Shown one piece after another: positions 1-64,000 of a stretch of 64,000 bases of DNA. Each line of letters starts with the position of its first letter. The stretch's first letter is position 1. The notes below the pieces were generated by a model. It did no database searches. It saw only the letters and a list, made by a program, of their open reading frames with translations, and was not told where the DNA came from. The position numbers were made by a program, and so were the translations under genes. Source of the DNA: Thermus parvatiensis (GTDB lineage: Bacteria; Deinococcota; Deinococci; Deinococcales; Thermaceae); the NCBI RefSeq assembly GCF_001535545.1, contig NZ_CP014141.1, positions 930,001 to 994,000 of the forward strand, written 5' to 3'.

Positions 1-776
1 CTTCTCCGGCGTCCAGGCCAGGTGGAAGGCGAGGAGGGTGAAGGGGGTGCTTCCCGCGAAGGCGAGGAGGACTTCCTTCGCCTTTCCCCGGTCCAAAGGC
101 CCCTCGGGGGGCAGGCTTCCCCGGACGGCGAGGACGAGGGAGGCCACCAGATAGCGCCCGCCCGGCTCCACCCTGGGGGTGTAGGCCACCTCCACCTTCT
201 TCCCCTCAAAGTGCCGGAAGGTCTCCCGGTAGGTGCTCCGGTCCTCCAGCATCCAGGCGTCAAACTGGCCCAGGACCTCTTCCTCCGTCCCTTCCCGCGC
301 CTCGTAGCTTGCGAAGCGCCAGGCGGGGGCTTCCCGGAGGAGGACCAGGGCCACCTCGTCCAGGAGGTCCGCAAGCCCCTTGGCCGTGGTGGTGTCCGCT
401 TCCTCGGCGAGGCGCCTCAGGGCCCGCTGCACCCCGGGGCGGAGGAGGAGGGCGAGGCGCAGGCGGCCCACGCTGGCCCCGGGCCCTTCCTCCCCGGCCC
501 GGTTCAGCCCCCGGACCATGAGGAAGGCCACCAGGGCGAGGCCGAGGAAGACGAGGACCGGCGCCGCCCCCAGGCTTCCCCCGCCTCCGGGGTACACGTA
601 CACCGGTCCGGGGACGGGGTAATAGGGCGCGGGGGTGGGGTAGACTGGGGCGGGCCCCGGGCTCATGGGCGGCGGGGTGGAGGGCACATAGGGCCTGCCC
701 CGACCCCGCCTCCGCTTTTCTGTCCGAGGGCGAGGCCGAGGAGGAGGAGGAGGCCGAGGGCCCGCAGCGCCTTCAC
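1..776 (-). CDS. DUF1517-family exported protein (partial at left edge, frameshifted)
   Basis: Reading leftwards from GTG at 776 gives a signal peptide (about 20 residues, KALRALGLLLLLGLALG), then a Gly/Pro/Tyr-rich low-complexity stretch, one hydrophobic segment (APVLVFLGLALVAFLMV) and a soluble domain. That domain matches the DUF1517 family as I know it from cyanobacteria and plastids: an ADTTTAKGLADLLDEVAL block, a LEDRSTYRETFRHF block and a final LLAFHLAWTPEK. The frame is open to base 1, so the C-terminus is missing. The signal-peptide frame and the domain frame are joined only if one base is added in the C/G run near 670-676. The function of the family is unknown. A -10 box (TATGCT, 783-788) lies 6 bases before the GTG, which supports this start. 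It is divergent from lon. Confidence 0.75.
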
Positions 777-782
777 GCCCTT

Positions 783-788
783 AGCATA
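783..788 (-). promoter_or_regulatory. -10 box of leaderless DUF1517 gene
   Basis: TATGCT on the minus strand, followed by AAGGGC (6 bases) and the GTG start at 776. The spacing would place transcription start on the start codon. Confidence 0.6.
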
Positions 789-838
789 AAGGGCTTTCCG
801 TCCGGGCCCTTTGCGTAAAACGAGGATTTGCAGTAAAC

Positions 839-860
839 TTGACATAGGTAGGCTTAGGCT
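839..860 (+). promoter_or_regulatory. lon promoter region
   Basis: TTGACA at 839-844 and a direct repeat TAGGCT-TAGGCT at 849-860. The first TAGGCT ends 6 bases before ATG 861, the spacing of leaderless promoters in this window. TTGACA is too close to it to be its -35 box, so the exact arrangement is unclear. Confidence 0.45.
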
Positions 861-899
861 ATGGACGAACACAGAACTGCCGAAAAAAGGAGGGAACGC

Positions 900-3317
900 A
901 TGCTACCGGAAACCATGCCCGTCTGCCCGGTGCGGGGCTCGGTCATCTACCCCACCATGGTGATGCCCATAGACGCCGGGAGGCCCATCTCCATCCGGGC
1001 CATTGACGAGGCCTTGGCCCGCGACCGGGTCCTTCTCATCGTGAGCCAAAAGGACAAGGAGGTGGAGACCCCCAGGCCCTCGGACCTCTTTGAGGTGGGC
1101 ACCGCCTGCAACATCCTGAAGATGCGCAAGAACCCGGACGGCTCCGTCCAGGTCCTGGTGCAGGCCTTCGCCCGGGTCCGGGTGAAGGAGTGGCTGGACC
1201 TGGGGGACCACCTCGAGGCCCGCGGCGAGGTCCTCGCCGACGAGCCCGGGGAGCCCATTCTGGTCAAGGCCCTGGTCCGGGAGGTCAAGGACAAGTTCCA
1301 GGCCCTCCTCAAGGAGGGGAAGTACCTGGCCCCGGAGGTGGCCCAGTTCATCCTGAACCTGGAGGACCCCTCGCAGCTCGCCGACTACGTCGCTTTCCAC
1401 ATGGACTTCCGCCTCGAGGACAAGCAGAGGGTCCTGGAGACGGCGAACGTGGCCGAGCGCCTGCGGGCGGTTTTGGTGCTCCTGGAGGCGGAGCTCGCCC
1501 TCATTGAGACCCAGCGACGCATCCAGCAGCAGGTCAAGGAGGAGATTGACCGCAACCAGCGGGAGTACTTCCTGAGGGAGCAGATGAAGGCCATCCAGCG
1601 GGAGCTCCACGGGGAGGAGGGGGAGCAGGAGGTGGAGGAGTTCCGCAGGAAGCTGGAGGCCCTGGACCTCCCCCCCGTGGTGCGCCAGGAGGTGGAGCGG
1701 GAGCTCAACCGCTTCGCCCGCATGCACCCCGACTCCGCCGAGGCCAGCGTCATCCGCACCTACCTGGACTGGATCGTCAACCTCCCCTGGAACACCCGCA
1801 CCGAGGACAACCTGGACCTGGAGCGGGCCAAGGAGATCCTGGAACGGGACCACTACGGCCTGGAGAAGGTGAAGGACCGGGTCCTGGAGTACCTGGCGGT
1901 GCGCAAGCTCAAGGCCGAAAGGGCCAAGCGGGGCGAGATCCCGCCCGACGAGGTGAACAAGGGCCCCATCCTCCTCTTCGTGGGGCCGCCGGGGGTGGGG
2001 AAGACCTCCATCGCCAAGAGCATCGCCGAGGCCCTGGGCCGCAAGTACGTGCGCATCTCCTTGGGTGGGGTGCGGGACGAGTCGGACATTAGGGGCCACC
2101 GCCGCACCTACATCGGGGCCATGCCGGGCCGGATCATCCAGGGCCTGAGGCAAGCCGGGACCAAGAACCCCGTCTTCCTCCTGGACGAGGTGGATAAGCT
2201 CGGCATCTCCTACCAGGGGGACCCGGCGGCGGCCCTCCTCGAGGTCTTGGACCCCGCCCAGAACAAGGAGTTCGTGGACCACTACCTGGGGGTGCCCTTT
2301 GACCTCAGCGAGGTGATGTTCATCTGCACCGCCAACTTCCCCCAGAACATCCCCGCCCCCCTCTACGACCGGATGGAGCCCATTGAGTTCACCAGCTACA
2401 CCGAGCAGGAGAAGCTGGAGATCGCCAAGCGCTACCTCCTGCCCAGGCAGCTAAAGGAAAACGGCCTCGAGCCCGAGCAGGTGGTGGTGACCGAGGCCGC
2501 CCTCACGCGCCTCATCACCCACTACACCCGGGAGGCGGGGGTGCGGCAGCTGGAGCGGGAGATCGGGGCCCTTCTGCGCAAGGCCGCCCGCAGGATCCTG
2601 GAGGAGGGCAAGAAGCGGGTGCGGATCACGGAGAAGGACCTGGAGGCCTACCTCGGCCCACCCCGTTTCCTCCCCGAGACCGAGGCCCGGGAGCCCCAGG
2701 TGGGGGTGGCCACGGGGATGTACTACACCCCTGTGGGCGGGGACATCATGTTCGTGGAGGTCTCCGTGATGCCCGGCAAGGGGAACCTCATCCTCACCGG
2801 GCAGCTCGGCGACGTGATGAAGGAGTCGGCCAGGGCCGCCCTCTCCTACGCCAAGAAGAACGCCCTCCGCTTTGGCATCCCTCTGGAGAAGTTTGACAAG
2901 TCCGACATCCACATCCACGTCCCCGCCGGGGCCATTCCCAAGGAGGGCCCCTCCGCCGGGGTGGCCCTCGTGAGCGCCCTGGTCTCCGCCCTCACGGAGG
3001 TGCCGGTGCGGCACGACATCGCCATGACCGGGGAGATCACCCTCACAGGCAGGGTCCTCCCCATCGGCGGGGTGAAGGAGAAGGTCTTGGGGGCGAGGCG
3101 GGCCGGGATCCGGGAGGTGATCCTGCCCAAGCTCAACGAGCCCGACCTGGCCGACATCCCCAAGCCCCTCCGGCAGAACATGACCTTCCACTTCGTGGAG
3201 CACCTGGACCAGGTCCTGGACCTTGCCCTGGTGGGCGGCCTTAAGGCCTTGGAGGAGCGGGGTAAGCGCCAGAAGAGCGCTCGGCGGAAGCGGAAGGAGC
3301 TCGTGGCCCACGCTTAG
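900..3317 (+). CDS. lon: ATP-dependent protease Lon
   Basis: Cytoplasmic AAA+ serine protease that unfolds and degrades damaged or regulatory proteins; hexameric in the family. From ATG 900 it has 805 residues: an N-terminal LON substrate-binding domain (about 1-200), coiled coil, AAA+ module with Walker [10 protein letters not shown] (near 362) and Walker [10 protein letters not shown], and a C-terminal protease domain with the Ser-Lys dyad in GPSAGVAL (S685) and GGVKEKVLG (K728). ATG 900 has a strong AAGGAGGG site 7 bases upstream. An in-frame ATG at 861 would add 13 residues and fits the leaderless spacing rule, so either start may be used. Thermus carries more than one Lon; this one begins [12 protein letters not shown]. 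Its stop overlaps the convergent bshA stop. Confidence 0.95.
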
Positions 3318-4414
3318 CCCAGGGCCTTGGCGTAGACCTCCAAATAGGCCCGGGTGATCCTTTCCGGGTGGAAGCGTAGAAGGGCCCATTCCCGGGCCCT
3401 TCTGCGTATCTCGGGGAGGCGGGGGCTTCCCAGGAGGTCCAAGGCGGCCTCCGCCATGGCCTCCAGGTCGCCGAGCTCCACGAGCCTTCCCACCTCGGGG
3501 GTGACCACCTCGGCCACCCCGCCCACCGCCGTGGCCACCACGGGGACGCCGGAGGCTAAGGCCTCGAGGGCCGCCTGGCCGAAGGACTCCTCCTCCGAGG
3601 CCAAAAGGAAGAGGTCCGCCGCCCCCAGGACCTCTTCCGGATGGGGGGTGGGGGGGTGGAAGGTGACCCAGGAAGCGACGCCGAGCTCCGCCGCCACCCG
3701 CCGGGCCTCCTCCTCCTCGGGGCCGGTGCCCAGGAGGAGGAGCCTGGCGGGGAGGCGCTTCCGGATTTTGGCGAAGGCCCGGACGATGTCGGGCACCCGC
3801 TTGATGGGGCGGAAGTTGGAGGCGTGCACGAGGAGCCACTCCCCCTCCTCGGCGTAGAGCCGCTTGCGCTCAGGTCTAGGGCGGAAGCGCTCCGGATCCA
3901 CGGCGTTGGGGACCACCACTGCCTCCACCCCGAAGGCCCGTTTGGCCTCCTGGGCCAGGGCCCGGCTTACCGCCGTGACCGCCCGGGCGGCCTCGAGGGC
4001 GCGGCGGGTGGGGCCGTGGAAGGCGGGGTCCATCCCCACCACGGAGACGTCGGTGCCGTGGAGGGTGTGGACCAAGGGGAGGCTTTCCCCGAAGGCGAGG
4101 TAGGCCGCGGCGGCGTGGGGGACGGCGTAGTGGGTGTGGACGAGGTCCAGGCCGAGCCGCCTGGCCTCCCGCTCCAGGGTGCCCGCCAGGGAGAGGGTGT
4201 AGAGGGGTCCAGGGAAGACGGGGTAGTAGGGAAGGTCCACGGGGACGTGGACCGCGGGGCTCGCCTCGGGGAGGCGGAAGGGGCGGGACGTGGCGAAGAG
4301 GTAGACCCGGTGCCCCATCCGGGCCAGGCGGTCGGCGAGCTCGGCGGCCACCGTCCCGCTCCCCCCAAGGCCCGGGTAGGCCACGAGGCCCAGGCGAAGC
4401 CCCTCCCGGCGCAT
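3314..4414 (-). CDS. bshA: N-acetyl-alpha-D-glucosaminyl L-malate synthase BshA
   Basis: GT4 glycosyltransferase making GlcNAc-malate from UDP-GlcNAc and L-malate, the first step of bacillithiol synthesis, the main thiol of Firmicutes and Deinococcus-Thermus. It has 366 residues. Family marks: [15 protein letters not shown] near the N-terminus, [24 protein letters not shown], the nucleotide-sugar region [16 protein letters not shown], and the retaining GT4 motif [16 protein letters not shown]. These segments line up with B. subtilis BshA, which separates it from generic GT4 enzymes. A -10 box lies 6 bases before the ATG and overlaps the end of the upstream permease gene, so it probably has its own leaderless promoter. 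bshB and bshC are not in the window. Confidence 0.9.
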
Positions 4415-4420
4415 GCCCTA

Positions 4421-4426
4421 AGCCTA
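4421..4426 (-). promoter_or_regulatory. -10 box of leaderless bshA
   Basis: TAGGCT, then TAGGGC (6 bases), then ATG 4414. It overlaps the corrected stop codon of the preceding permease gene. Confidence 0.6.
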
Positions 4427-5529
4427 GCGGAGGGCCCTTAGGCCCAAAAGGAGGAAGAGCAGGTTGGCCCCCCAGGCCCCAAGCTCGGGGGGAGGGCCCC
4501 GATCCCGGCCAGGGCCCGGCCCAGGAAGAAGGCGCCGTAGTAGGCCAGGGCGAGGACCACGCTCATCCCCAGGGCAAGCCCAGGGCTTTTCCCGTAGCGA
4601 AGGGCCATGGCCGCCGCGAGGAGGACGAGGACCAGGTTGGCGAGGGGAAGGGCGAGCTTGGAGTGGAGCTCAAGCCGCGCCCGCCACTTCTCCAAGGGGG
4701 GCAAGAAGGGGTCCTTGAGCTTCCGCCAGGCCTCCGAAAGGCTATCCTGGCCGAAGCTGAAGGTGTCGGCGTAGTCGGCGATGGCCCGGGCCCGGGAGAG
4801 GTCCGAGGTCACCTCCAGGGTCTTCCCCTGGCTCACCACCCGGAAGACCCGGCGCACCTGGGCGAGGAGGTCGGGGGCGGTTTCCAGCCCCGGCACCTGG
4901 GCGAAGTCCACCTGGTAGTAGCGGTAGTCCTTGAGGGTGAGGGTCTTGTCCTCCCAGGTGCCCCGCTCGGCGAAGAGGAAGGTCCCCACCTCCCCCTGGA
5001 AGGCGGTGATCCGCACCCCCACCATCTCCTTGGCCGCCATGTCAAAGTCCTGGAAGTAGAGGCTCTTGCCCTGGCCTATGGGGATCTGCATCCCCTTGAG
5101 CCGGAAGAGGCCCGCCCCTTGGGTGTGGATCTCGTCCCACCAGGCCACCCGCACCCGGTTGTTGGCCTCCGGGACCACGTACTCCTGGAGGTAGAGGGCG
5201 AGGCCGCTCAGGACCGCCCCCACGGCCACGAGGGGAAGCGCCGCCCGCCCCAAGGGGATCCCGGCGGAAAGAAGGGCGAAGTGGGCCCCCTCGGCGGCGA
5301 GCCTGCCGAAGACCAGGACCGTGGTGGTCACCAAGGCGATGGGGAAGACCTGGACCCAGATCCCGGGGACGTGGTAGGAGAGCCAGCGGAGGATCTTGGG
5401 GAGGGGCACCCCCTCAAGCCACCTCGCCCCGGCGTAGAAGAAGCCGAAGAGGTAGACGGCGGTGAGGAAGAGGAGGGCGAGGAGGAGGACGGGGAGGCTC
5501 TCCCTGAGGAGGTAGCGGTGGAGGATCAT
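4424..5529 (-). CDS. LptF/LptG (YjgP/YjgQ) family permease (frameshifted near 3' end)
   Basis: Inner-membrane half-permease of the family that extracts lipopolysaccharide for the Lpt bridge. Three N-terminal membrane segments (first: LPVLLLALLFLTAVYLFGFF), a large periplasmic domain (about 110-255) and three C-terminal segments give the usual 6-TM layout. As written the frame runs on to 4438 with an unlikely tail; adding one base to the G run 4487-4492 gives an ending GLRALR with TAG at 4424-4426 and 368 residues. It overlaps the next upstream gene by ATGA. Thermus has a diderm envelope without classical LPS, so the cargo is probably another glycolipid. Whether it is the LptF or LptG equivalent cannot be told. 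Confidence 0.85.
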
Positions 5530-6155
5530 GGGAGGCGCTTGGCGTAGGCCTCGAGGCGGGCCGCCTGGGCCGGGAGCTTGGTCGTGGCCTGCACCTTCCC
5601 GCCCGCGAAGCGGAGGTAGAGGCGGGCGTCCTTCCCCTGGCCCCGCAGCGTGGCCTTCCCCTCCTGGTAGGTGAAGCTCCCCAGGGCCAGGGCCTCCCGG
5701 GCCTTGAGGTCCACCGCCAGGGCCTCGGCCTGGAGCCTGGGCGACTTGGCCTGGACCCGCCCCTTCAGGACCACCACCTCCTCCTCAAAGAGGGCCAGGG
5801 CGCGGTCCGCCCTCAGGTCCTGGAAGTCGGCGTTGGCGAAGAGGAGGTCCTGGAAGAGGGCCTGTTGCTTGGGGATGTCGTGCTCCAGGGAGGCGGCCAC
5901 GAACCGCTCCTTCTCGGAGAGGAGCTCCACCTCCCTGGCCCGGACGAAGCTTCCTTCCTTGTAGGCGATGTAGGCCGCCTTGAGGCGGAGGCCGTTCTCG
6001 TTGTCGGTGAGGATCCCTCCCTGGGGGAGGGTGGTGACGCCGGTGTCCAGGTCCAGGCGCTGGGCCCCGAAGGGCTCCACGCTGAAGGTGGCGAACCGGG
6101 CCCCCAGGGCGAGGCCCACGAGGCCCAAGAGGAGGGTCCAGGCCAGGCGCTTCAT
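5526..6155 (-). CDS. LptA/LptC-like (OstA-type) exported protein
   Basis: A 209-residue protein with a signal peptide or membrane anchor (KRLAWTLLLGLVGLALGARF) and a beta-rich region of repeated short strands. The pattern (GGILTDNENGLRLKAAYIAY, LFANADFQDLRADRALALFE, VVVLKGRVQAKSPRLQAEAL) resembles the beta-taco domains of LptA/LptC/OstA. Its stop overlaps the ATG of the LptF/G-like permease (ATGA), so the two are translationally coupled and probably act together in moving an amphiphile across the periplasm. ATG 6155 is chosen because TAGAGT lies 7 bases upstream. The exact family (LptC versus LptA) is uncertain. Confidence 0.65.
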   Translation of the reverse strand: MKRLAWTLLLGLVGLALGARFATFSVEPFGAQRLDLDTGVTTLPQGGILTDNENGLRLKAAYIAYKEGSFVRAREVELLSEKERFVAASLEHDIPKQQALFQDLLFANADFQDLRADRALALFEEEVVVLKGRVQAKSPRLQAEALAVDLKAREALALGSFTYQEGKATLRGQGKDARLYLRFAGGKVQATTKLPAQAARLEAYAKRLP

Positions 6156-6162
6156 GGGTTTT

Positions 6163-6168
6163 ACTCTA
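6163..6168 (-). promoter_or_regulatory. -10 box of leaderless OstA-like/permease operon
   Basis: TAGAGT, then AAAACCC (7 bases), then ATG 6155. Probably transcribes the two-gene Lpt-like operon leftwards. Confidence 0.5.
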
Positions 6169-6209
6169 CCCGTCCTTTCTGAAAGGAAGCTTAGGCGGGG
6201 CTTTCCCGG

Positions 6210-6215
6210 TATAGT
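6210..6215 (+). promoter_or_regulatory. -10 box of leaderless O-antigen-ligase-like gene
   Basis: TATAGT followed by GCCTCT (6 bases) and GTG 6222. Divergent from the Lpt-like operon; the two -10 boxes are about 45 bases apart. Confidence 0.65.
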
Positions 6216-6221
6216 GCCTCT

Positions 6222-7654
6222 GTGCGCGGCTTGGCCTTCCTCCTCGCCTTGGCGCCCCTTTTTCCTCCGCTTTCCGTGCTCGCCCTTTTTTTCGTGCCCT
6301 GGGTCCGGCGGCTTCCCCTTTGGGGGCAGGCCCTGCTCGCCTTTTACGGGGCGAGCCTTCTCCTGCCCGCCCTCTTCGCCCCGGAGCCTTTGGCCTGGCC
6401 CTTGGCCCTCTTCCGCTTCCTCTACGTCCTCGGCCTGGTGGGGCTTGGGGTGGCCTTGAATAGGCCAGAGCGGGCCCTTGGGGCCTGGGGCATGGGCCTC
6501 TTCCTCCTTTACCTTTCGGGCTTCGCCGCCACCTACTGGGTTCTGGGGGACGGGGCGGTGCGGGCCCGGCTCAGCCACCCCTTCCACAGCCCCGTGGGCT
6601 TCGGCTTCCTCGGGGGGCTCGGCCTCCTCCTCGCCCTCCACCTCCGCTACCCCTGGCCCTTTCGGGCCCTCCTGGGCCTTCTGGGGGGGCGGTCCTCCTC
6701 CTCTCGGGGAGCCGTGGGGGGATGCTGGGCTTCTTCGTGGGCGGGGCGGCGGCCCTCCTCTTCCGCAGGCGGGGCCTTCTCGCCCTGGCCTTAGGGGGTG
6801 GGCTTCTCCTCGCCGCCTTCGCCCTGAACCTTCCCGCCACGGAGCGCTTCTTCCAGGCCCACCTTTCCGGGAGGGAAGGGGTGTGGCTCGCCGCCTACCG
6901 GGTCTTCCAGGAGCACCCCTGGACGGGGGTGGGGCCCTACCTCCTCGGGGAGCGGATCGGGGGGGTGCTCTTCGGGGACTGCTTCCTCTTTCCCCTCCTC
7001 GAGGCCCGGGGGCTCACCTGTCCCGACCGGCTCAGGCCCTGGGGCGGGCTTTGGACCTTCGCCCACAACCACCTCCTCCAGGCCCTGGGGGAAGGGGGGG
7101 TCTTCGGGGCGGTGGGGCTTCTCCTCCTCGCCGGGGGGTTCCTCGCGGGGGCCTGGGGGGACGGCCTCCTCTTCGGCCTCCTCGCCGCCTATTTGGGGAT
7201 GGGGATGGTGGACAACCCCTTTAGCGTCCCGAGCCCCTTCCGGGGCGAGGTCTTCTTCCTCCTCGGGGGGATGGCCCTGGCCCGCCTCGAGGGGGGCGGG
7301 CGCCCCTGGGGCTCGGGCTTGCCGGGGGGGTGGCCCTCCTCTGGTCCCTCCCCTTCCTTTACCTGGCGGCCCGCCCGAGGGGCCTCCCCCGGCCCTCCGC
7401 TACCTCGTCGTCCCGGATCGGGGGGGTGCAGGGGCGGTGGCCCTGGAGGGGGCGAGGGGTACCGCCTCCAGGTCTGGCTCTGCGCCGAGGGGTGCCGGAG
7501 GCTCGGCTGGGAGTGGCCGGCGGAGAAGCCCGTCCGCTTCCCCCTTCCCGAGGCCCTCGGGGAGGGGAAGAAAAGGCTCGTGCTCGTGCTTTTCCGGGAG
7601 GGGGGCCTGGCCTTGCGGCCCGCCTTTTTCCTGGAGGAGGAGGTGGGGCGGTGA
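6222..7654 (+). CDS. O-antigen ligase/polymerase-like membrane protein (four frameshifts)
   Basis: Multi-spanning membrane protein of the O-antigen ligase (WaaL/Wzy) type. These enzymes transfer or polymerise glycans on the outer face of the inner membrane. About ten hydrophobic segments are visible, with the family's large periplasmic loop containing VFQEHPWTGVGPYLLG and WTFAHNHLLQALGEGGVFGA; the latter resembles the conserved H-N-H region of the family. The C-terminal 100 residues form a soluble periplasmic tail. The frame is broken at G/C runs 6683-6689, 7291-7296, 7386-7390 and 7448-7452. Adding one base at each gives one 478-residue protein from GTG 6222 to TGA 7654. Its stop overlaps the next start (GTGA). 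The substrate is unknown. Confidence 0.7.
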
Positions 7655-8051
7655 GGTGGGCCTTGGGGGTTCTGGCCTTGGCCTTGGGGCTTGGGGCAGC
7701 GCTTTGGGGGCTGGAGAGGGGGCTTGCGCCGAAGCCCTTTTCCCTTGGCGGGTGCCGCCCGGGGCCTCTGCCTGAGCGGGCGGACCTTTACGCCAACGGC
7801 GTGGTGGAGATCCCCTTTGCCGGGAGGCGGAGGTGGTCCTCCGCCTCGAGGGCACCCCCGCCAAGGGGGAGGGTCCCTGGGCCGTGGTGGCCGAGGGGGA
7901 CCGGGTGCTCTGGCAGGGGGAGGTCCTGGGCCTAAAGGAGGTGCGGGTCCGGACCGCGGGGCAAGGCGTGCTCGTCCTCGCCTTCCTCAACGACCTCTAT
8001 GCCCCTCCGGAGGACCGGAACCTCTTCCTGCGGGGGCTTAAGGTGCGCTAA
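7651..8051 (+). CDS. small exported protein with CBM36/CBM60-like Ca-dependent sugar-binding motif (frameshifted)
   Basis: After adding one base near 7822-7828 this is a 133-residue protein: signal peptide (RWALGVLALALGLGAALWGL), then one beta-sandwich-like domain beginning DLYANGVVEIPF and ending VLVLAFLNDLYAPPEDRNLF. The ending resembles the ND-Y-x(4,6)-DRNL-x-V calcium and ligand-binding motif of CBM36/CBM60 xylan-binding modules. It is translationally coupled (GTGA) to the O-antigen-ligase-like gene, which suggests a lectin-like periplasmic or surface partner in glycan handling. The family assignment rests on one motif and is tentative. Its 3' end overlaps the convergent pheA. Confidence 0.5.
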
Positions 8052-8871
8052 CGCTCCCGTTGGCGTGGGCGGGATAAGAGCCCAGGACCTTGAGGAAGGC
8101 CACCCGCCTGAGGAGGCGGAGGAGGGCTTGGGCGGGCCCGGGGTCCTCCAGGTGCCCCTCCAGGTCCAGGTAGAAGAGGTAGCTGAAGGGCTTGTCCCTC
8201 CGGGGCCTGGACTCCAGCTTGGTGAGGTTCACCCCCGCCTCGGCGAAGACGGAGAGCGCCTCCAAAAGCCCCCCGGGCCGGTGCCGGACGGCGAAGACGA
8301 TGCTCGTTTTGTAGGGGCCCTGGCCCCCCGGGAGCTCCTTGTGGCCGATGACGAAGAAGCGGGTGTAGTTATGGGGGTAGTCCTCGATGTTTTCCGCCAG
8401 GACCTCGAGGCCGTAAAGCTCCGCCGCCCGCCTGGAGGCGATGGCGGCGAGGCCGGGCTCCGGGTGCTCGGCGAGCTCCTTGGCCGCCCCGGCGGTGTCA
8501 AAGACGGGGATGGGGGTGAGGCGCATCCGGGCGAGGAAGCCGTCGCACTGGGCCAGGGCCTGGGGGTGGCTCTTCACCGCGTGCAGGTCCTTGAGCGCCG
8601 TGCCCTTGGGGGCGAGGAGGCAGTGTTCCACCCGGTGGACGATCTCCCCCACCACGTGGAGGTCGCTCTCCAGGAGGAGGTCGTAGGTTTGGTTGATGCT
8701 CCCCGCCGTGGTGTTCTCCACCGGCACCACCCCAAGCTCCGCTTCGCCCGCCTCCACCGCCTCAAAGACCTGGTGAAAGGTGGGAAAGCCCACGGGCGTC
8801 GCTTCGGGAAAGGCCTTGAGCAAGGCCTCCTCGCTGTAGGCCCCCGCCGTGCCCTGGAAGGCGATCCTCAT
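8038..8871 (-). CDS. pheA: prephenate dehydratase
   Basis: Converts prephenate to phenylpyruvate in phenylalanine synthesis. It has 277 residues: a PDT domain (1 to about 185) starting RIAFQGTAGAYSEEALLKAF, with VVPVENTTAGSI and the catalytic-site motif NYTRFFVIG, then a C-terminal ACT domain with GGLLEALSVF and LESRPRR, the Phe-binding feedback site of the family. There is no chorismate mutase domain, so this is the monofunctional form. ATG 8871 is preferred over ATG 8880 because TACCAT lies 7 bases upstream of it. It is convergent with and overlaps the small lectin-like gene. Phenylalanine feedback is inferred from the ACT motifs. Confidence 0.93.
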   Translation of the reverse strand: MRIAFQGTAGAYSEEALLKAFPEATPVGFPTFHQVFEAVEAGEAELGVVPVENTTAGSINQTYDLLLESDLHVVGEIVHRVEHCLLAPKGTALKDLHAVKSHPQALAQCDGFLARMRLTPIPVFDTAGAAKELAEHPEPGLAAIASRRAAELYGLEVLAENIEDYPHNYTRFFVIGHKELPGGQGPYKTSIVFAVRHRPGGLLEALSVFAEAGVNLTKLESRPRRDKPFSYLFYLDLEGHLEDPGPAQALLRLLRRVAFLKVLGSYPAHANGSVSAP

Positions 8872-8878
8872 GGTTCCC

Positions 8879-8884
8879 ATGGTA
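8879..8884 (-). promoter_or_regulatory. -10 box of leaderless pheA
   Basis: TACCAT, then GGGAACC (7 bases), then ATG 8871. It overlaps the alternative ATG at 8880, which argues against that start. Confidence 0.45.
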
Positions 8885-8922
8885 CACGGGCCCGCCTTCT
8901 GGAAGACCGGGTCCGGGCCCTG

Positions 8923-8928
8923 TAGGCT
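8923..8928 (+). promoter_or_regulatory. -10 box of leaderless femX-like gene
   Basis: TAGGCT followed by TTGAGG (6 bases) and GTG 8935. Confidence 0.6.
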
Positions 8929-8934
8929 TGAGGG

Positions 8935-9957
8935 GTGTGGGAGCTTGCCGAGGTTCAAGAGCCCGAGGCGTGGAACCGCCTGGTCTCGGGCTTCGCCATC
9001 ACGAGCCCCCTCCAGTCCTGGGGCTGGGGGGAGGTGAAGCGGACCACGGGCTGGGAGCCCCGCCGCTTCCTCCTCGTGGGGGACGAAGGCCCCGTGGCCG
9101 CGGCCCAGGTTCTCCTTAAGGCGGCCCCCGGGGGGCTGCGCCTGGCCTACGCTCCCAGGGGGCCTGCCCTCCACCGCCTCGAGGACCTGCCCCAGGTGGC
9201 CCGGGCCCTGGGGCGGGCCCTTCGGGCCACCCACCTGGTCCTGGAGCCGGAGGCGGGGCTTCCTGCCCACCTGCCCGCCCCCCGCTTCCCTGGCCTCCTT
9301 TCGGAGGAGTCCATCCAGCCCGCCCACTCCCTCTGGCTGGACCTCACTCAGGGCGAAGAGGCCCTCCTCAAGGGGATGAAGGAGATGCACCGCCGAAACG
9401 CCCGGCTCGCCCTCAAGCGGGTGGCCCTTTCCGTGGAGGGGGAGGAGGCCTTCGCGGAGTTCTACCGCCTCTTCACGGAGACCAACCGGAGGGCCCGGCT
9501 CCTCCAGCACGACGAGGCCTACTACCGGGCGGTCCTCAAGGAGATGAACCAGCCCTCGGGGGAGGCCTTCCTCGCCCTGGCGCGGAAGGACGGGGAGGCC
9601 CTGGCGGCGGGCCTCTTCGTGGCCTTCGCCGGCCGGGTGGCCTACCTCTACGGCGGCAGCACCCGCAAGCACCCCGAGGCCAAGGCCCCCATGGGCATGC
9701 ACCTCGCCGCCATCCGGCACGGCATGGGGCGGGGCTACCGCATCTACGACCTCTGGGGGGTGCCGAGGAACCCGGAGGGAAGCCATGCCGAAGGGATCTG
9801 GCGCTTCAAGGAGGGGTTTGGCGGCCAGCGGGTGCAGTTTCCCGCTTACGCCCTGCCCCTTTCCCCTCTTTACCGTCCCCTCAAGGCCCTCCTGCGCCTG
9901 CGTAAAACCTGGGTGAACCTCCGGGTGCGGGGCAATCCCAGGGACGTGCTGGGCTGA
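8935..9957 (+). CDS. FemAB/FemX-family peptidoglycan interpeptide-bridge aminoacyltransferase
   Basis: A 340-residue soluble protein with two GNAT-like halves, as in FemX/MurM enzymes that use aminoacyl-tRNA to extend the side chain of lipid II. Visible marks: SPLQSWGWGEVKRTTGW near the N-terminus (the S-x(2)-Q-S-x-x-W/EVK pattern of the family), HRRNARLALKR in the middle, and the C-terminal AYLYGGSTRKHPE...GYRIYDLWGVP, which is typical. Thermus peptidoglycan carries Gly-Gly on ornithine, so glycyl transfer is the likely reaction; this is inferred from chemistry known for the genus. It has its own leaderless-type promoter and lies among envelope genes. Confidence 0.85.
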   Translation: MWELAEVQEPEAWNRLVSGFAITSPLQSWGWGEVKRTTGWEPRRFLLVGDEGPVAAAQVLLKAAPGGLRLAYAPRGPALHRLEDLPQVARALGRALRATHLVLEPEAGLPAHLPAPRFPGLLSEESIQPAHSLWLDLTQGEEALLKGMKEMHRRNARLALKRVALSVEGEEAFAEFYRLFTETNRRARLLQHDEAYYRAVLKEMNQPSGEAFLALARKDGEALAAGLFVAFAGRVAYLYGGSTRKHPEAKAPMGMHLAAIRHGMGRGYRIYDLWGVPRNPEGSHAEGIWRFKEGFGGQRVQFPAYALPLSPLYRPLKALLRLRKTWVNLRVRGNPRDVLG

Positions 9958-9990
9958 AGCTCCTTGTCATCTTTCTCAAGCCTTTGTGGG

Positions 9991-9996
9991 TAAGGT
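9991..9996 (+). promoter_or_regulatory. -10 box of leaderless LptC/OstA-like operon
   Basis: TAAGGT followed by GTAGGC (6 bases) and GTG 10003. It supports a start upstream of the frameshift in this gene. Confidence 0.6.
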
Positions 9997-10002
9997 GTAG
10001 GC

Positions 10003-10556
10003 GTGGTGCGGTTTCTCCTCCCCCTTTTAGCCCTCTTCCTTGTCCTCCTTCTCTTTTCCCCCCGGCCTTCCCAGGCGCCCGAGGGTAGGCCGGGGTAAGG
10101 CTTGAGGGGGTGGAGTTCCTCCTCTTTCCCGAGGAGGAGGGGGTGGAGTGGCGTTTCACCGCCCAGGAGATGGTGGAGGAGGGAGGGGTTTTTCGCATCC
10201 GCGGGGGCCTTTCCGGCGGGCGGTACGTGGAGGGGCGGCTGGACCTGCGTCTTTTCGCCCCCGAGGTGGTGGTGGAGCCTGGGGACAACCTCCGGGCCCC
10301 CTACGCCCGGGTGGAGATCCTGAAGGGGTGCTACCGCCTGGAGCTTTCCCGGCCCGGCCTCGGGGACGTCCTCATCCGGCAGAAGGAGGGGTTTTCGGCC
10401 CCCTGGGTGCGGATTGAGGCCCCCAACCTCCGGGGCGAGGCGGAGCGCTTCCGCTCCGACTTCGCCCTGGAGCGGATTGAGGCGGAAAACCCTCGGTTTG
10501 AGTTCCCCACCGGGGGGAGCTTTGGACCTTGCCAGGTGGAAGGAGGAAGCGGATGA
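10003..10556 (+). CDS. LptC-like membrane-anchored protein (frameshifted)
   Basis: GTG 10003 opens a membrane anchor (VRFLLPLLALFLVLLLFSP), then one base is missing in the G run 10092-10095. After repair the frame continues EGVEFLLFPEEEGVEWRF to TGA 10556, 184 residues in all. One N-terminal TM helix followed by a small beta-rich periplasmic domain is the LptC layout. The domain has strand repeats such as RLDLRLFAPEVVVEPGDNLR and VRIEAPNLRGEAERFRSDFA. It overlaps the next gene by ATGA, and that gene and the one after are LptA/OstA-like, so this looks like an lptC-lptA-lptA operon. Similarity is structural rather than close. Confidence 0.6.
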
Positions 10557-11413
10557 AGCGGATGGCATGGGTGCTCTTGGGCATGGCCTTGGTCTTCGCG
10601 GCCTCGGAGGTGCGGGTGATCCGGGTGGAGGGAGGGCGGCTTTCCGGGGACCTCCGCTACGGCCCCTGGGTCTTTGAGGGGGAGGTGCGGGGGCGGGTGA
10701 AGGACCTCACCATCCTCGCCCCCAAGGCCACCCTCATCGCCCCGAAGGGGAAGACCATGCAGGAGGCGGAGGGGGAGAGGGAGGCCCGGTTTGAGGGGGG
10801 CGTGGTGGTGCGGAGGGGCCGGGTGGAGGCCCGGGGGCCCGCCCTCGTCTACCGGGAAAGCACCGGGGAAGGGGTTCTCCTGGGCCCGGCCCGCATGCGC
10901 CAGGAGCCCAAGCCCGGGGAGGACCCCGTGGAGGTGGAGGCGGCCCGGATGACCTTCCAGGTGGACACCGACACCTCCACCAGCGAAAACGCCCTCCTCA
11001 AGAGCGGCAACCAGGAGGGGCGGGCGGGGCTTGTGTACTACGAGGAGGAGCGGGGCCTCGCCGTCTTCACCGACCCCAAGGAGGTAGTCCTCGTCCGCAA
11101 GCGCAAGGACGGGGACCTGAGGATCCGGGCCAAGGAGGTGCGGAGCCTCACCGGCCCCAAAAGGCTCATCGCCACCGGGGGGGTGGTCCTCGAGGACGGC
11201 GACCTCGTGACCCGCGGGGAGAGCCTCTACTACGACGACACCACCGGGGAGGCCATCGTCTTGGGGAGGCCCGCCGTGAGCGAGAACGCGAAGGAGGGCT
11301 TCCGGCTTTCCGGGGGAACCCTCCTCCACAACGTGAACCGCCACCAGGTCCGCGTCTACGGCCGCGCCTTCCGCCTGCCCCTGGAGGAGTTCAAGAAGCT
11401 CGGGGAGAGGTAG
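10553..11413 (+). CDS. LptA/OstA-like periplasmic protein 1
   Basis: A 286-residue exported protein: signal peptide (KRMAWVLLGMALVFAAS), then successive beta-hairpins of the OstA type such as EAEGEREARFEGGVVVRRGR, ARGPALVYRESTGEGVLLGP and ATGGVVLEDGDLVTRGESLY followed by YDDTTGEAIVLG. The V-x-G-x-G-x-V / D...G...G rhythm is that of LptA and the LptD N-terminus, which line the lipid bridge across the periplasm. ATG 10553 has AGGAGG 6 bases upstream and overlaps the preceding stop. The next gene starts directly after its stop. Which lipid it carries in an LPS-free genus is open. Confidence 0.7.
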   Translation: MKRMAWVLLGMALVFAASEVRVIRVEGGRLSGDLRYGPWVFEGEVRGRVKDLTILAPKATLIAPKGKTMQEAEGEREARFEGGVVVRRGRVEARGPALVYRESTGEGVLLGPARMRQEPKPGEDPVEVEAARMTFQVDTDTSTSENALLKSGNQEGRAGLVYYEEERGLAVFTDPKEVVLVRKRKDGDLRIRAKEVRSLTGPKRLIATGGVVLEDGDLVTRGESLYYDDTTGEAIVLGRPAVSENAKEGFRLSGGTLLHNVNRHQVRVYGRAFRLPLEEFKKLGER

Positions 11414-12343
11414 GTGCCCTGGCTCAGGCTCTCCCTCCTTGGCCTCCTAGGCCTTGCCCTCGTCCTGGCCCAGGAGGTCTACCGCCCAGAGGTGGAGCTC
11501 GTCCGCAAGGACAAGCAGGTGGTGGCCTCGGTTTCGGGGGAGGAGGGGAGCCTTTTTTACGCCGACTATGGGGACCTTTACGTGGGGGAGCTCCGAGAGC
11601 TCACCCCTTCCCGGGCGGTGGTGGGGGAGCGGGCCTTTTTCCTGGACGCGGGGAGCGTCCTCGAGGCGGGCCTTTCCCCGGGGGACCGGGTGGAGGCCGC
11701 CTACAACAAGGACCTCCTTCGGGAGGGGCTTCCCTACCTGATGCGCCTCAGGCGGGCGGGGGAGGAAGGGGCGAAGACCTACCTCCGCCTCGTCCTCTAC
11801 GACCCCAAGGGGGTGGAGGTGCGCCTGGGGGAGGAGGTGGAGGCCCGGGGGCCTTTGGCCCTGGTGGAGCGGGGAGGGAGGGAGGAGCTTCTTCTCTCCG
11901 GGGGCGAGGCCCGTTACCTGGAGGAGGAGGGGCGCCTCGAGGTCCGGCCCGCCCCGGGGGCGGTGGCCCTCGCCCAGGGGGCGACCCGGGTGGAGGGGGT
12001 GAGGCTCCGCTACCGCAACGACACCGGGGAGGCCTTTCTGGAAGGGCCCTTGGCCTTGAGCCGGGAAGGGGAGAAGCCCCTAAAGGGCAAGGCCCAGGCC
12101 CTCCGCTACCTCCTGGACGAGGACGCTCTCTGGCTTCTTGGGGATGTGGAGTTCGTCCAGGGAGGCCGCACCACCCGGGCGGAGCGGGCCCTTTTGCGGG
12201 AAAAGGAGGGGTACGCCTACCTCTTCAGCGGCGTGGAAAGCCGGGACGAGAAGGGGTTCGTCCGGGGCGAGCGGGTGCGCTACGCCCTGCGCACGGGGGA
12301 GGTGGTGGTCCTGGGGCGGGTGGCGGGAGAGCTAAGGGAGTAG
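11414..12343 (+). CDS. LptA/OstA-like periplasmic protein 2
   Basis: A 309-residue exported protein starting with GTG immediately after the TAG of the previous gene. Signal peptide (PWLRLSLLGLLGLALVLAQ), then beta-rich repeats: LLLSGGEARYLEEEGRLEVR, VEGVRLRYRNDTGEAFLEGP, LLGDVEFVQGGRTTRAERAL and VRGERVRYALRTGEVVVLGR. These repeat units match those of the preceding protein in style, so the pair is probably an ancient duplication. It would act with its neighbours as a periplasmic lipid bridge or its outer end. No barrel domain of LptD type is present here. It is convergent with the ABC ATPase gene, with 4 bases between stops. Confidence 0.65.
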   Translation: MPWLRLSLLGLLGLALVLAQEVYRPEVELVRKDKQVVASVSGEEGSLFYADYGDLYVGELRELTPSRAVVGERAFFLDAGSVLEAGLSPGDRVEAAYNKDLLREGLPYLMRLRRAGEEGAKTYLRLVLYDPKGVEVRLGEEVEARGPLALVERGGREELLLSGGEARYLEEEGRLEVRPAPGAVALAQGATRVEGVRLRYRNDTGEAFLEGPLALSREGEKPLKGKAQALRYLLDEDALWLLGDVEFVQGGRTTRAERALLREKEGYAYLFSGVESRDEKGFVRGERVRYALRTGEVVVLGRVAGELRE

Positions 12344-12347
12344 CCCC

Positions 12348-13837
12348 CTAGGCGGGGATGCCGGCCATGAGGAGGCCGAGCCTTTCCTCCGTGGCCTCCT
12401 CGGGGGTGAGCTCCCCCACGATCCGTCCCCCGTACATCACCAGGATGCGGTCGGCCAGGGAGAGCACCTCCGAGAGGTCAGCGGAGACCAGGAGCACGGC
12501 CATGCCCTGGTCGCGGGCCTCCACCAGGCGTTGGTGGATGAACTCAATGGCCCCCACGTCCACCCCACGGGTGGGCTGGGCGGCGATGAGGAGGCGGGGC
12601 CTGCGCAGGAGCTCCCGCCCCACCACGATCTTCTGCTGGTTCCCCCCGGAGAAGCGCCGGGCGGAGAGGGCGGTGGAGCGGGGGCGGACGTCGTAGGCCT
12701 CCACGAGCTTCCTGGCGTGGGCTTCGGCGGCTCGGTCGTCCAAGAAGCCCAAAAAGCCCCGGAAAGGAGGGCGGTGCTGGTCCCCCAGGATGGCGTTCTC
12801 CTTCACGGAGAAGTCCAGGATGAGGCCGCGGGCGAGCCGGTCTTCGGGCACGTGGCTCACCCCCCGGTCCCGGACCCCCCGGGCCGAAGGGGGAAGGGGC
12901 CGGCCCAGGAGGAGGGCCTTGCCCTTAAAGGGCCTTAGGCCGGTAAGGGCCTCCACGAGCTCGGTCTGGCCGTTGCCTTCCACCCCGGCGATGCCCACGA
13001 TCTCCCCGGCCCTCACCTGGAAGCTTACCCCCTTGAGGCGGGGCGGGGCCTCGAGGCCCTCCACCTCCAGCACCACCTCCCCAGGCCTTGCCGGGGTCTT
13101 TTCCACCCTGAGCACCACCTCCCGGCCCACCATCATCCGGGCCAGGGCCTCCAGGCTGGTCTCCTTGGTGCGTACCGTGCCCACCACCTTGCCGTCCCGA
13201 ATCACGGTGATGCGGTCGGAGACCTCCAGCACCTCCTTCAGCTTGTGGCTGATGAAGATGGCGGCGTTGCCCCTTGCCACGTAGGCCCGGAGGAAGCGGA
13301 AAAGCTCCTCCGCTTCCTGGGGAGTGAGGACCGCCGTGGGCTCGTCCAGGATGAGGATCCTGGCCTCCCGGTAGAGGGCCTTGAGGATCTCCACCCGCTG
13401 CTGCAACCCCACGGGGAGGTTCTCTACCTTCTCGTCCAGGGGGACCTCAAAGCCCAGCTCCTCCATGAGCTTCTCAGCCCGCTTTCGGGCGGCCTCGAGG
13501 TCCAGGAAAAGGGGGCTTCCCGGTTCCAGGCCCAAAACCAGGTTCTCCAAGACGGTGAAGGGCTCCACCAGCATGAAGTGCTGGTGGACCATGCCAATGC
13601 CGGCCCCTATGGCGTCCAGAGGGCTTTTAGGCCTATAGGGCTTCCCGTCCACCCACATTTCTCCGGCGTCCGGGGCTGAAGGCCGTAGACGATCTTCATC
13701 AGGGTGGACTTGCCGGCACCGTTTTCCCCCACCAGGGCCAAGACTTCGCCCCACTCCAGGTCCAGGCTGATGCGGTCGTTGGCCAGAACCAGGGGGAAGC
13801 GCTTGGTGATGTCCTTGAGGACCAGGGCCTTCGCCAC
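12348..13837 (-). CDS. Bmp/nucleoside-type ABC transporter ATP-binding protein, two ABC domains (frameshifted)
   Basis: Cytoplasmic ATPase of the BmpA-NupOPQ (CUT2-like) importer family, with two fused ABC domains and 496 residues after repair. Domain 1: Walker [10 protein letters not shown] (near 40), [14 protein letters not shown]-loop, variant signature [15 protein letters not shown]. Domain 2: the degenerate Walker [14 protein letters not shown] usual in this family and signature [16 protein letters not shown]. One base is missing in the G run 13672-13675, splitting the Walker A segment from the rest. GTG 13837 is chosen because TATACT lies 6 bases upstream. The lipoprotein partner is at 14193-15380, but no permease gene lies next to either, so the membrane part must be encoded elsewhere. 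Confidence 0.88.
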
Positions 13838-13843
13838 GCCAGG

Positions 13844-13849
13844 AGTATA
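13844..13849 (-). promoter_or_regulatory. -10 box of leaderless ABC ATPase gene
   Basis: TATACT, then CCTGGC (6 bases), then GTG 13837. It means the ATPase can be transcribed separately from the lipoprotein gene across the IS relic. Confidence 0.65.
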
Positions 13850-13931
13850 CGGGAAAACCGGGGCCAGAAGGCCCCGGCCTTCAGCCCAAAGCCCCCTTAG
13901 CGGAAAGAGGGGGTGTGGGGGAGCTATAATC

Positions 13932-13975
13932 CCCCGGTTTGCAAGATACGGGCTCTGCCCGTGACCAAACCGGGG
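13932..13975. repeat. long inverted repeat with nested stem
   Basis: CCCCGGTTTG (13932-13941) pairs with CAAACCGGGG (13966-13975); inside it ACGGGC (13948-13953) pairs with GCCCGT (13957-13962) around a TCT loop. There is no T run on either side, so it is not a standard terminator. It probably belongs to the IS relic left end. Confidence 0.8.
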
Positions 13976-13993
13976 ATACATGGACTCCCCCAC

Positions 13994-14012
13994 GCCGCCC
14001 GGTTTTGGCGGC
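13994..14012. repeat. hairpin in IS relic
   Basis: GCCGCC (13994-13999) and GGCGGC (14007-14012) around a 7-base loop. Subterminal hairpins of this kind are used for recognition by IS200/IS605 transposases. Confidence 0.5.
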
Positions 14013-14167
14013 AAAGCATGGTGAGCGGTCATTTTGTGGTATAATTCTCCGTGGGAGAGTCTGTGCTGAAACGCCACCTCCCAGATACGGAGTCAAGGTT
14101 TTTTCTGGGCTCGGACGGAGCCTGCGGGGACAGGGGCGGCGTGGGCTGTCCCATGAGAACCGCGAAG

Positions 14168-14187
14168 CCCCGCTCTTCAGAGCGGGG
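14168..14187. repeat. right-end hairpin of IS relic
   Basis: CCCCGCTC-TTCA-GAGCGGGG, a perfect 8-bp stem, followed by AGTCGTCAC. This matches the conserved right-end form of tnpB-carrying IS605-family elements as I remember it. It also lies just past the lipoprotein gene's stop on the other strand, so it may stop that transcript as well. Confidence 0.65.
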
Positions 14188-14192
14188 AGTCG

Positions 14193-15380
14193 TCACCGGG
14201 TTTCGGGCACCTGGATCTCCCCGTTGATGATGGCCTGCTTCAGCTCCTCGAGGCGGGCCTTCACCTCCTCGGGGATCAGGGCCTGGTTGTACTCGTCCAG
14301 GGCGTAGCCCACGCCGTCCTCGGCGAGGCCCAGGTCCTTGACCCCGCCCTGGAAGGTGCCGTCCACGACGCTCTTGATGGTGTCGTACACGGCCACGTCT
14401 ACCCGCTTGACCATGGAGGTCAGGCCGTGGTTGAGGGTGGTGGGGTCGTTGTCGGTGTCGCCCAGATAGTTCTGGTTGGAGTCCACGCCGATGAAGAAGA
14501 GGGGTGTGGTGCCCTCGCCGCACTTCTCCTCGTAGGCGGGGTACTTGGGCACGCCGGCGAAGCGGTCCTCGCGCACGAAGCGCACGGCCCCGCCTTCCCT
14601 GAGGCACATCTCCTCCTTCACGAAGTCAATGAGGCCGAGGCCGGAGCCGCCGGCGGCGGCGTAGATGATGTCCGCCCCTTGACGGGCCTGGCTGGAGGCG
14701 ATCTCCTTGGCCTTGGCGGGGTCGTTCCAGGCGGCGGGGGTGTTGCCCACGTAGCCCACCAGGACCTTGCCCTGGATCTTGTCCTCCTTGAAGGCGTACT
14801 CCGCCCCGGCGCGGAAGCCCGCCTCAAACTTGTGGATGAGGGGGATGTCCATGCCGCCGATGAACCCCACCACGCCGGTGCGGGAGAGCTTGCCCGCCAC
14901 GTAGCCCACGAGGAAGCTCCCCTCGTGCTCCCGGAAGACCACGCCCAAGGCGTTGGGAAGCTTGCCCTCCCCGGGAACGGCGTCAATCACGGCGAACTTC
15001 ACGTTGGGGAACTCCTGGGCGGTGGCGGTGATGGCGGGCTCGTTGGCGAAGCCCACGCCGATCACCAAGTCAAACCCTTCCTCGGCGAAGGTGCGGATGC
15101 CCTGGCCCACCTGGGAGGGATCGGCGGGCTCAAAGTCAAAGATCTGGACGCCAAGCTCCTGGGCCGCCCGTTGCGCTCCTTCCCAGGCGGACTGGTTGAA
15201 GGAGCGGTCAAACTTGCCGCCGGCGTCAAAGGCAAGCCCCACCCGGATGTTGGCCCCGGGAAGGCTCGTTTCCTCAGTCGGAGCCGCCTCCGCGCCGGCC
15301 TGCTCCTCCGCTTTTCTGGGGCAGGCCGTAAGGGCCACAGCGAGCGCGCCTAGGGTGAGCAACCACAAAAGCCTCCTCAT
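14193..15380 (-). CDS. BMP-family (PnrA/BmpA) nucleoside-binding lipoprotein
   Basis: Substrate-binding lipoprotein of an ABC importer; family members bind purine nucleosides. It has 395 residues, a lipobox LTAC (Cys20), then the Bmp fold: VGLAFDAGGKFDRSFNQSAW with the conserved DRSFNQ, GVGFANEPAITATAQEFPNV, FVGGMD-like FIGGMDIPLIHKFEAGF, and GADIIYAAAGGSGLG. An insert rich in Cys and charged residues (EEMCLREGGAVRF...YEEKCGEG) is larger than usual. ATG 15380 has AAAGGAGG at good spacing and a TATACT -10 box further up. The stop codon lies within the right end of the IS relic, so the original C-terminus may have been a few residues longer. Confidence 0.9.
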   Translation of the reverse strand: MRRLLWLLTLGALAVALTACPRKAEEQAGAEAAPTEETSLPGANIRVGLAFDAGGKFDRSFNQSAWEGAQRAAQELGVQIFDFEPADPSQVGQGIRTFAEEGFDLVIGVGFANEPAITATAQEFPNVKFAVIDAVPGEGKLPNALGVVFREHEGSFLVGYVAGKLSRTGVVGFIGGMDIPLIHKFEAGFRAGAEYAFKEDKIQGKVLVGYVGNTPAAWNDPAKAKEIASSQARQGADIIYAAAGGSGLGLIDFVKEEMCLREGGAVRFVREDRFAGVPKYPAYEEKCGEGTTPLFFIGVDSNQNYLGDTDNDPTTLNHGLTSMVKRVDVAVYDTIKSVVDGTFQGGVKDLGLAEDGVGYALDEYNQALIPEEVKARLEELKQAIINGEIQVPETR

Positions 15381-15426
15381 AACGCCTCCTTTCGGGATAG
15401 GGGATGCGCCCCTGTCTCCAAAGGCA

Positions 15427-15432
15427 AGTATA
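15427..15432 (-). promoter_or_regulatory. -10 box of the Bmp lipoprotein gene
   Basis: TATACT on the minus strand, about 47 bases before ATG 15380. The leader carries the AAAGGAGG ribosome site. It is divergent from the ligA -10 box, and the two overlap head to head within 20 bases. Confidence 0.5.
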
Positions 15433-15440
15433 GCCCAAGG

Positions 15441-18283
<2,843 letters not shown>

Positions 18284-18289
18284 CCCCCG

Positions 18290-18295
18290 AGTTTA
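18290..18295 (-). promoter_or_regulatory. -10 box of leaderless thyX
   Basis: TAAACT, then CGGGGG (6 bases), then ATG 18283. Confidence 0.65.
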
Positions 18296-18314
18296 CCGGG
18301 AGGCCCCTCCGGGG

Positions 18315-18345
18315 TAGGATGGGAGTTGTCTTGGCGCGAGGCGCC
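18315..18345 (+). promoter_or_regulatory. trpB -10 box and leader hairpin
   Basis: TAGGAT at 18315-18320, then in the short leader a hairpin GGCGC-GAG-GCGCC (18333-18345). It is followed by TTTAGGAG, the ribosome site of trpB. No leader peptide rich in Trp is visible, so classical attenuation is not supported. Confidence 0.45.
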
Positions 18346-18359
18346 TTTAGGAGCGAAGC

Positions 18360-20371
<2,012 letters not shown>

Positions 20372-20419
20372 CTTCGTTTTAATAAAAAGCCGCTACCCTG
20401 GGCCCTGGAGGACAAACCC

Positions 20420-20927
20420 ATGCGGCAGTGGCCTTTAGTTTTGGCAGGCGGCCTCCTCCTCGGAGCCTGTGGGCTTATTCCAGGTTTTGGGGGCCTAAGG
20501 TCTCCGGAGAGTTCCAGGGGGACTGGTCCGGCGTGGTCCAGGGCCTGCGCCTGGCCTTGGTGGGCCTCACGACGGAGGGGCAGGTGGACTACAGCAACCA
20601 GCTGGAAATCAAAGACCCGAGCCTCACCAAGGGCTACCTGATGGAGCTCCCCCGGAGGCCAGCGAGGGGAGCTATCGGGTGGTGGCCTACCGGGACGACG
20701 ACAACAACGGCCGCTACAGCCGCGGCGACGCGGTCTTGGGGGACACCTGCAGCAAGTACCTCCTCTACGCCAACGGCTCCGGCACCAAGCTCTACTGGGT
20801 GGGAAGCCCCAAGACCCTCAAGGTGAAGCACGGCTGGAACGGTTACGATGCCCAGAAGGGGGGCGACCCCTACCAGGCCTCGGTCTACACCGACTACGAC
20901 CTCTACCGCTCGGGGAACTGCCCTTAG
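20420..20927 (+). CDS. small lipoprotein with DxDxNG-like calcium loop (two frameshifts)
   Basis: ATG 20420 (GGAGG upstream) opens a lipoprotein signal with lipobox LLGAC. Two single bases are missing, in the G run 20489-20493 and in the C run 20648-20651. After repair there is one 169-residue protein to TAG 20927. The mature part contains KVSGEFQGDWSGVVQGLRLA, then VVAYRDDDNNGRYSRGDAVL, whose D-D-D-N-N-G-x-Y-x-x-G-D resembles calcium-binding loops of dockerin or EF-hand type. It ends with an aromatic tail containing two Cys that could pair. I do not recognise the family. It sits behind trpBA and its 3' end overlaps convergent mqnC. Confidence 0.65.
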
Positions 20928-22056
20928 GCGAGGGGGAGCTCTACGGGCTCGGGCTCGCTGAGGATGGCCTCGGCGTCGGGGTAGCGGAGGATGCGGTAGA
21001 GGGGGTCCCGTTCCGCCGGCTTAAACCCCGCGTCCACGATGTGGCGCACGATCTGGCGCACCGTGGCGTGGGTGCGGCCGTGCCCCCCGGCCGCCGAGAC
21101 CACGTTCTCCTCCAGCATGGTGCTCCCGAAGTCGTCGGCCCCGTAGTAGAGGGCCGCCTGGGCCACCTTGAAGCCCAGGGTGGGCCAGGAGGCCTGGAAG
21201 TGGACGAAGTTGTCCAGGGCGAGGCGGGCGATGGCGAGGGTCTTCAGGTACTCGTGGGCCGTGGCCCCTGGGGCCTTGCCCTTTAAGCGGGTGTGCTCCA
21301 CCTGAAGGGTCCACAGGGCGAAGGCGGCGAAGCCGTTCTCATAGCGCTCCAGGGCCCTGTCCTGCTGGGCGCGAAGGCCCAGGAGGTGGGCGGTGCGCTC
21401 CTTGGGGCCTTCTCCGAAGCCGATGACCATGGTGGCGAGGGTGTAAAGCCCCAGGGCCTGGGCGGCGTCCACGATGCGGTACCAGTCCGCCGTCCGGATC
21501 CGGGCGGGGGCTGCCTTCAGGCGGACCTCGTCCACCAAAATCTCCGCCCCGGCCCCGGGCAGGCCGTCCAGGCCCGCTTCCTTTAGCTTTTCCAGGATCG
21601 CCTCCGCCCTAAGGCCCGTGAGGCGTTCTAGGCCCAGGATCTCCTCGGGCTGAAGGCGTCTATGCGGAGGTCGGGGAAGCGGCTTTTGAGGTAGCGGAGG
21701 AGGTCCAGGTACCACTCCAGGGGAAGCTCCGGGTTCACCCCGCCCTGCATGAGGATCCGCCTGCCCCCCACCTGGTAGAGCTCCTCCACTTTCCTCCCGA
21801 TCTCCTCGTAGCTCAGGGTGTAGGCGTCCTTCTGCCTCTTGGTGCGGTAGAAGGCGCAGAAGGCGCAGGCCACGGTGCAGACGTTGGTGTAGTTGATGTT
21901 CCGGTCAATGAGGAAGGTCACCACCTCGGGGTCGGTCTTCTTAAGCCGCACCTCGTGGGCGGCGGCGGCCAGCTCTGGGAGGGGAAGGTCAAAGAGGGCC
22001 AGCACCTCGGCCTCCGAAAGCCTCTCCCCGGCCACGGCCTTCTCCAGGACGTCCAT
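20924..22056 (-). CDS. mqnC: cyclic dehypoxanthinyl futalosine synthase (frameshifted)
   Basis: Radical SAM enzyme of the futalosine route to menaquinone, cyclising dehypoxanthinyl futalosine. It has 377 residues after adding one base at the G run 21647-21649. The radical SAM cluster motif CTVACAFC follows RNINYTN. GLPGAGAEILVDEVR and ADDFGSTMLEENVVSAAG are typical of MqnC; the related MqnE has a different text around the GAEI motif, so MqnC is favoured. ATG 22056 is leaderless by spacing (TAGGAT, 7 bases). Thermus makes menaquinone by this route. Other mqn genes are not in the window. Confidence 0.88.
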
Positions 22057-22063
22057 GGCCTTT

Positions 22064-22069
22064 ATCCTA
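22064..22069 (-). promoter_or_regulatory. -10 box of leaderless mqnC
   Basis: TAGGAT, then AAAGGCC (7 bases), then ATG 22056. Confidence 0.5.
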
Positions 22070-22101
22070 CACCCGTTTTCCCGTGTTAAGGTGGCCTTCG
22101 G

Positions 22102-22107
22102 TAAAAT
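22102..22107 (+). promoter_or_regulatory. -10 box of leaderless adenosine-kinase-family gene
   Basis: TAAAAT followed by CGGGGC (6 bases) and ATG 22114. Confidence 0.65.
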
Positions 22108-22113
22108 CGGGGC

Positions 22114-22599
22114 ATGGAACTCAAGCTTATTCCCATAGAGAAGCCCGAGAACCTCAACGTCATCCTGGGCCAGGCCCACTTCATCAAGACGGTGGAGGAC
22201 CTGCACGAGGCCTTGGTTACCGCCGTGCCCGGGATCAAGTTCGGCCTCGCCTTCTCCGAGGCCAGCGGCAAGCGCCTCATCCGGCGTTCGGGCACCGACC
22301 CCGAGCTCACCGAGTTGGCGGTGAAAAACCTCTTAAACCTCGCCGCGGGGCACACCTTCCTCATCGTGTTGGGAGAGGGCTTTTACCCCATCAACGTCCT
22401 CCACGCGGTGAAGGCCTGCCCCGAGGTGGTGAGGATCTTCGCCGCCACCGCCAACCCCCTCAAGGTGGTGGTGGCCGAGGAGGGGGAGCAGCGGGCCATC
22501 CTGGGGGTCATGGACGGGTTCAAGCCCCTGGGGGTGGAGGACGAGGCCGAGGTGGCCTGGCGCAAGGACCTCCTTCGGCGCCTGGGGTACAAGCTTTAA
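22114..22599 (+). CDS. adenosine-specific kinase family protein (DUF355)
   Basis: A 161-residue protein of the small family first described as adenosine-specific kinase in archaea (Pfam Adenosine_kin). Typical segments: KLIPIEKPENLNVILGQAHF at the start, PGIKFGLAFSEASGKRLIRR, GHTFLIVLGEGFYPINVLHA, and IFAATANPLKVVVAEE...ILGVMDG. The length equals the family norm. The biochemical role is poorly established; binding of adenosine or AMP is what is known of the family. It stands alone with its own promoter, converging on ruvC. Confidence 0.85.
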   Translation: MELKLIPIEKPENLNVILGQAHFIKTVEDLHEALVTAVPGIKFGLAFSEASGKRLIRRSGTDPELTELAVKNLLNLAAGHTFLIVLGEGFYPINVLHAVKACPEVVRIFAATANPLKVVVAEEGEQRAILGVMDGFKPLGVEDEAEVAWRKDLLRRLGYKL

Positions 22600-22612
22600 G
22601 CTTTGGGTGCTT

Positions 22613-23113
22613 TTAAAGGAGCTTCGCCGTGCCCATGCGGGCGTAGAAGGCGTGGGTCAGGGCGATGGCCAAGGCGTCTGCCAGGTGGCTTGGCCTCGGG
22701 GCCTCCTTCAGGCCTAGGATGCCCCGGACCATGAGGGCCACCTCCTCCTTGGCGGCGTGGCCGTGCCCTGCCAGGGCCTGCTTTACTTGCATGGGGCCGT
22801 AGGCGTAGACGGGTACCCCCGCTTCAAAGGCCGCCACCAGGACGGCCCCCAGGGCCCAGCCCACCTTGTAGGCGAGCTCGTTCTGGCGGTAGAAGAACTG
22901 CTCCTCCACCGCCACCGCCTCGGGCCGGAAGCGGTGGAGGGCTTCTAGGACCCGGGCGTGGATGCGGCCCACCCGGGCCTCGGCCTTTTCCCTATGGGAG
23001 GTCTTGACCACCTCCCCGTGAAGGAGGCGGGCCTTGAGAGCCCCCTTCCCCTCCACCGCCACCACCCCGAGGCCCAGGTGGGTGATCCCGGGGTCTATGC
23101 CGGCCACGATCAC
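22613..23113 (-). CDS. ruvC: Holliday junction resolvase RuvC
   Basis: Metal-dependent endonuclease that cuts Holliday junctions symmetrically; works with RuvAB. It has 166 residues, the Tth length, from GTG 23113. Catalytic residues are all present: D7 (AGIDPG), E70 (AVEEQFFY), H143 and D146 (PSHLADALAIA). It is 13 bases downstream of ftsZ on the same strand, so it is probably the last gene of the dcw transcript, an unusual coupling of division and recombination genes. There is no clear ribosome site before the GTG. Confidence 0.96.
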   Translation of the reverse strand: MIVAGIDPGITHLGLGVVAVEGKGALKARLLHGEVVKTSHREKAEARVGRIHARVLEALHRFRPEAVAVEEQFFYRQNELAYKVGWALGAVLVAAFEAGVPVYAYGPMQVKQALAGHGHAAKEEVALMVRGILGLKEAPRPSHLADALAIALTHAFYARMGTAKLL

Positions 23114-23126
23114 GGGAAGAGGAGGC

Positions 23127-24185
23127 TCAGTTGCCCCGCCTGGGCGGGTAGTCCCCGTCCCCGTAGCGGATGAAGGCGGGGATGTCGTAGTTCGTGAGGT
23201 CCACGTGGCCCGTGGGGAAGTCCACGGGGCGGGCGGGGCGGGGCACCACGGTGCTCTCCGCGAAGCCTGCGGCGATGAGGATGACCCTAAGCTCGTCCTG
23301 GGCCCTTTCGTCGTAGGTGACCCCGTAGAGGATGTCCACGTCCTCGTGGCCCGTGGCCTCCCGGATCCTTTCCACCACCTCGGCGGCCTCCATGAGGGAG
23401 AGCTCCTCGGAGCCCACCACGTTGAGGAGAAGCCTTTTGGCGCCCTCAATAGAGCGCTCCAGAAGGGGGCTCATGATGGCGCTTTTGGCCGCCTCCTCTA
23501 CCCGGTTCTCCCCGCGGCCCGCCCCGATGCCCATGAGCACCTGGCCCGCGCCTTCCAGGAGGGCCTTGACGTCGGCGAAGTCCACGTTGATGAGGCCGGG
23601 GAGGTTGATGACGTCGGTGATGCCCTTGACCCCGTGGTAGAGCACCCGGTCGGCGATGAGGAAGGCGTCTTTTAAGGTCATCTTCTTGTCCACGGCGGAG
23701 AGGAGGCGGTCGTTCTGGACCACCACCATGGCGTCCACCCGCTCTTTGAGCTTTTTGATGCCCTCCTCGGCGGCCCGCATCCGCTTGGGGCCCTCAAAGC
23801 TGAAGGGCCGGGTGACCACGGCCACGGTGAGGGCCCCGAGGCGCTTGGCCACGTCGGCGACCACGGGGGCGCTTCCCGTCCCCGTGCCGCCCCCCATGCC
23901 TGCGGTGATAAAGACGAGGTCCGCTCCCTCCAGGGCCTCGGCGATGAGGTCCTCGGCCTCGAGGGCCGCCTTCTCCCCGATCTCGGGGTTGGCCCCGGCC
24001 CCGAGGCCCCGGGTGAGCTTCTCCCCGAGCTGGATCCGGTGGTCGGCGAGGCTCTTGGCCAGTACCTGGGCGTCCGTGTTGGCGGCGATGAACTCCACGC
24101 CGGATAGCCCCGCCTCAATCATGCGGTTCACCGCGTTGTTCCCCGCACCCCCAAGCCCAATGACCTTGATGACCGCTCCTTCCAT
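23127..24185 (-). CDS. ftsZ: cell division protein FtsZ
   Basis: Tubulin-like GTPase that forms the division ring. It has 352 residues: [20 protein letters not shown] at the N-terminus, the tubulin signature [16 protein letters not shown], the T7 loop with [12 protein letters not shown], and a C-terminal peptide [17 protein letters not shown]. That peptide is the conserved tail that binds FtsA and other partners. The linker is short. The ribosome site AGGAGGGG lies just before ATG 24185. It follows ftsA by 9 bases in the canonical dcw order. Confidence 0.98.
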
Positions 24186-24194
24186 ACCCCCCTC

Positions 24195-25439
24195 CTAGAA
24201 CAGGTTGCTCAGAAACTCCTTGATCCTGGCCCAAAGCCCCTCGCCCTTGGGCTTTTCCTCCGGTTTTTCCCGTTTTTCCCTAATCCGCTTCGCCTCCTGG
24301 GGCTTTAGGGGGAGGCTTGCCCCGTAGCGGACAAGCCCCACCGCCGCCGCATGGGCGGGGGAGGCCACCACGTCCGTAAGCCCCGAGACCCCATGGGGTT
24401 TGCCCACCCGCACGGGGAGGCCGTACTGCTGCCGGGCGAGGAGGTCGGTGCCCCGGAGGAGGGCCCCGCCCCCCGTGAGGACCACGCGGTTGACCTGGAT
24501 CTCCAAAGGCCCTAGGGTTTCGTCCACGCTCTGGCGCGCCAGATGGAGGATCTCCCGCATCCGCGGCCGGATGATGCGGGCGAGCTCCGGGGCCGGAACC
24601 TCGCCCAGGGCGCCGCCCTCCTGGTTGATTTCCAGGACAAGCTCCGGGTCGGCAAGCTCCGGTAGGGCGGCTCCGTACTTGCGCTTGACCCGCTCCGCCT
24701 CCTCAAAGGGGATCTTGAGGAGCTGGGCGATGTCGTGGGTCACATGGTCCCCACCCAGGGGTATTACGGCCGAGTGGGCAAGCCTTCCCCCCCGGAAGAC
24801 GGCCACGTCGGTGGTGCCGCCGCCGATGTCCAGGAGCAGGACGGTCATCTCCTCCTCCTCGGGGGTGAGGACGGCGAGTCCGCTGGCCAGGACTTGGACG
24901 CAGACGGCGTCCAGGGCGAGGCCCGCTTCCTCCACGGCCCGGCGCAGGTTGGCGAGGGGACCCCGGCCCGCGGCGATGAGGTGGACGTCCACCTCGAGGC
25001 GCACCCCCGCCATCCCCACAGGGTCCCGGATCCCCTCCTGGCCGTCCACCTTGAACTCCAGGGGCAGGGCGTGCAAAAGCTCCAGCTCCCCTTCAAAGGG
25101 GTAGGCCTTGGCCTGCTCTATGGCCCGCTCCACGTCCGCCTCGGCGATGGTGTGGCCGCGGCGGATGGCGGCGAGGCCGTGGCTGGTGACGCTTTTGAGG
25201 TGGGGTCCACCCACGCCCACCACCACCCGCTCTACCTTGACCCCGGCCACCCTTTCCGCCTGGAAGAGGCTTTGGCGGATGGCCTCCGTGGTCCTTTCCA
25301 GGTTGACCACCACCCCGCGCCGCAGCCCCTGGGAGGGGACGGTGCCCTCGCCGATGATGTCCAAAACGCCGTCAGGGGCGAGCTCCCCGATGACGGTGGT
25401 GACCTTGGTGGTGCCTACGTCCAAACCGGCGATGATCAT
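24195..25439 (-). CDS. ftsA: cell division protein FtsA
   Basis: Actin-like ATPase tethering FtsZ to the membrane. It has 414 residues from ATG 25439, which overlaps the ftsQ stop (ATGA). Marks: IAGLDVGTTKVTTVIGELA (phosphate 1), LLLDIGGGTTDVAVFRGG (phosphate 2), VVLTGGGALLRGTDLLARQ (adenosine site), the inserted SHS2 1C domain (about 85-165), and a C-terminal amphipathic helix GLWARIKEFLSNLF for membrane binding after a charged KREKPEEKPKGE linker. An upstream in-frame start would add seven residues but lacks support. Confidence 0.97.
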   Translation of the reverse strand: MIIAGLDVGTTKVTTVIGELAPDGVLDIIGEGTVPSQGLRRGVVVNLERTTEAIRQSLFQAERVAGVKVERVVVGVGGPHLKSVTSHGLAAIRRGHTIAEADVERAIEQAKAYPFEGELELLHALPLEFKVDGQEGIRDPVGMAGVRLEVDVHLIAAGRGPLANLRRAVEEAGLALDAVCVQVLASGLAVLTPEEEEMTVLLLDIGGGTTDVAVFRGGRLAHSAVIPLGGDHVTHDIAQLLKIPFEEAERVKRKYGAALPELADPELVLEINQEGGALGEVPAPELARIIRPRMREILHLARQSVDETLGPLEIQVNRVVLTGGGALLRGTDLLARQQYGLPVRVGKPHGVSGLTDVVASPAHAAAVGLVRYGASLPLKPQEAKRIREKREKPEEKPKGEGLWARIKEFLSNLF

Positions 25440-26020
25440 GGGCGCTGACTCACCCCCCAAGAATACACGAAAACCCGCCCCTTAGGGCGCGCGGTTTGGG
25501 CGTACTTTAGCAGATACGCGGCCTCGGGGGCAAAGAGGGTGGCCCCTTCCAGCTCCACCCAGAAGCCCGCCGGGGTGTAGCGGATCTCCCGGGCTTGGGG
25601 GAAGGCCCGGCCCAGGGAGAGGAGGGCTTCCCGGGGGAGGGGCCCTACCCCCCGCACCCGGGGCCCGGGGGCGAGGGGGGCGCCTTGGGGGAGGAGGACG
25701 CCGTCCTCGGCCAGGGCGTCCCCGGTTTCCAGGGGGAGGAAGGGCCGGCGTTCCCGCACCCGGACGACCACCTGTCCCAAGGCGGGCTTTTCCAGGTGGG
25801 CTTCGGCCACCCAGGGGTTTTCCAGGAGGGGCCGGAGCCTGTTCCCCCAGACCCAAAGCCACGGGTCGCCCGGAGCGAGGCGGAGGGTTTGCAGGACGGC
25901 CTCCCTGGAGAGGTGGCGTAGCCCTTCCACCCGCACCTCCTCCACGGGGACGGCCACGAGGCTCGCCACGTAGAGGCTCGCCCCGAGGATGAGGAGGAGA
26001 ACGCCTTTCACCACGCCCAT
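25436..26020 (-). CDS. ftsQ: cell division protein FtsQ
   Basis: Bitopic division protein: one N-terminal membrane segment (VVKGVLLLILGASLYVASLV), then a POTRA domain (VEEVRVEGLRHLSREAVLQT, about 27-95) and a beta domain. With 194 residues it is short compared with E. coli FtsQ (276). The cytoplasmic tail is almost absent. It sits between murB and ftsA in the usual place. The POTRA region probably contacts FtsL/FtsB-type partners; no separate ftsB is seen in this cluster. Confidence 0.9.
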   Translation of the reverse strand: MGVVKGVLLLILGASLYVASLVAVPVEEVRVEGLRHLSREAVLQTLRLAPGDPWLWVWGNRLRPLLENPWVAEAHLEKPALGQVVVRVRERRPFLPLETGDALAEDGVLLPQGAPLAPGPRVRGVGPLPREALLSLGRAFPQAREIRYTPAGFWVELEGATLFAPEAAYLLKYAQTARPKGRVFVYSWGVSQRP

Positions 26021-26032
26021 CTTACCCCTCCT

Positions 26033-26830
26033 TTACGGCCACACCTCCCACTCCAGCTCCAAGGGAAGCTCCTCCTGTACCCGGCGGACGAGCTCCAGGA
26101 CGTCCTTTGCCCGGGCCTGGCCCAGGTTGACGATGAAGTTGCCGTGCTCTAAGGAGATCATGGCGTCCCCCACCCGAAGCCCCTTGAGGCCGCGCTCGTC
26201 AATGAGCCGCCCCGCCGACTGGCCCGGGGGGTTCTTGAAGACGCACCCGGCGCTTTTCCGCTTGGGCTGGCCCTTGCGGGCCCGGTCCACCTCGGCCATG
26301 CGCCTCAGGATCTCCTCCTTGGGGCGCTCCTTCAGCTTGAGGCGCACCCGGGTGACGATGCCCCCGGGGGGGAGATGGCTTTTCCGGTAGCCGAAGCCGA
26401 GCTCCTCCGGACAGTAGACGTGGAAGGCGCCGTCGTGGAAGACCTCCACCGCCTCCAGGGCGTCGGCCATCTCCCCGAAGCGGGTGCCCGCGTTCATCTT
26501 CACCGCGCCGCCCACCTGGGCGGGGATGCCGAGGAGGCCCTCGAGGCCGGAAAGCCCCGCCCGGGCCGCCTCCTGGACGAGGAGGGGAAGGAGGGTCCCC
26601 GCCCCCACCCAGCCCTTCAGGTCGTAGGTCCGGAACTCGCCCGCAAGCCGGATGACCCGCTCCGGCACCCCCTCGTCCAGGACGAGGAGGTTGGAGCCGT
26701 TGCCCAGGACGCGGTAAGGGGCCTCGGTGGCCCGCTTAAGCTCCTCCCGGGTCTCCACGGTCCAGAGCTCCGCCGGCCCCCCTACCCCCAGGGTGGTGTA
26801 GTCCTTGAGCAGCACCCTTTCAACCCTCAT
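26033..26830 (-). CDS. murB: UDP-N-acetylenolpyruvoylglucosamine reductase MurB
   Basis: FAD enzyme reducing enolpyruvyl-UDP-GlcNAc to UDP-MurNAc. It has 265 residues, near the smallest known, as in the crystallised Thermus caldophilus enzyme. Marks: TTLGVGGPAELW, FAD-binding VLGNGSNLLVLD, GLLGIPAQVGGAVKMNAG, FGYRKSHLP, and SAGCVFKNPPGQSAGRLID. The residue in the proton-donor position (SAGCVFKNP) is Cys where E. coli has Ser229; Cys in place of Ser is known among compact MurBs. It overlaps murC by 11 bases. Confidence 0.97.
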   Translation of the reverse strand: MRVERVLLKDYTTLGVGGPAELWTVETREELKRATEAPYRVLGNGSNLLVLDEGVPERVIRLAGEFRTYDLKGWVGAGTLLPLLVQEAARAGLSGLEGLLGIPAQVGGAVKMNAGTRFGEMADALEAVEVFHDGAFHVYCPEELGFGYRKSHLPPGGIVTRVRLKLKERPKEEILRRMAEVDRARKGQPKRKSAGCVFKNPPGQSAGRLIDERGLKGLRVGDAMISLEHGNFIVNLGQARAKDVLELVRRVQEELPLELEWEVWP

Positions 26831-28159
26831 GGACGAGCCTCCGCGCGAGAAGGGTCACGTCCCCAGCCCCCATGAAAAGGAGAAGGTCCTCGGGCCTTGC
26901 CGTGGCGCGGGCGTAGGCCAGGGCCTCTTCCTTGTCCATCCGGCGCGCGGGCCGGCCCAGGTCCTCAAGCCTCTTTGCGATGCGGTCGGAGAGGGCCTCG
27001 GGGCTTTCCCGGCCCCGCTCCCCTGCGGTGTAGACGGGCAGGACCACCACCTCGTGGGCTTCCTTGAGGGCCTGGGCGAAGGCCTCCCAGAGCTCCTGGG
27101 TGCGGAGGAGGCGGTGGGGCTGGAAGAAGACGCGGACCCGCCGCCCCGAGAGGAGGGCTGCCTCCAGGGTGGCCTGGACCTCGGTGGGGTGGTGGGCGTA
27201 GTCGTCCACCACCCAGGCCCCGCCCACCTCCCCCACCCGCTCAAACCGCCGCCCCACGCCGGGGAAGCGGGAAAGCCCCCGGGAGATGGCCTCCGGGGAC
27301 GCCCCCAGGGCTAGGGCGGCGAGGGCGGCGGCGAGGGCGTTGTGGACGTTGTGCCTCCCCGGCACCCGCAGGTGGACCTCCCCCAGGGGGCCTTCCCGGT
27401 GGACGAGGCGGAAGGAGGCCCCGGAGGGACTTAGGTCCACCTTCTCCGCCCAAACCTCCCCCCGGGGCCGAAGAGCCTCCGGGGAAGCCCCTCGGTGAGG
27501 GCGAGGAGGCCTGGGTCCATTGCGGGGACCACCACGGTCTTTGCGCCCGAGAGGAAGCCCCGCATGGCCTCCTTTAGAGCCTCCAGGCTTTCGTGGTAGT
27601 TGGGGGCCCGCTCCCCGGGAGGGGCCACGTGGTCCGCCTCCAGGTTGGTGGCCACGGCGACGCTCACCCGGACCTCCCGGAAGAGGGGGTCCGACTCGTC
27701 CACCTCGGCCACCCGGGGCCCCCGGCCAGGGCGGGCGTTGCCGGGGAGGAGGGCGAGCTCCCCCCCCAGGAAGACCCAGGGGTCCAGGTTCGCCTCCAGG
27801 AGGATGGCCGCAAGCATCCCCGTGGTGGTGGTCTTGCCGTGGGTTCCGGTCACGCCCGCGGAGGGCCTTTGCGCGAGGAAGTGGGCGAGGAGCTCCATCC
27901 GGCGGAGGACCCTAAGGCCCCTCTTCCGGGCCTCCACCACCTCGGGGTGGTCCGGGGGCACGGGGGTAGGGACCACCAAGGTGTCCTCGTCGGCGAGGTG
28001 ACCGGGGTCGTGCTCCGGGTGCACGGGAACCCCGAGCCGCCTTGCCCTAGGGCCTGGGGCGAGGTCGCACCCTGTCACCTCCACCCCTTCTGCCATGAGG
28101 AGCCGGGCGAGGGCGCTCATGCCCACGCCTTCAATGCCCATGATGTGCGCCTTTCTCAT
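26820..28159 (-). CDS. murC: UDP-N-acetylmuramate-L-alanine ligase MurC (frameshifted)
   Basis: ATP-dependent ligase adding L-Ala to UDP-MurNAc. Mur ligase layout: N-terminal Rossmann domain (HIMGIEGVGMSALARLL), P-loop GVTGTHGKTTTTGML, EVDESDPLF acidic motif, and C-terminal domain with DDYAHHPTEVQATLEAAL. It has 446 residues after adding one base at the C run 27458-27463. As written the first part ends early, in the wrong frame after RRLFGPGG. An essential gene, so the break is almost certainly a sequence error. It overlaps murG (ATGA) and murB. Confidence 0.93.
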
Positions 28160-29173
28160 AGGAACGCCTCCAGAAGGTCGGCGAGGCGCGCCGCCGCCCC
28201 CTCGGGGGAGAGGCGGGCCATGGCCCTTTGGCGCGCCTCCAGATTCTCCAGGGCCTCGAGGATCTGGGAGGAAAGGCGGTCCCACGCCCCCAAAACCGCC
28301 CCCCCGCTTGGGCGTAGGCCCGGGCGTTGGCGAGCTGGGCTCCGCCGTCCAGCTTAGGGGAAAGGGGGAAGAGTATGGCTGGGAGGCCGTGGAAGGCCGC
28401 CTCCGCCAGCGTCCCCGCCCCGGCCCGGGAAAGGAGGAGGTCGGCGGCGCTCATGGCCAGGGGGGTGTCCACGAAGCCCGCCACCCGGTAGCCCTCCCCC
28501 TCGAGGGGCCGGAAGCGTTCCACCCACCTTTCCCCCACCTGGTGGAGCACCTGGACGGGAAGGCCCCTGAGGACCGGGGGGAGGCGCTCGTTGAGCTCCA
28601 GGCTGCCTTGGCTTCCCCCGAGGACAAGGAGAAGGGGCCTTTGGGGGTCAAAGCCGAGCCTGCGCTTGGCCTCGTCCTTGGGGTAGCGCACCTCCCGCAC
28701 GGGGTAGCCCACCACCCGGGCCTTCCGCGCCAGGGGCGCAGGGAGGGCCAAGGGGACGGAAAGGGCCAGGCCTTTGGCCAGGGGGGCCAGGGCCCGGTTG
28801 GCGAGGCCCATGCGGGCGTTCTGCTCGTGGAGGAGGAGGGGGATGCCGAGGAGGCTCGCCGCCATCCCCCCGGGGAAGCCGGCGTACCCCCCGGTGCTGA
28901 GCACCGCCTTGGGCCTGAGGCGCCGGAGGAGGGCCTGGGCCCGGAGAACCCCTTGGAGCACCTTGGGGGCTTCCTGGGGCCTTAGGGCGCTCCGGTCCAG
29001 CTTCCCCGCGGGGATGAGGGCGTGGGGGATGGGGGTCTTGGGGAGGAGGCGGGCCTCGAGGCCCCCCTCCGCCCCCAGGTAGAAGACGGGGTGGCCCCGC
29101 CGCCTGAGCTCCTCCGCCACCGCCAGGGCGGGGAAGAGGTGCCCCCCGTGCCCCCGCCGGTCAGGAGGATCAC
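28156..29173 (-). CDS. murG: UDP-GlcNAc:lipid I GlcNAc transferase MurG (two frameshifts)
   Basis: Peripheral membrane GT28 enzyme completing lipid II. From GTG 29173, coupled to the ftsW stop (GTGA), the sequence reads ILLTGGGTGG and should continue HLFPALAVAEEL; one base is missing in the C run 29142-29147. A second is missing at 28299-28305, after which the tail AVLGAWDRLSSQILEALENL leads to TGA 28156. The repaired length is 339 residues. Other marks: GYAGFPGGMAA, LVLGGSQGSLELN, and the UDP-GlcNAc region LLLSRAGAGTLAEAAFHGLP. Confidence 0.92.
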
Positions 29174-30230
29174 CGGGCCACCCCCTTCCGCCTGGGCCTC
29201 TCCGCCGCCCCCCGGGCGAGCCGGGAGAGGAGGCCCACCGCGAAGCCGGAGACCAAGAGGCTGCTCCCCCCGTAGGACACCAGGGGCAGGGGCACCCCCG
29301 TCACCGGGAGGACCCCAGGGTGACCCCGATGTTGAGCGCCGCCTGGAGGGCGAGGTAGAGGCCGAGGCCGAGGGCGAGGAGGCGCTCCCCGCCCTTCAGG
29401 CTCAGGGCCACCGCCAGGCTCCTCAGCAGGATCAGGGTGTAAAGGAGGAAGACCACGGCCCCGCCGAGCCACCCGGTGGCGAAGACGACGCTAGCGAAGA
29501 CCATGTCGTTGTGGGCCTCGGGCAGGTGGGGCAGGGTGGCCCCCGGCCCCTGGCCGAAGGGGCCGCCCAGGAGGAGGGCCTTCTTGGCCTGGACCACCTG
29601 GTAGGCCCCGCCCCCCGGCGCCGACTCGCCCTGGAGGTAGTCCATGAAGTTGGCGAAGCGCTCGGAGACGTAGCGGAACCGGGCGAGGTAGAGCCCCGAG
29701 AAGGGGAGGACCACCAGGGCCACCGCAAGGCCCATCCCCAGGAGCCTTGGCCAGGGGATGCCGGCGAGGACGAAGAGGAGGGCGGCCAGCCCGGCGAGGA
29801 AGGCAGCCGTGGCGAAGTCGGGTTCCACCAGGACGAGGCCCACCAGGGAGCCCACCGCCAGGACCGGCCCCAGGATGGGGTAGTCCTCCCCCCGCCGCTC
29901 CACGAAGGAGGAGAGGTAGAGGATCAGGGCCAGCTTGGCGAGCTCCGAGGGCTGGAGGGCCACGGGGCCCAGGTAGAACCAGCGGCGCACCCCCCCGGGC
30001 CCGTCCCCCAGGAGGAGGACCAGGACGAGGAGGAGGAGGACGCCCACCAAGATGTGGAGGGCATAGCGGAGGAGGAGGCGGGGGGGAAGGAGGTGGCCGA
30101 GGACCAAGGCTATTAGGGCAGCCCCCACCCGGAGGAGGTGGTCCTGGAGGAGGCCGGGCTCCGCCGTGCCCACGCCGATGAGGCCGAAGGCGAGGAGGAG
30201 GAGGGCGCTTAGGAGAAGGACGGGGTCCAT
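29170..30230 (-). CDS. ftsW: peptidoglycan glycosyltransferase FtsW (SEDS family, frameshifted)
   Basis: SEDS-family integral membrane protein polymerising lipid II at the septum with a class B PBP. About ten TM segments in 353 residues after one base is added at the C run 29313-29316. SEDS marks: GVRRWFYLGPVALQPSELAK (the conserved G-x-x-R-W and Q-P-S-E), the catalytic-Asp region LVLVEPDFATA, LPEAHNDMVFA, and the end TGVPLPLVSYGGSSLL in the restored frame. ATG 30230 lies inside the end of murD and has GGGAGGTGAG upstream. It may also act as the only elongation SEDS if rodA is absent; the window cannot tell. Confidence 0.93.
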
Positions 30231-31462
30231 GGCTCACCTCCCAGGGCGAAGACCGCTTCCCGGAAGGCCTGGGCGCGGTCCTTGTAGTCGCGGAACTGAT
30301 CAAAGCTCGCCGCCAGGGGCGCGAGGAGGACGCTCCCGTGCTCCAGCCGGGAGAGGGCCTCCTCCACCGCTTTGCGCATGGCGGTGCGGCCGTCCTTCTC
30401 CGCGATGACCACCACCTCGGTCCTCCCCTCCAAGGCCCGGGCGAAGCGGGGGCCGTCCCGGCCGAGGGCCAGGGCTACCCGGACCCGGCGGAGGAGGGGG
30501 AGAAGGGGGGTGAGGTCGGCCCCCTTGTCCTCCCCGCCCAGGATCCAGGCGATGGGGGCGGGGGCGGCCTCGAGGGCGGCCCGCACCGCCTCGGTCCTCG
30601 TGGCGATGGAGTCGTCAATGAAGACCACCTCCCCCTTACGGGCGAAGGCCTGGAAGCGGTGGGGGGCCTCGGGGAGGGTCCTTAGGGCCTCGGCCACGGC
30701 TTCCGGGTCTAGAGGCCTTTCCAGAAGGTCCAGGTAGGCCCGGGTGGCCTCCAAGGCGGCCTGGAGGTTGGTCTCCCTGGGGGTGGGCCCCGGGGTGAAG
30801 GGGTAGGGGCGGGCGGGGCTCGCCTCCGCCGCCCGGCGCACCTTGGGGTCCAGGCGGTTGTAGACGAGGGCGTCCTCGGGGGTGAGGTTTTTGAGGAGGT
30901 TGAGCTTGGCGGCGTGGTAGGCCTCCACGGTGCCGTGCCGGTCCAGGTGGTCCACCCCGAGGTTCAAGAGGACGGCCACCCTGGGGCGGAAGGCGTGGAT
31001 CCTTTCCAGCTGAAAGCTGGAAAGCTCCGCCACGGCCACCTCCGCCTCGTCCACCACGCTCACAAGGGGAGGGTCCACGTTTCCCCCTTCCCGGGCCTTA
31101 AGCCCGTGGGCGCGGAGGAGGTGGGCGGTGAAGAGGGTGGTGCTGGTCTTGCCTGCGGTTCCCGTGATCCCCACGATGGGGGTGGGGGAAAGGCGGTAGG
31201 CGAGCTCCGCCTCCCCGAGGACCTTGGCGCCCCGGGCGGCAAGCCTCCTCAGATGGGGGTGGTCCAGGGGCACCCCGGGGGCGGCCACCACCTCCTCGTA
31301 GGCCTCCTCCAGGTTCCAGTCCGGCCGGAAGCCCAAGGCCAAAGCCTCCTTCACCTCCTCCTCCCGGGGGCGGTCGTCGTAGAAGCGGGCGGGAAGCCCC
31401 CGTTTCCTCAGGAAGCGGAGGACGCCGAGCCCGCTCCGTCCCAGGCCGTAGACGAGCCTCAT
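30209..31462 (-). CDS. murD: UDP-N-acetylmuramoylalanine-D-glutamate ligase MurD
   Basis: Adds D-Glu to UDP-MurNAc-L-Ala. It has 417 residues. N-terminal VYGLGRSGLGVLRFLRKRG, P-loop VGITGTAGKTSTTLF, ELSSFQLERIHAF, LNLGVDHLDRHGTVEAYHAAK, and the C-terminal ILGGEDKGADLTPL with LLAPLAASFDQFRDYKDRA. The P-loop has Ala where most Mur ligases have Asn (GTNGKT). Overlaps mraY by ATGA and ftsW by 22 bases. It is intact in this sequence, unlike several neighbours. Confidence 0.96.
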   Translation of the reverse strand: MRLVYGLGRSGLGVLRFLRKRGLPARFYDDRPREEEVKEALALGFRPDWNLEEAYEEVVAAPGVPLDHPHLRRLAARGAKVLGEAELAYRLSPTPIVGITGTAGKTSTTLFTAHLLRAHGLKAREGGNVDPPLVSVVDEAEVAVAELSSFQLERIHAFRPRVAVLLNLGVDHLDRHGTVEAYHAAKLNLLKNLTPEDALVYNRLDPKVRRAAEASPARPYPFTPGPTPRETNLQAALEATRAYLDLLERPLDPEAVAEALRTLPEAPHRFQAFARKGEVVFIDDSIATRTEAVRAALEAAPAPIAWILGGEDKGADLTPLLPLLRRVRVALALGRDGPRFARALEGRTEVVVIAEKDGRTAMRKAVEEALSRLEHGSVLLAPLAASFDQFRDYKDRAQAFREAVFALGGEPWTPSFS

Positions 31463-32316
31463 CGCCCACCTCCGAAGGCCAAGGCCACGGCCAAGGCGGT
31501 GACCACGGCGAAGCGGAAGACGATCTTGGCCTCGTCCCAGCCGAGGAGCTCAAAGTGGTGGTGGAGGGGGCTCATTCGGAGGAGGCGGCGCCCCGTGCGC
31601 CGGAAGTAGGCCACCTGGGCCACCACCGAGAGCACCTCCACCACGGGGACGATGGCGGCGAGGGGCAGAAGCCAGAGCTTCCCCGCAAGGACGAAGAGCC
31701 CCGCCACCATAGCCCCCAAGGCCTGGCTCCCCGTGTCCCCCATGAAGACCTTGGCCCGGGGGGCGTTGTGCCAGAGGAAGCCCAGCACCCCGCCCAGTAG
31801 GGCCTGGGCCAGGGGGTAGGGGTAGAAGGGCAGGAGGATCACGGCGGTCACCGAGGCGAGGAGGCCGTCCAGGCCGTCGGTGAAGTTGAAGGCGTTGGCC
31901 GCCCCCACCACGGCGAGGAGGATGAGGAGGACGTCCAGCCAGGGCCAGGGGGTGTAGTCCACAAGCCTCGAGGCCCAGAGGGCGAAGGCGAGGCCCATGA
32001 CCCCCTGGGCGAGGAGCTTCTCCCGGGCCCTGAGGGGCCTCAGGCGGCTTCCCGCCAGGTCGTCCACCGCCCCGAGGAGGGCGAAGCCGAGGCCGAGGAG
32101 CCAAAGCCCCTTAAAGGCGTCCCCCCCGTGAAGCCCGTAGGCCAAGGCGGCGGCCAGGAGGAAGGCCACCCCGCCCATGCTGGGGGTGCCCGCTTTGGCC
32201 AGGTGGGCCTCAGGGCCCTCGGCGCGGACCCGTTTTCCCAAGCCCAGGCCAGGGGCGAGGGCGATCCAGAAGGCCGTAAGGATCCAGGCGAGAAGAAGGG
32301 CGGTGGCTAGAACCAT
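31459..32316 (-). CDS. mraY: phospho-MurNAc-pentapeptide transferase MraY
   Basis: Integral membrane enzyme moving phospho-MurNAc-pentapeptide to undecaprenyl phosphate (lipid I). It has 285 residues, short for the family (about 320-360). Conserved motifs are present: KAGTPSMGGVAF, the Asp pair in GAVDDLAGSRL, ANAFNFTDGLDGL, VFMGDTGSQALG and MSPLHHHFELLGWDEAK. ATG 32316 overlaps the stop of the upstream lipoprotein gene by 10 bases, so they are cotranscribed. The shortness is in the loops and termini, not the catalytic core. Confidence 0.96.
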   Translation of the reverse strand: MVLATALLLAWILTAFWIALAPGLGLGKRVRAEGPEAHLAKAGTPSMGGVAFLLAAALAYGLHGGDAFKGLWLLGLGFALLGAVDDLAGSRLRPLRAREKLLAQGVMGLAFALWASRLVDYTPWPWLDVLLILLAVVGAANAFNFTDGLDGLLASVTAVILLPFYPYPLAQALLGGVLGFLWHNAPRAKVFMGDTGSQALGAMVAGLFVLAGKLWLLPLAAIVPVVEVLSVVAQVAYFRRTGRRLLRMSPLHHHFELLGWDEAKIVFRFAVVTALAVALAFGGGR

Positions 32317-33005
32317 GGCGCCTCCCCGCAGCGGAGCGTCCGTTCCCCGGGGCTCAGGTAGAGGGTGTTCTCCCAGGCGGCGAGGTCCTCCGCCGGGCCC
32401 AGGGGGGCGAGGCCCGTGGGGGTGAGGAGGTGGGCGAGCCCGCCCTCCGCGAGGAAGGCCACCCCGCACCGGGCGGCCTGGGCCTTAAGGGCGGGGGCGG
32501 GCAGGGCGAGGCGCCGCCCCGAGGGGAAGAAGTGGGCCTCCGTCCCCAGGGCCACCACCTCCCCCTCCCAGGCCACCACCTGGCGGAAGCTCCCGGAGAG
32601 GAGGAGGCGGCCTTCCAGGTGGAGCCCCTCCGCGTCCACCCAGTAGAGGCCCTCGGGGGTCTCCAGGGCGTCTTGGGCGGGGTAGGGGAGGAGGCCCCTT
32701 TGGGTCAGGACGCCGCCCTCGAGGCCCACGGCGAGGCCGGGCCGGGCCCTGAGGAACCGGGGCACCCCGGGGAGGTGCAGGCTCTGGACCTTCCCCGCCC
32801 GCACCTCGAGGAGCTGGTAGGGGTAGGCGGCGTAGAGGGCCTCGCTGTCCGCGTCCACGAGGAGGGGCGCCCCGGGGAGGATGGCCTGGAAGCGGCCCTC
32901 CACCACGCTTCCCCGGATGAACCCCCCGGGGTAGGGGAGGCTCGGCCCCTCGGGCAGGGGGGCGCAAGCGGCGAGGAGGACTAGGAGGAGAAGGGCGCGT
33001 CCCAT
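32307..33005 (-). CDS. lipoprotein of unknown function inside the dcw cluster
   Basis: A 232-residue protein with lipobox LLAAC (Cys14 by count) and no recognisable catalytic motif. The mature part has repeated short beta segments with aromatic ends: PYQLLEVRAGKVQSLHLPG, GLAVGLEGGVLTQRGLL, ETPEGLYWVDAEGLHLEGRL, AWEGEVVALGTEAHFFPSGR. This is the look of a beta-propeller-like or WD-like fold, though that is a guess. It overlaps murF by 25 bases upstream and mraY by 10 downstream, so it is embedded in the essential operon. dcw clusters elsewhere have no such gene at this place. A role in wall synthesis or septation outside the inner membrane is inferred from position only. Confidence 0.75.
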   Translation of the reverse strand: MGRALLLLVLLAACAPLPEGPSLPYPGGFIRGSVVEGRFQAILPGAPLLVDADSEALYAAYPYQLLEVRAGKVQSLHLPGVPRFLRARPGLAVGLEGGVLTQRGLLPYPAQDALETPEGLYWVDAEGLHLEGRLLLSGSFRQVVAWEGEVVALGTEAHFFPSGRRLALPAPALKAQAARCGVAFLAEGGLAHLLTPTGLAPLGPAEDLAAWENTLYLSPGERTLRCGEAPWF

Positions 33006-34272
33006 AGCTCCACGATCCGCTCCAGGCCCACGGCCCTGGAGGCCTTGAGGTAGACGAGGTCCCCCGGGGCCACCCGGGCCTTGAGCCAGGCCAGGGCTTC
33101 CTCCAGGCTCTCCGCCGCCTCGCCGGAAAGGGCGGCTTGACGCCGGGCGTGGGGCCCCAGGTAAAGGGGGGAGAGGCCGAGCCTCGCCGCCTCCTCCGCC
33201 ACCTCGAGGTGGAGGCGGAGGCTTTCCCGGCCAAGCTCCCGCATCTCCCCGAGCACGGCCCACTTCCGCCCCGGCTGGGCGGCGAGCCAGCGGAGGCCGG
33301 CCTTCACCGAAAGGGGGTTGGCGTTGTAGGCGTCGTTGACGAAGGTCACGCCGCCCACCTCCCGCATCTCCATGCGCCCCGGGGGGAGGGTGAGGCGGGA
33401 GAGCCTTTCCGCCACCTCTTCCAGGGAAAGGCCCAAGACCTCGGCCGCCGCCAGGGCCGCAAGCGCCCCGTAGGCGGGGCCAAGCCCGGGGTAGGGAACG
33501 CGCACGAGAAGCCTTCCGTAGCGGAAGCGGCTTTCCCGGAGGCCGAGCTCCAACTCCCGTCCCCGGAAGGTGCCCTCGGCGAACCCGTAGACGAGGAGGT
33601 CTTCCCTGAGGCCTAGGACGAGGGGGGCGGCCTGCTCCCCCACCAAGGCGGTGGGGGCCCGGAGGAGGTGGGCCTCTTCCTCTACTGCCTTTTTCAGGGT
33701 CCCGAAGGCCTCCAGGTGCTCCTCCCGAGGGCCGTGAGGACGGCGAGGTGGGGTTTTGCCAGGGCGAAGAGCTCCGCCATCTCCCCCTGGCGGTCCACGC
33801 CGAGCTCCACCACGGCCCCGGGGCTTTGGGGGTCCAGGTGCCAGAAGAAGCGGACGAGGGGCGGGGCGGTGTTGAGGTTCCCCGGGGGGGCGGGAAGGCC
33901 CAGGCCCTGGGCCAGGGCCTCCTTGGTGGTGGTCTTGCCCGAGCTTCCCCCCACGGCCAGGACCGGGCCCGGGAAGAGGCGGCGGAGGGCCTCGCCCAGG
34001 CGCAGGAGGGCCTGCCAGGGGTCCTCCACCTCCAGGGTGGCGGGGCCTGCCCGGTCGGCCAGGACCAGGCTTGCCCCCCGGGCCAGGGCCTTCGGGATGT
34101 AGTGCCGCCCGTGGGTGGTGCGCCCGGGGAGGGCGGCGAAGAGGCTTCCCGGCGTGGCGGCGCCGCTGTGCCAGACCAGGTCCCGCACCGGCCCTCCGCC
34201 CGGATGGAGCCGTCCCCCCACGGCCCGGGCCACCCACTCCGGCGTTAGTTCCCTAACATACGTCCCTTGCAC
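32981..34272 (-). CDS. murF: UDP-MurNAc-tripeptide-D-Ala-D-Ala ligase MurF (frameshifted)
   Basis: Adds D-Ala-D-Ala to the UDP-MurNAc-tripeptide. Marks: WHSGAATPGSLFAALPG, P-loop AVGGSSGKTTTKEAL, ELGVDRQGEM, FVNDAYNANPLSVKAGL and KWAVLGEMRELG. One base is missing at 33724-33726, where LTALG should continue EEHLEAFGTLKKA. The repaired length is 430 residues. GTG 34272 is chosen because GGTGAGG from the end of ftsI lies 5 bases upstream; an in-frame ATG at 34296 would overlap ftsI. murE, normally between ftsI and murF, is not here. Confidence 0.92.
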
Positions 34273-34279
34273 AACATCC

Positions 34280-35594
34280 TCACCGCCCTTCAGCATAGGG
34301 GGGCAGGCCCGCCCAGGCCAAGAGCCCGGCGGCGATCTCCCGGAAGATGGGGGCGGCCACCTGGCTCCCGTTGATTTGGGTTTTGGGGTAGTGGACGGCG
34401 ACTACCACGGTGAACCGGGGGCGGTCGGCGGGGACGAACCCGGCGAACCAAGCGGTGAACACCTCCTGGGAGTAGCGCCCGTTCACCACCACCTGGGCGG
34501 TGCCCGTCTTACCCCCGAGGCGGTAGCCCGGAAGGTGGGCTGTGGGCACGGCCACCCGGGCCAGGGCCTCCCGCAGGGCCTGGGCCGTGGCCGGGGAGAA
34601 GACGCGCCAGGAACGGCCCTCCGTTCCCTTGAGGAGGACGGGGGTCCGGTAGACCCCGTCCACCAGGGCCCCGTAGGCGGCGGCCAGGTGCAGGGGGGTG
34701 ATGAGGAAGCCCTGGCCGAAGGTGTGGTTGGCGTAGGCCACCCGGCTCCACTTCTCGGGGGGTTGGAAGAGGGGGGCCGCCACCCGGATGCCCGGCAGGA
34801 GGTCGGCGCGGGTGAGGCCCAGGGCCTCCATGTAGGCGAAGAAGGTTTCCTTGGGGAGGCGTTCGGCGAGGAGGCTGATGCCCACGTTGGAGGAGTAGCG
34901 GAGCACCTCCTCCAGGGTCAGGACGGGAGGATGGGGGACGATGTCCCGTATGGTCCAGCCTTCAAGCTCCCTCCGCATGGGGGCCTCCACCCGGGTGGCG
35001 AGGGTGGCGGCGCCCTCCTCCAGGAGCATGGCGGCGGTGAGGGTCTTGGCCGTGGACCCCGGTTCCAAGGGGACGAGGAAGGCGTGGTTGCGCCAGGAGA
35101 TGTCCTCCGCGGGGCTTTTCCTCGGGGCGTCGGGGTCAAAGGGGGGCCGTTGGCCACGGCGAGGAGGCGCCCCTCTGCGTCCATGACCACGGCGCTCCCG
35201 TAGTCCGCGCGGCTCTCCTTTAGCCCGCGCCAAAGGGCCCTTTCCGCCAGGGCCTGAACGAAGGGCTCTAGGGTCAGGGTGTAGGACCGCCCCTCGCTCA
35301 AGGAAGCGTTGAGGTCCCGCTCCAGCCCCTCCAGGCCCCGGCCCGAGGCCCGCTCCCCGAAGCCCAGGAGTTGGCTTGCGCTTCGCCCCAAGGGGTGGAG
35401 CCGTTTTCCCTCCAGGGTGAGGGCGAGGGGGGTGCCGTCGGCGGCGTAAAGCCCCCCTCGAGGCGGCGGGGGCGGGGGGGGCGCGGGCTGGATCCTCGGG
35501 GGGTGGAGGGCCAGGGTGTAGACCCCGAGGGCGAGGAGGGCCACGTAGGCGAGGAAGCCGAGCACCACGAGGTGGACCCGCTCCCGGCCTGCGG

Positions 35595-35598
<4 letters not shown>
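34280..35598 (-). CDS. ftsI: class B penicillin-binding protein FtsI, short form (frameshifted)
   Basis: Septal transpeptidase partner of FtsW. It has 439 residues after one base is added at the G run 35141-35146. A single TM helix (HLVVLGFLAYVALLALGVY) and a Pro-rich stretch precede only a short dimerisation region (YAADGTPLALTLEGKRLHPL). The transpeptidase motifs follow: SxxK in LEPGSTAKTLTA (S182), SxN in RYSSNVGIS (S236-N238) and KTG in GGKTGTAQV (K364). E. coli FtsI has its nucleophile at S307, so about 120 residues of the N-terminal module are absent. The GTG start overlaps the ftsL stop (GTGA). Confidence 0.92.
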
Positions 35599-37124
<1,526 letters not shown>

Positions 37125-37212
37125 CTTCCACCTGGTCCCACCTTCCGGGCCTCGGGTCCGGGGCGGAGGAGGGCCTCCGGGGACCGTGGGGCTGGAAGGT
37201 TTTCTGACGCGA

Positions 37213-37275
37213 AGTATAGCATGGAGGCCCCACAGTTTTCCACTCTCTCCCACCCTCCTCCCACCTCTGTCCCAC
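37213..37275 (-). promoter_or_regulatory. dcw promoter with four MraZ boxes
   Basis: On the minus strand GTGGGA occurs at 37275-37270, 37264-37259 and 37253-37248, and a variant GTGGAA at 37243-37238: direct repeats 11, 11 and 10 bases apart, one per helical turn. They are followed by a TATACT -10 box (37218-37213), and the last repeat sits where the -35 would be. Binding of MraZ there should block RNA polymerase, giving autorepression of mraZ and the division and wall operon. The leader is about 80 bases. Boxes of this form and spacing are the MraZ site known from E. coli and Mycoplasma. Confidence 0.85.
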
Positions 37276-37283
37276 CCCGGGGC

Positions 37284-37315
37284 AAAAAAAACAGGCGCCC
37301 GAACGCTCGGGCGCC
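37284..37315 (-). terminator. rho-independent terminator of rnpB
   Basis: On the minus strand a 9-bp stem GGCGCCCGA / TCGGGCGCC around GCGT, then TG and eight T residues (37291-37284). It separates rnpB from the dcw promoter that lies immediately downstream. Confidence 0.93.
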
Positions 37316-37688
37316 TCCGGGACGAGGCGTAAGCCGGGTTCTGTTTTCCGCGGTCATCTCTCTGGGACCGGTGTCGCCACCGGCCTCAAGCGGCCCATCC
37401 CAGGGGTTCTGGCGGGCCGGGCAAGCCCTTCCCCTCTACCGGGCCTTGCACCGGGTGGGGTTTGCCGTGCCCCGGCCTGTTGCCAGGCCAGGCGGTGGGC
37501 TCTTACCCCACCGTTTCACCCTTGCCCGCACCGGGGGAAACCCCCGGCCGCTGGCGGTCTCTTCTCTGTGGCACTTTCCGTCGGGTTACCCCGCCCAGGC
37601 GTTACCTGGCACCCTGCCCTATGGTGCCCGGACTTTCCTCACCCGAGGGGTTCGGCCCTCGGGCGCGACCGCGCCCTCGTCCCGGGCT
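37316..37688 (-). ncRNA. rnpB: RNase P RNA (bacterial type A)
   Basis: Catalytic RNA of RNase P, maturing tRNA 5' ends. On the minus strand CCGGGACGAGG (37685-37675) pairs with CCTCGTCCCGG (37327-37317) as helix P1. The universal core GAGGAAAGTCCGGGC is at 37640-37626, and ACAGAACCCGGCTT, the 3' CR V region that also binds tRNA CCA through its GGT-type loop partner, is at 37344-37331. Length is about 370 bases, as in T. thermophilus. The 5' end is set from the -10 box and P1, so it is accurate to a few bases. Confidence 0.95.
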
Positions 37689-37693
37689 ACTTT

Positions 37694-37722
37694 ATTTTAG
37701 CAAGCGCGTGTGTTAGGGTAAA
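37694..37722 (-). promoter_or_regulatory. rnpB promoter
   Basis: TTTACC (37722-37717) and TAAAAT (37699-37694) with a 17-base spacer, putting the RNA start near 37688. Its -35 box overlaps the -10 box of the divergent small membrane-protein gene, so the two promoters should compete. Confidence 0.65.
37714..37719 (+). promoter_or_regulatory. -10 box of leaderless 59-residue membrane-protein gene
   Basis: TAGGGT followed by AAAGGG (6 bases) and GTG 37726. Confidence 0.55.
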
Positions 37723-37725
37723 GGG

Positions 37726-37905
37726 GTGCGAAGGCTTCCCGCTTGGTCGTGGCCATTTCTCCTGGCGTTTTTCGCCCTGGTGGGCCTGGGGCTACTGGCG
37801 GTGCTCTGGGCGGTGGGGGCTTTGGCGCTTCTGGGCCTCGGGGCGCTTTCCCTCCTTAGGGGCGTCTGGCCCAGGCGGCGCTGGCGGAGGCTTCCCCCGG
37901 GGTGA
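37726..37905 (+). CDS. small membrane protein, 59 residues, unknown function
   Basis: GTG 37726 to TGA 37903-37905 encodes [15 protein letters not shown], a long hydrophobic region (two TM segments in a hairpin, or one long one: [20 protein letters not shown] and GALSLL) and a basic C-terminus [15 protein letters not shown]. The start has the window's leaderless promoter spacing, the hydrophobic stretch is not what random GC-rich sequence would give, and the basic tail fits a positive-inside topology. It lies between divergent rnpB and rpmE. I recognise no family. Confidence 0.6.
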
Positions 37906-37912
37906 GGAGGCC

Positions 37913-37942
37913 TTGCCCTTAGGGGTTCACCCCCTGTACACT
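37913..37942 (+). promoter_or_regulatory. rpmE promoter
   Basis: TTGCCC (37913-37918) and TACACT (37937-37942) with an 18-base spacer. The start of transcription near 37949 gives a leader of about 40 bases with an AAGGAGG ribosome site. Confidence 0.6.
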
Positions 37943-37990
37943 AAAAGGTGGCTTGCGCACGGCCAAGACCGTGCGAAGAAGGAGGCGAAC

Positions 37991-38206
37991 GTGAAGGAAG
38001 GCATCCATCCTAAGCTGGTTCCCGCCCGCATCATCTGCGGTTGCGGCAACGTCATTGAGACCTACTCCACCAAGCCCGAGATCTACGTGGAGGTCTGCTC
38101 CAAGTGCCACCCCTTCTACACGGGGCAGCAGCGCTTCGTGGACACTGAGGGGCGGGTGGAGCGGTTCCAGCGGCGCTACGGCGACTCTTACCGCAAGGGG
38201 CGCTAG
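37991..38206 (+). CDS. rpmE: 50S ribosomal protein L31
   Basis: Small ribosomal protein bridging the subunits. It has 71 residues, zinc-binding form: CGCG near 16-19 and [10 protein letters not shown] in the middle, then the basic end [17 protein letters not shown] 37991 has AAGGAGG 5 bases before it. Alone in its transcription unit or read through into mtnA, which starts 54 bases later with its own ribosome site. Confidence 0.96.
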
Positions 38207-38260
38207 GCCCTCTGGTCTAGGGCGGGGGATGGCCCCGCCCGCTTTCCTTTAGGAGGCGGC

Positions 38261-39253
38261 GTGGATCGGGTGCTTCCCTTTCGCTTCGCGGAGGAGGAGG
38301 GGGTCTTCTGGCTTCTGGACCAGAGGCGCCTGCCCCAGGAGGAGGTTTACGTCCCGGTGCGCACCGCCCGGGAGATGGCCCAGGCCATCCGGGACATGGT
38401 GGTCCGGGGGGCGCCGGCCATCGGCGTCTCCGCCGCCTTCGGCATGGTCCTGGCCCACCTGGCGGGGGAGGACCTCGAGGAGGCGGACCGGAGGCTCAGG
38501 GCGAGCCGCCCCACGGCGGTGAACCTCTTCCACGCCCTGGACCGGATGCGCCCCTTTTGGGGGGACCTGGCGGGAAGCCTCCTCGAGGCGCGGCGCATCT
38601 GGCAAGAGGTGGAGGAAACGGAGGCGGCCATCAGCCGCCACGGCGCCCAGGTCCTCTGGGGCCAGGTCCTCACCCACTGCAACACGGGTCCCCTGGCCAC
38701 GGGCGGCTACGGCACCGCCCTCGGGGCCATCGTGGAGGCCTACAGGCTTGGGCGGGTGCGGCACGTCTGGGTGGACGAGACCAGGCCCTACCTCCAAGGG
38801 GCCCGCCTCACCGCCTACGAGCTCCAGAAGGCGGGGGTACCCGCCACCCTGATCACCGACAGCATGGCGGGCTGGCTCATGGCCCGGGGAGCCGTGGACG
38901 CGGTGGTGGTGGGGGTGGACCGCATGGCCTTGAACGGGGACTTCGCCAACAAGGTGGGAACCTACGCCCTCGCCGTGCTGGCCCACCACCACGGGATCCC
39001 CTTCTACGCCGCCTTGCCCCTTTCCTCCGTGGACCCCCGGTTGGCGAGCGGGGAGGGCATCCCCATAGAGGAGCGTTCCCCGGAGGAGGTGGTGGCCTTC
39101 CGCGGCGTGCGGATCGCCCCCGAGGGGTTTCCCGCCTACCACCCCGCCTTTGACGTGACCCCCCATCGGTACCTCACGGGGATCATCACGGAGAAGGGGG
39201 TCCTCTACCCTCCCTTCGCTGAAGGGCTGCGGCGTGCCTTGGGGCTGGATTGA
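38261..39253 (+). CDS. mtnA: S-methyl-5-thioribose-1-phosphate isomerase
   Basis: Methionine-salvage enzyme isomerising methylthioribose 1-phosphate to methylthioribulose 1-phosphate; eIF2B-alpha-like fold. It has 330 residues. Marks: MVVRGAPAIGVSAAFG, catalytic Cys in VLTHCNTGPLATGGYGTALG, ITDSMAGWLM, catalytic Asp in VVVGVDRMALNGDFANKVGT, and AFDVTPHRYLTGIITEKG at the end. GTG 38261 has TTTAGGAGG upstream. It overlaps comF by 20 bases. Confidence 0.95.
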   Translation: MDRVLPFRFAEEEGVFWLLDQRRLPQEEVYVPVRTAREMAQAIRDMVVRGAPAIGVSAAFGMVLAHLAGEDLEEADRRLRASRPTAVNLFHALDRMRPFWGDLAGSLLEARRIWQEVEETEAAISRHGAQVLWGQVLTHCNTGPLATGGYGTALGAIVEAYRLGRVRHVWVDETRPYLQGARLTAYELQKAGVPATLITDSMAGWLMARGAVDAVVVGVDRMALNGDFANKVGTYALAVLAHHHGIPFYAALPLSSVDPRLASGEGIPIEERSPEEVVAFRGVRIAPEGFPAYHPAFDVTPHRYLTGIITEKGVLYPPFAEGLRRALGLD

Positions 39254-39851
39254 GGCCCTATTGGGCCACGCCTGTCCGGGGTGCGGCGGGCCCTTGGACC
39301 TTCCCGCCCTCTGCGGGCGTTGCCGGGCGGGCCTCGAGGCCTTCTCCACGGGGGAGATGGTCTACCTGGGCCACTACGCCCGGGTGGGTCCCTTGGTGCG
39401 GGCGCTGAAGTACGGGAGGCGGGAGGCCTTGGCCCGGGCGCTGGCCGAGCCCCTGGCCCGGGCCGTGGCCGCGAGGGGGTGGCGGCTCCAGGGCGTCACG
39501 GCGGTGCCCACCCTGCCCCACCGGCTCGCCCTCAGGGGCTACAACCCGCCCGAGGTTTTGGCCCGGGCCCTCGCCGAGGCCCTAGGGGTGCCCTACCGCC
39601 CGGTGCTCTTCCGGAGGCGGTACACCCCGGGCCAGCCCACCCGGGGCTTCAAGGAGCGCCGCCTCCTCCCGGGCGACCTCTTCGGGGCCCGGGTGCGGGT
39701 GGAGGGGACTTGGCTTTTGGTGGACGACGTCCTCACCAGCGGGGCCACCTTCCTCCGGGCCCGGGGAGCCCTCCTCGAGGCGGGGGCCGCCCACGTCTAC
39801 GGGGCCTTCCTGGCGGTGCGGGACCCCAGGGCCTTGGGGCCTTACCGCTAA
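39234..39851 (+). CDS. comF: ComF-family phosphoribosyltransferase
   Basis: A 205-residue protein with a four-cysteine zinc site at the N-terminus (CPGCGGPLDLPALCGRC) and a PRTase domain with the PRPP loop LLVDDVLTSGATF and ALRGYNPPEVLARALAEALG. ComF/GntX proteins are linked with DNA uptake; Thermus is highly competent, and a role in handling incoming single strands is suggested by work on ComF elsewhere. The start overlaps the end of mtnA (GTG 39234), without a strong ribosome site, so the N-terminus is slightly uncertain. Confidence 0.88.
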   Translation: MPWGWIEALLGHACPGCGGPLDLPALCGRCRAGLEAFSTGEMVYLGHYARVGPLVRALKYGRREALARALAEPLARAVAARGWRLQGVTAVPTLPHRLALRGYNPPEVLARALAEALGVPYRPVLFRRRYTPGQPTRGFKERRLLPGDLFGARVRVEGTWLLVDDVLTSGATFLRARGALLEAGAAHVYGAFLAVRDPRALGPYR

Positions 39852-39882
39852 GCCCCTGCGCCTCGGGCACCCCGCCCCGGCC

Positions 39883-41115
39883 TCAGTAGTAGGCGCTCGG
39901 GTCCACGAAGCGGGTGGCGTCCCCGGTGCGGAGGGCCACGCGGAACTCCAGCTCGTTGGGCTGGATGAGGAGGCCCCCGCCCAGGTAGCCGATCACCTGT
40001 CCCTGGCGCACCCGGTCCCCCTCCTGCACCAAAGGGGCCTGCAGGTTGGTGTAGACGGTGGCCAGCTCTTCCGTATGGACCAGCATCACCGTGTAGCCCA
40101 GGTTGGGGAGGTACAAGACCCCGGCCACGTACCCGTCGGCGGCCGCCTGGACCGGGCTTCCCGGGGCGGGGGCGGCGATCACCTGGAAGGGGCCTTCCTT
40201 CCCGTAGGGGACGGCGATCCGTCCCCCGGGGACGGGGAAGGCGAGGCGGCCCACCGTGGCCGGAAGAGGGGGCGGCGGGACCACCACGCTGGCCTGGGCG
40301 GCCCGGCGGGCCTCCTCTTCCCGGCGCCGCCTCTCGGCCTCCTCCTGGAGGGCCTTTAGGCGCTGCCGTTCCTCCAGGAGCCGCTTTTGCAGCTCGGCCA
40401 GGCGGCTTTGGAGCTGGGCCCGCTCCTCGAGGGCGTCCCGGAGCAGGGCCTTCTTGCCCGCCTCCTCCCGCCTGAGCTCGGCGAGGACCGCTTCCAGCCC
40501 CCGCCGCTTCGCTTCCAACGCCCGCTGCGTCTCGGCGAGCTCCGCCTCCTTGGCCGTGAGGGACTGGACCAGAAGCTCCAGCCTCGCCTTCTCCTCCCTA
40601 AGGGCCTTCAGGGTGGCCTGGAGGGTCTTCACCAAGGCGGTGTCCTGGCGGGAGATGTACCCCACCCAGCGGGCCCGGACGGCGAGGTCGGTAAAGGACT
40701 CGGCCCTAAGCAAGGGAAGGTAGCGGCCTGCCCGCTCCCGGTGCAGGCTCACCATGAGGGCCTGGAGCCTTTCCCGCAAGGCCTCGAGGTCTTTCTCCAG
40801 CTTGGCGATCCTGGCCTCCGTTTGCCGCACCTCCTCCTCGAGGCGGGCCGTCTCTTGCTTAAGCCGCCGCCTTTCGGCCTCGAGGCGGGCGATCTCCTTT
40901 TCCAGGGCCGCCTTTTCCCCGAGGAGGTTCTTGAGCCTCTGGGAGATCTGGGCGAGCTCCCGGTTCAGCGCCTGGATGCGCTTCGCCGCCTCCTCCTCCA
41001 GGGCCCGGGCCCGGGCGGCCTGGGCTTCCAGGGCCTGGACGCGCTTTTCCTGGGCCGCGAGGTCCTGGCCCCAGGCGGGGGCAAGGAGGAGGAGGAGAAG
41101 GAGGAGGCGGCCCAC
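39883..41115 (-). CDS. EnvC/PcsB-like coiled-coil protein with degenerate LytM (M23) domain
   Basis: Periplasmic protein of 410 residues: signal peptide (GRLLLLLLLLAPAWG), long coiled coil (about 20-290, heptads of Glu/Lys/Leu/Arg), Pro linker, and a C-terminal LytM domain (RLAFPVPGGRIAVPYGKEGP ... NELEFRVAL). Active M23 peptidases have H-x3-D and H-x-H zinc ligands. Here the positions read KEGPFQV and NELEFRV with no His, so the domain should be inactive, as in EnvC, which activates amidases. It starts one base after the ftsX stop, matching the FtsEX-EnvC/PcsB partnership in which FtsX controls such a protein across the membrane. Confidence 0.88.
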   Translation of the reverse strand: MGRLLLLLLLLAPAWGQDLAAQEKRVQALEAQAARARALEEEAAKRIQALNRELAQISQRLKNLLGEKAALEKEIARLEAERRRLKQETARLEEEVRQTEARIAKLEKDLEALRERLQALMVSLHRERAGRYLPLLRAESFTDLAVRARWVGYISRQDTALVKTLQATLKALREEKARLELLVQSLTAKEAELAETQRALEAKRRGLEAVLAELRREEAGKKALLRDALEERAQLQSRLAELQKRLLEERQRLKALQEEAERRRREEEARRAAQASVVVPPPPLPATVGRLAFPVPGGRIAVPYGKEGPFQVIAAPAPGSPVQAAADGYVAGVLYLPNLGYTVMLVHTEELATVYTNLQAPLVQEGDRVRQGQVIGYLGGGLLIQPNELEFRVALRTGDATRFVDPSAYY

Positions 41116-41116
41116 C

Positions 41117-41971
41117 TCACACCTCCCGCAGGTGGGCCCGGCTTGCGGCGAAAGCCCCGCCTGCGCCCAGGACGAGGGCCAGGAGGAGGACGAGGCCCGC
41201 CGTCCGTCCCAGGTCCTCGGGGGAAAGGACGGGGACGAAGGGCAGGAGGGTTTGGACCGCCTGGGCCAAGGCCCGGTAGAGGAAGGCCCCCACGGCCACG
41301 GCGAGAAGCCCCGCCCCCAAGGTGAGGAGCGTTCCCTCCACGACGAAGGGGGCCTGGATGAACCGCCGGGTGGCGCCCACGAGGAGCATGATGCCCAGGG
41401 CCTCCCGCCGGCTTTCCACCGAGAGGCGGATGGAGCCCATGACGCTGAAGAAGGTGTTGAGGAGGAGAAGCCCCACGAGGACCAGCATGGCCACGCGGCT
41501 CCCCTGGAGGAGCTGGACGAGCCTTTCCGTGATCTCTCCCCCGTACTCCACCCCTTCCACCCCGGGGAGGCGGGCGAGGCGCTCCGCCACCCGCCGCACC
41601 GCCTCGGGTTCCCTAAGCCGCAGGCGCAGGGTGTCGGGCAGGGGGTTTTCCACCAGGTCCTTGGCCTCCGCCAGGTAGGGGTAGTCCAGGACCAGCTGGG
41701 CCAGGGCCTCCTCCTTGGTCTGGAGCCGGGCGGAGGCCACCTCGGGCCACTCCTGGATCTCGGCGAGAAGGCCTTCCACGTCCGCCTTGGCGCCGAGGAA
41801 GGCCGCCACCTCCAGCTCCCGCTCCATGGTCTGGACCACCCGCTCCAGGTTCCAGAGGAGGAGCCCCAGGAAGTAGAGCAGGGTGAAGGAGACCAGGGCG
41901 GTGAAGAAGGTGGCGAGGCTTGCCGTGGGGTGGCGGAAAACCTGCTTTAGCCCCTCGCGGATGGCGTACAC
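41117..41971 (-). CDS. ftsX: cell division protein FtsX
   Basis: Membrane subunit of FtsEX, which gates peptidoglycan hydrolysis at the septum. It has 284 residues with four TM segments (ATFFTALVSFTLLYFLGLLL; then three after residue 160), a periplasmic loop of about 110 residues after TM1, and SRREALGIMLLVGATRRFIQAPFVVEGTLL, the FtsX hallmark. GTG 41971 is leaderless by spacing. ftsE is not adjacent, which is unusual; its partner is instead the EnvC-like gene directly downstream. Confidence 0.94.
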   Translation of the reverse strand: MYAIREGLKQVFRHPTASLATFFTALVSFTLLYFLGLLLWNLERVVQTMERELEVAAFLGAKADVEGLLAEIQEWPEVASARLQTKEEALAQLVLDYPYLAEAKDLVENPLPDTLRLRLREPEAVRRVAERLARLPGVEGVEYGGEITERLVQLLQGSRVAMLVLVGLLLLNTFFSVMGSIRLSVESRREALGIMLLVGATRRFIQAPFVVEGTLLTLGAGLLAVAVGAFLYRALAQAVQTLLPFVPVLSPEDLGRTAGLVLLLALVLGAGGAFAASRAHLREV

Positions 41972-41977
41972 GCCCCC

Positions 41978-41983
41978 ATCTTA
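41978..41983 (-). promoter_or_regulatory. -10 box of leaderless ftsX
   Basis: TAAGAT, then GGGGGC (6 bases), then GTG 41971. It overlaps nothing upstream; the M24 peptidase gene ends at 41995. Confidence 0.6.
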
Positions 41984-41994
41984 CGGGCTTTGCA

Positions 41995-43029
41995 TTAGAG
42001 CTCCTGAAAGTCCCGGGGAAAGCGGGAGAGGAGCTCCACGCCGCTTTCGGTGAGGAGGACGAGCTCCTCAAGCCGCACGCCCCCAAGCCCCGGCAGGTAG
42101 ACCCCGGGCTCCACCGTGACCACCATGCCGGGCTCCAGGACGTCCTCGCCGTAGGGGGAGAGGCTCGGCCCCTCGTGGACGGCGAGGCCCACCCCGTGGC
42201 CCAGGGAGTGGACGAAGTAGCGGTCCAGCCCGTGGGCCTCCAGCGCTTTTCGGGCCACCGCGTCCACCTCCTTGCCCGTCTTCCCAGGGGCCAAGGCGGC
42301 GAGGGCCGCCTCCAGGGCCTCCGCCACCGCCTTGTAGGCCCGGCGGAGCTCCTCCTTGGGCCTGCCGAGGGCGAAGGTGCGGGTCATGTCCGAGTGGTAC
42401 CCCTCAAGCCGCGCCCCGAGGTCCAGGGTGACGAGCTCCCCTGCCTTTAGGCGCTTCTCCGAGGCCCGCGCGTGGGGCAGGGCCCCCCGCTCCCCGGAGG
42501 CCACGATGGGGGGGAAGGCCGCCCCTTCGGCCCCCCGCCTTTTGAGGAAGAACTCCACCTCCAGGGCGATCTCCCGCTCCTCCACCCCGGGCCTGAGGAG
42601 GGGGAGGACGTGGGCCAGGGCCTCCTCCGCCAGGGCCTGGGCCTTGCGGATCCTTTCCACCTCCTCCGGGGTTTTGCGGAGCCGGAGCTTTTCCACCACC
42701 CCCTTGGTGGGCACCCACTCGGCGGGGACGAGCTCCCTCAGGCGCTCCAGGGCGGCGTAGGGGAGGTGCTCGGCCTCAAAGCCCACCCGGCCCTTCAGGG
42801 TCTTGAGGAGGGCCTCCCGCTCTTCCCGTCTGAGGACCTTGGCGGGGATGCGGCTTTCCCTTTCGGCCTCCGGGTAGCGGGGGTCGGTGAGGAGGAAGGC
42901 CCCTTCCCCCGTGATCAGGACCTGGGCGTCCTCGGGGTGGGGGAAGCCCGAAAGGTAGCGGACGTTCTCCGGCCGGGTGACGAGGAGGGCGTCAAGCCCG
43001 AGAGGTTCTAGGAGGTCCTTCGGCAGCAC
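41995..43029 (-). CDS. M24-family Xaa-Pro aminopeptidase/dipeptidase
   Basis: Cytosolic metallopeptidase cleaving N-terminal Xaa-Pro bonds. It has 344 residues: an N-terminal creatinase-like domain (about 1-115, ALLVTRPENVRYLSGF) and a pita-bread catalytic domain. Metal ligands of M24: D in VTLDLGARLEGYHSDMTRTF (two Asp), H in VHSLGHGVGLAVHEGP, E in VVTVEPGVYLPG and E in GGVRLEELVLL. Whether it acts on dipeptides (PepQ) or longer peptides (PepP) cannot be told. GTG 43029 is leaderless by spacing. Confidence 0.92.
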   Translation of the reverse strand: MLPKDLLEPLGLDALLVTRPENVRYLSGFPHPEDAQVLITGEGAFLLTDPRYPEAERESRIPAKVLRREEREALLKTLKGRVGFEAEHLPYAALERLRELVPAEWVPTKGVVEKLRLRKTPEEVERIRKAQALAEEALAHVLPLLRPGVEEREIALEVEFFLKRRGAEGAAFPPIVASGERGALPHARASEKRLKAGELVTLDLGARLEGYHSDMTRTFALGRPKEELRRAYKAVAEALEAALAALAPGKTGKEVDAVARKALEAHGLDRYFVHSLGHGVGLAVHEGPSLSPYGEDVLEPGMVVTVEPGVYLPGLGGVRLEELVLLTESGVELLSRFPRDFQEL

Positions 43030-43035
43030 GGGGGC

Positions 43036-43041
43036 ACTATA
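43036..43041 (-). promoter_or_regulatory. -10 box of leaderless M24 peptidase gene
   Basis: TATAGT, then GCCCCC (6 bases), then GTG 43029. Confidence 0.65.
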
Positions 43042-43089
43042 CCCAAGGGCCTTCCCCCGGTAAAGCCCGGGGGGGCCTATGGGGCGGCC

Positions 43090-46000
43090 TCACGTTGCCC
43101 GGGCCAAGTGGAAGACCGCCTTGCCCTCCTCGTCCTCCACCCGGGCCTCAAACCCGCCGAAAAGGCCCTCCCCGAAGGCGGTGGCCAGCACCTCCTCGGC
43201 GATCCAGGCCCCGTGCCGCTTGAGGGCCTCGAGGTAGGGGCCCTCCGCCTCGTAGCCCACCCGGATCCGGTCCGAGACCCTGAGGCCCATGTCTTTGCGG
43301 GCCTGCTGCAGGAGGCGGATGAGGTCGCGGGCAAGGCCCTCCATGCGGAGCGCTTCCGTGACCTCCACCTTGAGGGCGGCCACGTACCCGTCCTTCTCCA
43401 GGGCCTGGTAGCCCTTGGGGGCCTCGGCCTCGAGGAGGACCTCCTCCGGGAGGAGGGTGAGGGCCTCGCCCTCCACCTCCAGGGGAATGGCCTCGCCCTT
43501 AAGCGCCAAGGTGGCGGCGCGCTCCCTTTCCCTCTGCAGGGCCTCCCGGATCTTGGGGACGAGCTTGCCGTACTTCCTCCCCAGGAGCTTGAGGTTGGGC
43601 AGGACCCGGTAGGAGAGGATCTCCTCCCCGGGTTCCAACACCCGCACCTCCTTAACGTTGAGTTCCTCGGCGATCTCGTGGGCGAAGCGCTTTAACCCCT
43701 CCCGCTCCAAGGCCGTGGGAGCGGTCACGAGGAGGAGGGGAAGGGGGGTGCGGGTCTTGACCCCGCTTTTCGCCCGGGCCGCCCGGGCCAGGTCCACCAC
43801 CTTAAGCACCGCCCGCATCTGGGCCACCAGGGCCTCGTCCGCGAGGGCCGGGTCGGCCTCGGGCCAGTCGGCGAGATGGACGCTCTCCTTGGCCTCGGGC
43901 CGGACGCTCCGCACCAGGTTCTGCCACAGGACCTCAGCGAGGAAGGGGGTGAAGGGGGCAGCGAGGGTGGCCACCAGGACCAGGGCCTCGTAGAGGGTGG
44001 CGTAGGCCGCCTCCCGGTCCAGGGCGTCCTCGTTCTTCCAGAAGCGGCGCCGGTTCCTGCGGACGTACCACTGGGAGAGGTCCTCCACCACGAAGTCCCT
44101 CAGGGCGCGGGCGCTCGTGGTGGGGTCGTAGGCCTCGAGGGCCTCCGTCACCCTCTGGATGAGGTCCTGCATGCGGGCGAGGAGCCAGCGGTCCATCTCG
44201 GGCCGCTTCTTTGGGGGAGGGGGGTTCTTGAGGTCGGGCCGGTCCAGGTTGGCGTAGGTCACGAAGAAGCTGTAGACGTTCCAAAGGGTGAGGAAGTAGT
44301 CCCGCACCGTTTCCCGGACCAGGTTGGGCCCGAAGCGCCGGTCGGCCTCGGGGGGCGCGGAGACGTAGATGTACCACCTGAGGGCGTCCGCCCCAAACTC
44401 CCGGATGATGTCCCAGGGGTCCACCACGTTCCCCTTGGACTTGGACATCTTTTGGCCTTTCTCGTCCAGGATGAGGCCGTGACAGATCACGTTCTTGAAG
44501 GCGATGGAGCCGAAGAGCATCACCCCAAGCTGGTGGAGAGAGTTGAACCAGCCCCGGGTCTGATCAATCCCCTCGGCGATGAAGTCTGCGGGGAAGCTCT
44601 CCCGGAACGTCTCTTGGTGCTCAAAGGGGTAGTGTAAGGAGGCGAAGGGCATGGCCCCGGAGTCGTACCAGACGTCAATGACGTAGGGGACGCGGCGCAT
44701 GGTCCCGCCGCAGGCACAGGCGAGCTCCACCTGGTCCACGTAGGGGCGGTGGGGGTCAAAGGGCTCGGGGAGGGGCTTGGTGGCCCTTTCCCTTAGCTCC
44801 TGGAAGCTCCCGATGGCCTCCTCCTTGCCGCACGCCTGGCAGACCCAGATGGGGAGGGGCGTCCCCCAGTAGCGGTTGCGGCTTAAGGCCCAGTCCACGA
44901 GGTTCTTGAGCCACTCCCCGTAGCGGCCCTCCTTGATGTGGGGGGGCACCCAGTTGATCTCCTGGTTCTTGCGGATGAGCTCGTCCTTGAAGAGGGTATT
45001 TTTGATGAACCAGCTCTCCGTGGCGTAGTACATGAGGGGGGTGGAGCAACGCCAGCAGTGGGGGTAGCTGTGGAGGTAGCCCTCTTCTTTGAAGAGAAGG
45101 CCCCGCCCCCTGAGGTCCCTTAGGATCGCCCGGTTGGCCTCGCGGAAGAAGAGGCCCTTAAACGGCTCCACGAGGAGCTTCCCCTCCTCGTCCACGGTCT
45201 TCAGGAGGGGAAGCCCGTAGACCCTCGCCGTCTCCAGGTCCTCGGCGCCGAAGGCGGGGGCCTGGTGGACGATGCCCGTCCCGTCCTCTTGGCTCACGTA
45301 GTCGGCGAGGACCACGAAGTAGCCCCTTTCCAGGGCCTGGGGGTAGGGGGGGGTGTAGGGGAGGCCCTCCAGGGCCTTGCCCGGGAAGGTTTTGAGGACC
45401 GGGGCTTCCTCGCCCAAAAGCTTCCTCCCCAGCCCCTCCTCCAGGATCAGGGCTTCTTCCCCCACCTGGAAGGCGGCGTAGGTGTACTCCGGGTGGACCG
45501 CCGCGGCCACGTTCCCGGGCAGGGTCCAGGGGGTGGTGGTCCAGATGAGGAGGCTCGCCTTCTTAAGGCCTAGCCGCTCAGGGGTCTTCAAGGGGAAGCG
45601 GACGTAGACCGAGGGGTCGGTGATCTCCTTGTACCCCAGAGCGACCTCGTGGGAGGAGAGGGGGGTGCCGCAGCGGGGGCAGTAGGGCACCACCTTGTGG
45701 TCCCGGTAAAGGAGGCCCCGGTCAAAAAGATTCTTCAAGCTCCACCAGATGCTCTCAATGTAGGTGGGTTCCAGGGTGGCGTAGGCGTTCTCCAGGTCCA
45801 CCCAGTAGGCGATGCGCTCGGTAAAGACCTCCCACTCCTTCTCGTAGGTGAAGACGGACTCACGGCAGGCCTGGTTGAAGCGCTCAATGCCGTAGGCCTC
45901 AATCTCCCGCTTGCTCTTGAGGCCGAGCTTCTTCTCCACCTCGAGCTCCACGGGAAGCCCGTGGGTGTCCCAGCCCGCCCTCCGGGGTGCGTAGTAGCCC

Positions 46001-46221
46001 CGCATGGTCTTGTAGCGGGGGAAGAGGTCCTTGTAGCTCCGGGCCTGGGCGTGGCCCACGTGGGGGAGGCCGTTGGCGGTGGGGGGTCCTTCGTAGACGA
46101 CGTAGCGGGGACCACCCTTGCGGTTTTCCACGCTCTTTTGGAAGATCTTTTCCCGCTTCCAGAAGGCCAAAACCTCCTCTTCCAGCTTGGGAAAGTTGGG
46201 CTCGCCGACCTCCTTGAACAT
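43090..46221 (-). CDS. ileS: isoleucyl-tRNA synthetase
   Basis: Class Ia synthetase charging tRNA-Ile with editing of valine. It has 1043 residues, equal to the crystallised T. thermophilus enzyme, and the same start [24 protein letters not shown] motif as [13 protein letters not shown] as [16 protein letters not shown]1 editing domain with [13 protein letters not shown] and [17 protein letters not shown], and paired Cys zinc sites (CPRCG, CWRC, CQACG, CACGG). ATG 46221 has AGGAGG 6 bases before it. An upstream extension of the frame runs into the T-box leader and is not coding. Confidence 0.98.
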
Positions 46222-46510
46222 CTCCCACCTCCTAGCAAAACGCCCGCGCCCGAAGGCGCGGACGAAAGCCACAAAAGGCTTCCGCGGTACCACCGCGCTT
46301 CCTGGGGAAGCCCCCAGGCCCTCGTTGGGGCGCGATCACGGGCGCCACCCGGCGGGCATTACTCGGGGCCTTGGGCCCCTTTCCTCCCGCGGCTCCGGGG
46401 CGATCTTCCCGCCTGCCCTCACCGCCGGGCTCCCACCCTCCCCGGCTCGCTTGGGGCTCTTGGGCAGGGGTACTCTCCCCATCCTCGCCTTTACACCGCC
46501 TGCTTCCTGG
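46222..46510 (-). promoter_or_regulatory. T-box riboswitch leader of ileS
   Basis: The minus strand before ileS carries the T-box sequence GGTGGTACCGCGG (46294-46282), which pairs with the CCA end of uncharged tRNA. Upstream is a stem I region with GAGAGTACC (AG-type internal loop) and a loop GGAAGATCGCC holding an ATC isoleucine specifier (46404-46402). After the T-box comes CCGCGCC-TTCG-GGCGCGG (46261-46244), then GCG and TTTT, a short terminator-like hairpin, then AGGAGG of ileS. Uncharged tRNA-Ile should thus raise ileS expression. Whether control is by termination or by translation is not certain because the T run is short. This accounts for most of the 410 bases between ileS and fsa. 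Confidence 0.88.
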
Positions 46511-46562
46511 GGTAAAATCCCCCGTCGGCGGCTAAGCCCATGCTAGCAGCCCATGCCCTGGC

Positions 46563-46593
46563 TTGACAACGCCCGCCCGGGGCCTGCTAGACT
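46563..46593 (+). promoter_or_regulatory. fsa-rho promoter
   Basis: TTGACA (46563-46568) and TAGACT (46588-46593) preceded by TGC, an extended -10. The 19-base spacer is longer than ideal. The leader carries AAGGAG before ATG 46635. Confidence 0.55.
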
Positions 46594-46634
46594 GAGGCCA
46601 AGCCGAAACCATCCCACGCCACAAGGAGCCAGCC

Positions 46635-47306
46635 ATGGAGCTTTACTTGGACACCGCGAGCTTGGAGGAGATACGGGAGATCGCCGCTTGGGGGGTGCTC
46701 TCCGGGGTGACCACCAACCCCACCTTGGTGGCCAAGGCCTTCGCCGCCAAGGGGGAGGCCCTGACCGAGGAGGCCTTCGCCGCCCACCTACGGGCGATCT
46801 GCGAAACGGCGGGCGGCCCGGTTTCGGCGGAGGTGACGGCCCTCGAGGCCGAGGCCATGGTGGCGGAGGGCAGGCGGCTTGCCGCCATCCACCCCCAGAT
46901 CGTGGTCAAGCTCCCCACCACCGAGGAGGGCCTCAAGGCCTGCAAGCGCCTTGCCGCCGAGGGGATCAAGGTCAACATGACCCTGATCTTCTCCGCCAAC
47001 CAGGCCCTCCTTGCCGCCCGGGCGGGGGCCAGCTACGTGAGCCCCTTCCTGGGGCGGGTGGACGACATTTCCTGGGACGGGGGGGAGCTCCTTCGGGAGA
47101 TCGTGGAGATGATCCAGGTCCAGGACCTTCCCGTCAAGGTCATCGCCGCCTCCATCCGCCACCCCCGGCACGTCACCGAGGCCGCCCTTCTTGGGGCGGA
47201 CATCGCCACCATGCCCTACGCTGTTTTTAAGCAACTCCTGAAGCACCCCCTCACGGACATTGGCCTTAAGCGCTTTTTGGAGGATTGGGAGAAGGTTAAG
47301 CCATGA
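46635..47306 (+). CDS. fsa: fructose-6-phosphate aldolase/transaldolase-like protein
   Basis: A 223-residue TIM-barrel of the short transaldolase/FSA (TalC) family. [33 protein letters not shown], the Schiff-base lysine in [49 protein letters not shown]. The family includes both F6P aldolases and true transaldolases; the sequence does not separate them, so the symbol is provisional. It overlaps rho by ATGA, an odd pairing of sugar metabolism with transcription termination. Confidence 0.9.
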
Positions 47307-48583
47307 GAAGAAAGGAAAACCTGCAGGAAACCCCCCTAACTTACCAGGAGCTTGCCAGCAAGATCCTGCCCGAGCTCCACCTCCTGGCCCAGGAGGCGGG
47401 CATTGAAGGTTACAAGCGCATGAAGAAGGACCAGCTCATCATGGCCCTCCTGGAGCGGCAGACCCAGGGAGAGGGGCTGAGGCTGGTCAAGGGCTACCTG
47501 GAGATCAGCCAGGACGGGTACGGCTTCCTCACCGAGAACCTCCACAACCTGGAGTCCCGGGTGGCCATCGTCTCGGCGGGGCTCATCAAGCAGTACGCCC
47601 TGAGGGCCGGGGACTACGTGGTGGGCCAGGCCAGGCCGCCCCGGGAGAACGAGCGCTACGCCACCCTCCTCAAGGTGGAGGCGGTGAACAACCTGGACCC
47701 CGAGGCCGCCAAGAACCGCCCCCGCTTTGACGAGCTCATCCCCCAGTTCCCCGACCGGCAGATCAAGCTGGAGACCACGCCGGACGAGCTCTCTACCCGG
47801 GTCATTGACCTCCTCGCCCCCATCGGCCGGGGGCAGCGGGGCCTCATCGTGGCCCCTCCCAAGGCGGGGAAGACCACCCTCCTCAAGAAGATCGCCAACG
47901 CCGTCCTCAAGAACGAGCCCGACATCAAGGTCATCGTCCTCCTCATTGACGAGCGCCCCGAGGAGGTCACGGACTTCCGGGAGAGCGTCCAAGGCGCCGA
48001 GGTCATCGCCAGCACCTTTGACGAGCCGCCCCAGAACCACATCCGGGTAGCGGAGTTCGTCCACGAGCGGGCCAAGCGCATCGTGGAGGAGGGTGGGCAT
48101 GTGATGATCCTTCTGGACTCCATCACCCGCCTGGCCCGGGCGAACAACCTGGTGACCCCGCCCACGGGGCGGACCCTCTCGGGCGGTCTGGACTCCGCCG
48201 CCCTCTACTTCCCCAAGCGCTTCCTGGGGGCGGCCCGGAACATCCGGGGGGGCGGGAGCCTCACCATCCTGGCCACCGCCCTCGTGGAGACGGGTAGCCG
48301 CATGGACGACGTCATCTTTGAGGAGTTCAAGGGGACGGGCAACATGGAGCTCCACCTCTCCCGCCGCCTCGAGGAGCGCCGCATCTTCCCCGCCATCGAC
48401 ATCCTCAAGTCCGGCACCCGCCGGGAAGAGCTCCTTCTCGGTGAGGAGGTCACCCACAAGATGTGGCTTCTCCGGAAGGTCCTGGCGGATATGGACCCCG
48501 CGGAGGCCATGGAGATGCTCCTCGCCCGGCTCGCCCGCACCAAGAACAACAAGGAGTTCCTGGCCTCCCTGGCGGCCCGCTGA
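47303..48583 (+). CDS. rho: transcription termination factor Rho
   Basis: Hexameric RNA-dependent ATPase ending transcription. It has 426 residues: N-terminal helix bundle, cold-shock-type RNA-binding domain ([20 protein letters not shown]), ATPase domain with Walker [16 protein letters not shown], Walker [16 protein letters not shown]-loop [20 protein letters not shown] and R-loop [20 protein letters not shown]. The basic N-terminus begins [19 protein letters not shown] 47303 overlaps the fsa stop. No separate promoter is seen. Confidence 0.98.
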
Positions 48584-48643
48584 TCCATCCCCTCGGGTTC
48601 CGGTGCCGTCCTCCCGGGGGCGCCGGGGCCCACAACGGGATGG

Positions 48644-48649
48644 TATACT
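48644..48649 (+). promoter_or_regulatory. -10 box of the riboflavin operon
   Basis: TATACT just upstream of the FMN riboswitch; transcription should start near 48656 at the small GGTGC-TTCG-GCACC hairpin (48657-48670). No good -35 box is seen. Confidence 0.6.
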
Positions 48650-48668
48650 AAGGCCAGGTGCTTCGGCA

Positions 48669-48786
48669 CCTCCTTCGGGGCGGGGTGGAAGTCCCCACCG
48701 GCGGTGAAAGCCCGCGAAGCCCCTAATGGGGCCCGACCCGGTGGAATTCCGGGGCCGACGGTGAAAGTCCGGATGGGAGAAGGAGG
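48669..48786 (+). promoter_or_regulatory. FMN riboswitch (RFN element) of ribD
   Basis: The conserved RFN blocks are all present: TTCGGGGCGGGGTGGAAGTC, CCCACCGGCGGTGAAAGCCC, CCGACGGTGAAAGTCC and GGATGGGAGAAGG. Helix P1 is CCTCCTTC (48669-48676) with GAAGGAGG (48779-48786). The ribD ribosome site AGGAGG (48781-48786) is itself the 3' strand of P1, so binding of FMN, which stabilises P1, should hide it directly. The start codon TTG is 5 bases further on. Control by translation is therefore the likely mode; no terminator follows. Confidence 0.96.
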
Positions 48787-48791
48787 GCCAC

Positions 48792-49925
48792 TTGCGCGAT
48801 CTGGACGAGCGCTTTCTGCGTAGAGCCCTGCAGCTTGCCGAAAGGGCCCGGGGCCACACGAGCCCGAACCCCCTGGTGGGGGCGGTCCTGGTAAGGGAAG
48901 GCCGGATCGTGGGCGAGGGGTTCCATCCCAGGGCGGGGGAACCCCACGCCGAGGTCCTCGCCCTAAGGGAGGCGGGGGAGCTTGCCCGGGGGGCCACGGC
49001 CTATGTGACCCTCGAGCCCTGCGACCACTTCGGGCGCACCCCGCCTTGTTCCCTTGCCCTCCTGGAGGCCGGGGTTTCCCGGGTGGTGGTGGCGGCCCGG
49101 GAGGAAAACCCCGTGGCCCGAGGGGGGCTTGCGCGCCTGCGGGCGGGGGGGGTCCAGGTGGAGGCGGGCCTTTTGGAGGCCGAGGCCCGGGCTCAGAACG
49201 AGGTCTTCTTCACTGTGCAGAAAAAGGGCCTTCCCTTCGTCCTCCTCAAGGCGGCCCTCACCCTGGACGGGAAGGTGGCCGCCCCTTCGGGGGACGCCCG
49301 CTGGATCTCCTCGGAGGCGAGCCGCCGCGTGGCCCACGCCTACCGGCAGTGGCTTCCCGCCGTGATGGTGGGGGTGGGGACCGTCCTAAAGGACGACCCC
49401 GCCCTCACCGTGCGGGAACCCGACTTCCGCCCCTTTCCCCTCATGGTGGAGCCCCCGCCCCTCCGCGACCCCCTCAAGGTGGTCCTGGATACCGAGGCGA
49501 GGACGCCCCCCACGGCCCGCCTTTTCCAAAAGGGTCCAAGGGGCGAACCTGCCCGGGTCCTGGTCTTCGTGGGGGAGGGGGCTCCGAGGGCGCGGGTTTC
49601 CGCCCTGGAGGAGGCGGGGGCCCGGGTGGTGGCCCTCCCCCGGGAAGGGGGGCGGGTGGACCCGGAAAGGGCCCTGGCCTTCCTCCTGGAAGAGGGGGTG
49701 GACGGGGTGCTCCTGGAGGGGGGGCCGAGGCTTGCCGGGGCCTTTTTGGAAAGGGGCCTGGTGGACAAGCTCGCCCTCTTCCTCGCCCCCCGGATCCTGG
49801 GGGAGGGGAGGGGGCTTGCCGAGGGCTTTAGGGTGGAGCGGGTGGCGGAGGCCCTCCGCCTTCGCCTTGCCCGCAGGGAGTGGCTGGGGGAGGACCTCTG
49901 GCTCGAGGCCTACCCGGAGGGATAG
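48792..49925 (+). CDS. ribD: bifunctional riboflavin biosynthesis deaminase/reductase RibD
   Basis: Deaminates and reduces the pyrimidine intermediate in riboflavin synthesis. It has 377 residues: N-terminal CMP/dCMP-deaminase-like domain with zinc motif HAEVLAL and PCDHFGRTPPCSLAL, then a reductase domain (from about 145) with LKAALTLDGKVAAPSGDARW and VLLEGGPRLAGAFLERGLVD. The start is TTG 48792, set by AGGAGG in the riboswitch P1 helix; a weak start codon adds to tight control. First gene of ribD-ribE-ribBA. Confidence 0.95.
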   Translation: MRDLDERFLRRALQLAERARGHTSPNPLVGAVLVREGRIVGEGFHPRAGEPHAEVLALREAGELARGATAYVTLEPCDHFGRTPPCSLALLEAGVSRVVVAAREENPVARGGLARLRAGGVQVEAGLLEAEARAQNEVFFTVQKKGLPFVLLKAALTLDGKVAAPSGDARWISSEASRRVAHAYRQWLPAVMVGVGTVLKDDPALTVREPDFRPFPLMVEPPPLRDPLKVVLDTEARTPPTARLFQKGPRGEPARVLVFVGEGAPRARVSALEEAGARVVALPREGGRVDPERALAFLLEEGVDGVLLEGGPRLAGAFLERGLVDKLALFLAPRILGEGRGLAEGFRVERVAEALRLRLARREWLGEDLWLEAYPEG

Positions 49926-50510
49926 ATGTTCACGGGACTTGTGGAGGAAACCGGAGAGATCCTAAAAGTGGAGGAAGGGCCCTTCCTCCGGGTCCACATC
50001 GCCGCCCGGAAGGTGCTGGAGGACCTTAAGGAGGGGGACTCGGTGGCGGTGGACGGGGTCTGCCTCACCGCCGTCCGGGTGGACGGGGAGGGGTTTTGGG
50101 TGGAGCTCGCCCGGGAGACCCTGCGCCGCACCGCCCCCACCTGGCGGGTGGGCCACCGCCCCAACCTGGAAAGGGCCTTAAGGGTGGGGGACCGGCTTGG
50201 GGGGCACTTCGTCACCGGGCACGTGGACGGGGTGGCGAGGCTTTGGGAGGTCCGCGAGGCCCCCGGGGCCAAGGACTTCTACTTCCTCCCCCCCAAGGCG
50301 CTCGCCCCCTACATCGCCGAGAAGGGGAGCGTGGCCCTAAACGGGGTTTCCCTCACGGTGGCGGGGCTTGCCGGGGAGGCCTTCTGGGTGACCCTCATCC
50401 CCCACACCCTAAAGGTGACCAACCTGGGGGAGCTTAAGGTGGGGGATGGGGTGAACCTCGAGGTGGACCTCATCGCCCGGTACGTGGCGCGGCTTTTGGG
50501 GAGAGCGTGA
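49926..50510 (+). CDS. ribE: riboflavin synthase alpha chain
   Basis: Dismutates two 6,7-dimethyl-8-ribityllumazine to riboflavin and the pyrimidine. It has 194 residues as two similar barrel halves: [15 protein letters not shown] with [13 protein letters not shown] (N half), [15 protein letters not shown] and [15 protein letters not shown] (C half). ATG 49926 directly follows the ribD stop. The TGA is shared with the next start (TGATG). Functional as a trimer in the family. Confidence 0.96.
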
Positions 50511-51709
50511 TGGAAGGGATCGCCAGCGTCAAGGAACTTCTGGAGGAGCTCAAGGCGGGCCGCCCCGTGATCCTGGTGGACGACGAGGACCGGGAGAACG
50601 AGGGCGACCTCATCATGGCGGCGGAGCACGTGACCCCGGAGTGGGTGAACTTCATGCTCAAGGAGTGCCGGGGCCTCCTCTGCGTGGCCCTCACGGAGGA
50701 GAGGGCCAAGGCCCTGGACCTCCCCCTCATGGTGGAGAAAAACCAAGACCCCCAAGGGACCCGCTTCACCGTGAGCGTGGACGCCCGGGGGACGACCACG
50801 GGGATCAGCGCTTACGAGCGGGCGGCCACCATCAGGCTCCTCGCCGACCCCGAGGCCACGGCCCAGGACTTCCGCCGTCCCGGGCACGTCTTCCCCCTGG
50901 TGGCGAGGCCCGGGGGGGTTCTGCGCCGCGCCGGGCACACCGAGGCCACGGTGGACCTGTTGCGCCTCGCCGGCCTCACCCCGGTGGGGAGCCTCATTGA
51001 GATCCTCAAGGAGGACGGCACCATGGCCCGCCTGCCGGACCTCTTGGCCTTCGCTAGGAGGCACGGCCTCAAGGTGGGCACCATCGCCGACCTCATCCGC
51101 TTCCGCTTGGAGCGGGGTGACCTTTACGTAAGGCGGGAGGCGGAGGCCCTGCTCCCCACCCGCTTTGGGGAGTTCCGCATCCTGGGCTACCGCGACCCCC
51201 TCACGGGGGAGGAGCACGCCGCCTTGGTCATGGGAAGCTGGGAGCCGGAGGAGCCCGTCCTCGTGCGCATGCACTCCGAGTGCCTCACCGGGGACGCCCT
51301 CCACTCCTTAAGGTGCGACTGCGGCTTCCAGAGGGACCTGGCCCTAGAGAGGATCGCCGAGGAGGGGAAGGGGGTCTTGGTCTACCTGAGGCAGGAGGGG
51401 CGGGGGATCGGCCTTGTGAACAAGATCAAGGCCTACCACCTCCAGGACCAGGGGCTGGATACGGTGGAGGCCAACCTGGCCTTAGGCTTTCCCCCGGACC
51501 TAAGGGACTACGGCGTGGGGGCCCAGATCCTCTACGACCTCGGGGTGCGGAAGATGCGCCTCCTCACCAACAATCCCAGGAAGGTCCGGGCCCTTTCCGG
51601 CTTCGGCATAGAGATCGTGGAGCGCATCCCCTTGAGGGCCGGGGACAACCCCTTTAACGAGCGCTACCTCCAGGCCAAGAAGGAGAAGCTCGGGCACTGG
51701 ATGGATTGA
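50510..51709 (+). CDS. ribBA: bifunctional DHBP synthase/GTP cyclohydrolase II
   Basis: Supplies both precursors of riboflavin. It has 399 residues: RibB domain (1 to about 200) with [34 protein letters not shown] and [24 protein letters not shown]; RibA domain with [20 protein letters not shown] (zinc Cys residues), [19 protein letters not shown] and [12 protein letters not shown] 50510 overlaps the ribE stop; GTG 50507 is also possible. ribH (lumazine synthase), often next, is not in the window. Confidence 0.97.
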
Positions 51710-51753
51710 GGCCGCTCTGCGCCTCCGGCGAAGGGGCTCCGGGAGGAGGGGGG

Positions 51754-51759
51754 TAGCAT
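51754..51759 (+). promoter_or_regulatory. -10 box of leaderless VWA-protein gene
   Basis: TAGCAT followed by AGGGGC (6 bases) and ATG 51766. Confidence 0.65.
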
Positions 51760-51765
51760 AGGGGC

Positions 51766-53883
51766 ATGCTCCCCCTCAGGGTCCTGGTCCTCCTCTTGCT
51801 CCTCCTCGCCTTTCTGGACCCCAGGTGGCCCCTTGAGGGGCGGGTGGTCTACCTCCTGGACTTCTCCCCCTCGGCCCGGGAAGCCGTCTTCGCCCTGGCC
51901 TCGAGGCTCCCCAAAGACGGGATCTACGTGGCCTTCGCCGAGCGGGCGGCCACCCTACCCTCGCCCACGGCGAGAAGGCTGGACCTTGGGGAGGGGACGG
52001 ACCTCCAGGAGGCCTACAAGGAGGCGCTCCGCCACCGGCCAAGCCGGGCGGTCCTAGTCTCCGACGGGCTTTTGGAGCCCATCCCTCCGCTTTTTCCCCT
52101 GGACGCCCTTTACGTTCCCCCGAGGCCTTACGTGGCGGTGCGGCTCGTTCCCCCGGCCTACCCCCTCTACGGGGAGACCGTGGGGGTGGGGGTGGTGCTG
52201 GAAGCCCCCGTGCCCGCGGAGGCGAGGGTCCGGGTGGAGGGGCCTGGGGGGGTCTTGGAAAGGGCCTTGCGGGTGGAGGGGAGGAAGGCCCTCGTCTATA
52301 CCTTTCCCCTCACGGAGAAGGCGGCGGTCCGGGCGGTGGCGGAAGGCCCTTGGGGGCGGAGCGGGGCGGAGGTGGAGGTGGCCCCTGCCGACCGGGCGAA
52401 GGCCGTGGTGCTGGGCGACCCGGCTGCGACCCGCTACCTCGAGGCCCAGGGCTTCCAGGTGGAGGAGGGCTTTACGCTTCCCCTGGAGGCGGACCTGGTG
52501 GTCGTGGGCACGGGGGTTTTGGACCTTCCCGAGGGGGCGCCCGAGGCCCTTAAGGCCTTCCTCCGCCGGGGGGGCGGCCTCCTCTTCACCGCCACCCCGA
52601 AGGGCCTCTTCTTCGGGGGCTGGGATAGGGCTTTGCCCGAGGAGCTTCCCCTGAAGCCCTTAGGCCGGGAGGGGGCGGCCTTGGTCCTCGTCCTGGACGT
52701 TTCGGGAAGCATGGAGGGGGAGAAGCTCGCCTTGGCGGTCTCCGCCGCCTTGGCCCTCGCCCGCACCGCCACCCCGGAGGACTACCTGGGGGTGGTGGTC
52801 TTCGCCTCCGGCCACCGGGTCCTCTTCCCCCGCGGCCCATGACCGACCGGGCCAGGAAGGAGCTGGAAACCCTCCTCCTCTCCTTGCGGGCCGGCGGGGG
52901 CACGGCCATGGGCGGGGCGCTCCGGGAGGCGGTCCGCCTCCTCGAGGGGGTGCCCCGGTCCCGGAAGGGGGTCCTGGTCCTCACCGACGGCCAGGTGGCG
53001 GACGACCGGGAGGCCCTTCTCGCCTTGGCGGAACGGAGCGGGGTGGAGGTCTCCGCCATCGCCCTGGGAGCGGACGCCGACGCCCCCTTCCTCGAGGCCC
53101 TGGCCCAGAGGGGCGGGGGGCGGTTCTACCGGGCGGCCTCCCCAAAGGAGCTTCCCCGCCTCTTCCTCCGGGAGGGGCAGGAGGTCTTCCGGGGGGAGGC
53201 CTTGGAGGGGCGGTTTCCCGTGGAGGCCAGGCCCCACCCCCTCACCGAAGGCTTCCGCTTCCCGCCCCTTTCCGTCCTCCTCCCCGCGAGGGCCGAGCCT
53301 TGGGCCGAGGTCCTCCTCACAAGCGGCGAGCGGGCCGTCCTCGCCATAGGGGAGCGGGGGGAGGGGAGGGTCGCGGCCTTGGCCACGGACCTCTCCCGCT
53401 CCTGGCGGGACTTCCCCGAGGCCTCGGCCTTTCTCGGGGGCTTTTCCGCTGGCTCATCGGGGCGAGGCGGGCCCTCGCCCTCTACGCCTACCCGGAGGGG
53501 GAGGGGGTGAGGGTGGTGGCCTTGGGCCCCCTGGAGGCGCCCGAGATCCTCTCGGGAGGGACGAGGCGGCCCATGGTCCCCACCGGGCCCCTCCGCTTTG
53601 AGGCCCGGGTGGAAGGGGAGGGGGTGCTTTTGGACAGGGGGCTCCGCCTCCCCCTCGCCCTTCCCCTCCCGGGGGAGTGGAGCCCGCGGGACGGGCGGGA
53701 GGTCCTGAGGGCCCTGGCCGAGGCCTCGGGGGGAGGCTTCTCGCGGGTCCCGAGGAGGTCTCCCCTGGGAAGGAGGCCCTTCCCTTGAGGCCCTTCCTCG
53801 TGGGCCTCGCCCTGGTCCTCTTCCTGTTGGAGCGCTTCCTAGAGGCCCGCCTTGACAGGGGGGCTTCCCGGGCCCTACCTTAG
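51766..53883 (+). CDS. membrane protein with VWA and glutamine-amidotransferase-like domains (three frameshifts)
   Basis: After repair a 706-residue protein. N-terminal membrane segment (LPLRVLVLLLLLLAFLD), a first Rossmann/VWA-like part (VVYLLDFSPSAREAVFALAS), beta-sandwich, then a class-I amidotransferase-like fold (VVVGTGVLDLPEGAPEAL, AFLRRGGGLLFTATPKG) and a true VWA domain with the MIDAS motif LDVSGSMEGEKLALAV and VLVLTDGQVADD. It ends with a single TM helix (PFLVGLALVLFLLERFLEA). Missing bases are at 52827-52831, 53436-53440 and about 53749-53751. Such GATase-VWA membrane proteins occur in several phyla, often by BatA/MoxR genes; none are here. The function is unknown. Confidence 0.72.
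53852..53881 (+). promoter_or_regulatory. mgtE promoter
   Basis: TTGACA (53852-53857) and TACCTT (53876-53881), 18-base spacer, lying inside the end of the VWA gene. This is one of the best -35/-10 pairs in the window. The leader of about 85 bases contains a hairpin GGCCGCC-CCCG-GGCGGCC (53931-53948). Confidence 0.65.
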
Positions 53884-53930
53884 GGCAGGTATGCGCGAAG
53901 GGCCCTTGCCCTCGAGTCCCGAGCGCTGAG

Positions 53931-53948
53931 GGCCGCCCCCGGGCGGCC
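53931..53948 (+). promoter_or_regulatory. strong leader hairpin before mgtE
   Basis: GGCCGCC and GGCGGCC, 7-bp all-GC stem around CCCG, 23 bases before the GTG. It is followed by TTCGG, not a T run. Too small for the known Mg2+ riboswitch (M-box). It may be an RNA stabiliser or a control element. Confidence 0.5.
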
Positions 53949-53971
53949 TTCGGCGGGAAAGGAGGCCGCCT

Positions 53972-55324
53972 GTGGAGGAAAAGCTGGCCGTTTCCCTCCA
54001 AGAAGCGTTGCAGGAAGGGGACACCCGGGCCCTCCGGGAGGTCTTGGAGGAGATCCACCCCCAGGACCTCCTCGCCCTCTGGGACGAGCTTAAGGGGGAG
54101 CACCGCTATGTGGTCCTCACCCTCCTCCCCAAGGCCAAGGCCGCCGAGGTCCTCTCCCACCTTTCCCCGGAGGAGCAGGCGGAGTACCTGAAAACCCTTC
54201 CCCCTTGGCGCCTGAAGGAGATCCTGGAGGAACTCTCCTTGGATGACCTCGCCGACGCCCTCCAGGCGGTGAGGAAGGAGGACCCCGCCTACTTCGAACG
54301 CCTTAAGGACTTCCTGGACCCAAAGACGCGGGCCGAGGTGGAGGCCCTGGCCCGGTACGAGGAGGACGAGGCGGGCGGCCTCATGACCCCGGAGTACGTG
54401 GCCGTGCGGGAGGGGATGACCGTGGAGGAGGTCCTCCGCTTCCTGCGCCGGGCCGCCCCCGACGCCGAGACCATCTACTACATCTACGTGGTGGACGAGG
54501 AGGGCCGCCTTAAGGGGGTGCTTTCCCTCAGGGACCTCATCGTGGCCGACCCCAAGACCCGGGTGAGGGAGATCCTGAACCCCAAGGTGGTCTACGTGCG
54601 CACGGACACGGACCAGGAGGAGGTGGCCCGCCTCATGGCCGACTACGACTTCGCCGTCCTCCCCGTGGTGGACGAGGAGGGCCGCCTGGTGGGGATCGTC
54701 ACCGTGGACGACGTCCTGGACGTGCTGGAGGCCGAGGCCACGGAGGACATCCACAAGCTCGGGGCCGTGGACGTGCCCGACCTGGTCTATAGCGAGGCGA
54801 GCCCGGTGGCCCTGTGGCTTGCCCGGGTGAGGTGGCTCGTGATCCTGATCCTCACGGGGATGGTCACGAGCTCCATCCTCCAGGGGTTTGAGAGCGTCCT
54901 CGAGGCCGTCACCGCCTTGGCCTTCTACGTCCCCGTCCTCTTGGGCACCGGGGGAAACACCGGCAACCAGTCGGCCACCCTCATCATCCGCGCCCTCGCC
55001 ACCCGCGACCTGGACCTCAAGGACTGGCGGCGGGTCTTCCTCAAGGAGGTGGGGGTGGGCCTCCTCCTCGGCCTCACCTTGAGCTTTCTCCTCGTGGGCA
55101 AGGTCTACTGGGACGGCCACCCCCTCCTCCTCCCCGTGGTGGGCGTGTCCTTGGTCCTCATCGTCTTCTTCGCCAACCTGGTGGGGGCTTTGCTCCCCTT
55201 CCTCCTGAGGCGCCTCGGCGTGGACCCGGCCTTGGTGTCCAACCCCCTCGTGGCCACCCTCTCGGACGTCACGGGCCTCCTCATCTACCTCTCCGTGGCC
55301 CGCCTGCTTTTGGAGGCGGTATGA
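53972..55324 (+). CDS. mgtE: magnesium transporter MgtE
   Basis: Mg2+-selective channel gated by internal Mg2+. It has 450 residues, exactly the crystallised T. thermophilus protein: N domain (1-130, helical superhelix LLPKAKAAEVLSHLSPEEQA), two CBS domains (131-260, YYIYVVDEEGRLKGVLSLRD and VLPVVDEEGRLVGIVTVDDV), plug helix, five TM helices with the pore motif VPVLLGTGGNTGNQSATLII. GTG 53972 has AAAGGAGG upstream. The last bases overlap the next gene (ATGA). Confidence 0.98.
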   Translation: MEEKLAVSLQEALQEGDTRALREVLEEIHPQDLLALWDELKGEHRYVVLTLLPKAKAAEVLSHLSPEEQAEYLKTLPPWRLKEILEELSLDDLADALQAVRKEDPAYFERLKDFLDPKTRAEVEALARYEEDEAGGLMTPEYVAVREGMTVEEVLRFLRRAAPDAETIYYIYVVDEEGRLKGVLSLRDLIVADPKTRVREILNPKVVYVRTDTDQEEVARLMADYDFAVLPVVDEEGRLVGIVTVDDVLDVLEAEATEDIHKLGAVDVPDLVYSEASPVALWLARVRWLVILILTGMVTSSILQGFESVLEAVTALAFYVPVLLGTGGNTGNQSATLIIRALATRDLDLKDWRRVFLKEVGVGLLLGLTLSFLLVGKVYWDGHPLLLPVVGVSLVLIVFFANLVGALLPFLLRRLGVDPALVSNPLVATLSDVTGLLIYLSVARLLLEAV

Positions 55325-56598
55325 GGCTTCGGATGCGCGTGGAGTGGAGCCGGGGAAGCCCCTACCGCTACGCCTGGGAGGGGAGAGGGCTTCGCTTCGT
55401 GGGCCAAGACCGCCCCGCCCCCGTGAACTACGGCCTCGTGGAAGGGCTCCTCAACCCGGCGGACGGGGAGGAGGTGGACGCGGTCTACCTGGGGCCGCCC
55501 CTCTCCCCGGGAGAGGAGGCGGAGGGCCTTGTGCTGGGCATGGTGGCCCTGGCCGACGGGGACCACAAGCTCCTCCTGGCCCAAAGCCCCGAGGGCCTGG
55601 ACCCTCAGGAGGCCGCCCGCCTCCTCGCCTGGTTCTCCCCGGAACGCCGGCCCACCCTTTTGGGGCCTGAGGAGGCCAGGGCCTGGGTGCAGGACCTAAA
55701 GGAGAGGCAGGACCGGCGCCTCGGGGCCTTCTTGGGCCTCGCCGTGGGGGACGCCCTGGGGGCCCAGGTGGAGGGCCTGCCCAAGGGCACCTTTCCGGAG
55801 GTCCGGGAGATGAAGGGCGGGGGGCCCCACCGCCTTCCCCCCGGGTTCTGGACCGACGACACGAGCCAGGCCCTCTGCCTGGCGGAAAGCCTCTTGCAGC
55901 GGGGGTTTGACCCCAAGGACCAGATGGACCGCTACCTGCGCTGGTACCGGGAGGGGTACAGGAGCGCCACCGGGGTCTGTTTTGGCCTCGGCCACGCCAC
56001 CAGGAGGGCCCTGGAGCGCTACGCCGCCACGGGCGACCCCTATGCGGGGGACGAGGCGGGGGCGGGAAACGGGCCCTTGATGCGCCTCGCTCCCCTCGTC
56101 CTCGCCTACGAGAACCACCCTGACCTGCTTTCCCTGGCCCGGCGCGCCGCCCGGACCACCCACGGGGCGAGGGAGGCCCTCGAGGCCACCGAGGTCCTCG
56201 CCTGGCTCCTCCGGGAGGCCCTGAGGGGGGCGCCCAAAGAGGCCCTCCTCGCCCTTAAGCCCTTCCGGGGGGCCGACCTCCACCCCGCCCTAAGGCGGGT
56301 GGTGGAAGGAGGGTTTTGGGAGGCGCCGGAGGAGGGGCCGGGCTACGCCCCCGGGACCCTGGCCGCGGCCCTTTGGGCCTTCGCCCGGGGGCGGGACTTT
56401 GAGGAGGGGATGCGCCTCGCCGTGAACCTGGGGGGGGACGCGGACACCGTGGGGGCGGTCTACGGCCAGCTCGCCGGGGCCTACTACGGCCTTGGGGCGA
56501 TCCCCGGGCGCTGGCTTAGGCCCCTCCACCTGCGGGAGGAGCTGGAGGCCCTGGCCCTCGCGCTCTACAGGATGAGCATGGCGTCCCCCAGGGAGTAG
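55321..56598 (+). CDS. fusion: inorganic-pyrophosphatase-like domain + ADP-ribosylglycohydrolase
   Basis: A 425-residue protein. Residues 1-125 resemble family I inorganic pyrophosphatase: RVEWSRGSPYRYAWEG, APVNYGLVEGLLNPADGEEV, DAVYLGPPLSPG and ALADGDHKLLLAQSP follow the E. coli enzyme's order around N-Y-G, D65, D70 and D102, but K29 and E31 appear as Arg and Ala, and D67 as Glu. Residues 135-425 are a DraG-type hydrolase: GAFLGLAVGDALGAQVEGLP, FWTDDTSQALCLAESLL (metal Asp pair), GNGPLMRLAPLVL and LGGDADTVGAVYGQLAGAYY. It is coupled to mgtE by ATGA. It may remove ADP-ribose from proteins or nucleic acid; the N-terminal domain's activity is unproven. Confidence 0.8.
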   Translation: MRLRMRVEWSRGSPYRYAWEGRGLRFVGQDRPAPVNYGLVEGLLNPADGEEVDAVYLGPPLSPGEEAEGLVLGMVALADGDHKLLLAQSPEGLDPQEAARLLAWFSPERRPTLLGPEEARAWVQDLKERQDRRLGAFLGLAVGDALGAQVEGLPKGTFPEVREMKGGGPHRLPPGFWTDDTSQALCLAESLLQRGFDPKDQMDRYLRWYREGYRSATGVCFGLGHATRRALERYAATGDPYAGDEAGAGNGPLMRLAPLVLAYENHPDLLSLARRAARTTHGAREALEATEVLAWLLREALRGAPKEALLALKPFRGADLHPALRRVVEGGFWEAPEEGPGYAPGTLAAALWAFARGRDFEEGMRLAVNLGGDADTVGAVYGQLAGAYYGLGAIPGRWLRPLHLREELEALALALYRMSMASPRE

Positions 56599-57602
56599 AA
56601 GCGGTAGCCCTCGGCCACGGCCAGGCGGTAGGCCTCGAGGGTCCGCTCCCTCCCCAAGAAGGCCGCCACCAGCATGAGGAGGGTGGAGCGGGGCAGGTGG
56701 AAGTTGGTGAAGAGGGCGTCAACCACCTTGAAGGTGTAGGGGGGGCGGATGAAGAGCCGCGTCTCCCCCTCGCCCGCCACCACCCCGACCCCTTCCCGGT
56801 AGGCGCTCTCCAGGGCCCGGACCACCGTGGTGCCCACGGCCACGACCCGCCGCCCCTCCGCCTTGGCCCGGTTCACGGCCTCCGCCACCTCCTCGGGGAT
56901 GGCGTAGGGCTCGGCGTGCATCTCGTGCTTCTCTGGGTCCCCCTTCACCGGACGGAAAGTGCCGGGGCCCACGTGCAGGGTGAGGAAGCGAAGCTCCACC
57001 CCCATTTCACGAAGTCTTTCCAGAAGCTCCGGGGTGAAGTGGAGGCCGGCGGTGGGGGCGGCCACGGACCCCGGGCGCCTGGCGTAGACCGTCTGGTAGC
57101 GCTCCATGGGGATCTTGGCCTTGATGTAGGGGGGAAGGGGAACCTCCCCCACCTCCTCCAGGTGGGCCACGAGGTCGCCTTGGAAGCGGAGGAGGCGCAC
57201 CCCGTCCTCCTCCACCGCCACCACCTCCGCCTGAAGGCCCGGGACCGGGGCCAGGTCCTTGGGAGAGAGGAGGAGGAGCCGGGTCCCGGGGGGCGCCTTC
57301 CTCGCGGGGCCCAGGAGGGCTTCCCAAAGCCCCGGAGAGCGCTCCCGCACCAGGAGGATCTCCACCTTTCCCCCCGTGGGCTTCCTGGCGAGAAGCCTCG
57401 CCGGGATCACCTTGCTCTCGTTGAAGACCAGGACGTCCCCGGGGCGCAGGAACTCGGGCAGGTCCCGCACCCGCTTGTGCGCCACCCGGAAGGGGCCTTC
57501 CCGGTAGACCACCATCATCCGGGCCATGTCCCTGGGCTCCACCCCTTCCTGGGCGATCTGCTCGGGGGGGAGGTGGTAGTCGTAGGCTTCCAGGCCTTCC
57601 AC
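56565..57602 (-). CDS. queA: S-adenosylmethionine:tRNA ribosyltransferase-isomerase QueA
   Basis: Adds the epoxycyclopentane part of epoxyqueuosine to tRNA using SAM ribose. It has 345 residues: YDYHLPPEQIAQEGVEPRD, LRPGDVLVFNESKVIPARL, VAAPTAGLHFTPELLERL, FLTLHVGPGTFRPVK, HEMHAEPYAIPEEVAEAVN and TNFHLPRSTLLMLVAAFLG. GTG 57602 is two bases after the stop of the NYN gene, so they form one transcript. The 3' end overlaps the convergent hydrolase gene by 34 bases. Confidence 0.97.
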   Translation of the reverse strand: MEGLEAYDYHLPPEQIAQEGVEPRDMARMMVVYREGPFRVAHKRVRDLPEFLRPGDVLVFNESKVIPARLLARKPTGGKVEILLVRERSPGLWEALLGPARKAPPGTRLLLLSPKDLAPVPGLQAEVVAVEEDGVRLLRFQGDLVAHLEEVGEVPLPPYIKAKIPMERYQTVYARRPGSVAAPTAGLHFTPELLERLREMGVELRFLTLHVGPGTFRPVKGDPEKHEMHAEPYAIPEEVAEAVNRAKAEGRRVVAVGTTVVRALESAYREGVGVVAGEGETRLFIRPPYTFKVVDALFTNFHLPRSTLLMLVAAFLGRERTLEAYRLAVAEGYRFYSLGDAMLIL

Positions 57603-57604
57603 GG

Positions 57605-58147
57605 CTAGCGCTCAGGCGACCGAGGCTCCATAAAGGCCCCGGGGATCTCGGGGAGGTGGGTGAAGCGGTCCACGGCGTCAATGAGCCTCTGGGCCGTGGT
57701 CTCCCGGAAGGCGATCACCTCCACCCGGATGCCCCGCTCCATCAGGACCTCGAGGATCTCCACGAAGTCCCCGTCCCCGCTCCCCAGGACCACCACGTCC
57801 AGGTAGGGCATGAGCCGGACCATGTCGGCAGCGATGCCCATGTCCCAGTTGCCGGAGTAGATGGGCCGCCCGCCTTCTCCCGTCTCCTTTACCGTGAGGT
57901 ACATCCGGCGGACCTTGTACCCGATGGTGGAAAGCTTGTAGATGAAGGGCCAGGCGGAGGTGTCCCCCTCCTTCTCCACCACGTAGGCGGTGGCCCGCAC
58001 CAGGCGTCTTCCCCCCACGGCGAAGCGCAGGAGGCTCTCAAAGTTGACGTTGCGCTCGTAGTAGTCCCGGGCCGAGTGGTAGAGGTTCTGGGTGTCCACG
58101 AACACCCCTACCCGCTGCTCCTGGTAGTGGCCGAGGGGTTCCGCCAT
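57605..58147 (-). CDS. NYN-domain (LabA/DUF88, PIN-like) protein
   Basis: A 180-residue soluble protein with the NYN nuclease fold: VGVFVDTQNLYHSARDYY (first Asp-x-x-N), the middle NWDMGIAADMVRLMPYLDVV, LGSGDGDFVEILEVLMERGI and VEVIAFRETTAQRLIDAVDR. The acidic residues of the family's metal site (D in VDTQN, D in NWDMGIAADM, DGDF) are all kept, so an RNase activity is plausible. Between glmM and queA on one strand; 9 bases follow the glmM stop, with no clear ribosome site. The target RNA is unknown. Confidence 0.88.
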   Translation of the reverse strand: MAEPLGHYQEQRVGVFVDTQNLYHSARDYYERNVNFESLLRFAVGGRRLVRATAYVVEKEGDTSAWPFIYKLSTIGYKVRRMYLTVKETGEGGRPIYSGNWDMGIAADMVRLMPYLDVVVLGSGDGDFVEILEVLMERGIRVEVIAFRETTAQRLIDAVDRFTHLPEIPGAFMEPRSPER

Positions 58148-58156
58148 CGGGGTCCA

Positions 58157-59470
58157 TCATACCGCCTGGGCCTCTTGGGAGAGGGCCCGGACGCGCTCGG
58201 CGAGCTCCCGCGCCACCTCCTCCGCCCCCTCCTCCGCCTCCACCATGACCCGGATCACGGGCTCCGTGCCCGAGGGGCGGACGTTCACCCGGCCCCTCCC
58301 CCCTAGCCGGGCCTCGGCCTCGCGGACGGCCTCCCCAAGCCTCGGGTCCGCCATCACCTTGGCCTTGTCGGAGACCCGCACGTTGAGGAGCACCTGGGGG
58401 TAGAGGGGAAGCGCCTCGTACCAGTCGGCGAGGTCCCCGCCCAGGGCCTTTAGGGCCTTCAGGGTGAGGAGGGCGGTGAGGAGGCCGTCCCCCGTGGTGT
58501 GGTGGCGGAGGAAGATCACGTGCCCAGAGGGCTCCCCTCCCAGGGCGAGGCCCGTCTCCTTGAGCTTCTCCAGGACGTACCGGTCCCCCACCGCTGCCCG
58601 GTGGAAGGCGAGTCCCCTTTCCTTGAGGGCCACCTCCAGGGCCATGTTGCTCATCACCGTCCCCACCACGCCCTTCTCCCCAAAGGCCAAGGCGGCGAGG
58701 TAGAGGACGTGGTCCCCGTGGAAGAGGCGCCCCTTGCGGTCTACGAGCTGCACCCGGTCCCCGTCTCCGTCAAAGGCGAGGCCCAGGTCCAGCCCGAGCT
58801 CCGCCACGAAGCGGCTCAAGGCCTCGGGGTGGGTGGAGCCGCAGCCCCGGTTGATGTTCCGGCCGTCCGGGGTGTTGAAGAAGGCCATGACCTCGGCCCC
58901 CGCCTTCTGGAAGAGCTTGGGCCCGATGCGGTAGGTGGCCCCGTGGGCGAGGTCCAGGCCCACCTTGAGCCCCGTGAGGTCCGGGGCGTGGGCGAGGAGG
59001 AAGTCCAGGTACATCCTCTCCGCCTCCCGGAAGTCCCCCACGGTGCCGATCCCCCGGGTGGGGTGATCTTCCAGGAGAAGGCGCTCTATCTCCTCCTCGG
59101 CTTCGTCGGGAAGCTTCTCCCCCGTGGGTCCGAAGAACTTGATGCCGTTGTCCTGGTAGGGGTTGTGGCTCGCCGAGATCACCGCCCCCGCCGTGGCCTT
59201 GAGGGCCTTGGTGAGGTGGGCGACCCCCGGGGTGGGGAGGACCCCGAGGTGCTCCACCCGCACCCCCTGGCTCATAAGCCCCGCCGCCAGGGCGGCCTCC
59301 AGGAGGTCCGAGGACTCCCGGGTGTCCTTGGCGAGGAGGACCACGGGCCTTTTTTCCTGGGTCCGGAAATAGGCCCCCGCCGCCTGGCCGAGCTTTAGGA
59401 CAAACTCCGGGGTAAGAGGAGGCTTCCCCGCCTCCCCCCGCACCCCGTCGGTGCCGAAGTAGCGCCTCAT
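58157..59470 (-). CDS. glmM: phosphoglucosamine mutase GlmM
   Basis: Interconverts glucosamine 6-phosphate and 1-phosphate, feeding UDP-GlcNAc to wall and bacillithiol synthesis. It has 437 residues: RRYFGTDGVRGEAG, phosphoserine loop VISASHNPYQDNGIKFF, metal loop AFDGDGDRVQLVD, GGEPSGHVIF sugar loop and NVRPSGTEPVIRVMVEA phosphate site. ATG 59470 is preferred: TATAGT lies 7 bases upstream, and an in-frame GTG at 59479 would fall inside that -10 box. Confidence 0.97.
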   Translation of the reverse strand: MRRYFGTDGVRGEAGKPPLTPEFVLKLGQAAGAYFRTQEKRPVVLLAKDTRESSDLLEAALAAGLMSQGVRVEHLGVLPTPGVAHLTKALKATAGAVISASHNPYQDNGIKFFGPTGEKLPDEAEEEIERLLLEDHPTRGIGTVGDFREAERMYLDFLLAHAPDLTGLKVGLDLAHGATYRIGPKLFQKAGAEVMAFFNTPDGRNINRGCGSTHPEALSRFVAELGLDLGLAFDGDGDRVQLVDRKGRLFHGDHVLYLAALAFGEKGVVGTVMSNMALEVALKERGLAFHRAAVGDRYVLEKLKETGLALGGEPSGHVIFLRHHTTGDGLLTALLTLKALKALGGDLADWYEALPLYPQVLLNVRVSDKAKVMADPRLGEAVREAEARLGGRGRVNVRPSGTEPVIRVMVEAEEGAEEVARELAERVRALSQEAQAV

Positions 59471-59477
59471 GGCGGCC

Positions 59478-59483
59478 ACTATA
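59478..59483 (-). promoter_or_regulatory. -10 box of leaderless glmM-NYN-queA operon
   Basis: TATAGT, then GGCCGCC (7 bases), then ATG 59470. Confidence 0.6.
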
Positions 59484-59494
59484 CCAGGGCTTCC

Positions 59495-61998
59495 TCAGCC
59501 CTTGGCGGAAAGCCAGTCCTCCCCGATCCCCACCTCCACTTCCAGGGGCACGGCGAGGGGATAGGCCTTCTCCATGGCCTCCTTGGCCAAAGCCGCCACC
59601 TCCTCGGCCCGCGCTTGGGGGGCCTCCAGGAGGAGCTCGTCGTGGACCTGGAGGAGCATGCGGGCCCCCATCTCCCGGAGGCGGGGGAAGAGCTTCACCA
59701 TGGCGAGCTTCATGAGGTCGGCGGCGGTGCCCTGGACGGGCATGTTGAAGGCCATGCGCTCCGCAGCCTCCCTGACGCTCTTCACCCGGGCGTTGAGGTC
59801 GGGCACGTAGCGCCTGCGGCCGAAGAGGGTCTCCACGTACCCCCTCTGCCGCCCCTCCTCCAGGGTCCTTTCAATCCAGGCCTTCACCTTAGGGAAGCTC
59901 TTAAAATAGCGGTCAATGAAGGCCACCGCTTCCTCGTAGGGGATGGAGAGCTCCTGGGAAAGCCTGTGGGCGGACATGCCGTATAGGACGCCGAAGTTTA
60001 CCGTTTTTGCTGCCCGGCGCATCCCGGGGTCCACGGCCTCCGGGGGGACGCCGAACATCCAGCTTGCGGTCTGGGTGTGGATGTCCTTCCCCTCCTGGAA
60101 GACCCTGATCAGGTTCTCGTCCCCGGAGAGGTGGGCGAGGACCCGGAGCTCTATCTGGCTATAGTCCAGGGCCACCAACGCCCATCCCGCCTCGGCCACG
60201 AAGGCCCGGCGGATCCTCTGGCCCAAGGGGGTGCGGACGGGGATGTTCTGCAGGTTGGGGTCGGAGCTAGAGAGCCTTCCCGTGGCCGTGGCCGTCTGGT
60301 TGAAGCGGGTGTGGAGGCGGCCCGTCCTCGGGTGGACGAGGCCCGGGAGGGGGTCCACGTAGGTGTTCTTGAGCTTGGTGAGCTCCCGGTGCTGGAGGAT
60401 CTTCTCCACGATGGGGTGGGCCTCCCTGAGGGCCTCCAGCACCGCGGCGCTGGTGGAGCGCTTCCCCGTCTTTTGTGTCTTGCCCAGGGCGGGAAGCCTA
60501 AGCTCGTCAAAGAGCACCCGCTCTAGCTGGTCACGGGAGTTCAGGTTGAAGGGGTGGCCCGCCAGGCGGAAGACCTCCTCCTCGAGGCGGCGAATCTCCT
60601 CCGCAAGCTCCAGGGAAAGGGCCTTTAGATAGGCCACGTCCAGCCTTACCCCGGTGGCCTCCATGTGGGCCAGGACCCGGGAGAGGGGCTTTTCCACCTC
60701 TTGGTAGAGCCAAAGGAGCTTTTCCTCTCCCTTGAGGCGTTCCAAGAGGTTTTGCTGGAGCCGCTCGGCGAGGAGGGCCCGGTGGGCGGCGTCCTCCGTC
60801 CACTCCCCCCGTAGCGCCGGGCCACCCCCTCGGGGGTGGTGTTGGAGGGGTCCAGGAGGTAGGCGAGGAGCATGGGGTCGTCCGAAGGCGCGAGGTCCAG
60901 CCCCTCGCGAAGGGCCAAAACGGCGAGGTCCTTGGCGAGGAGGCCTCGGACCTCCTTGAGGTCCTTTAGCCCCGCCAAGGGGTCCTTTGCCCGGTGCACC
61001 CGGCCCTCCTTGCAGGCGGCCAGGGCTTTAAGCTCCGCCCACATGGGCTCGGGGCGGGAGAGGACGAAGCCCACGAAGGCCCCTTCCGGCGGGGGCCAGG
61101 GGGCCTCCTCCAGGGGGGCGGGGGCCTCGAGGAGGCCGAACTCGTGGAGGAGGCTGCCGAACTCCAAGCGCTCCAAAAAGGCCCGAAGCCCTTCCCGGTC
61201 AGGCTCCCGCCTCCGGGCGAAGTCCACTTCCAGGGGGAGGTCGGCCCGCACCCGGGAAAGCTCCAAGGAGAGCTTAAGGTCTTCCAGGTGGGCCTTGATC
61301 CTTTCCCGGACGCTTTCCGGCTTCACCCGGTCCAGGTTCTTGAGGATATTTTCCAGGCTTCCCCACTCCTTGAGGAGCTTGAGGGCGGTCTTCTCCCCGA
61401 TGCCCTTGACCCCGGGGAGGTTGTCGGAGGGGTCCCCCACGAGGGCGCGGAAGTCCACCCACTGCTCCGGCTTAAGGCCGTACTTCTCCCAAAGCCACTC
61501 CGGGGTGATGAGGTGGCCCTCGGGGTGGAGGACGGCGACGCGGTCGGAGACGAGCTGGTAAAGGTCCCGGTCGGCGGTGAGGATGCGCACCTCGTACCCC
61601 TCCCTTTCCGCCTTCTTGGCCAGGGTGGCGAGGACGTCGTCCGCCTCAAAGCCCGGAACCTCGAGGCGAGTAAACCCCAGGAGGTCCACCAGCTCCTTGA
61701 TGAGGGCGAGCTGCCGGGGGAAGTCCTCGGGGGTCGGGGCGCGGCCTGCCTTGTAGGCCTCGTAGGCCTCGTGGCGGAAGGAAGGGGCCTTGGCGTCAAA
61801 GACCACGAAGACGGCCTTGTACCCGTCCTCCTTCAGGGCCTTGAGGAGGCTCTTGGCGAAGCCGTAAACCGCCTGCACCGGTTCGCCCCGGCTCGTGGTG
61901 AGGCCCTTCAGGGCGAAGAAGGTGCGGTAGGCCAGGTGGTGGCCGTCCACCAGGAGAACCCGGCCTTTGGGTTCAAAGAGCGGAAGCATCGCCTTCAT
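59495..61998 (-). CDS. polA: DNA polymerase I, Taq/Tth type (frameshifted)
   Basis: Family A polymerase with 5' nuclease domain (1 to about 290; LLVDGHHLAYRTFFALKG, FEADDVLATLAKKAE, DLYQLVSDR, VGDPSDNLPGVKGIGEKTA), a vestigial 3'-5' exonuclease domain without the proofreading acids, and the polymerase domain with motif A LVALDYSQIELRVLAHLSGD, motif B RRAAKTVNFGVLYGMSAHRL and motif C LLLQVHDELLLEAP. One base is missing in the C run 60805-60810, so ARRYGG should continue EWTEDAAHRALL; the repaired length is 834, the Tth size. It differs from HB8 Pol I, as recalled, at several sites (e.g. LYQEVEKP, SFPKVKAWIERTL) and has VDPGMRRAAK where Leu is usual before Met. It starts 1 base after the yigZ stop. 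Confidence 0.97.
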
Positions 61999-61999
61999 G

Positions 62000-62575
62000 C
62001 TACTCCAGGGCTACCTGGCCCCGGGTGGCGTCCAGGAGCGCCTGGAGGAAGCCTTCCCGCTCGGGCTCAGGAAGCCTGAGGGCGAAGCGCACGCCCTCCG
62101 GGGTGTAGGTCTCCTCCGCCTTTAGGGCGCGGGCCTCCAGGAGGGCGTAGACCCGGCCCACCTCGGCGAAGGGCACGAGGAAGGCAAGCGCCACCCGCTC
62201 CACCAAGGGAACCTTGGGCGCCTGCCTTAAGGCCTCCGCCGCCACCCCTCCATAGGCCCGCACGAGCCCTCCGGCCCCGAGCTTCACCCCGCCGAAGTAG
62301 CGCACCACCAGGACCGCCACCCGGTCCAGGCCCTGGGCCTCTATGGCGTGGAGGATGGGCCTGCCCGCGGTGCCCGAGGGCTCCCCGTCGTCAGAGAAGC
62401 GGTAGAGGAGGCCGATCTTGTAGGCGTAGCAGTTGTGGGTGGCCTCAGGCTCCCGGTTCTCGGCCAAAAACGCCAAAGCCTCCTCCTCCGAGGCCACGGG
62501 GACCGCCTTGGCGATGAAGCGGCTTTTCTGGATCTCCTCCTCGTAGACCACCTTGTCCGCCAGGGTGAGGTTCAT
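62000..62575 (-). CDS. yigZ: IMPACT/YigZ family protein
   Basis: A 191-residue protein of the IMPACT/YigZ family, with the N-terminal UPF0029 domain (EEEIQKSRFIAKAVPVASEE, THNCYAYKIG, RFSDDGEPSGTAGRPILHAI, RVAVLVVRYFGGVKLGAGGL, VRAYGGVAAEAL) and a C-terminal ferredoxin-like DUF1949 domain (VERVALAFLVPFAEVGRVYA). All conserved blocks are present. The cellular role is unclear; the eukaryotic member controls GCN2. ATG 62575 has GGGAG 6 bases upstream. It leads polA on the same strand with a 1-base gap, so the two are cotranscribed. Confidence 0.93.
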   Translation of the reverse strand: MNLTLADKVVYEEEIQKSRFIAKAVPVASEEEALAFLAENREPEATHNCYAYKIGLLYRFSDDGEPSGTAGRPILHAIEAQGLDRVAVLVVRYFGGVKLGAGGLVRAYGGVAAEALRQAPKVPLVERVALAFLVPFAEVGRVYALLEARALKAEETYTPEGVRFALRLPEPEREGFLQALLDATRGQVALE

Positions 62576-62599
62576 TGCTTCTCCCAAGGTCGCTTCTTA

Positions 62600-63401
62600 T
62601 CAAGCCCTCGAGGCCTCCCCCAAGGCCCGGAGGGCCGCCTCCTCCATGCCTAAGGGGTCTGGGAGGAGGCCCGTCCAGATGCGGAAGGCTAAAGCTCCCT
62701 GCCAGGCGAGCATGGGAAGCCCGGTCTGCACCTTAAGGCCCTGGGCCTGGGCCTCCTTTAAGAAGCGGGTCCAAAGGGGCTTGTAGACCAGGTCCACCGC
62801 CGCCCCCTCCTGGGGGAAGAGTTCAGGGGGCAAGGGCGTGGCCTGGGGGTCGCCCAGGCCCACCCGGGTGGCGTTTACCAGAAGCCTGGCTTCCGGCGCC
62901 CTTTCCAAGGGGACGGCTTTCAGGCCGAAGGCCTCCGCCAAGGCGCGGGCCCTTTCCGGGGTGCGGTTCCAGACCCAGACCTCGAGGCCCGCCTCCTTCA
63001 GGGCGAAGGCCACGGCCCGCCCCGCCCCCCGGCCCCCAGCACCAGGGCGGGGCCCTTTAGGGGGATCCCCCCGCCTTCAGGGCCTCGAGGAAGCCCGGGG
63101 CGTCGGTGTTGAAGCCGAAAAGCCGCCCCTCCACCTGGAGGACCGTGTTCACCGCCCCGATCCTTTGGGCCTCGGGGGAGACCCAGTCCAGGTGCGCCAA
63201 AGCCGCCTCCTTCAGGGGCAGGGTGAGGTTCACCCCCCTATAGCCCTCCCGCACCGCCCCTAGCCTCACGGGAAGCGCCTCCAGGGGCGTCTCTAGGGCC
63301 TCGTAAACCCCCGCAAGCCCCAGGCTTTCCAGGGCAAAGCGGTGCATGGCCGGGGAGAGGGAGTGGGCCACGGGGTGGCCCAGCACGGCGAAGCGCAGCA
63401 T
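62600..63401 (-). CDS. aroE: shikimate dehydrogenase AroE (two frameshifts)
   Basis: Reduces 3-dehydroshikimate with NADPH in the aromatic pathway. N-terminal substrate domain: FAVLGHPVAHSLSPAMHRFA, GVNLTLPLKEAALAHLD (catalytic Lys), GAVNTVLQVEGRLFGFNTDA. NADP domain, with a Gly loop that should read LVLGAGGAGRAVAFALKEAG, then VWVWNRTPERARALAEAFG (NADP-type NRT), LLVNATRVGLGDP and QTGLPMLAWQGALAF. Bases are missing in the C runs 63025-63030 and 63067-63072; both lie around the Gly loop. The repaired length is 267 residues. Together with pheA and trpBA it is one of three aromatic amino-acid loci here. Confidence 0.93.
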
Positions 63402-63408
63402 CCCCTTA

Positions 63409-63414
63409 AGAATA
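63409..63414 (-). promoter_or_regulatory. -10 box of leaderless aroE
   Basis: TATTCT, then TAAGGGG (7 bases), then ATG 63401. AAGGGG could also serve as a ribosome site if the RNA starts earlier. Confidence 0.4.
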
Positions 63415-63450
63415 GCGCGGCTTGGGGCACACTTTTCCCCGTGGGACCTA

Positions 63451-63456
63451 TAGAAT
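63451..63456 (+). promoter_or_regulatory. -10 box of leaderless NfeD-type gene
   Basis: TAGAAT followed by AAGGGCG (7 bases) and GTG 63464. Confidence 0.5.
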
Positions 63457-63463
63457 AAGGGCG

Positions 63464-64000
63464 GTGAAAAGGCTTTGGGCTTTGATCCTCCTCCTCCCCC
63501 TGGCCCTGGGGAAGACCTATCTCGTGCCCATTGAAGGTGAGATTGACCCCGCCTTGGCGGTCTTCGTGGAGCAGGCCCTCGCCCGGGCCGAAAGGGAGGG
63601 GGCGAGCGGCGTGGCCTTCCTCATAGATACCCCGGGGGGGCGGGTGGATGCCGCCATCCGCATCTCCGACCGCATCCTCCAGACCCCCCTCCCCACCCTG
63701 GCCATCGTCCAGAACGCCTTCTCCGCCGGAGCCCTCATCGCCCTCTCCTGCCGCCAGATCGTCATGCTTCCGGGCTCGGAGATCGGGGCCGCCCTCCCCG
63801 TGGTGGCCCTGCCTTTCCAGGAGCCCCAGGCGGCGGACCAAAAGGTGATCTCCGCCCTCAAGGGGAAGTTCCGGGCCGTGGCCGAGGCCCGGGGGCGGCC
63901 CGTGGAGCTTGCCGAGGCCATGGTGGACCCGAGCCTCGAGGTCCCCGGGCTTTCCGCCAAGGGGGAGCCCCTGACCCTCTCCGCCGACAAGGCGGTGGAG
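63464..64000 (+). CDS. NfeD-type ClpP-class serine protease (partial at right edge)
   Basis: The frame from GTG 63464 is open to the end of the window (179 codons). Signal peptide KRLWALILLLPLALG, then the N-terminal ClpP-like domain of long NfeD proteins: YLVPIEGEIDPALAVFVEQA, AFLIDTPGGRVDAAIRISDR, IVQNAFSAGALIALSCRQIV with the nucleophile Ser in FSAG, PGSEIGAALPVV, and ADQKVISALKGKFRAVAEAR holding the candidate catalytic Lys region. Archaeal 1510-N of this family cleaves stomatin, whose gene usually follows; the window stops before that can be checked. Confidence 0.88.
   Translation, partial: MKRLWALILLLPLALGKTYLVPIEGEIDPALAVFVEQALARAEREGASGVAFLIDTPGGRVDAAIRISDRILQTPLPTLAIVQNAFSAGALIALSCRQIVMLPGSEIGAALPVVALPFQEPQAADQKVISALKGKFRAVAEARGRPVELAEAMVDPSLEVPGLSAKGEPLTLSADKAVE

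Follow-up and report, generated by a model that had tools for sequence, protein, structure and literature searches.

A domain with the fold of family I inorganic pyrophosphatase (PPase), and homologous to it, is encoded directly behind the Mg2+ channel gene mgtE in Thermus and related genera. In the 64,000-nucleotide stretch of Thermus parvatiensis DNA that was analysed (the window), this domain forms the first part of an uninterrupted 425-aa open reading frame (55321-56598, + strand), in which it is fused to a DraG-type ADP-ribosylhydrolase. The PPase-like proteins, of about 130 residues, are an undescribed family whose members found so far come nearly all from Thermaceae and their near relatives; searches of open-access papers turned up an account of neither the fusion nor the standalone protein. 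The chances are about even, judging from sequence and gene order, that the family works with MgtE as an Mg2+ or Mg-phosphate binding partner, with the DraG part as an optional effector.

Fold and active site of the PPase-like domain

The first-pass annotation of this DNA had read the start of the reading frame as PPase-like from a series of motifs, and VEW, PVNYG, DGEEVDAV and DGDHKLL are indeed present. The isolated domain (residues 1-128; 55321..55704, + strand) matches PF00719 with E=0.0017 and 18.6 bits, below the curated cut-off of 23.5 bits, so a stronger test of the PPase reading was needed. Copies from the genomes of six relatives exceed this cut-off, and 19/19 aligned family members match PF00719. 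Homologues were gathered from Deinococcota genomes and aligned, and the resulting 19-sequence profile found family I PPases in the PDB (best E 4.7e-9); the PDB sequences matched by the profile with E up to 1 were family I PPases in 37 cases out of 37. Comparison with Thermaceae PPases by hhalign gave 97.6%, E 3e-12 and 31% identity over 83 columns. The first-pass annotation had also made its reading depend on the fold that AlphaFold would predict, and that fold is a PPase fold. The AlphaFold (AF2) model of the domain, built from 22 sequences, has a mean pLDDT of 95, and all of the best 50 PDB hits listed by Foldseek are family I PPases (TM(query) 0.73-0.85), with TM 0.82 for the PPases that appear as top hits. 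Profile, hhalign and fold results rule out a chance match of the motifs, and the N-terminal domain, on its alignments and predicted model, is firmly placed as a family I PPase homologue with that fold.

Relative to the known enzymes (PF00719; T. thermophilus PPase 2prd, E. coli Ppa), the domain is shorter, as the segment that joins the core to the C-terminal helix in the T. thermophilus PPase is absent. Family I PPase-type domains within multidomain proteins are also known as the InPase domains of polyvalent proteins, which are mainly phage-borne and in which an early beta hairpin between the first two core strands is absent (PMC5512222). In the Thermus domain, by contrast, the hairpin strands (15-20 and 23-29) are present in the predicted model, and family members match PF00719 rather than the separate InPase model. 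A mobile or phage origin was considered and rejected, as no relatives of the PPase-like domain were found on viral contigs or plasmids and no good viral fold match was obtained.

Conservation was counted in 50 distinct sequences, in the register of the hhalign alignment and with E. coli PPase numbering; the assignment of residues to E. coli numbers, and the roles of all residues except yeast D117, are taken here from established knowledge of the family. E20, Y55, D65, D70, D97, D102 and K104, shared with family I PPases and including the metal aspartates D65, D70, D97 and D102, are invariant in 50/50. On the + strand of the window they correspond to E8 (E20; 55342..55344), Y37 (Y55; 55429..55431), D48 and D53 within DGEEVD (D65 and D70; 55462..55479), and D79, D81 and K83 within DGDHK (D97, D102 and K104; 55555..55569), where H82 is invariant as well. 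Two lysines of the known enzymes are replaced by arginine: R16 (55366..55368, + strand) stands at the K29 position, which is Arg in 50/50, and R109 (55645..55647, + strand) at the K142 position, which is Arg in 49/49 in a helix register set by inspection outside the hhalign region. The position of the general base D67, occupied by E50 of the DGEEVD motif, is not conserved (E 27, A 14, D 5, S 3 and V 1 of 50), which makes it Ala, Ser or Val in 18/50; the E31, R43, Y51 and Y141 positions are likewise variable. The equivalent of D67 in yeast PPase, D117, activates water (PMC11210485).

Of the catalytic positions, 9/14 are among the 25 near-invariant positions of the domain (Fisher p = 1e-4). Because the metal and phosphate positions are invariant well above the domain average, the alignment describes a conserved and rebuilt metal/phosphate site, which is neither a decaying site nor that of a normal PPase. 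The earlier statements that the K29/E31 pair is missing, that the metal site is partly kept and that the catalytic site is altered have all held up, and the variation at D67 can be added to them. The domain may retain weak hydrolase activity, since Glu stands at the D67 position in many Thermus copies. Clearance of PPi is already provided for, as 41/41 of the Thermaceae genomes examined encode a separate canonical PPase.

Linkage to mgtE

The PPase-like domain was found in 55/111 Deinococcota genomes, mostly as a standalone protein of about 125-145 aa, and a co-directional mgtE lies directly upstream of its gene in 44/55. These 44 comprise 26/26 Thermus genomes with the domain, the basal lineage G075, two Calidithermus, 11/16 Meiothermus-type genomes (g16) and four genomes of a second family (f4). 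In the window, mgtE encodes a 450-aa Mg2+ channel (53972..55324, + strand), and the fused reading frame starts inside its stop codon through an ATGA overlap. The first-pass annotation had taken this overlap as a hint of a link with Mg2+; the conserved gene order supports it, though by itself only indirectly, and is no accident of one genome. The partner of mgtE in this arrangement is the PPase-like domain by itself and not the fusion.

The linkage is not obligatory, since the gene lies away from mgtE in 11/55 genomes (M. taiwanensis-like Meiothermus, the g18 MAGs and G029) and no full-length MgtE match was found in G029. Its neighbours are thrS in the M. taiwanensis-like genomes, and thioredoxin-like and RNase H genes in the g18 MAGs. 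As mgtE is nearly universal across the Deinococcota genomes compared, genome-level co-occurrence of mgtE and the domain is uninformative. One Thermus genome (G003, 99% complete; contig C6) is the only highly complete one of its genus without the PPase-like domain. It carries a divergent mgtE at the usual queA locus, with an MgtE identity of 68% versus at least 79% in the Thermus genomes that have the domain; here the mgtE allele has been replaced and the PPase-like gene lost together. A scan of 84,980 species with a single conserved motif returned Thermaceae only, the motif being narrow enough that distant relatives could escape it.

On its other side the fused gene overlaps the convergent queA (56565..57602, - strand) by 34 bases at its end. 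An Rfam scan of 53700-57700 for a riboswitch 5' of mgtE gave no credible match. Two other genes of the window appear interrupted. The polA gene (59495-61998, - strand) is apparently frameshifted, as the reading frame 60646-61998 departs from the Taq-like Pol I frame shortly before it ends, the remainder being encoded by the reading frame 59495-60745; together with an assembly completeness of 87%, this suggests sequencing indels. A von Willebrand A-type-like gene (51766-53797, + strand) is split over overlapping reading frames (51766-52842, 52839-53510, then more) and is probably broken by further indels.

The attached ADP-ribosylhydrolase

Residues 124-425 (55690..56598, + strand) belong to the DraG/ARH-type ADP-ribosylhydrolases, the family of T. 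thermophilus 2cwc, DraG (2woc) and Tri1 (6dre). They match PF03747 with E 2.9e-73 and 247.5 bits (cut-off 26.2), and are near-identical to PDB 2cwc (E 1e-197), 2yzv and 2yzw. The metal-site motif WTDDT (55849..55863, + strand) is kept in 8/9 fused proteins and the DADT motif (GGDADT; 56437..56448, + strand) in 9/9, in keeping with the complete hydrolase that had been proposed. The copy in G019 (probably T. caliditerrae) has WTDNT instead of WTDDT and, going by this substitution, may be impaired. The NCBIfam equivalog models remain below their cut-offs for the DraG part (Tri1 228 vs 490 bits; DRAG 151 vs 337 bits). A role in defence or as a toxin was tried and dropped, as there was no PADLOC hit and the Tri1 equivalog cut-off was not reached.

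The 2cwc chain, which is the same domain, aligns from residue 124 of the fused protein; the crystal structure was thus solved without the PPase-like domain, and the fused gene supplies its missing N-terminal part. A helix of residues 116-150 (55666..55770, + strand) is predicted to run continuously from the PPase-like domain into DraG, with block pLDDT falling from 96 to 69 across it. In the full-length model the DraG half has low confidence from a shallow alignment, and the docking of the two domains is not interpretable.

The same architecture, for which a search in other genomes had been suggested, does recur, but in 9 genomes only and with one common junction, the domain being usually a separate gene. 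The proposal that the PPase-like domain is a sensor arm of the hydrolase has the relation the wrong way round, as DraG is the addition and is absent from most genomes. The fused set includes the basal lineages G075 and G004 and is scattered over the tree, where the fused/unfused label takes 7 changes (MgtE+QueA tree). In unfused Thermus no comparable DraG was found elsewhere in the genome, apart from a single weak hit of 34% in G014. Among the unfused relatives seen, the closest is a standalone DraG in G027, which lies far from mgtE and shares about 55-58% identity with the Thermus domain. Between G019 and G009, dS is 0.25 for DraG versus 0.55 for MgtE and 0.51 for the PPase-like domain. These synonymous distances indicate that some species have exchanged the DraG part laterally, so that the tree yields no exact count of losses. 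The pattern fits one fusion followed by losses, and DraG seems to be dispensable and to have been passed between lineages. In the pairs computed, dN/dS is about 0.05-0.35, which shows purifying selection on both domains.

Possible roles beside MgtE

A partnership with MgtE is the best reading because the gene stands directly behind mgtE and its product has a conserved metal/phosphate site without a conserved PPase base. The family is a descendant of family I PPase that keeps the metal aspartates, the phosphate-facing Tyr, the Lys and the two Lys-to-Arg positions; the base D67, E31 and further residues that contact substrate are no longer conserved. It would bind a divalent metal and a phosphate-containing ligand without working PPi hydrolysis, and would act as a soluble partner or sensor in MgtE-dependent Mg2+ homeostasis. 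The Thermus lineage would have gained DraG a single time, as an optional effector at the C-terminus, with later loss and/or lateral exchange. Support comes from the invariance of the metal and phosphate positions while D67, E31, R43, Y51 and Y141 vary, from a linkage that extends over several genera and two families, and from the joint loss of mgtE allele and domain in G003.

A whole class of Mg2+ channels has T. thermophilus MgtE as its reference structure, and studies of this protein have treated it in isolation. The product of the conserved PPase-derived gene that overlaps or abuts mgtE is a candidate soluble partner of this channel; it would also illustrate the co-option of a pyrophosphatase for a non-hydrolytic role. 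The gating of T. thermophilus MgtE, a channel of the same type as that encoded upstream here, is set by Mg2+ and by ATP/ADP sensing via its cytosolic domains (PMC5529423), and the papers searched described no soluble partner encoded beside MgtE. A bolder and rather unlikely version is that the PPase became a non-hydrolytic Mg2+/Mg-phosphate sensor which gates or tunes MgtE directly, and that the ADP-ribosylhydrolase was later hooked on in Thermus; the Mg2+ state would then be coupled to the removal of ADP-ribose marks.

An enzyme with another substrate is a serious rival to the partner reading, if a somewhat doubtful one. The domain would then be a re-specialised phosphohydrolase that cleaves pyrophosphate or a phosphoester in a different substrate (Mg-nucleotide, ADP-ribose or alarmone), using the kept metal centre and another base. 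Nine strictly invariant active-site positions are typical of an enzyme and not of a spent one, nucleotide-like substrates have been suggested for the related InPase domains (PMC5512222), and fusion with an enzyme that releases ADP-ribose offers a possible relay from product to substrate. However, the residue equivalent to the water-activating D117 of yeast (PMC11210485) is lost to Ala, Ser or Val in the 18 sequences noted above, and most homologues have no DraG, so that a relay from its product is not the basic function. Ordinary PPi hydrolysis, with the domain as a low-activity backup PPase, is very improbable: the fold and most metal ligands are kept, but D67, E31, R43, Y51 and Y141 vary, the segment between core and C-terminal helix is missing, and a canonical PPase is present in all of the 41 genomes.

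The synteny itself could be no more than a product of common descent and of dense operon packing in Thermaceae; the protein would then have an unrelated role and no functional connection with mgtE. Tight gene packing in Thermus and the 11 genomes with the gene elsewhere agree with this, whereas linkage across two families and the loss with the mgtE allele in G003 argue against it, and it is considered improbable. Whatever the first domain does, the fusion could also be an annotation effect, with DraG translated separately from an internal GTG that was apparently used for the 2cwc construct. In the window, a GTG lies within 55684-55692, about where the solved construct begins (residue ~122-123); the codon is found there in the fused Thermus genes inspected, and an AGG-rich stretch lies upstream of it in the window. 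Separate translation is nevertheless quite improbable, as the stretch between the two parts is free of stops and frameshifts in 9/9 genomes, Leu occupies the GTG position in the two most divergent fused genomes, and the predicted helix crosses the junction.
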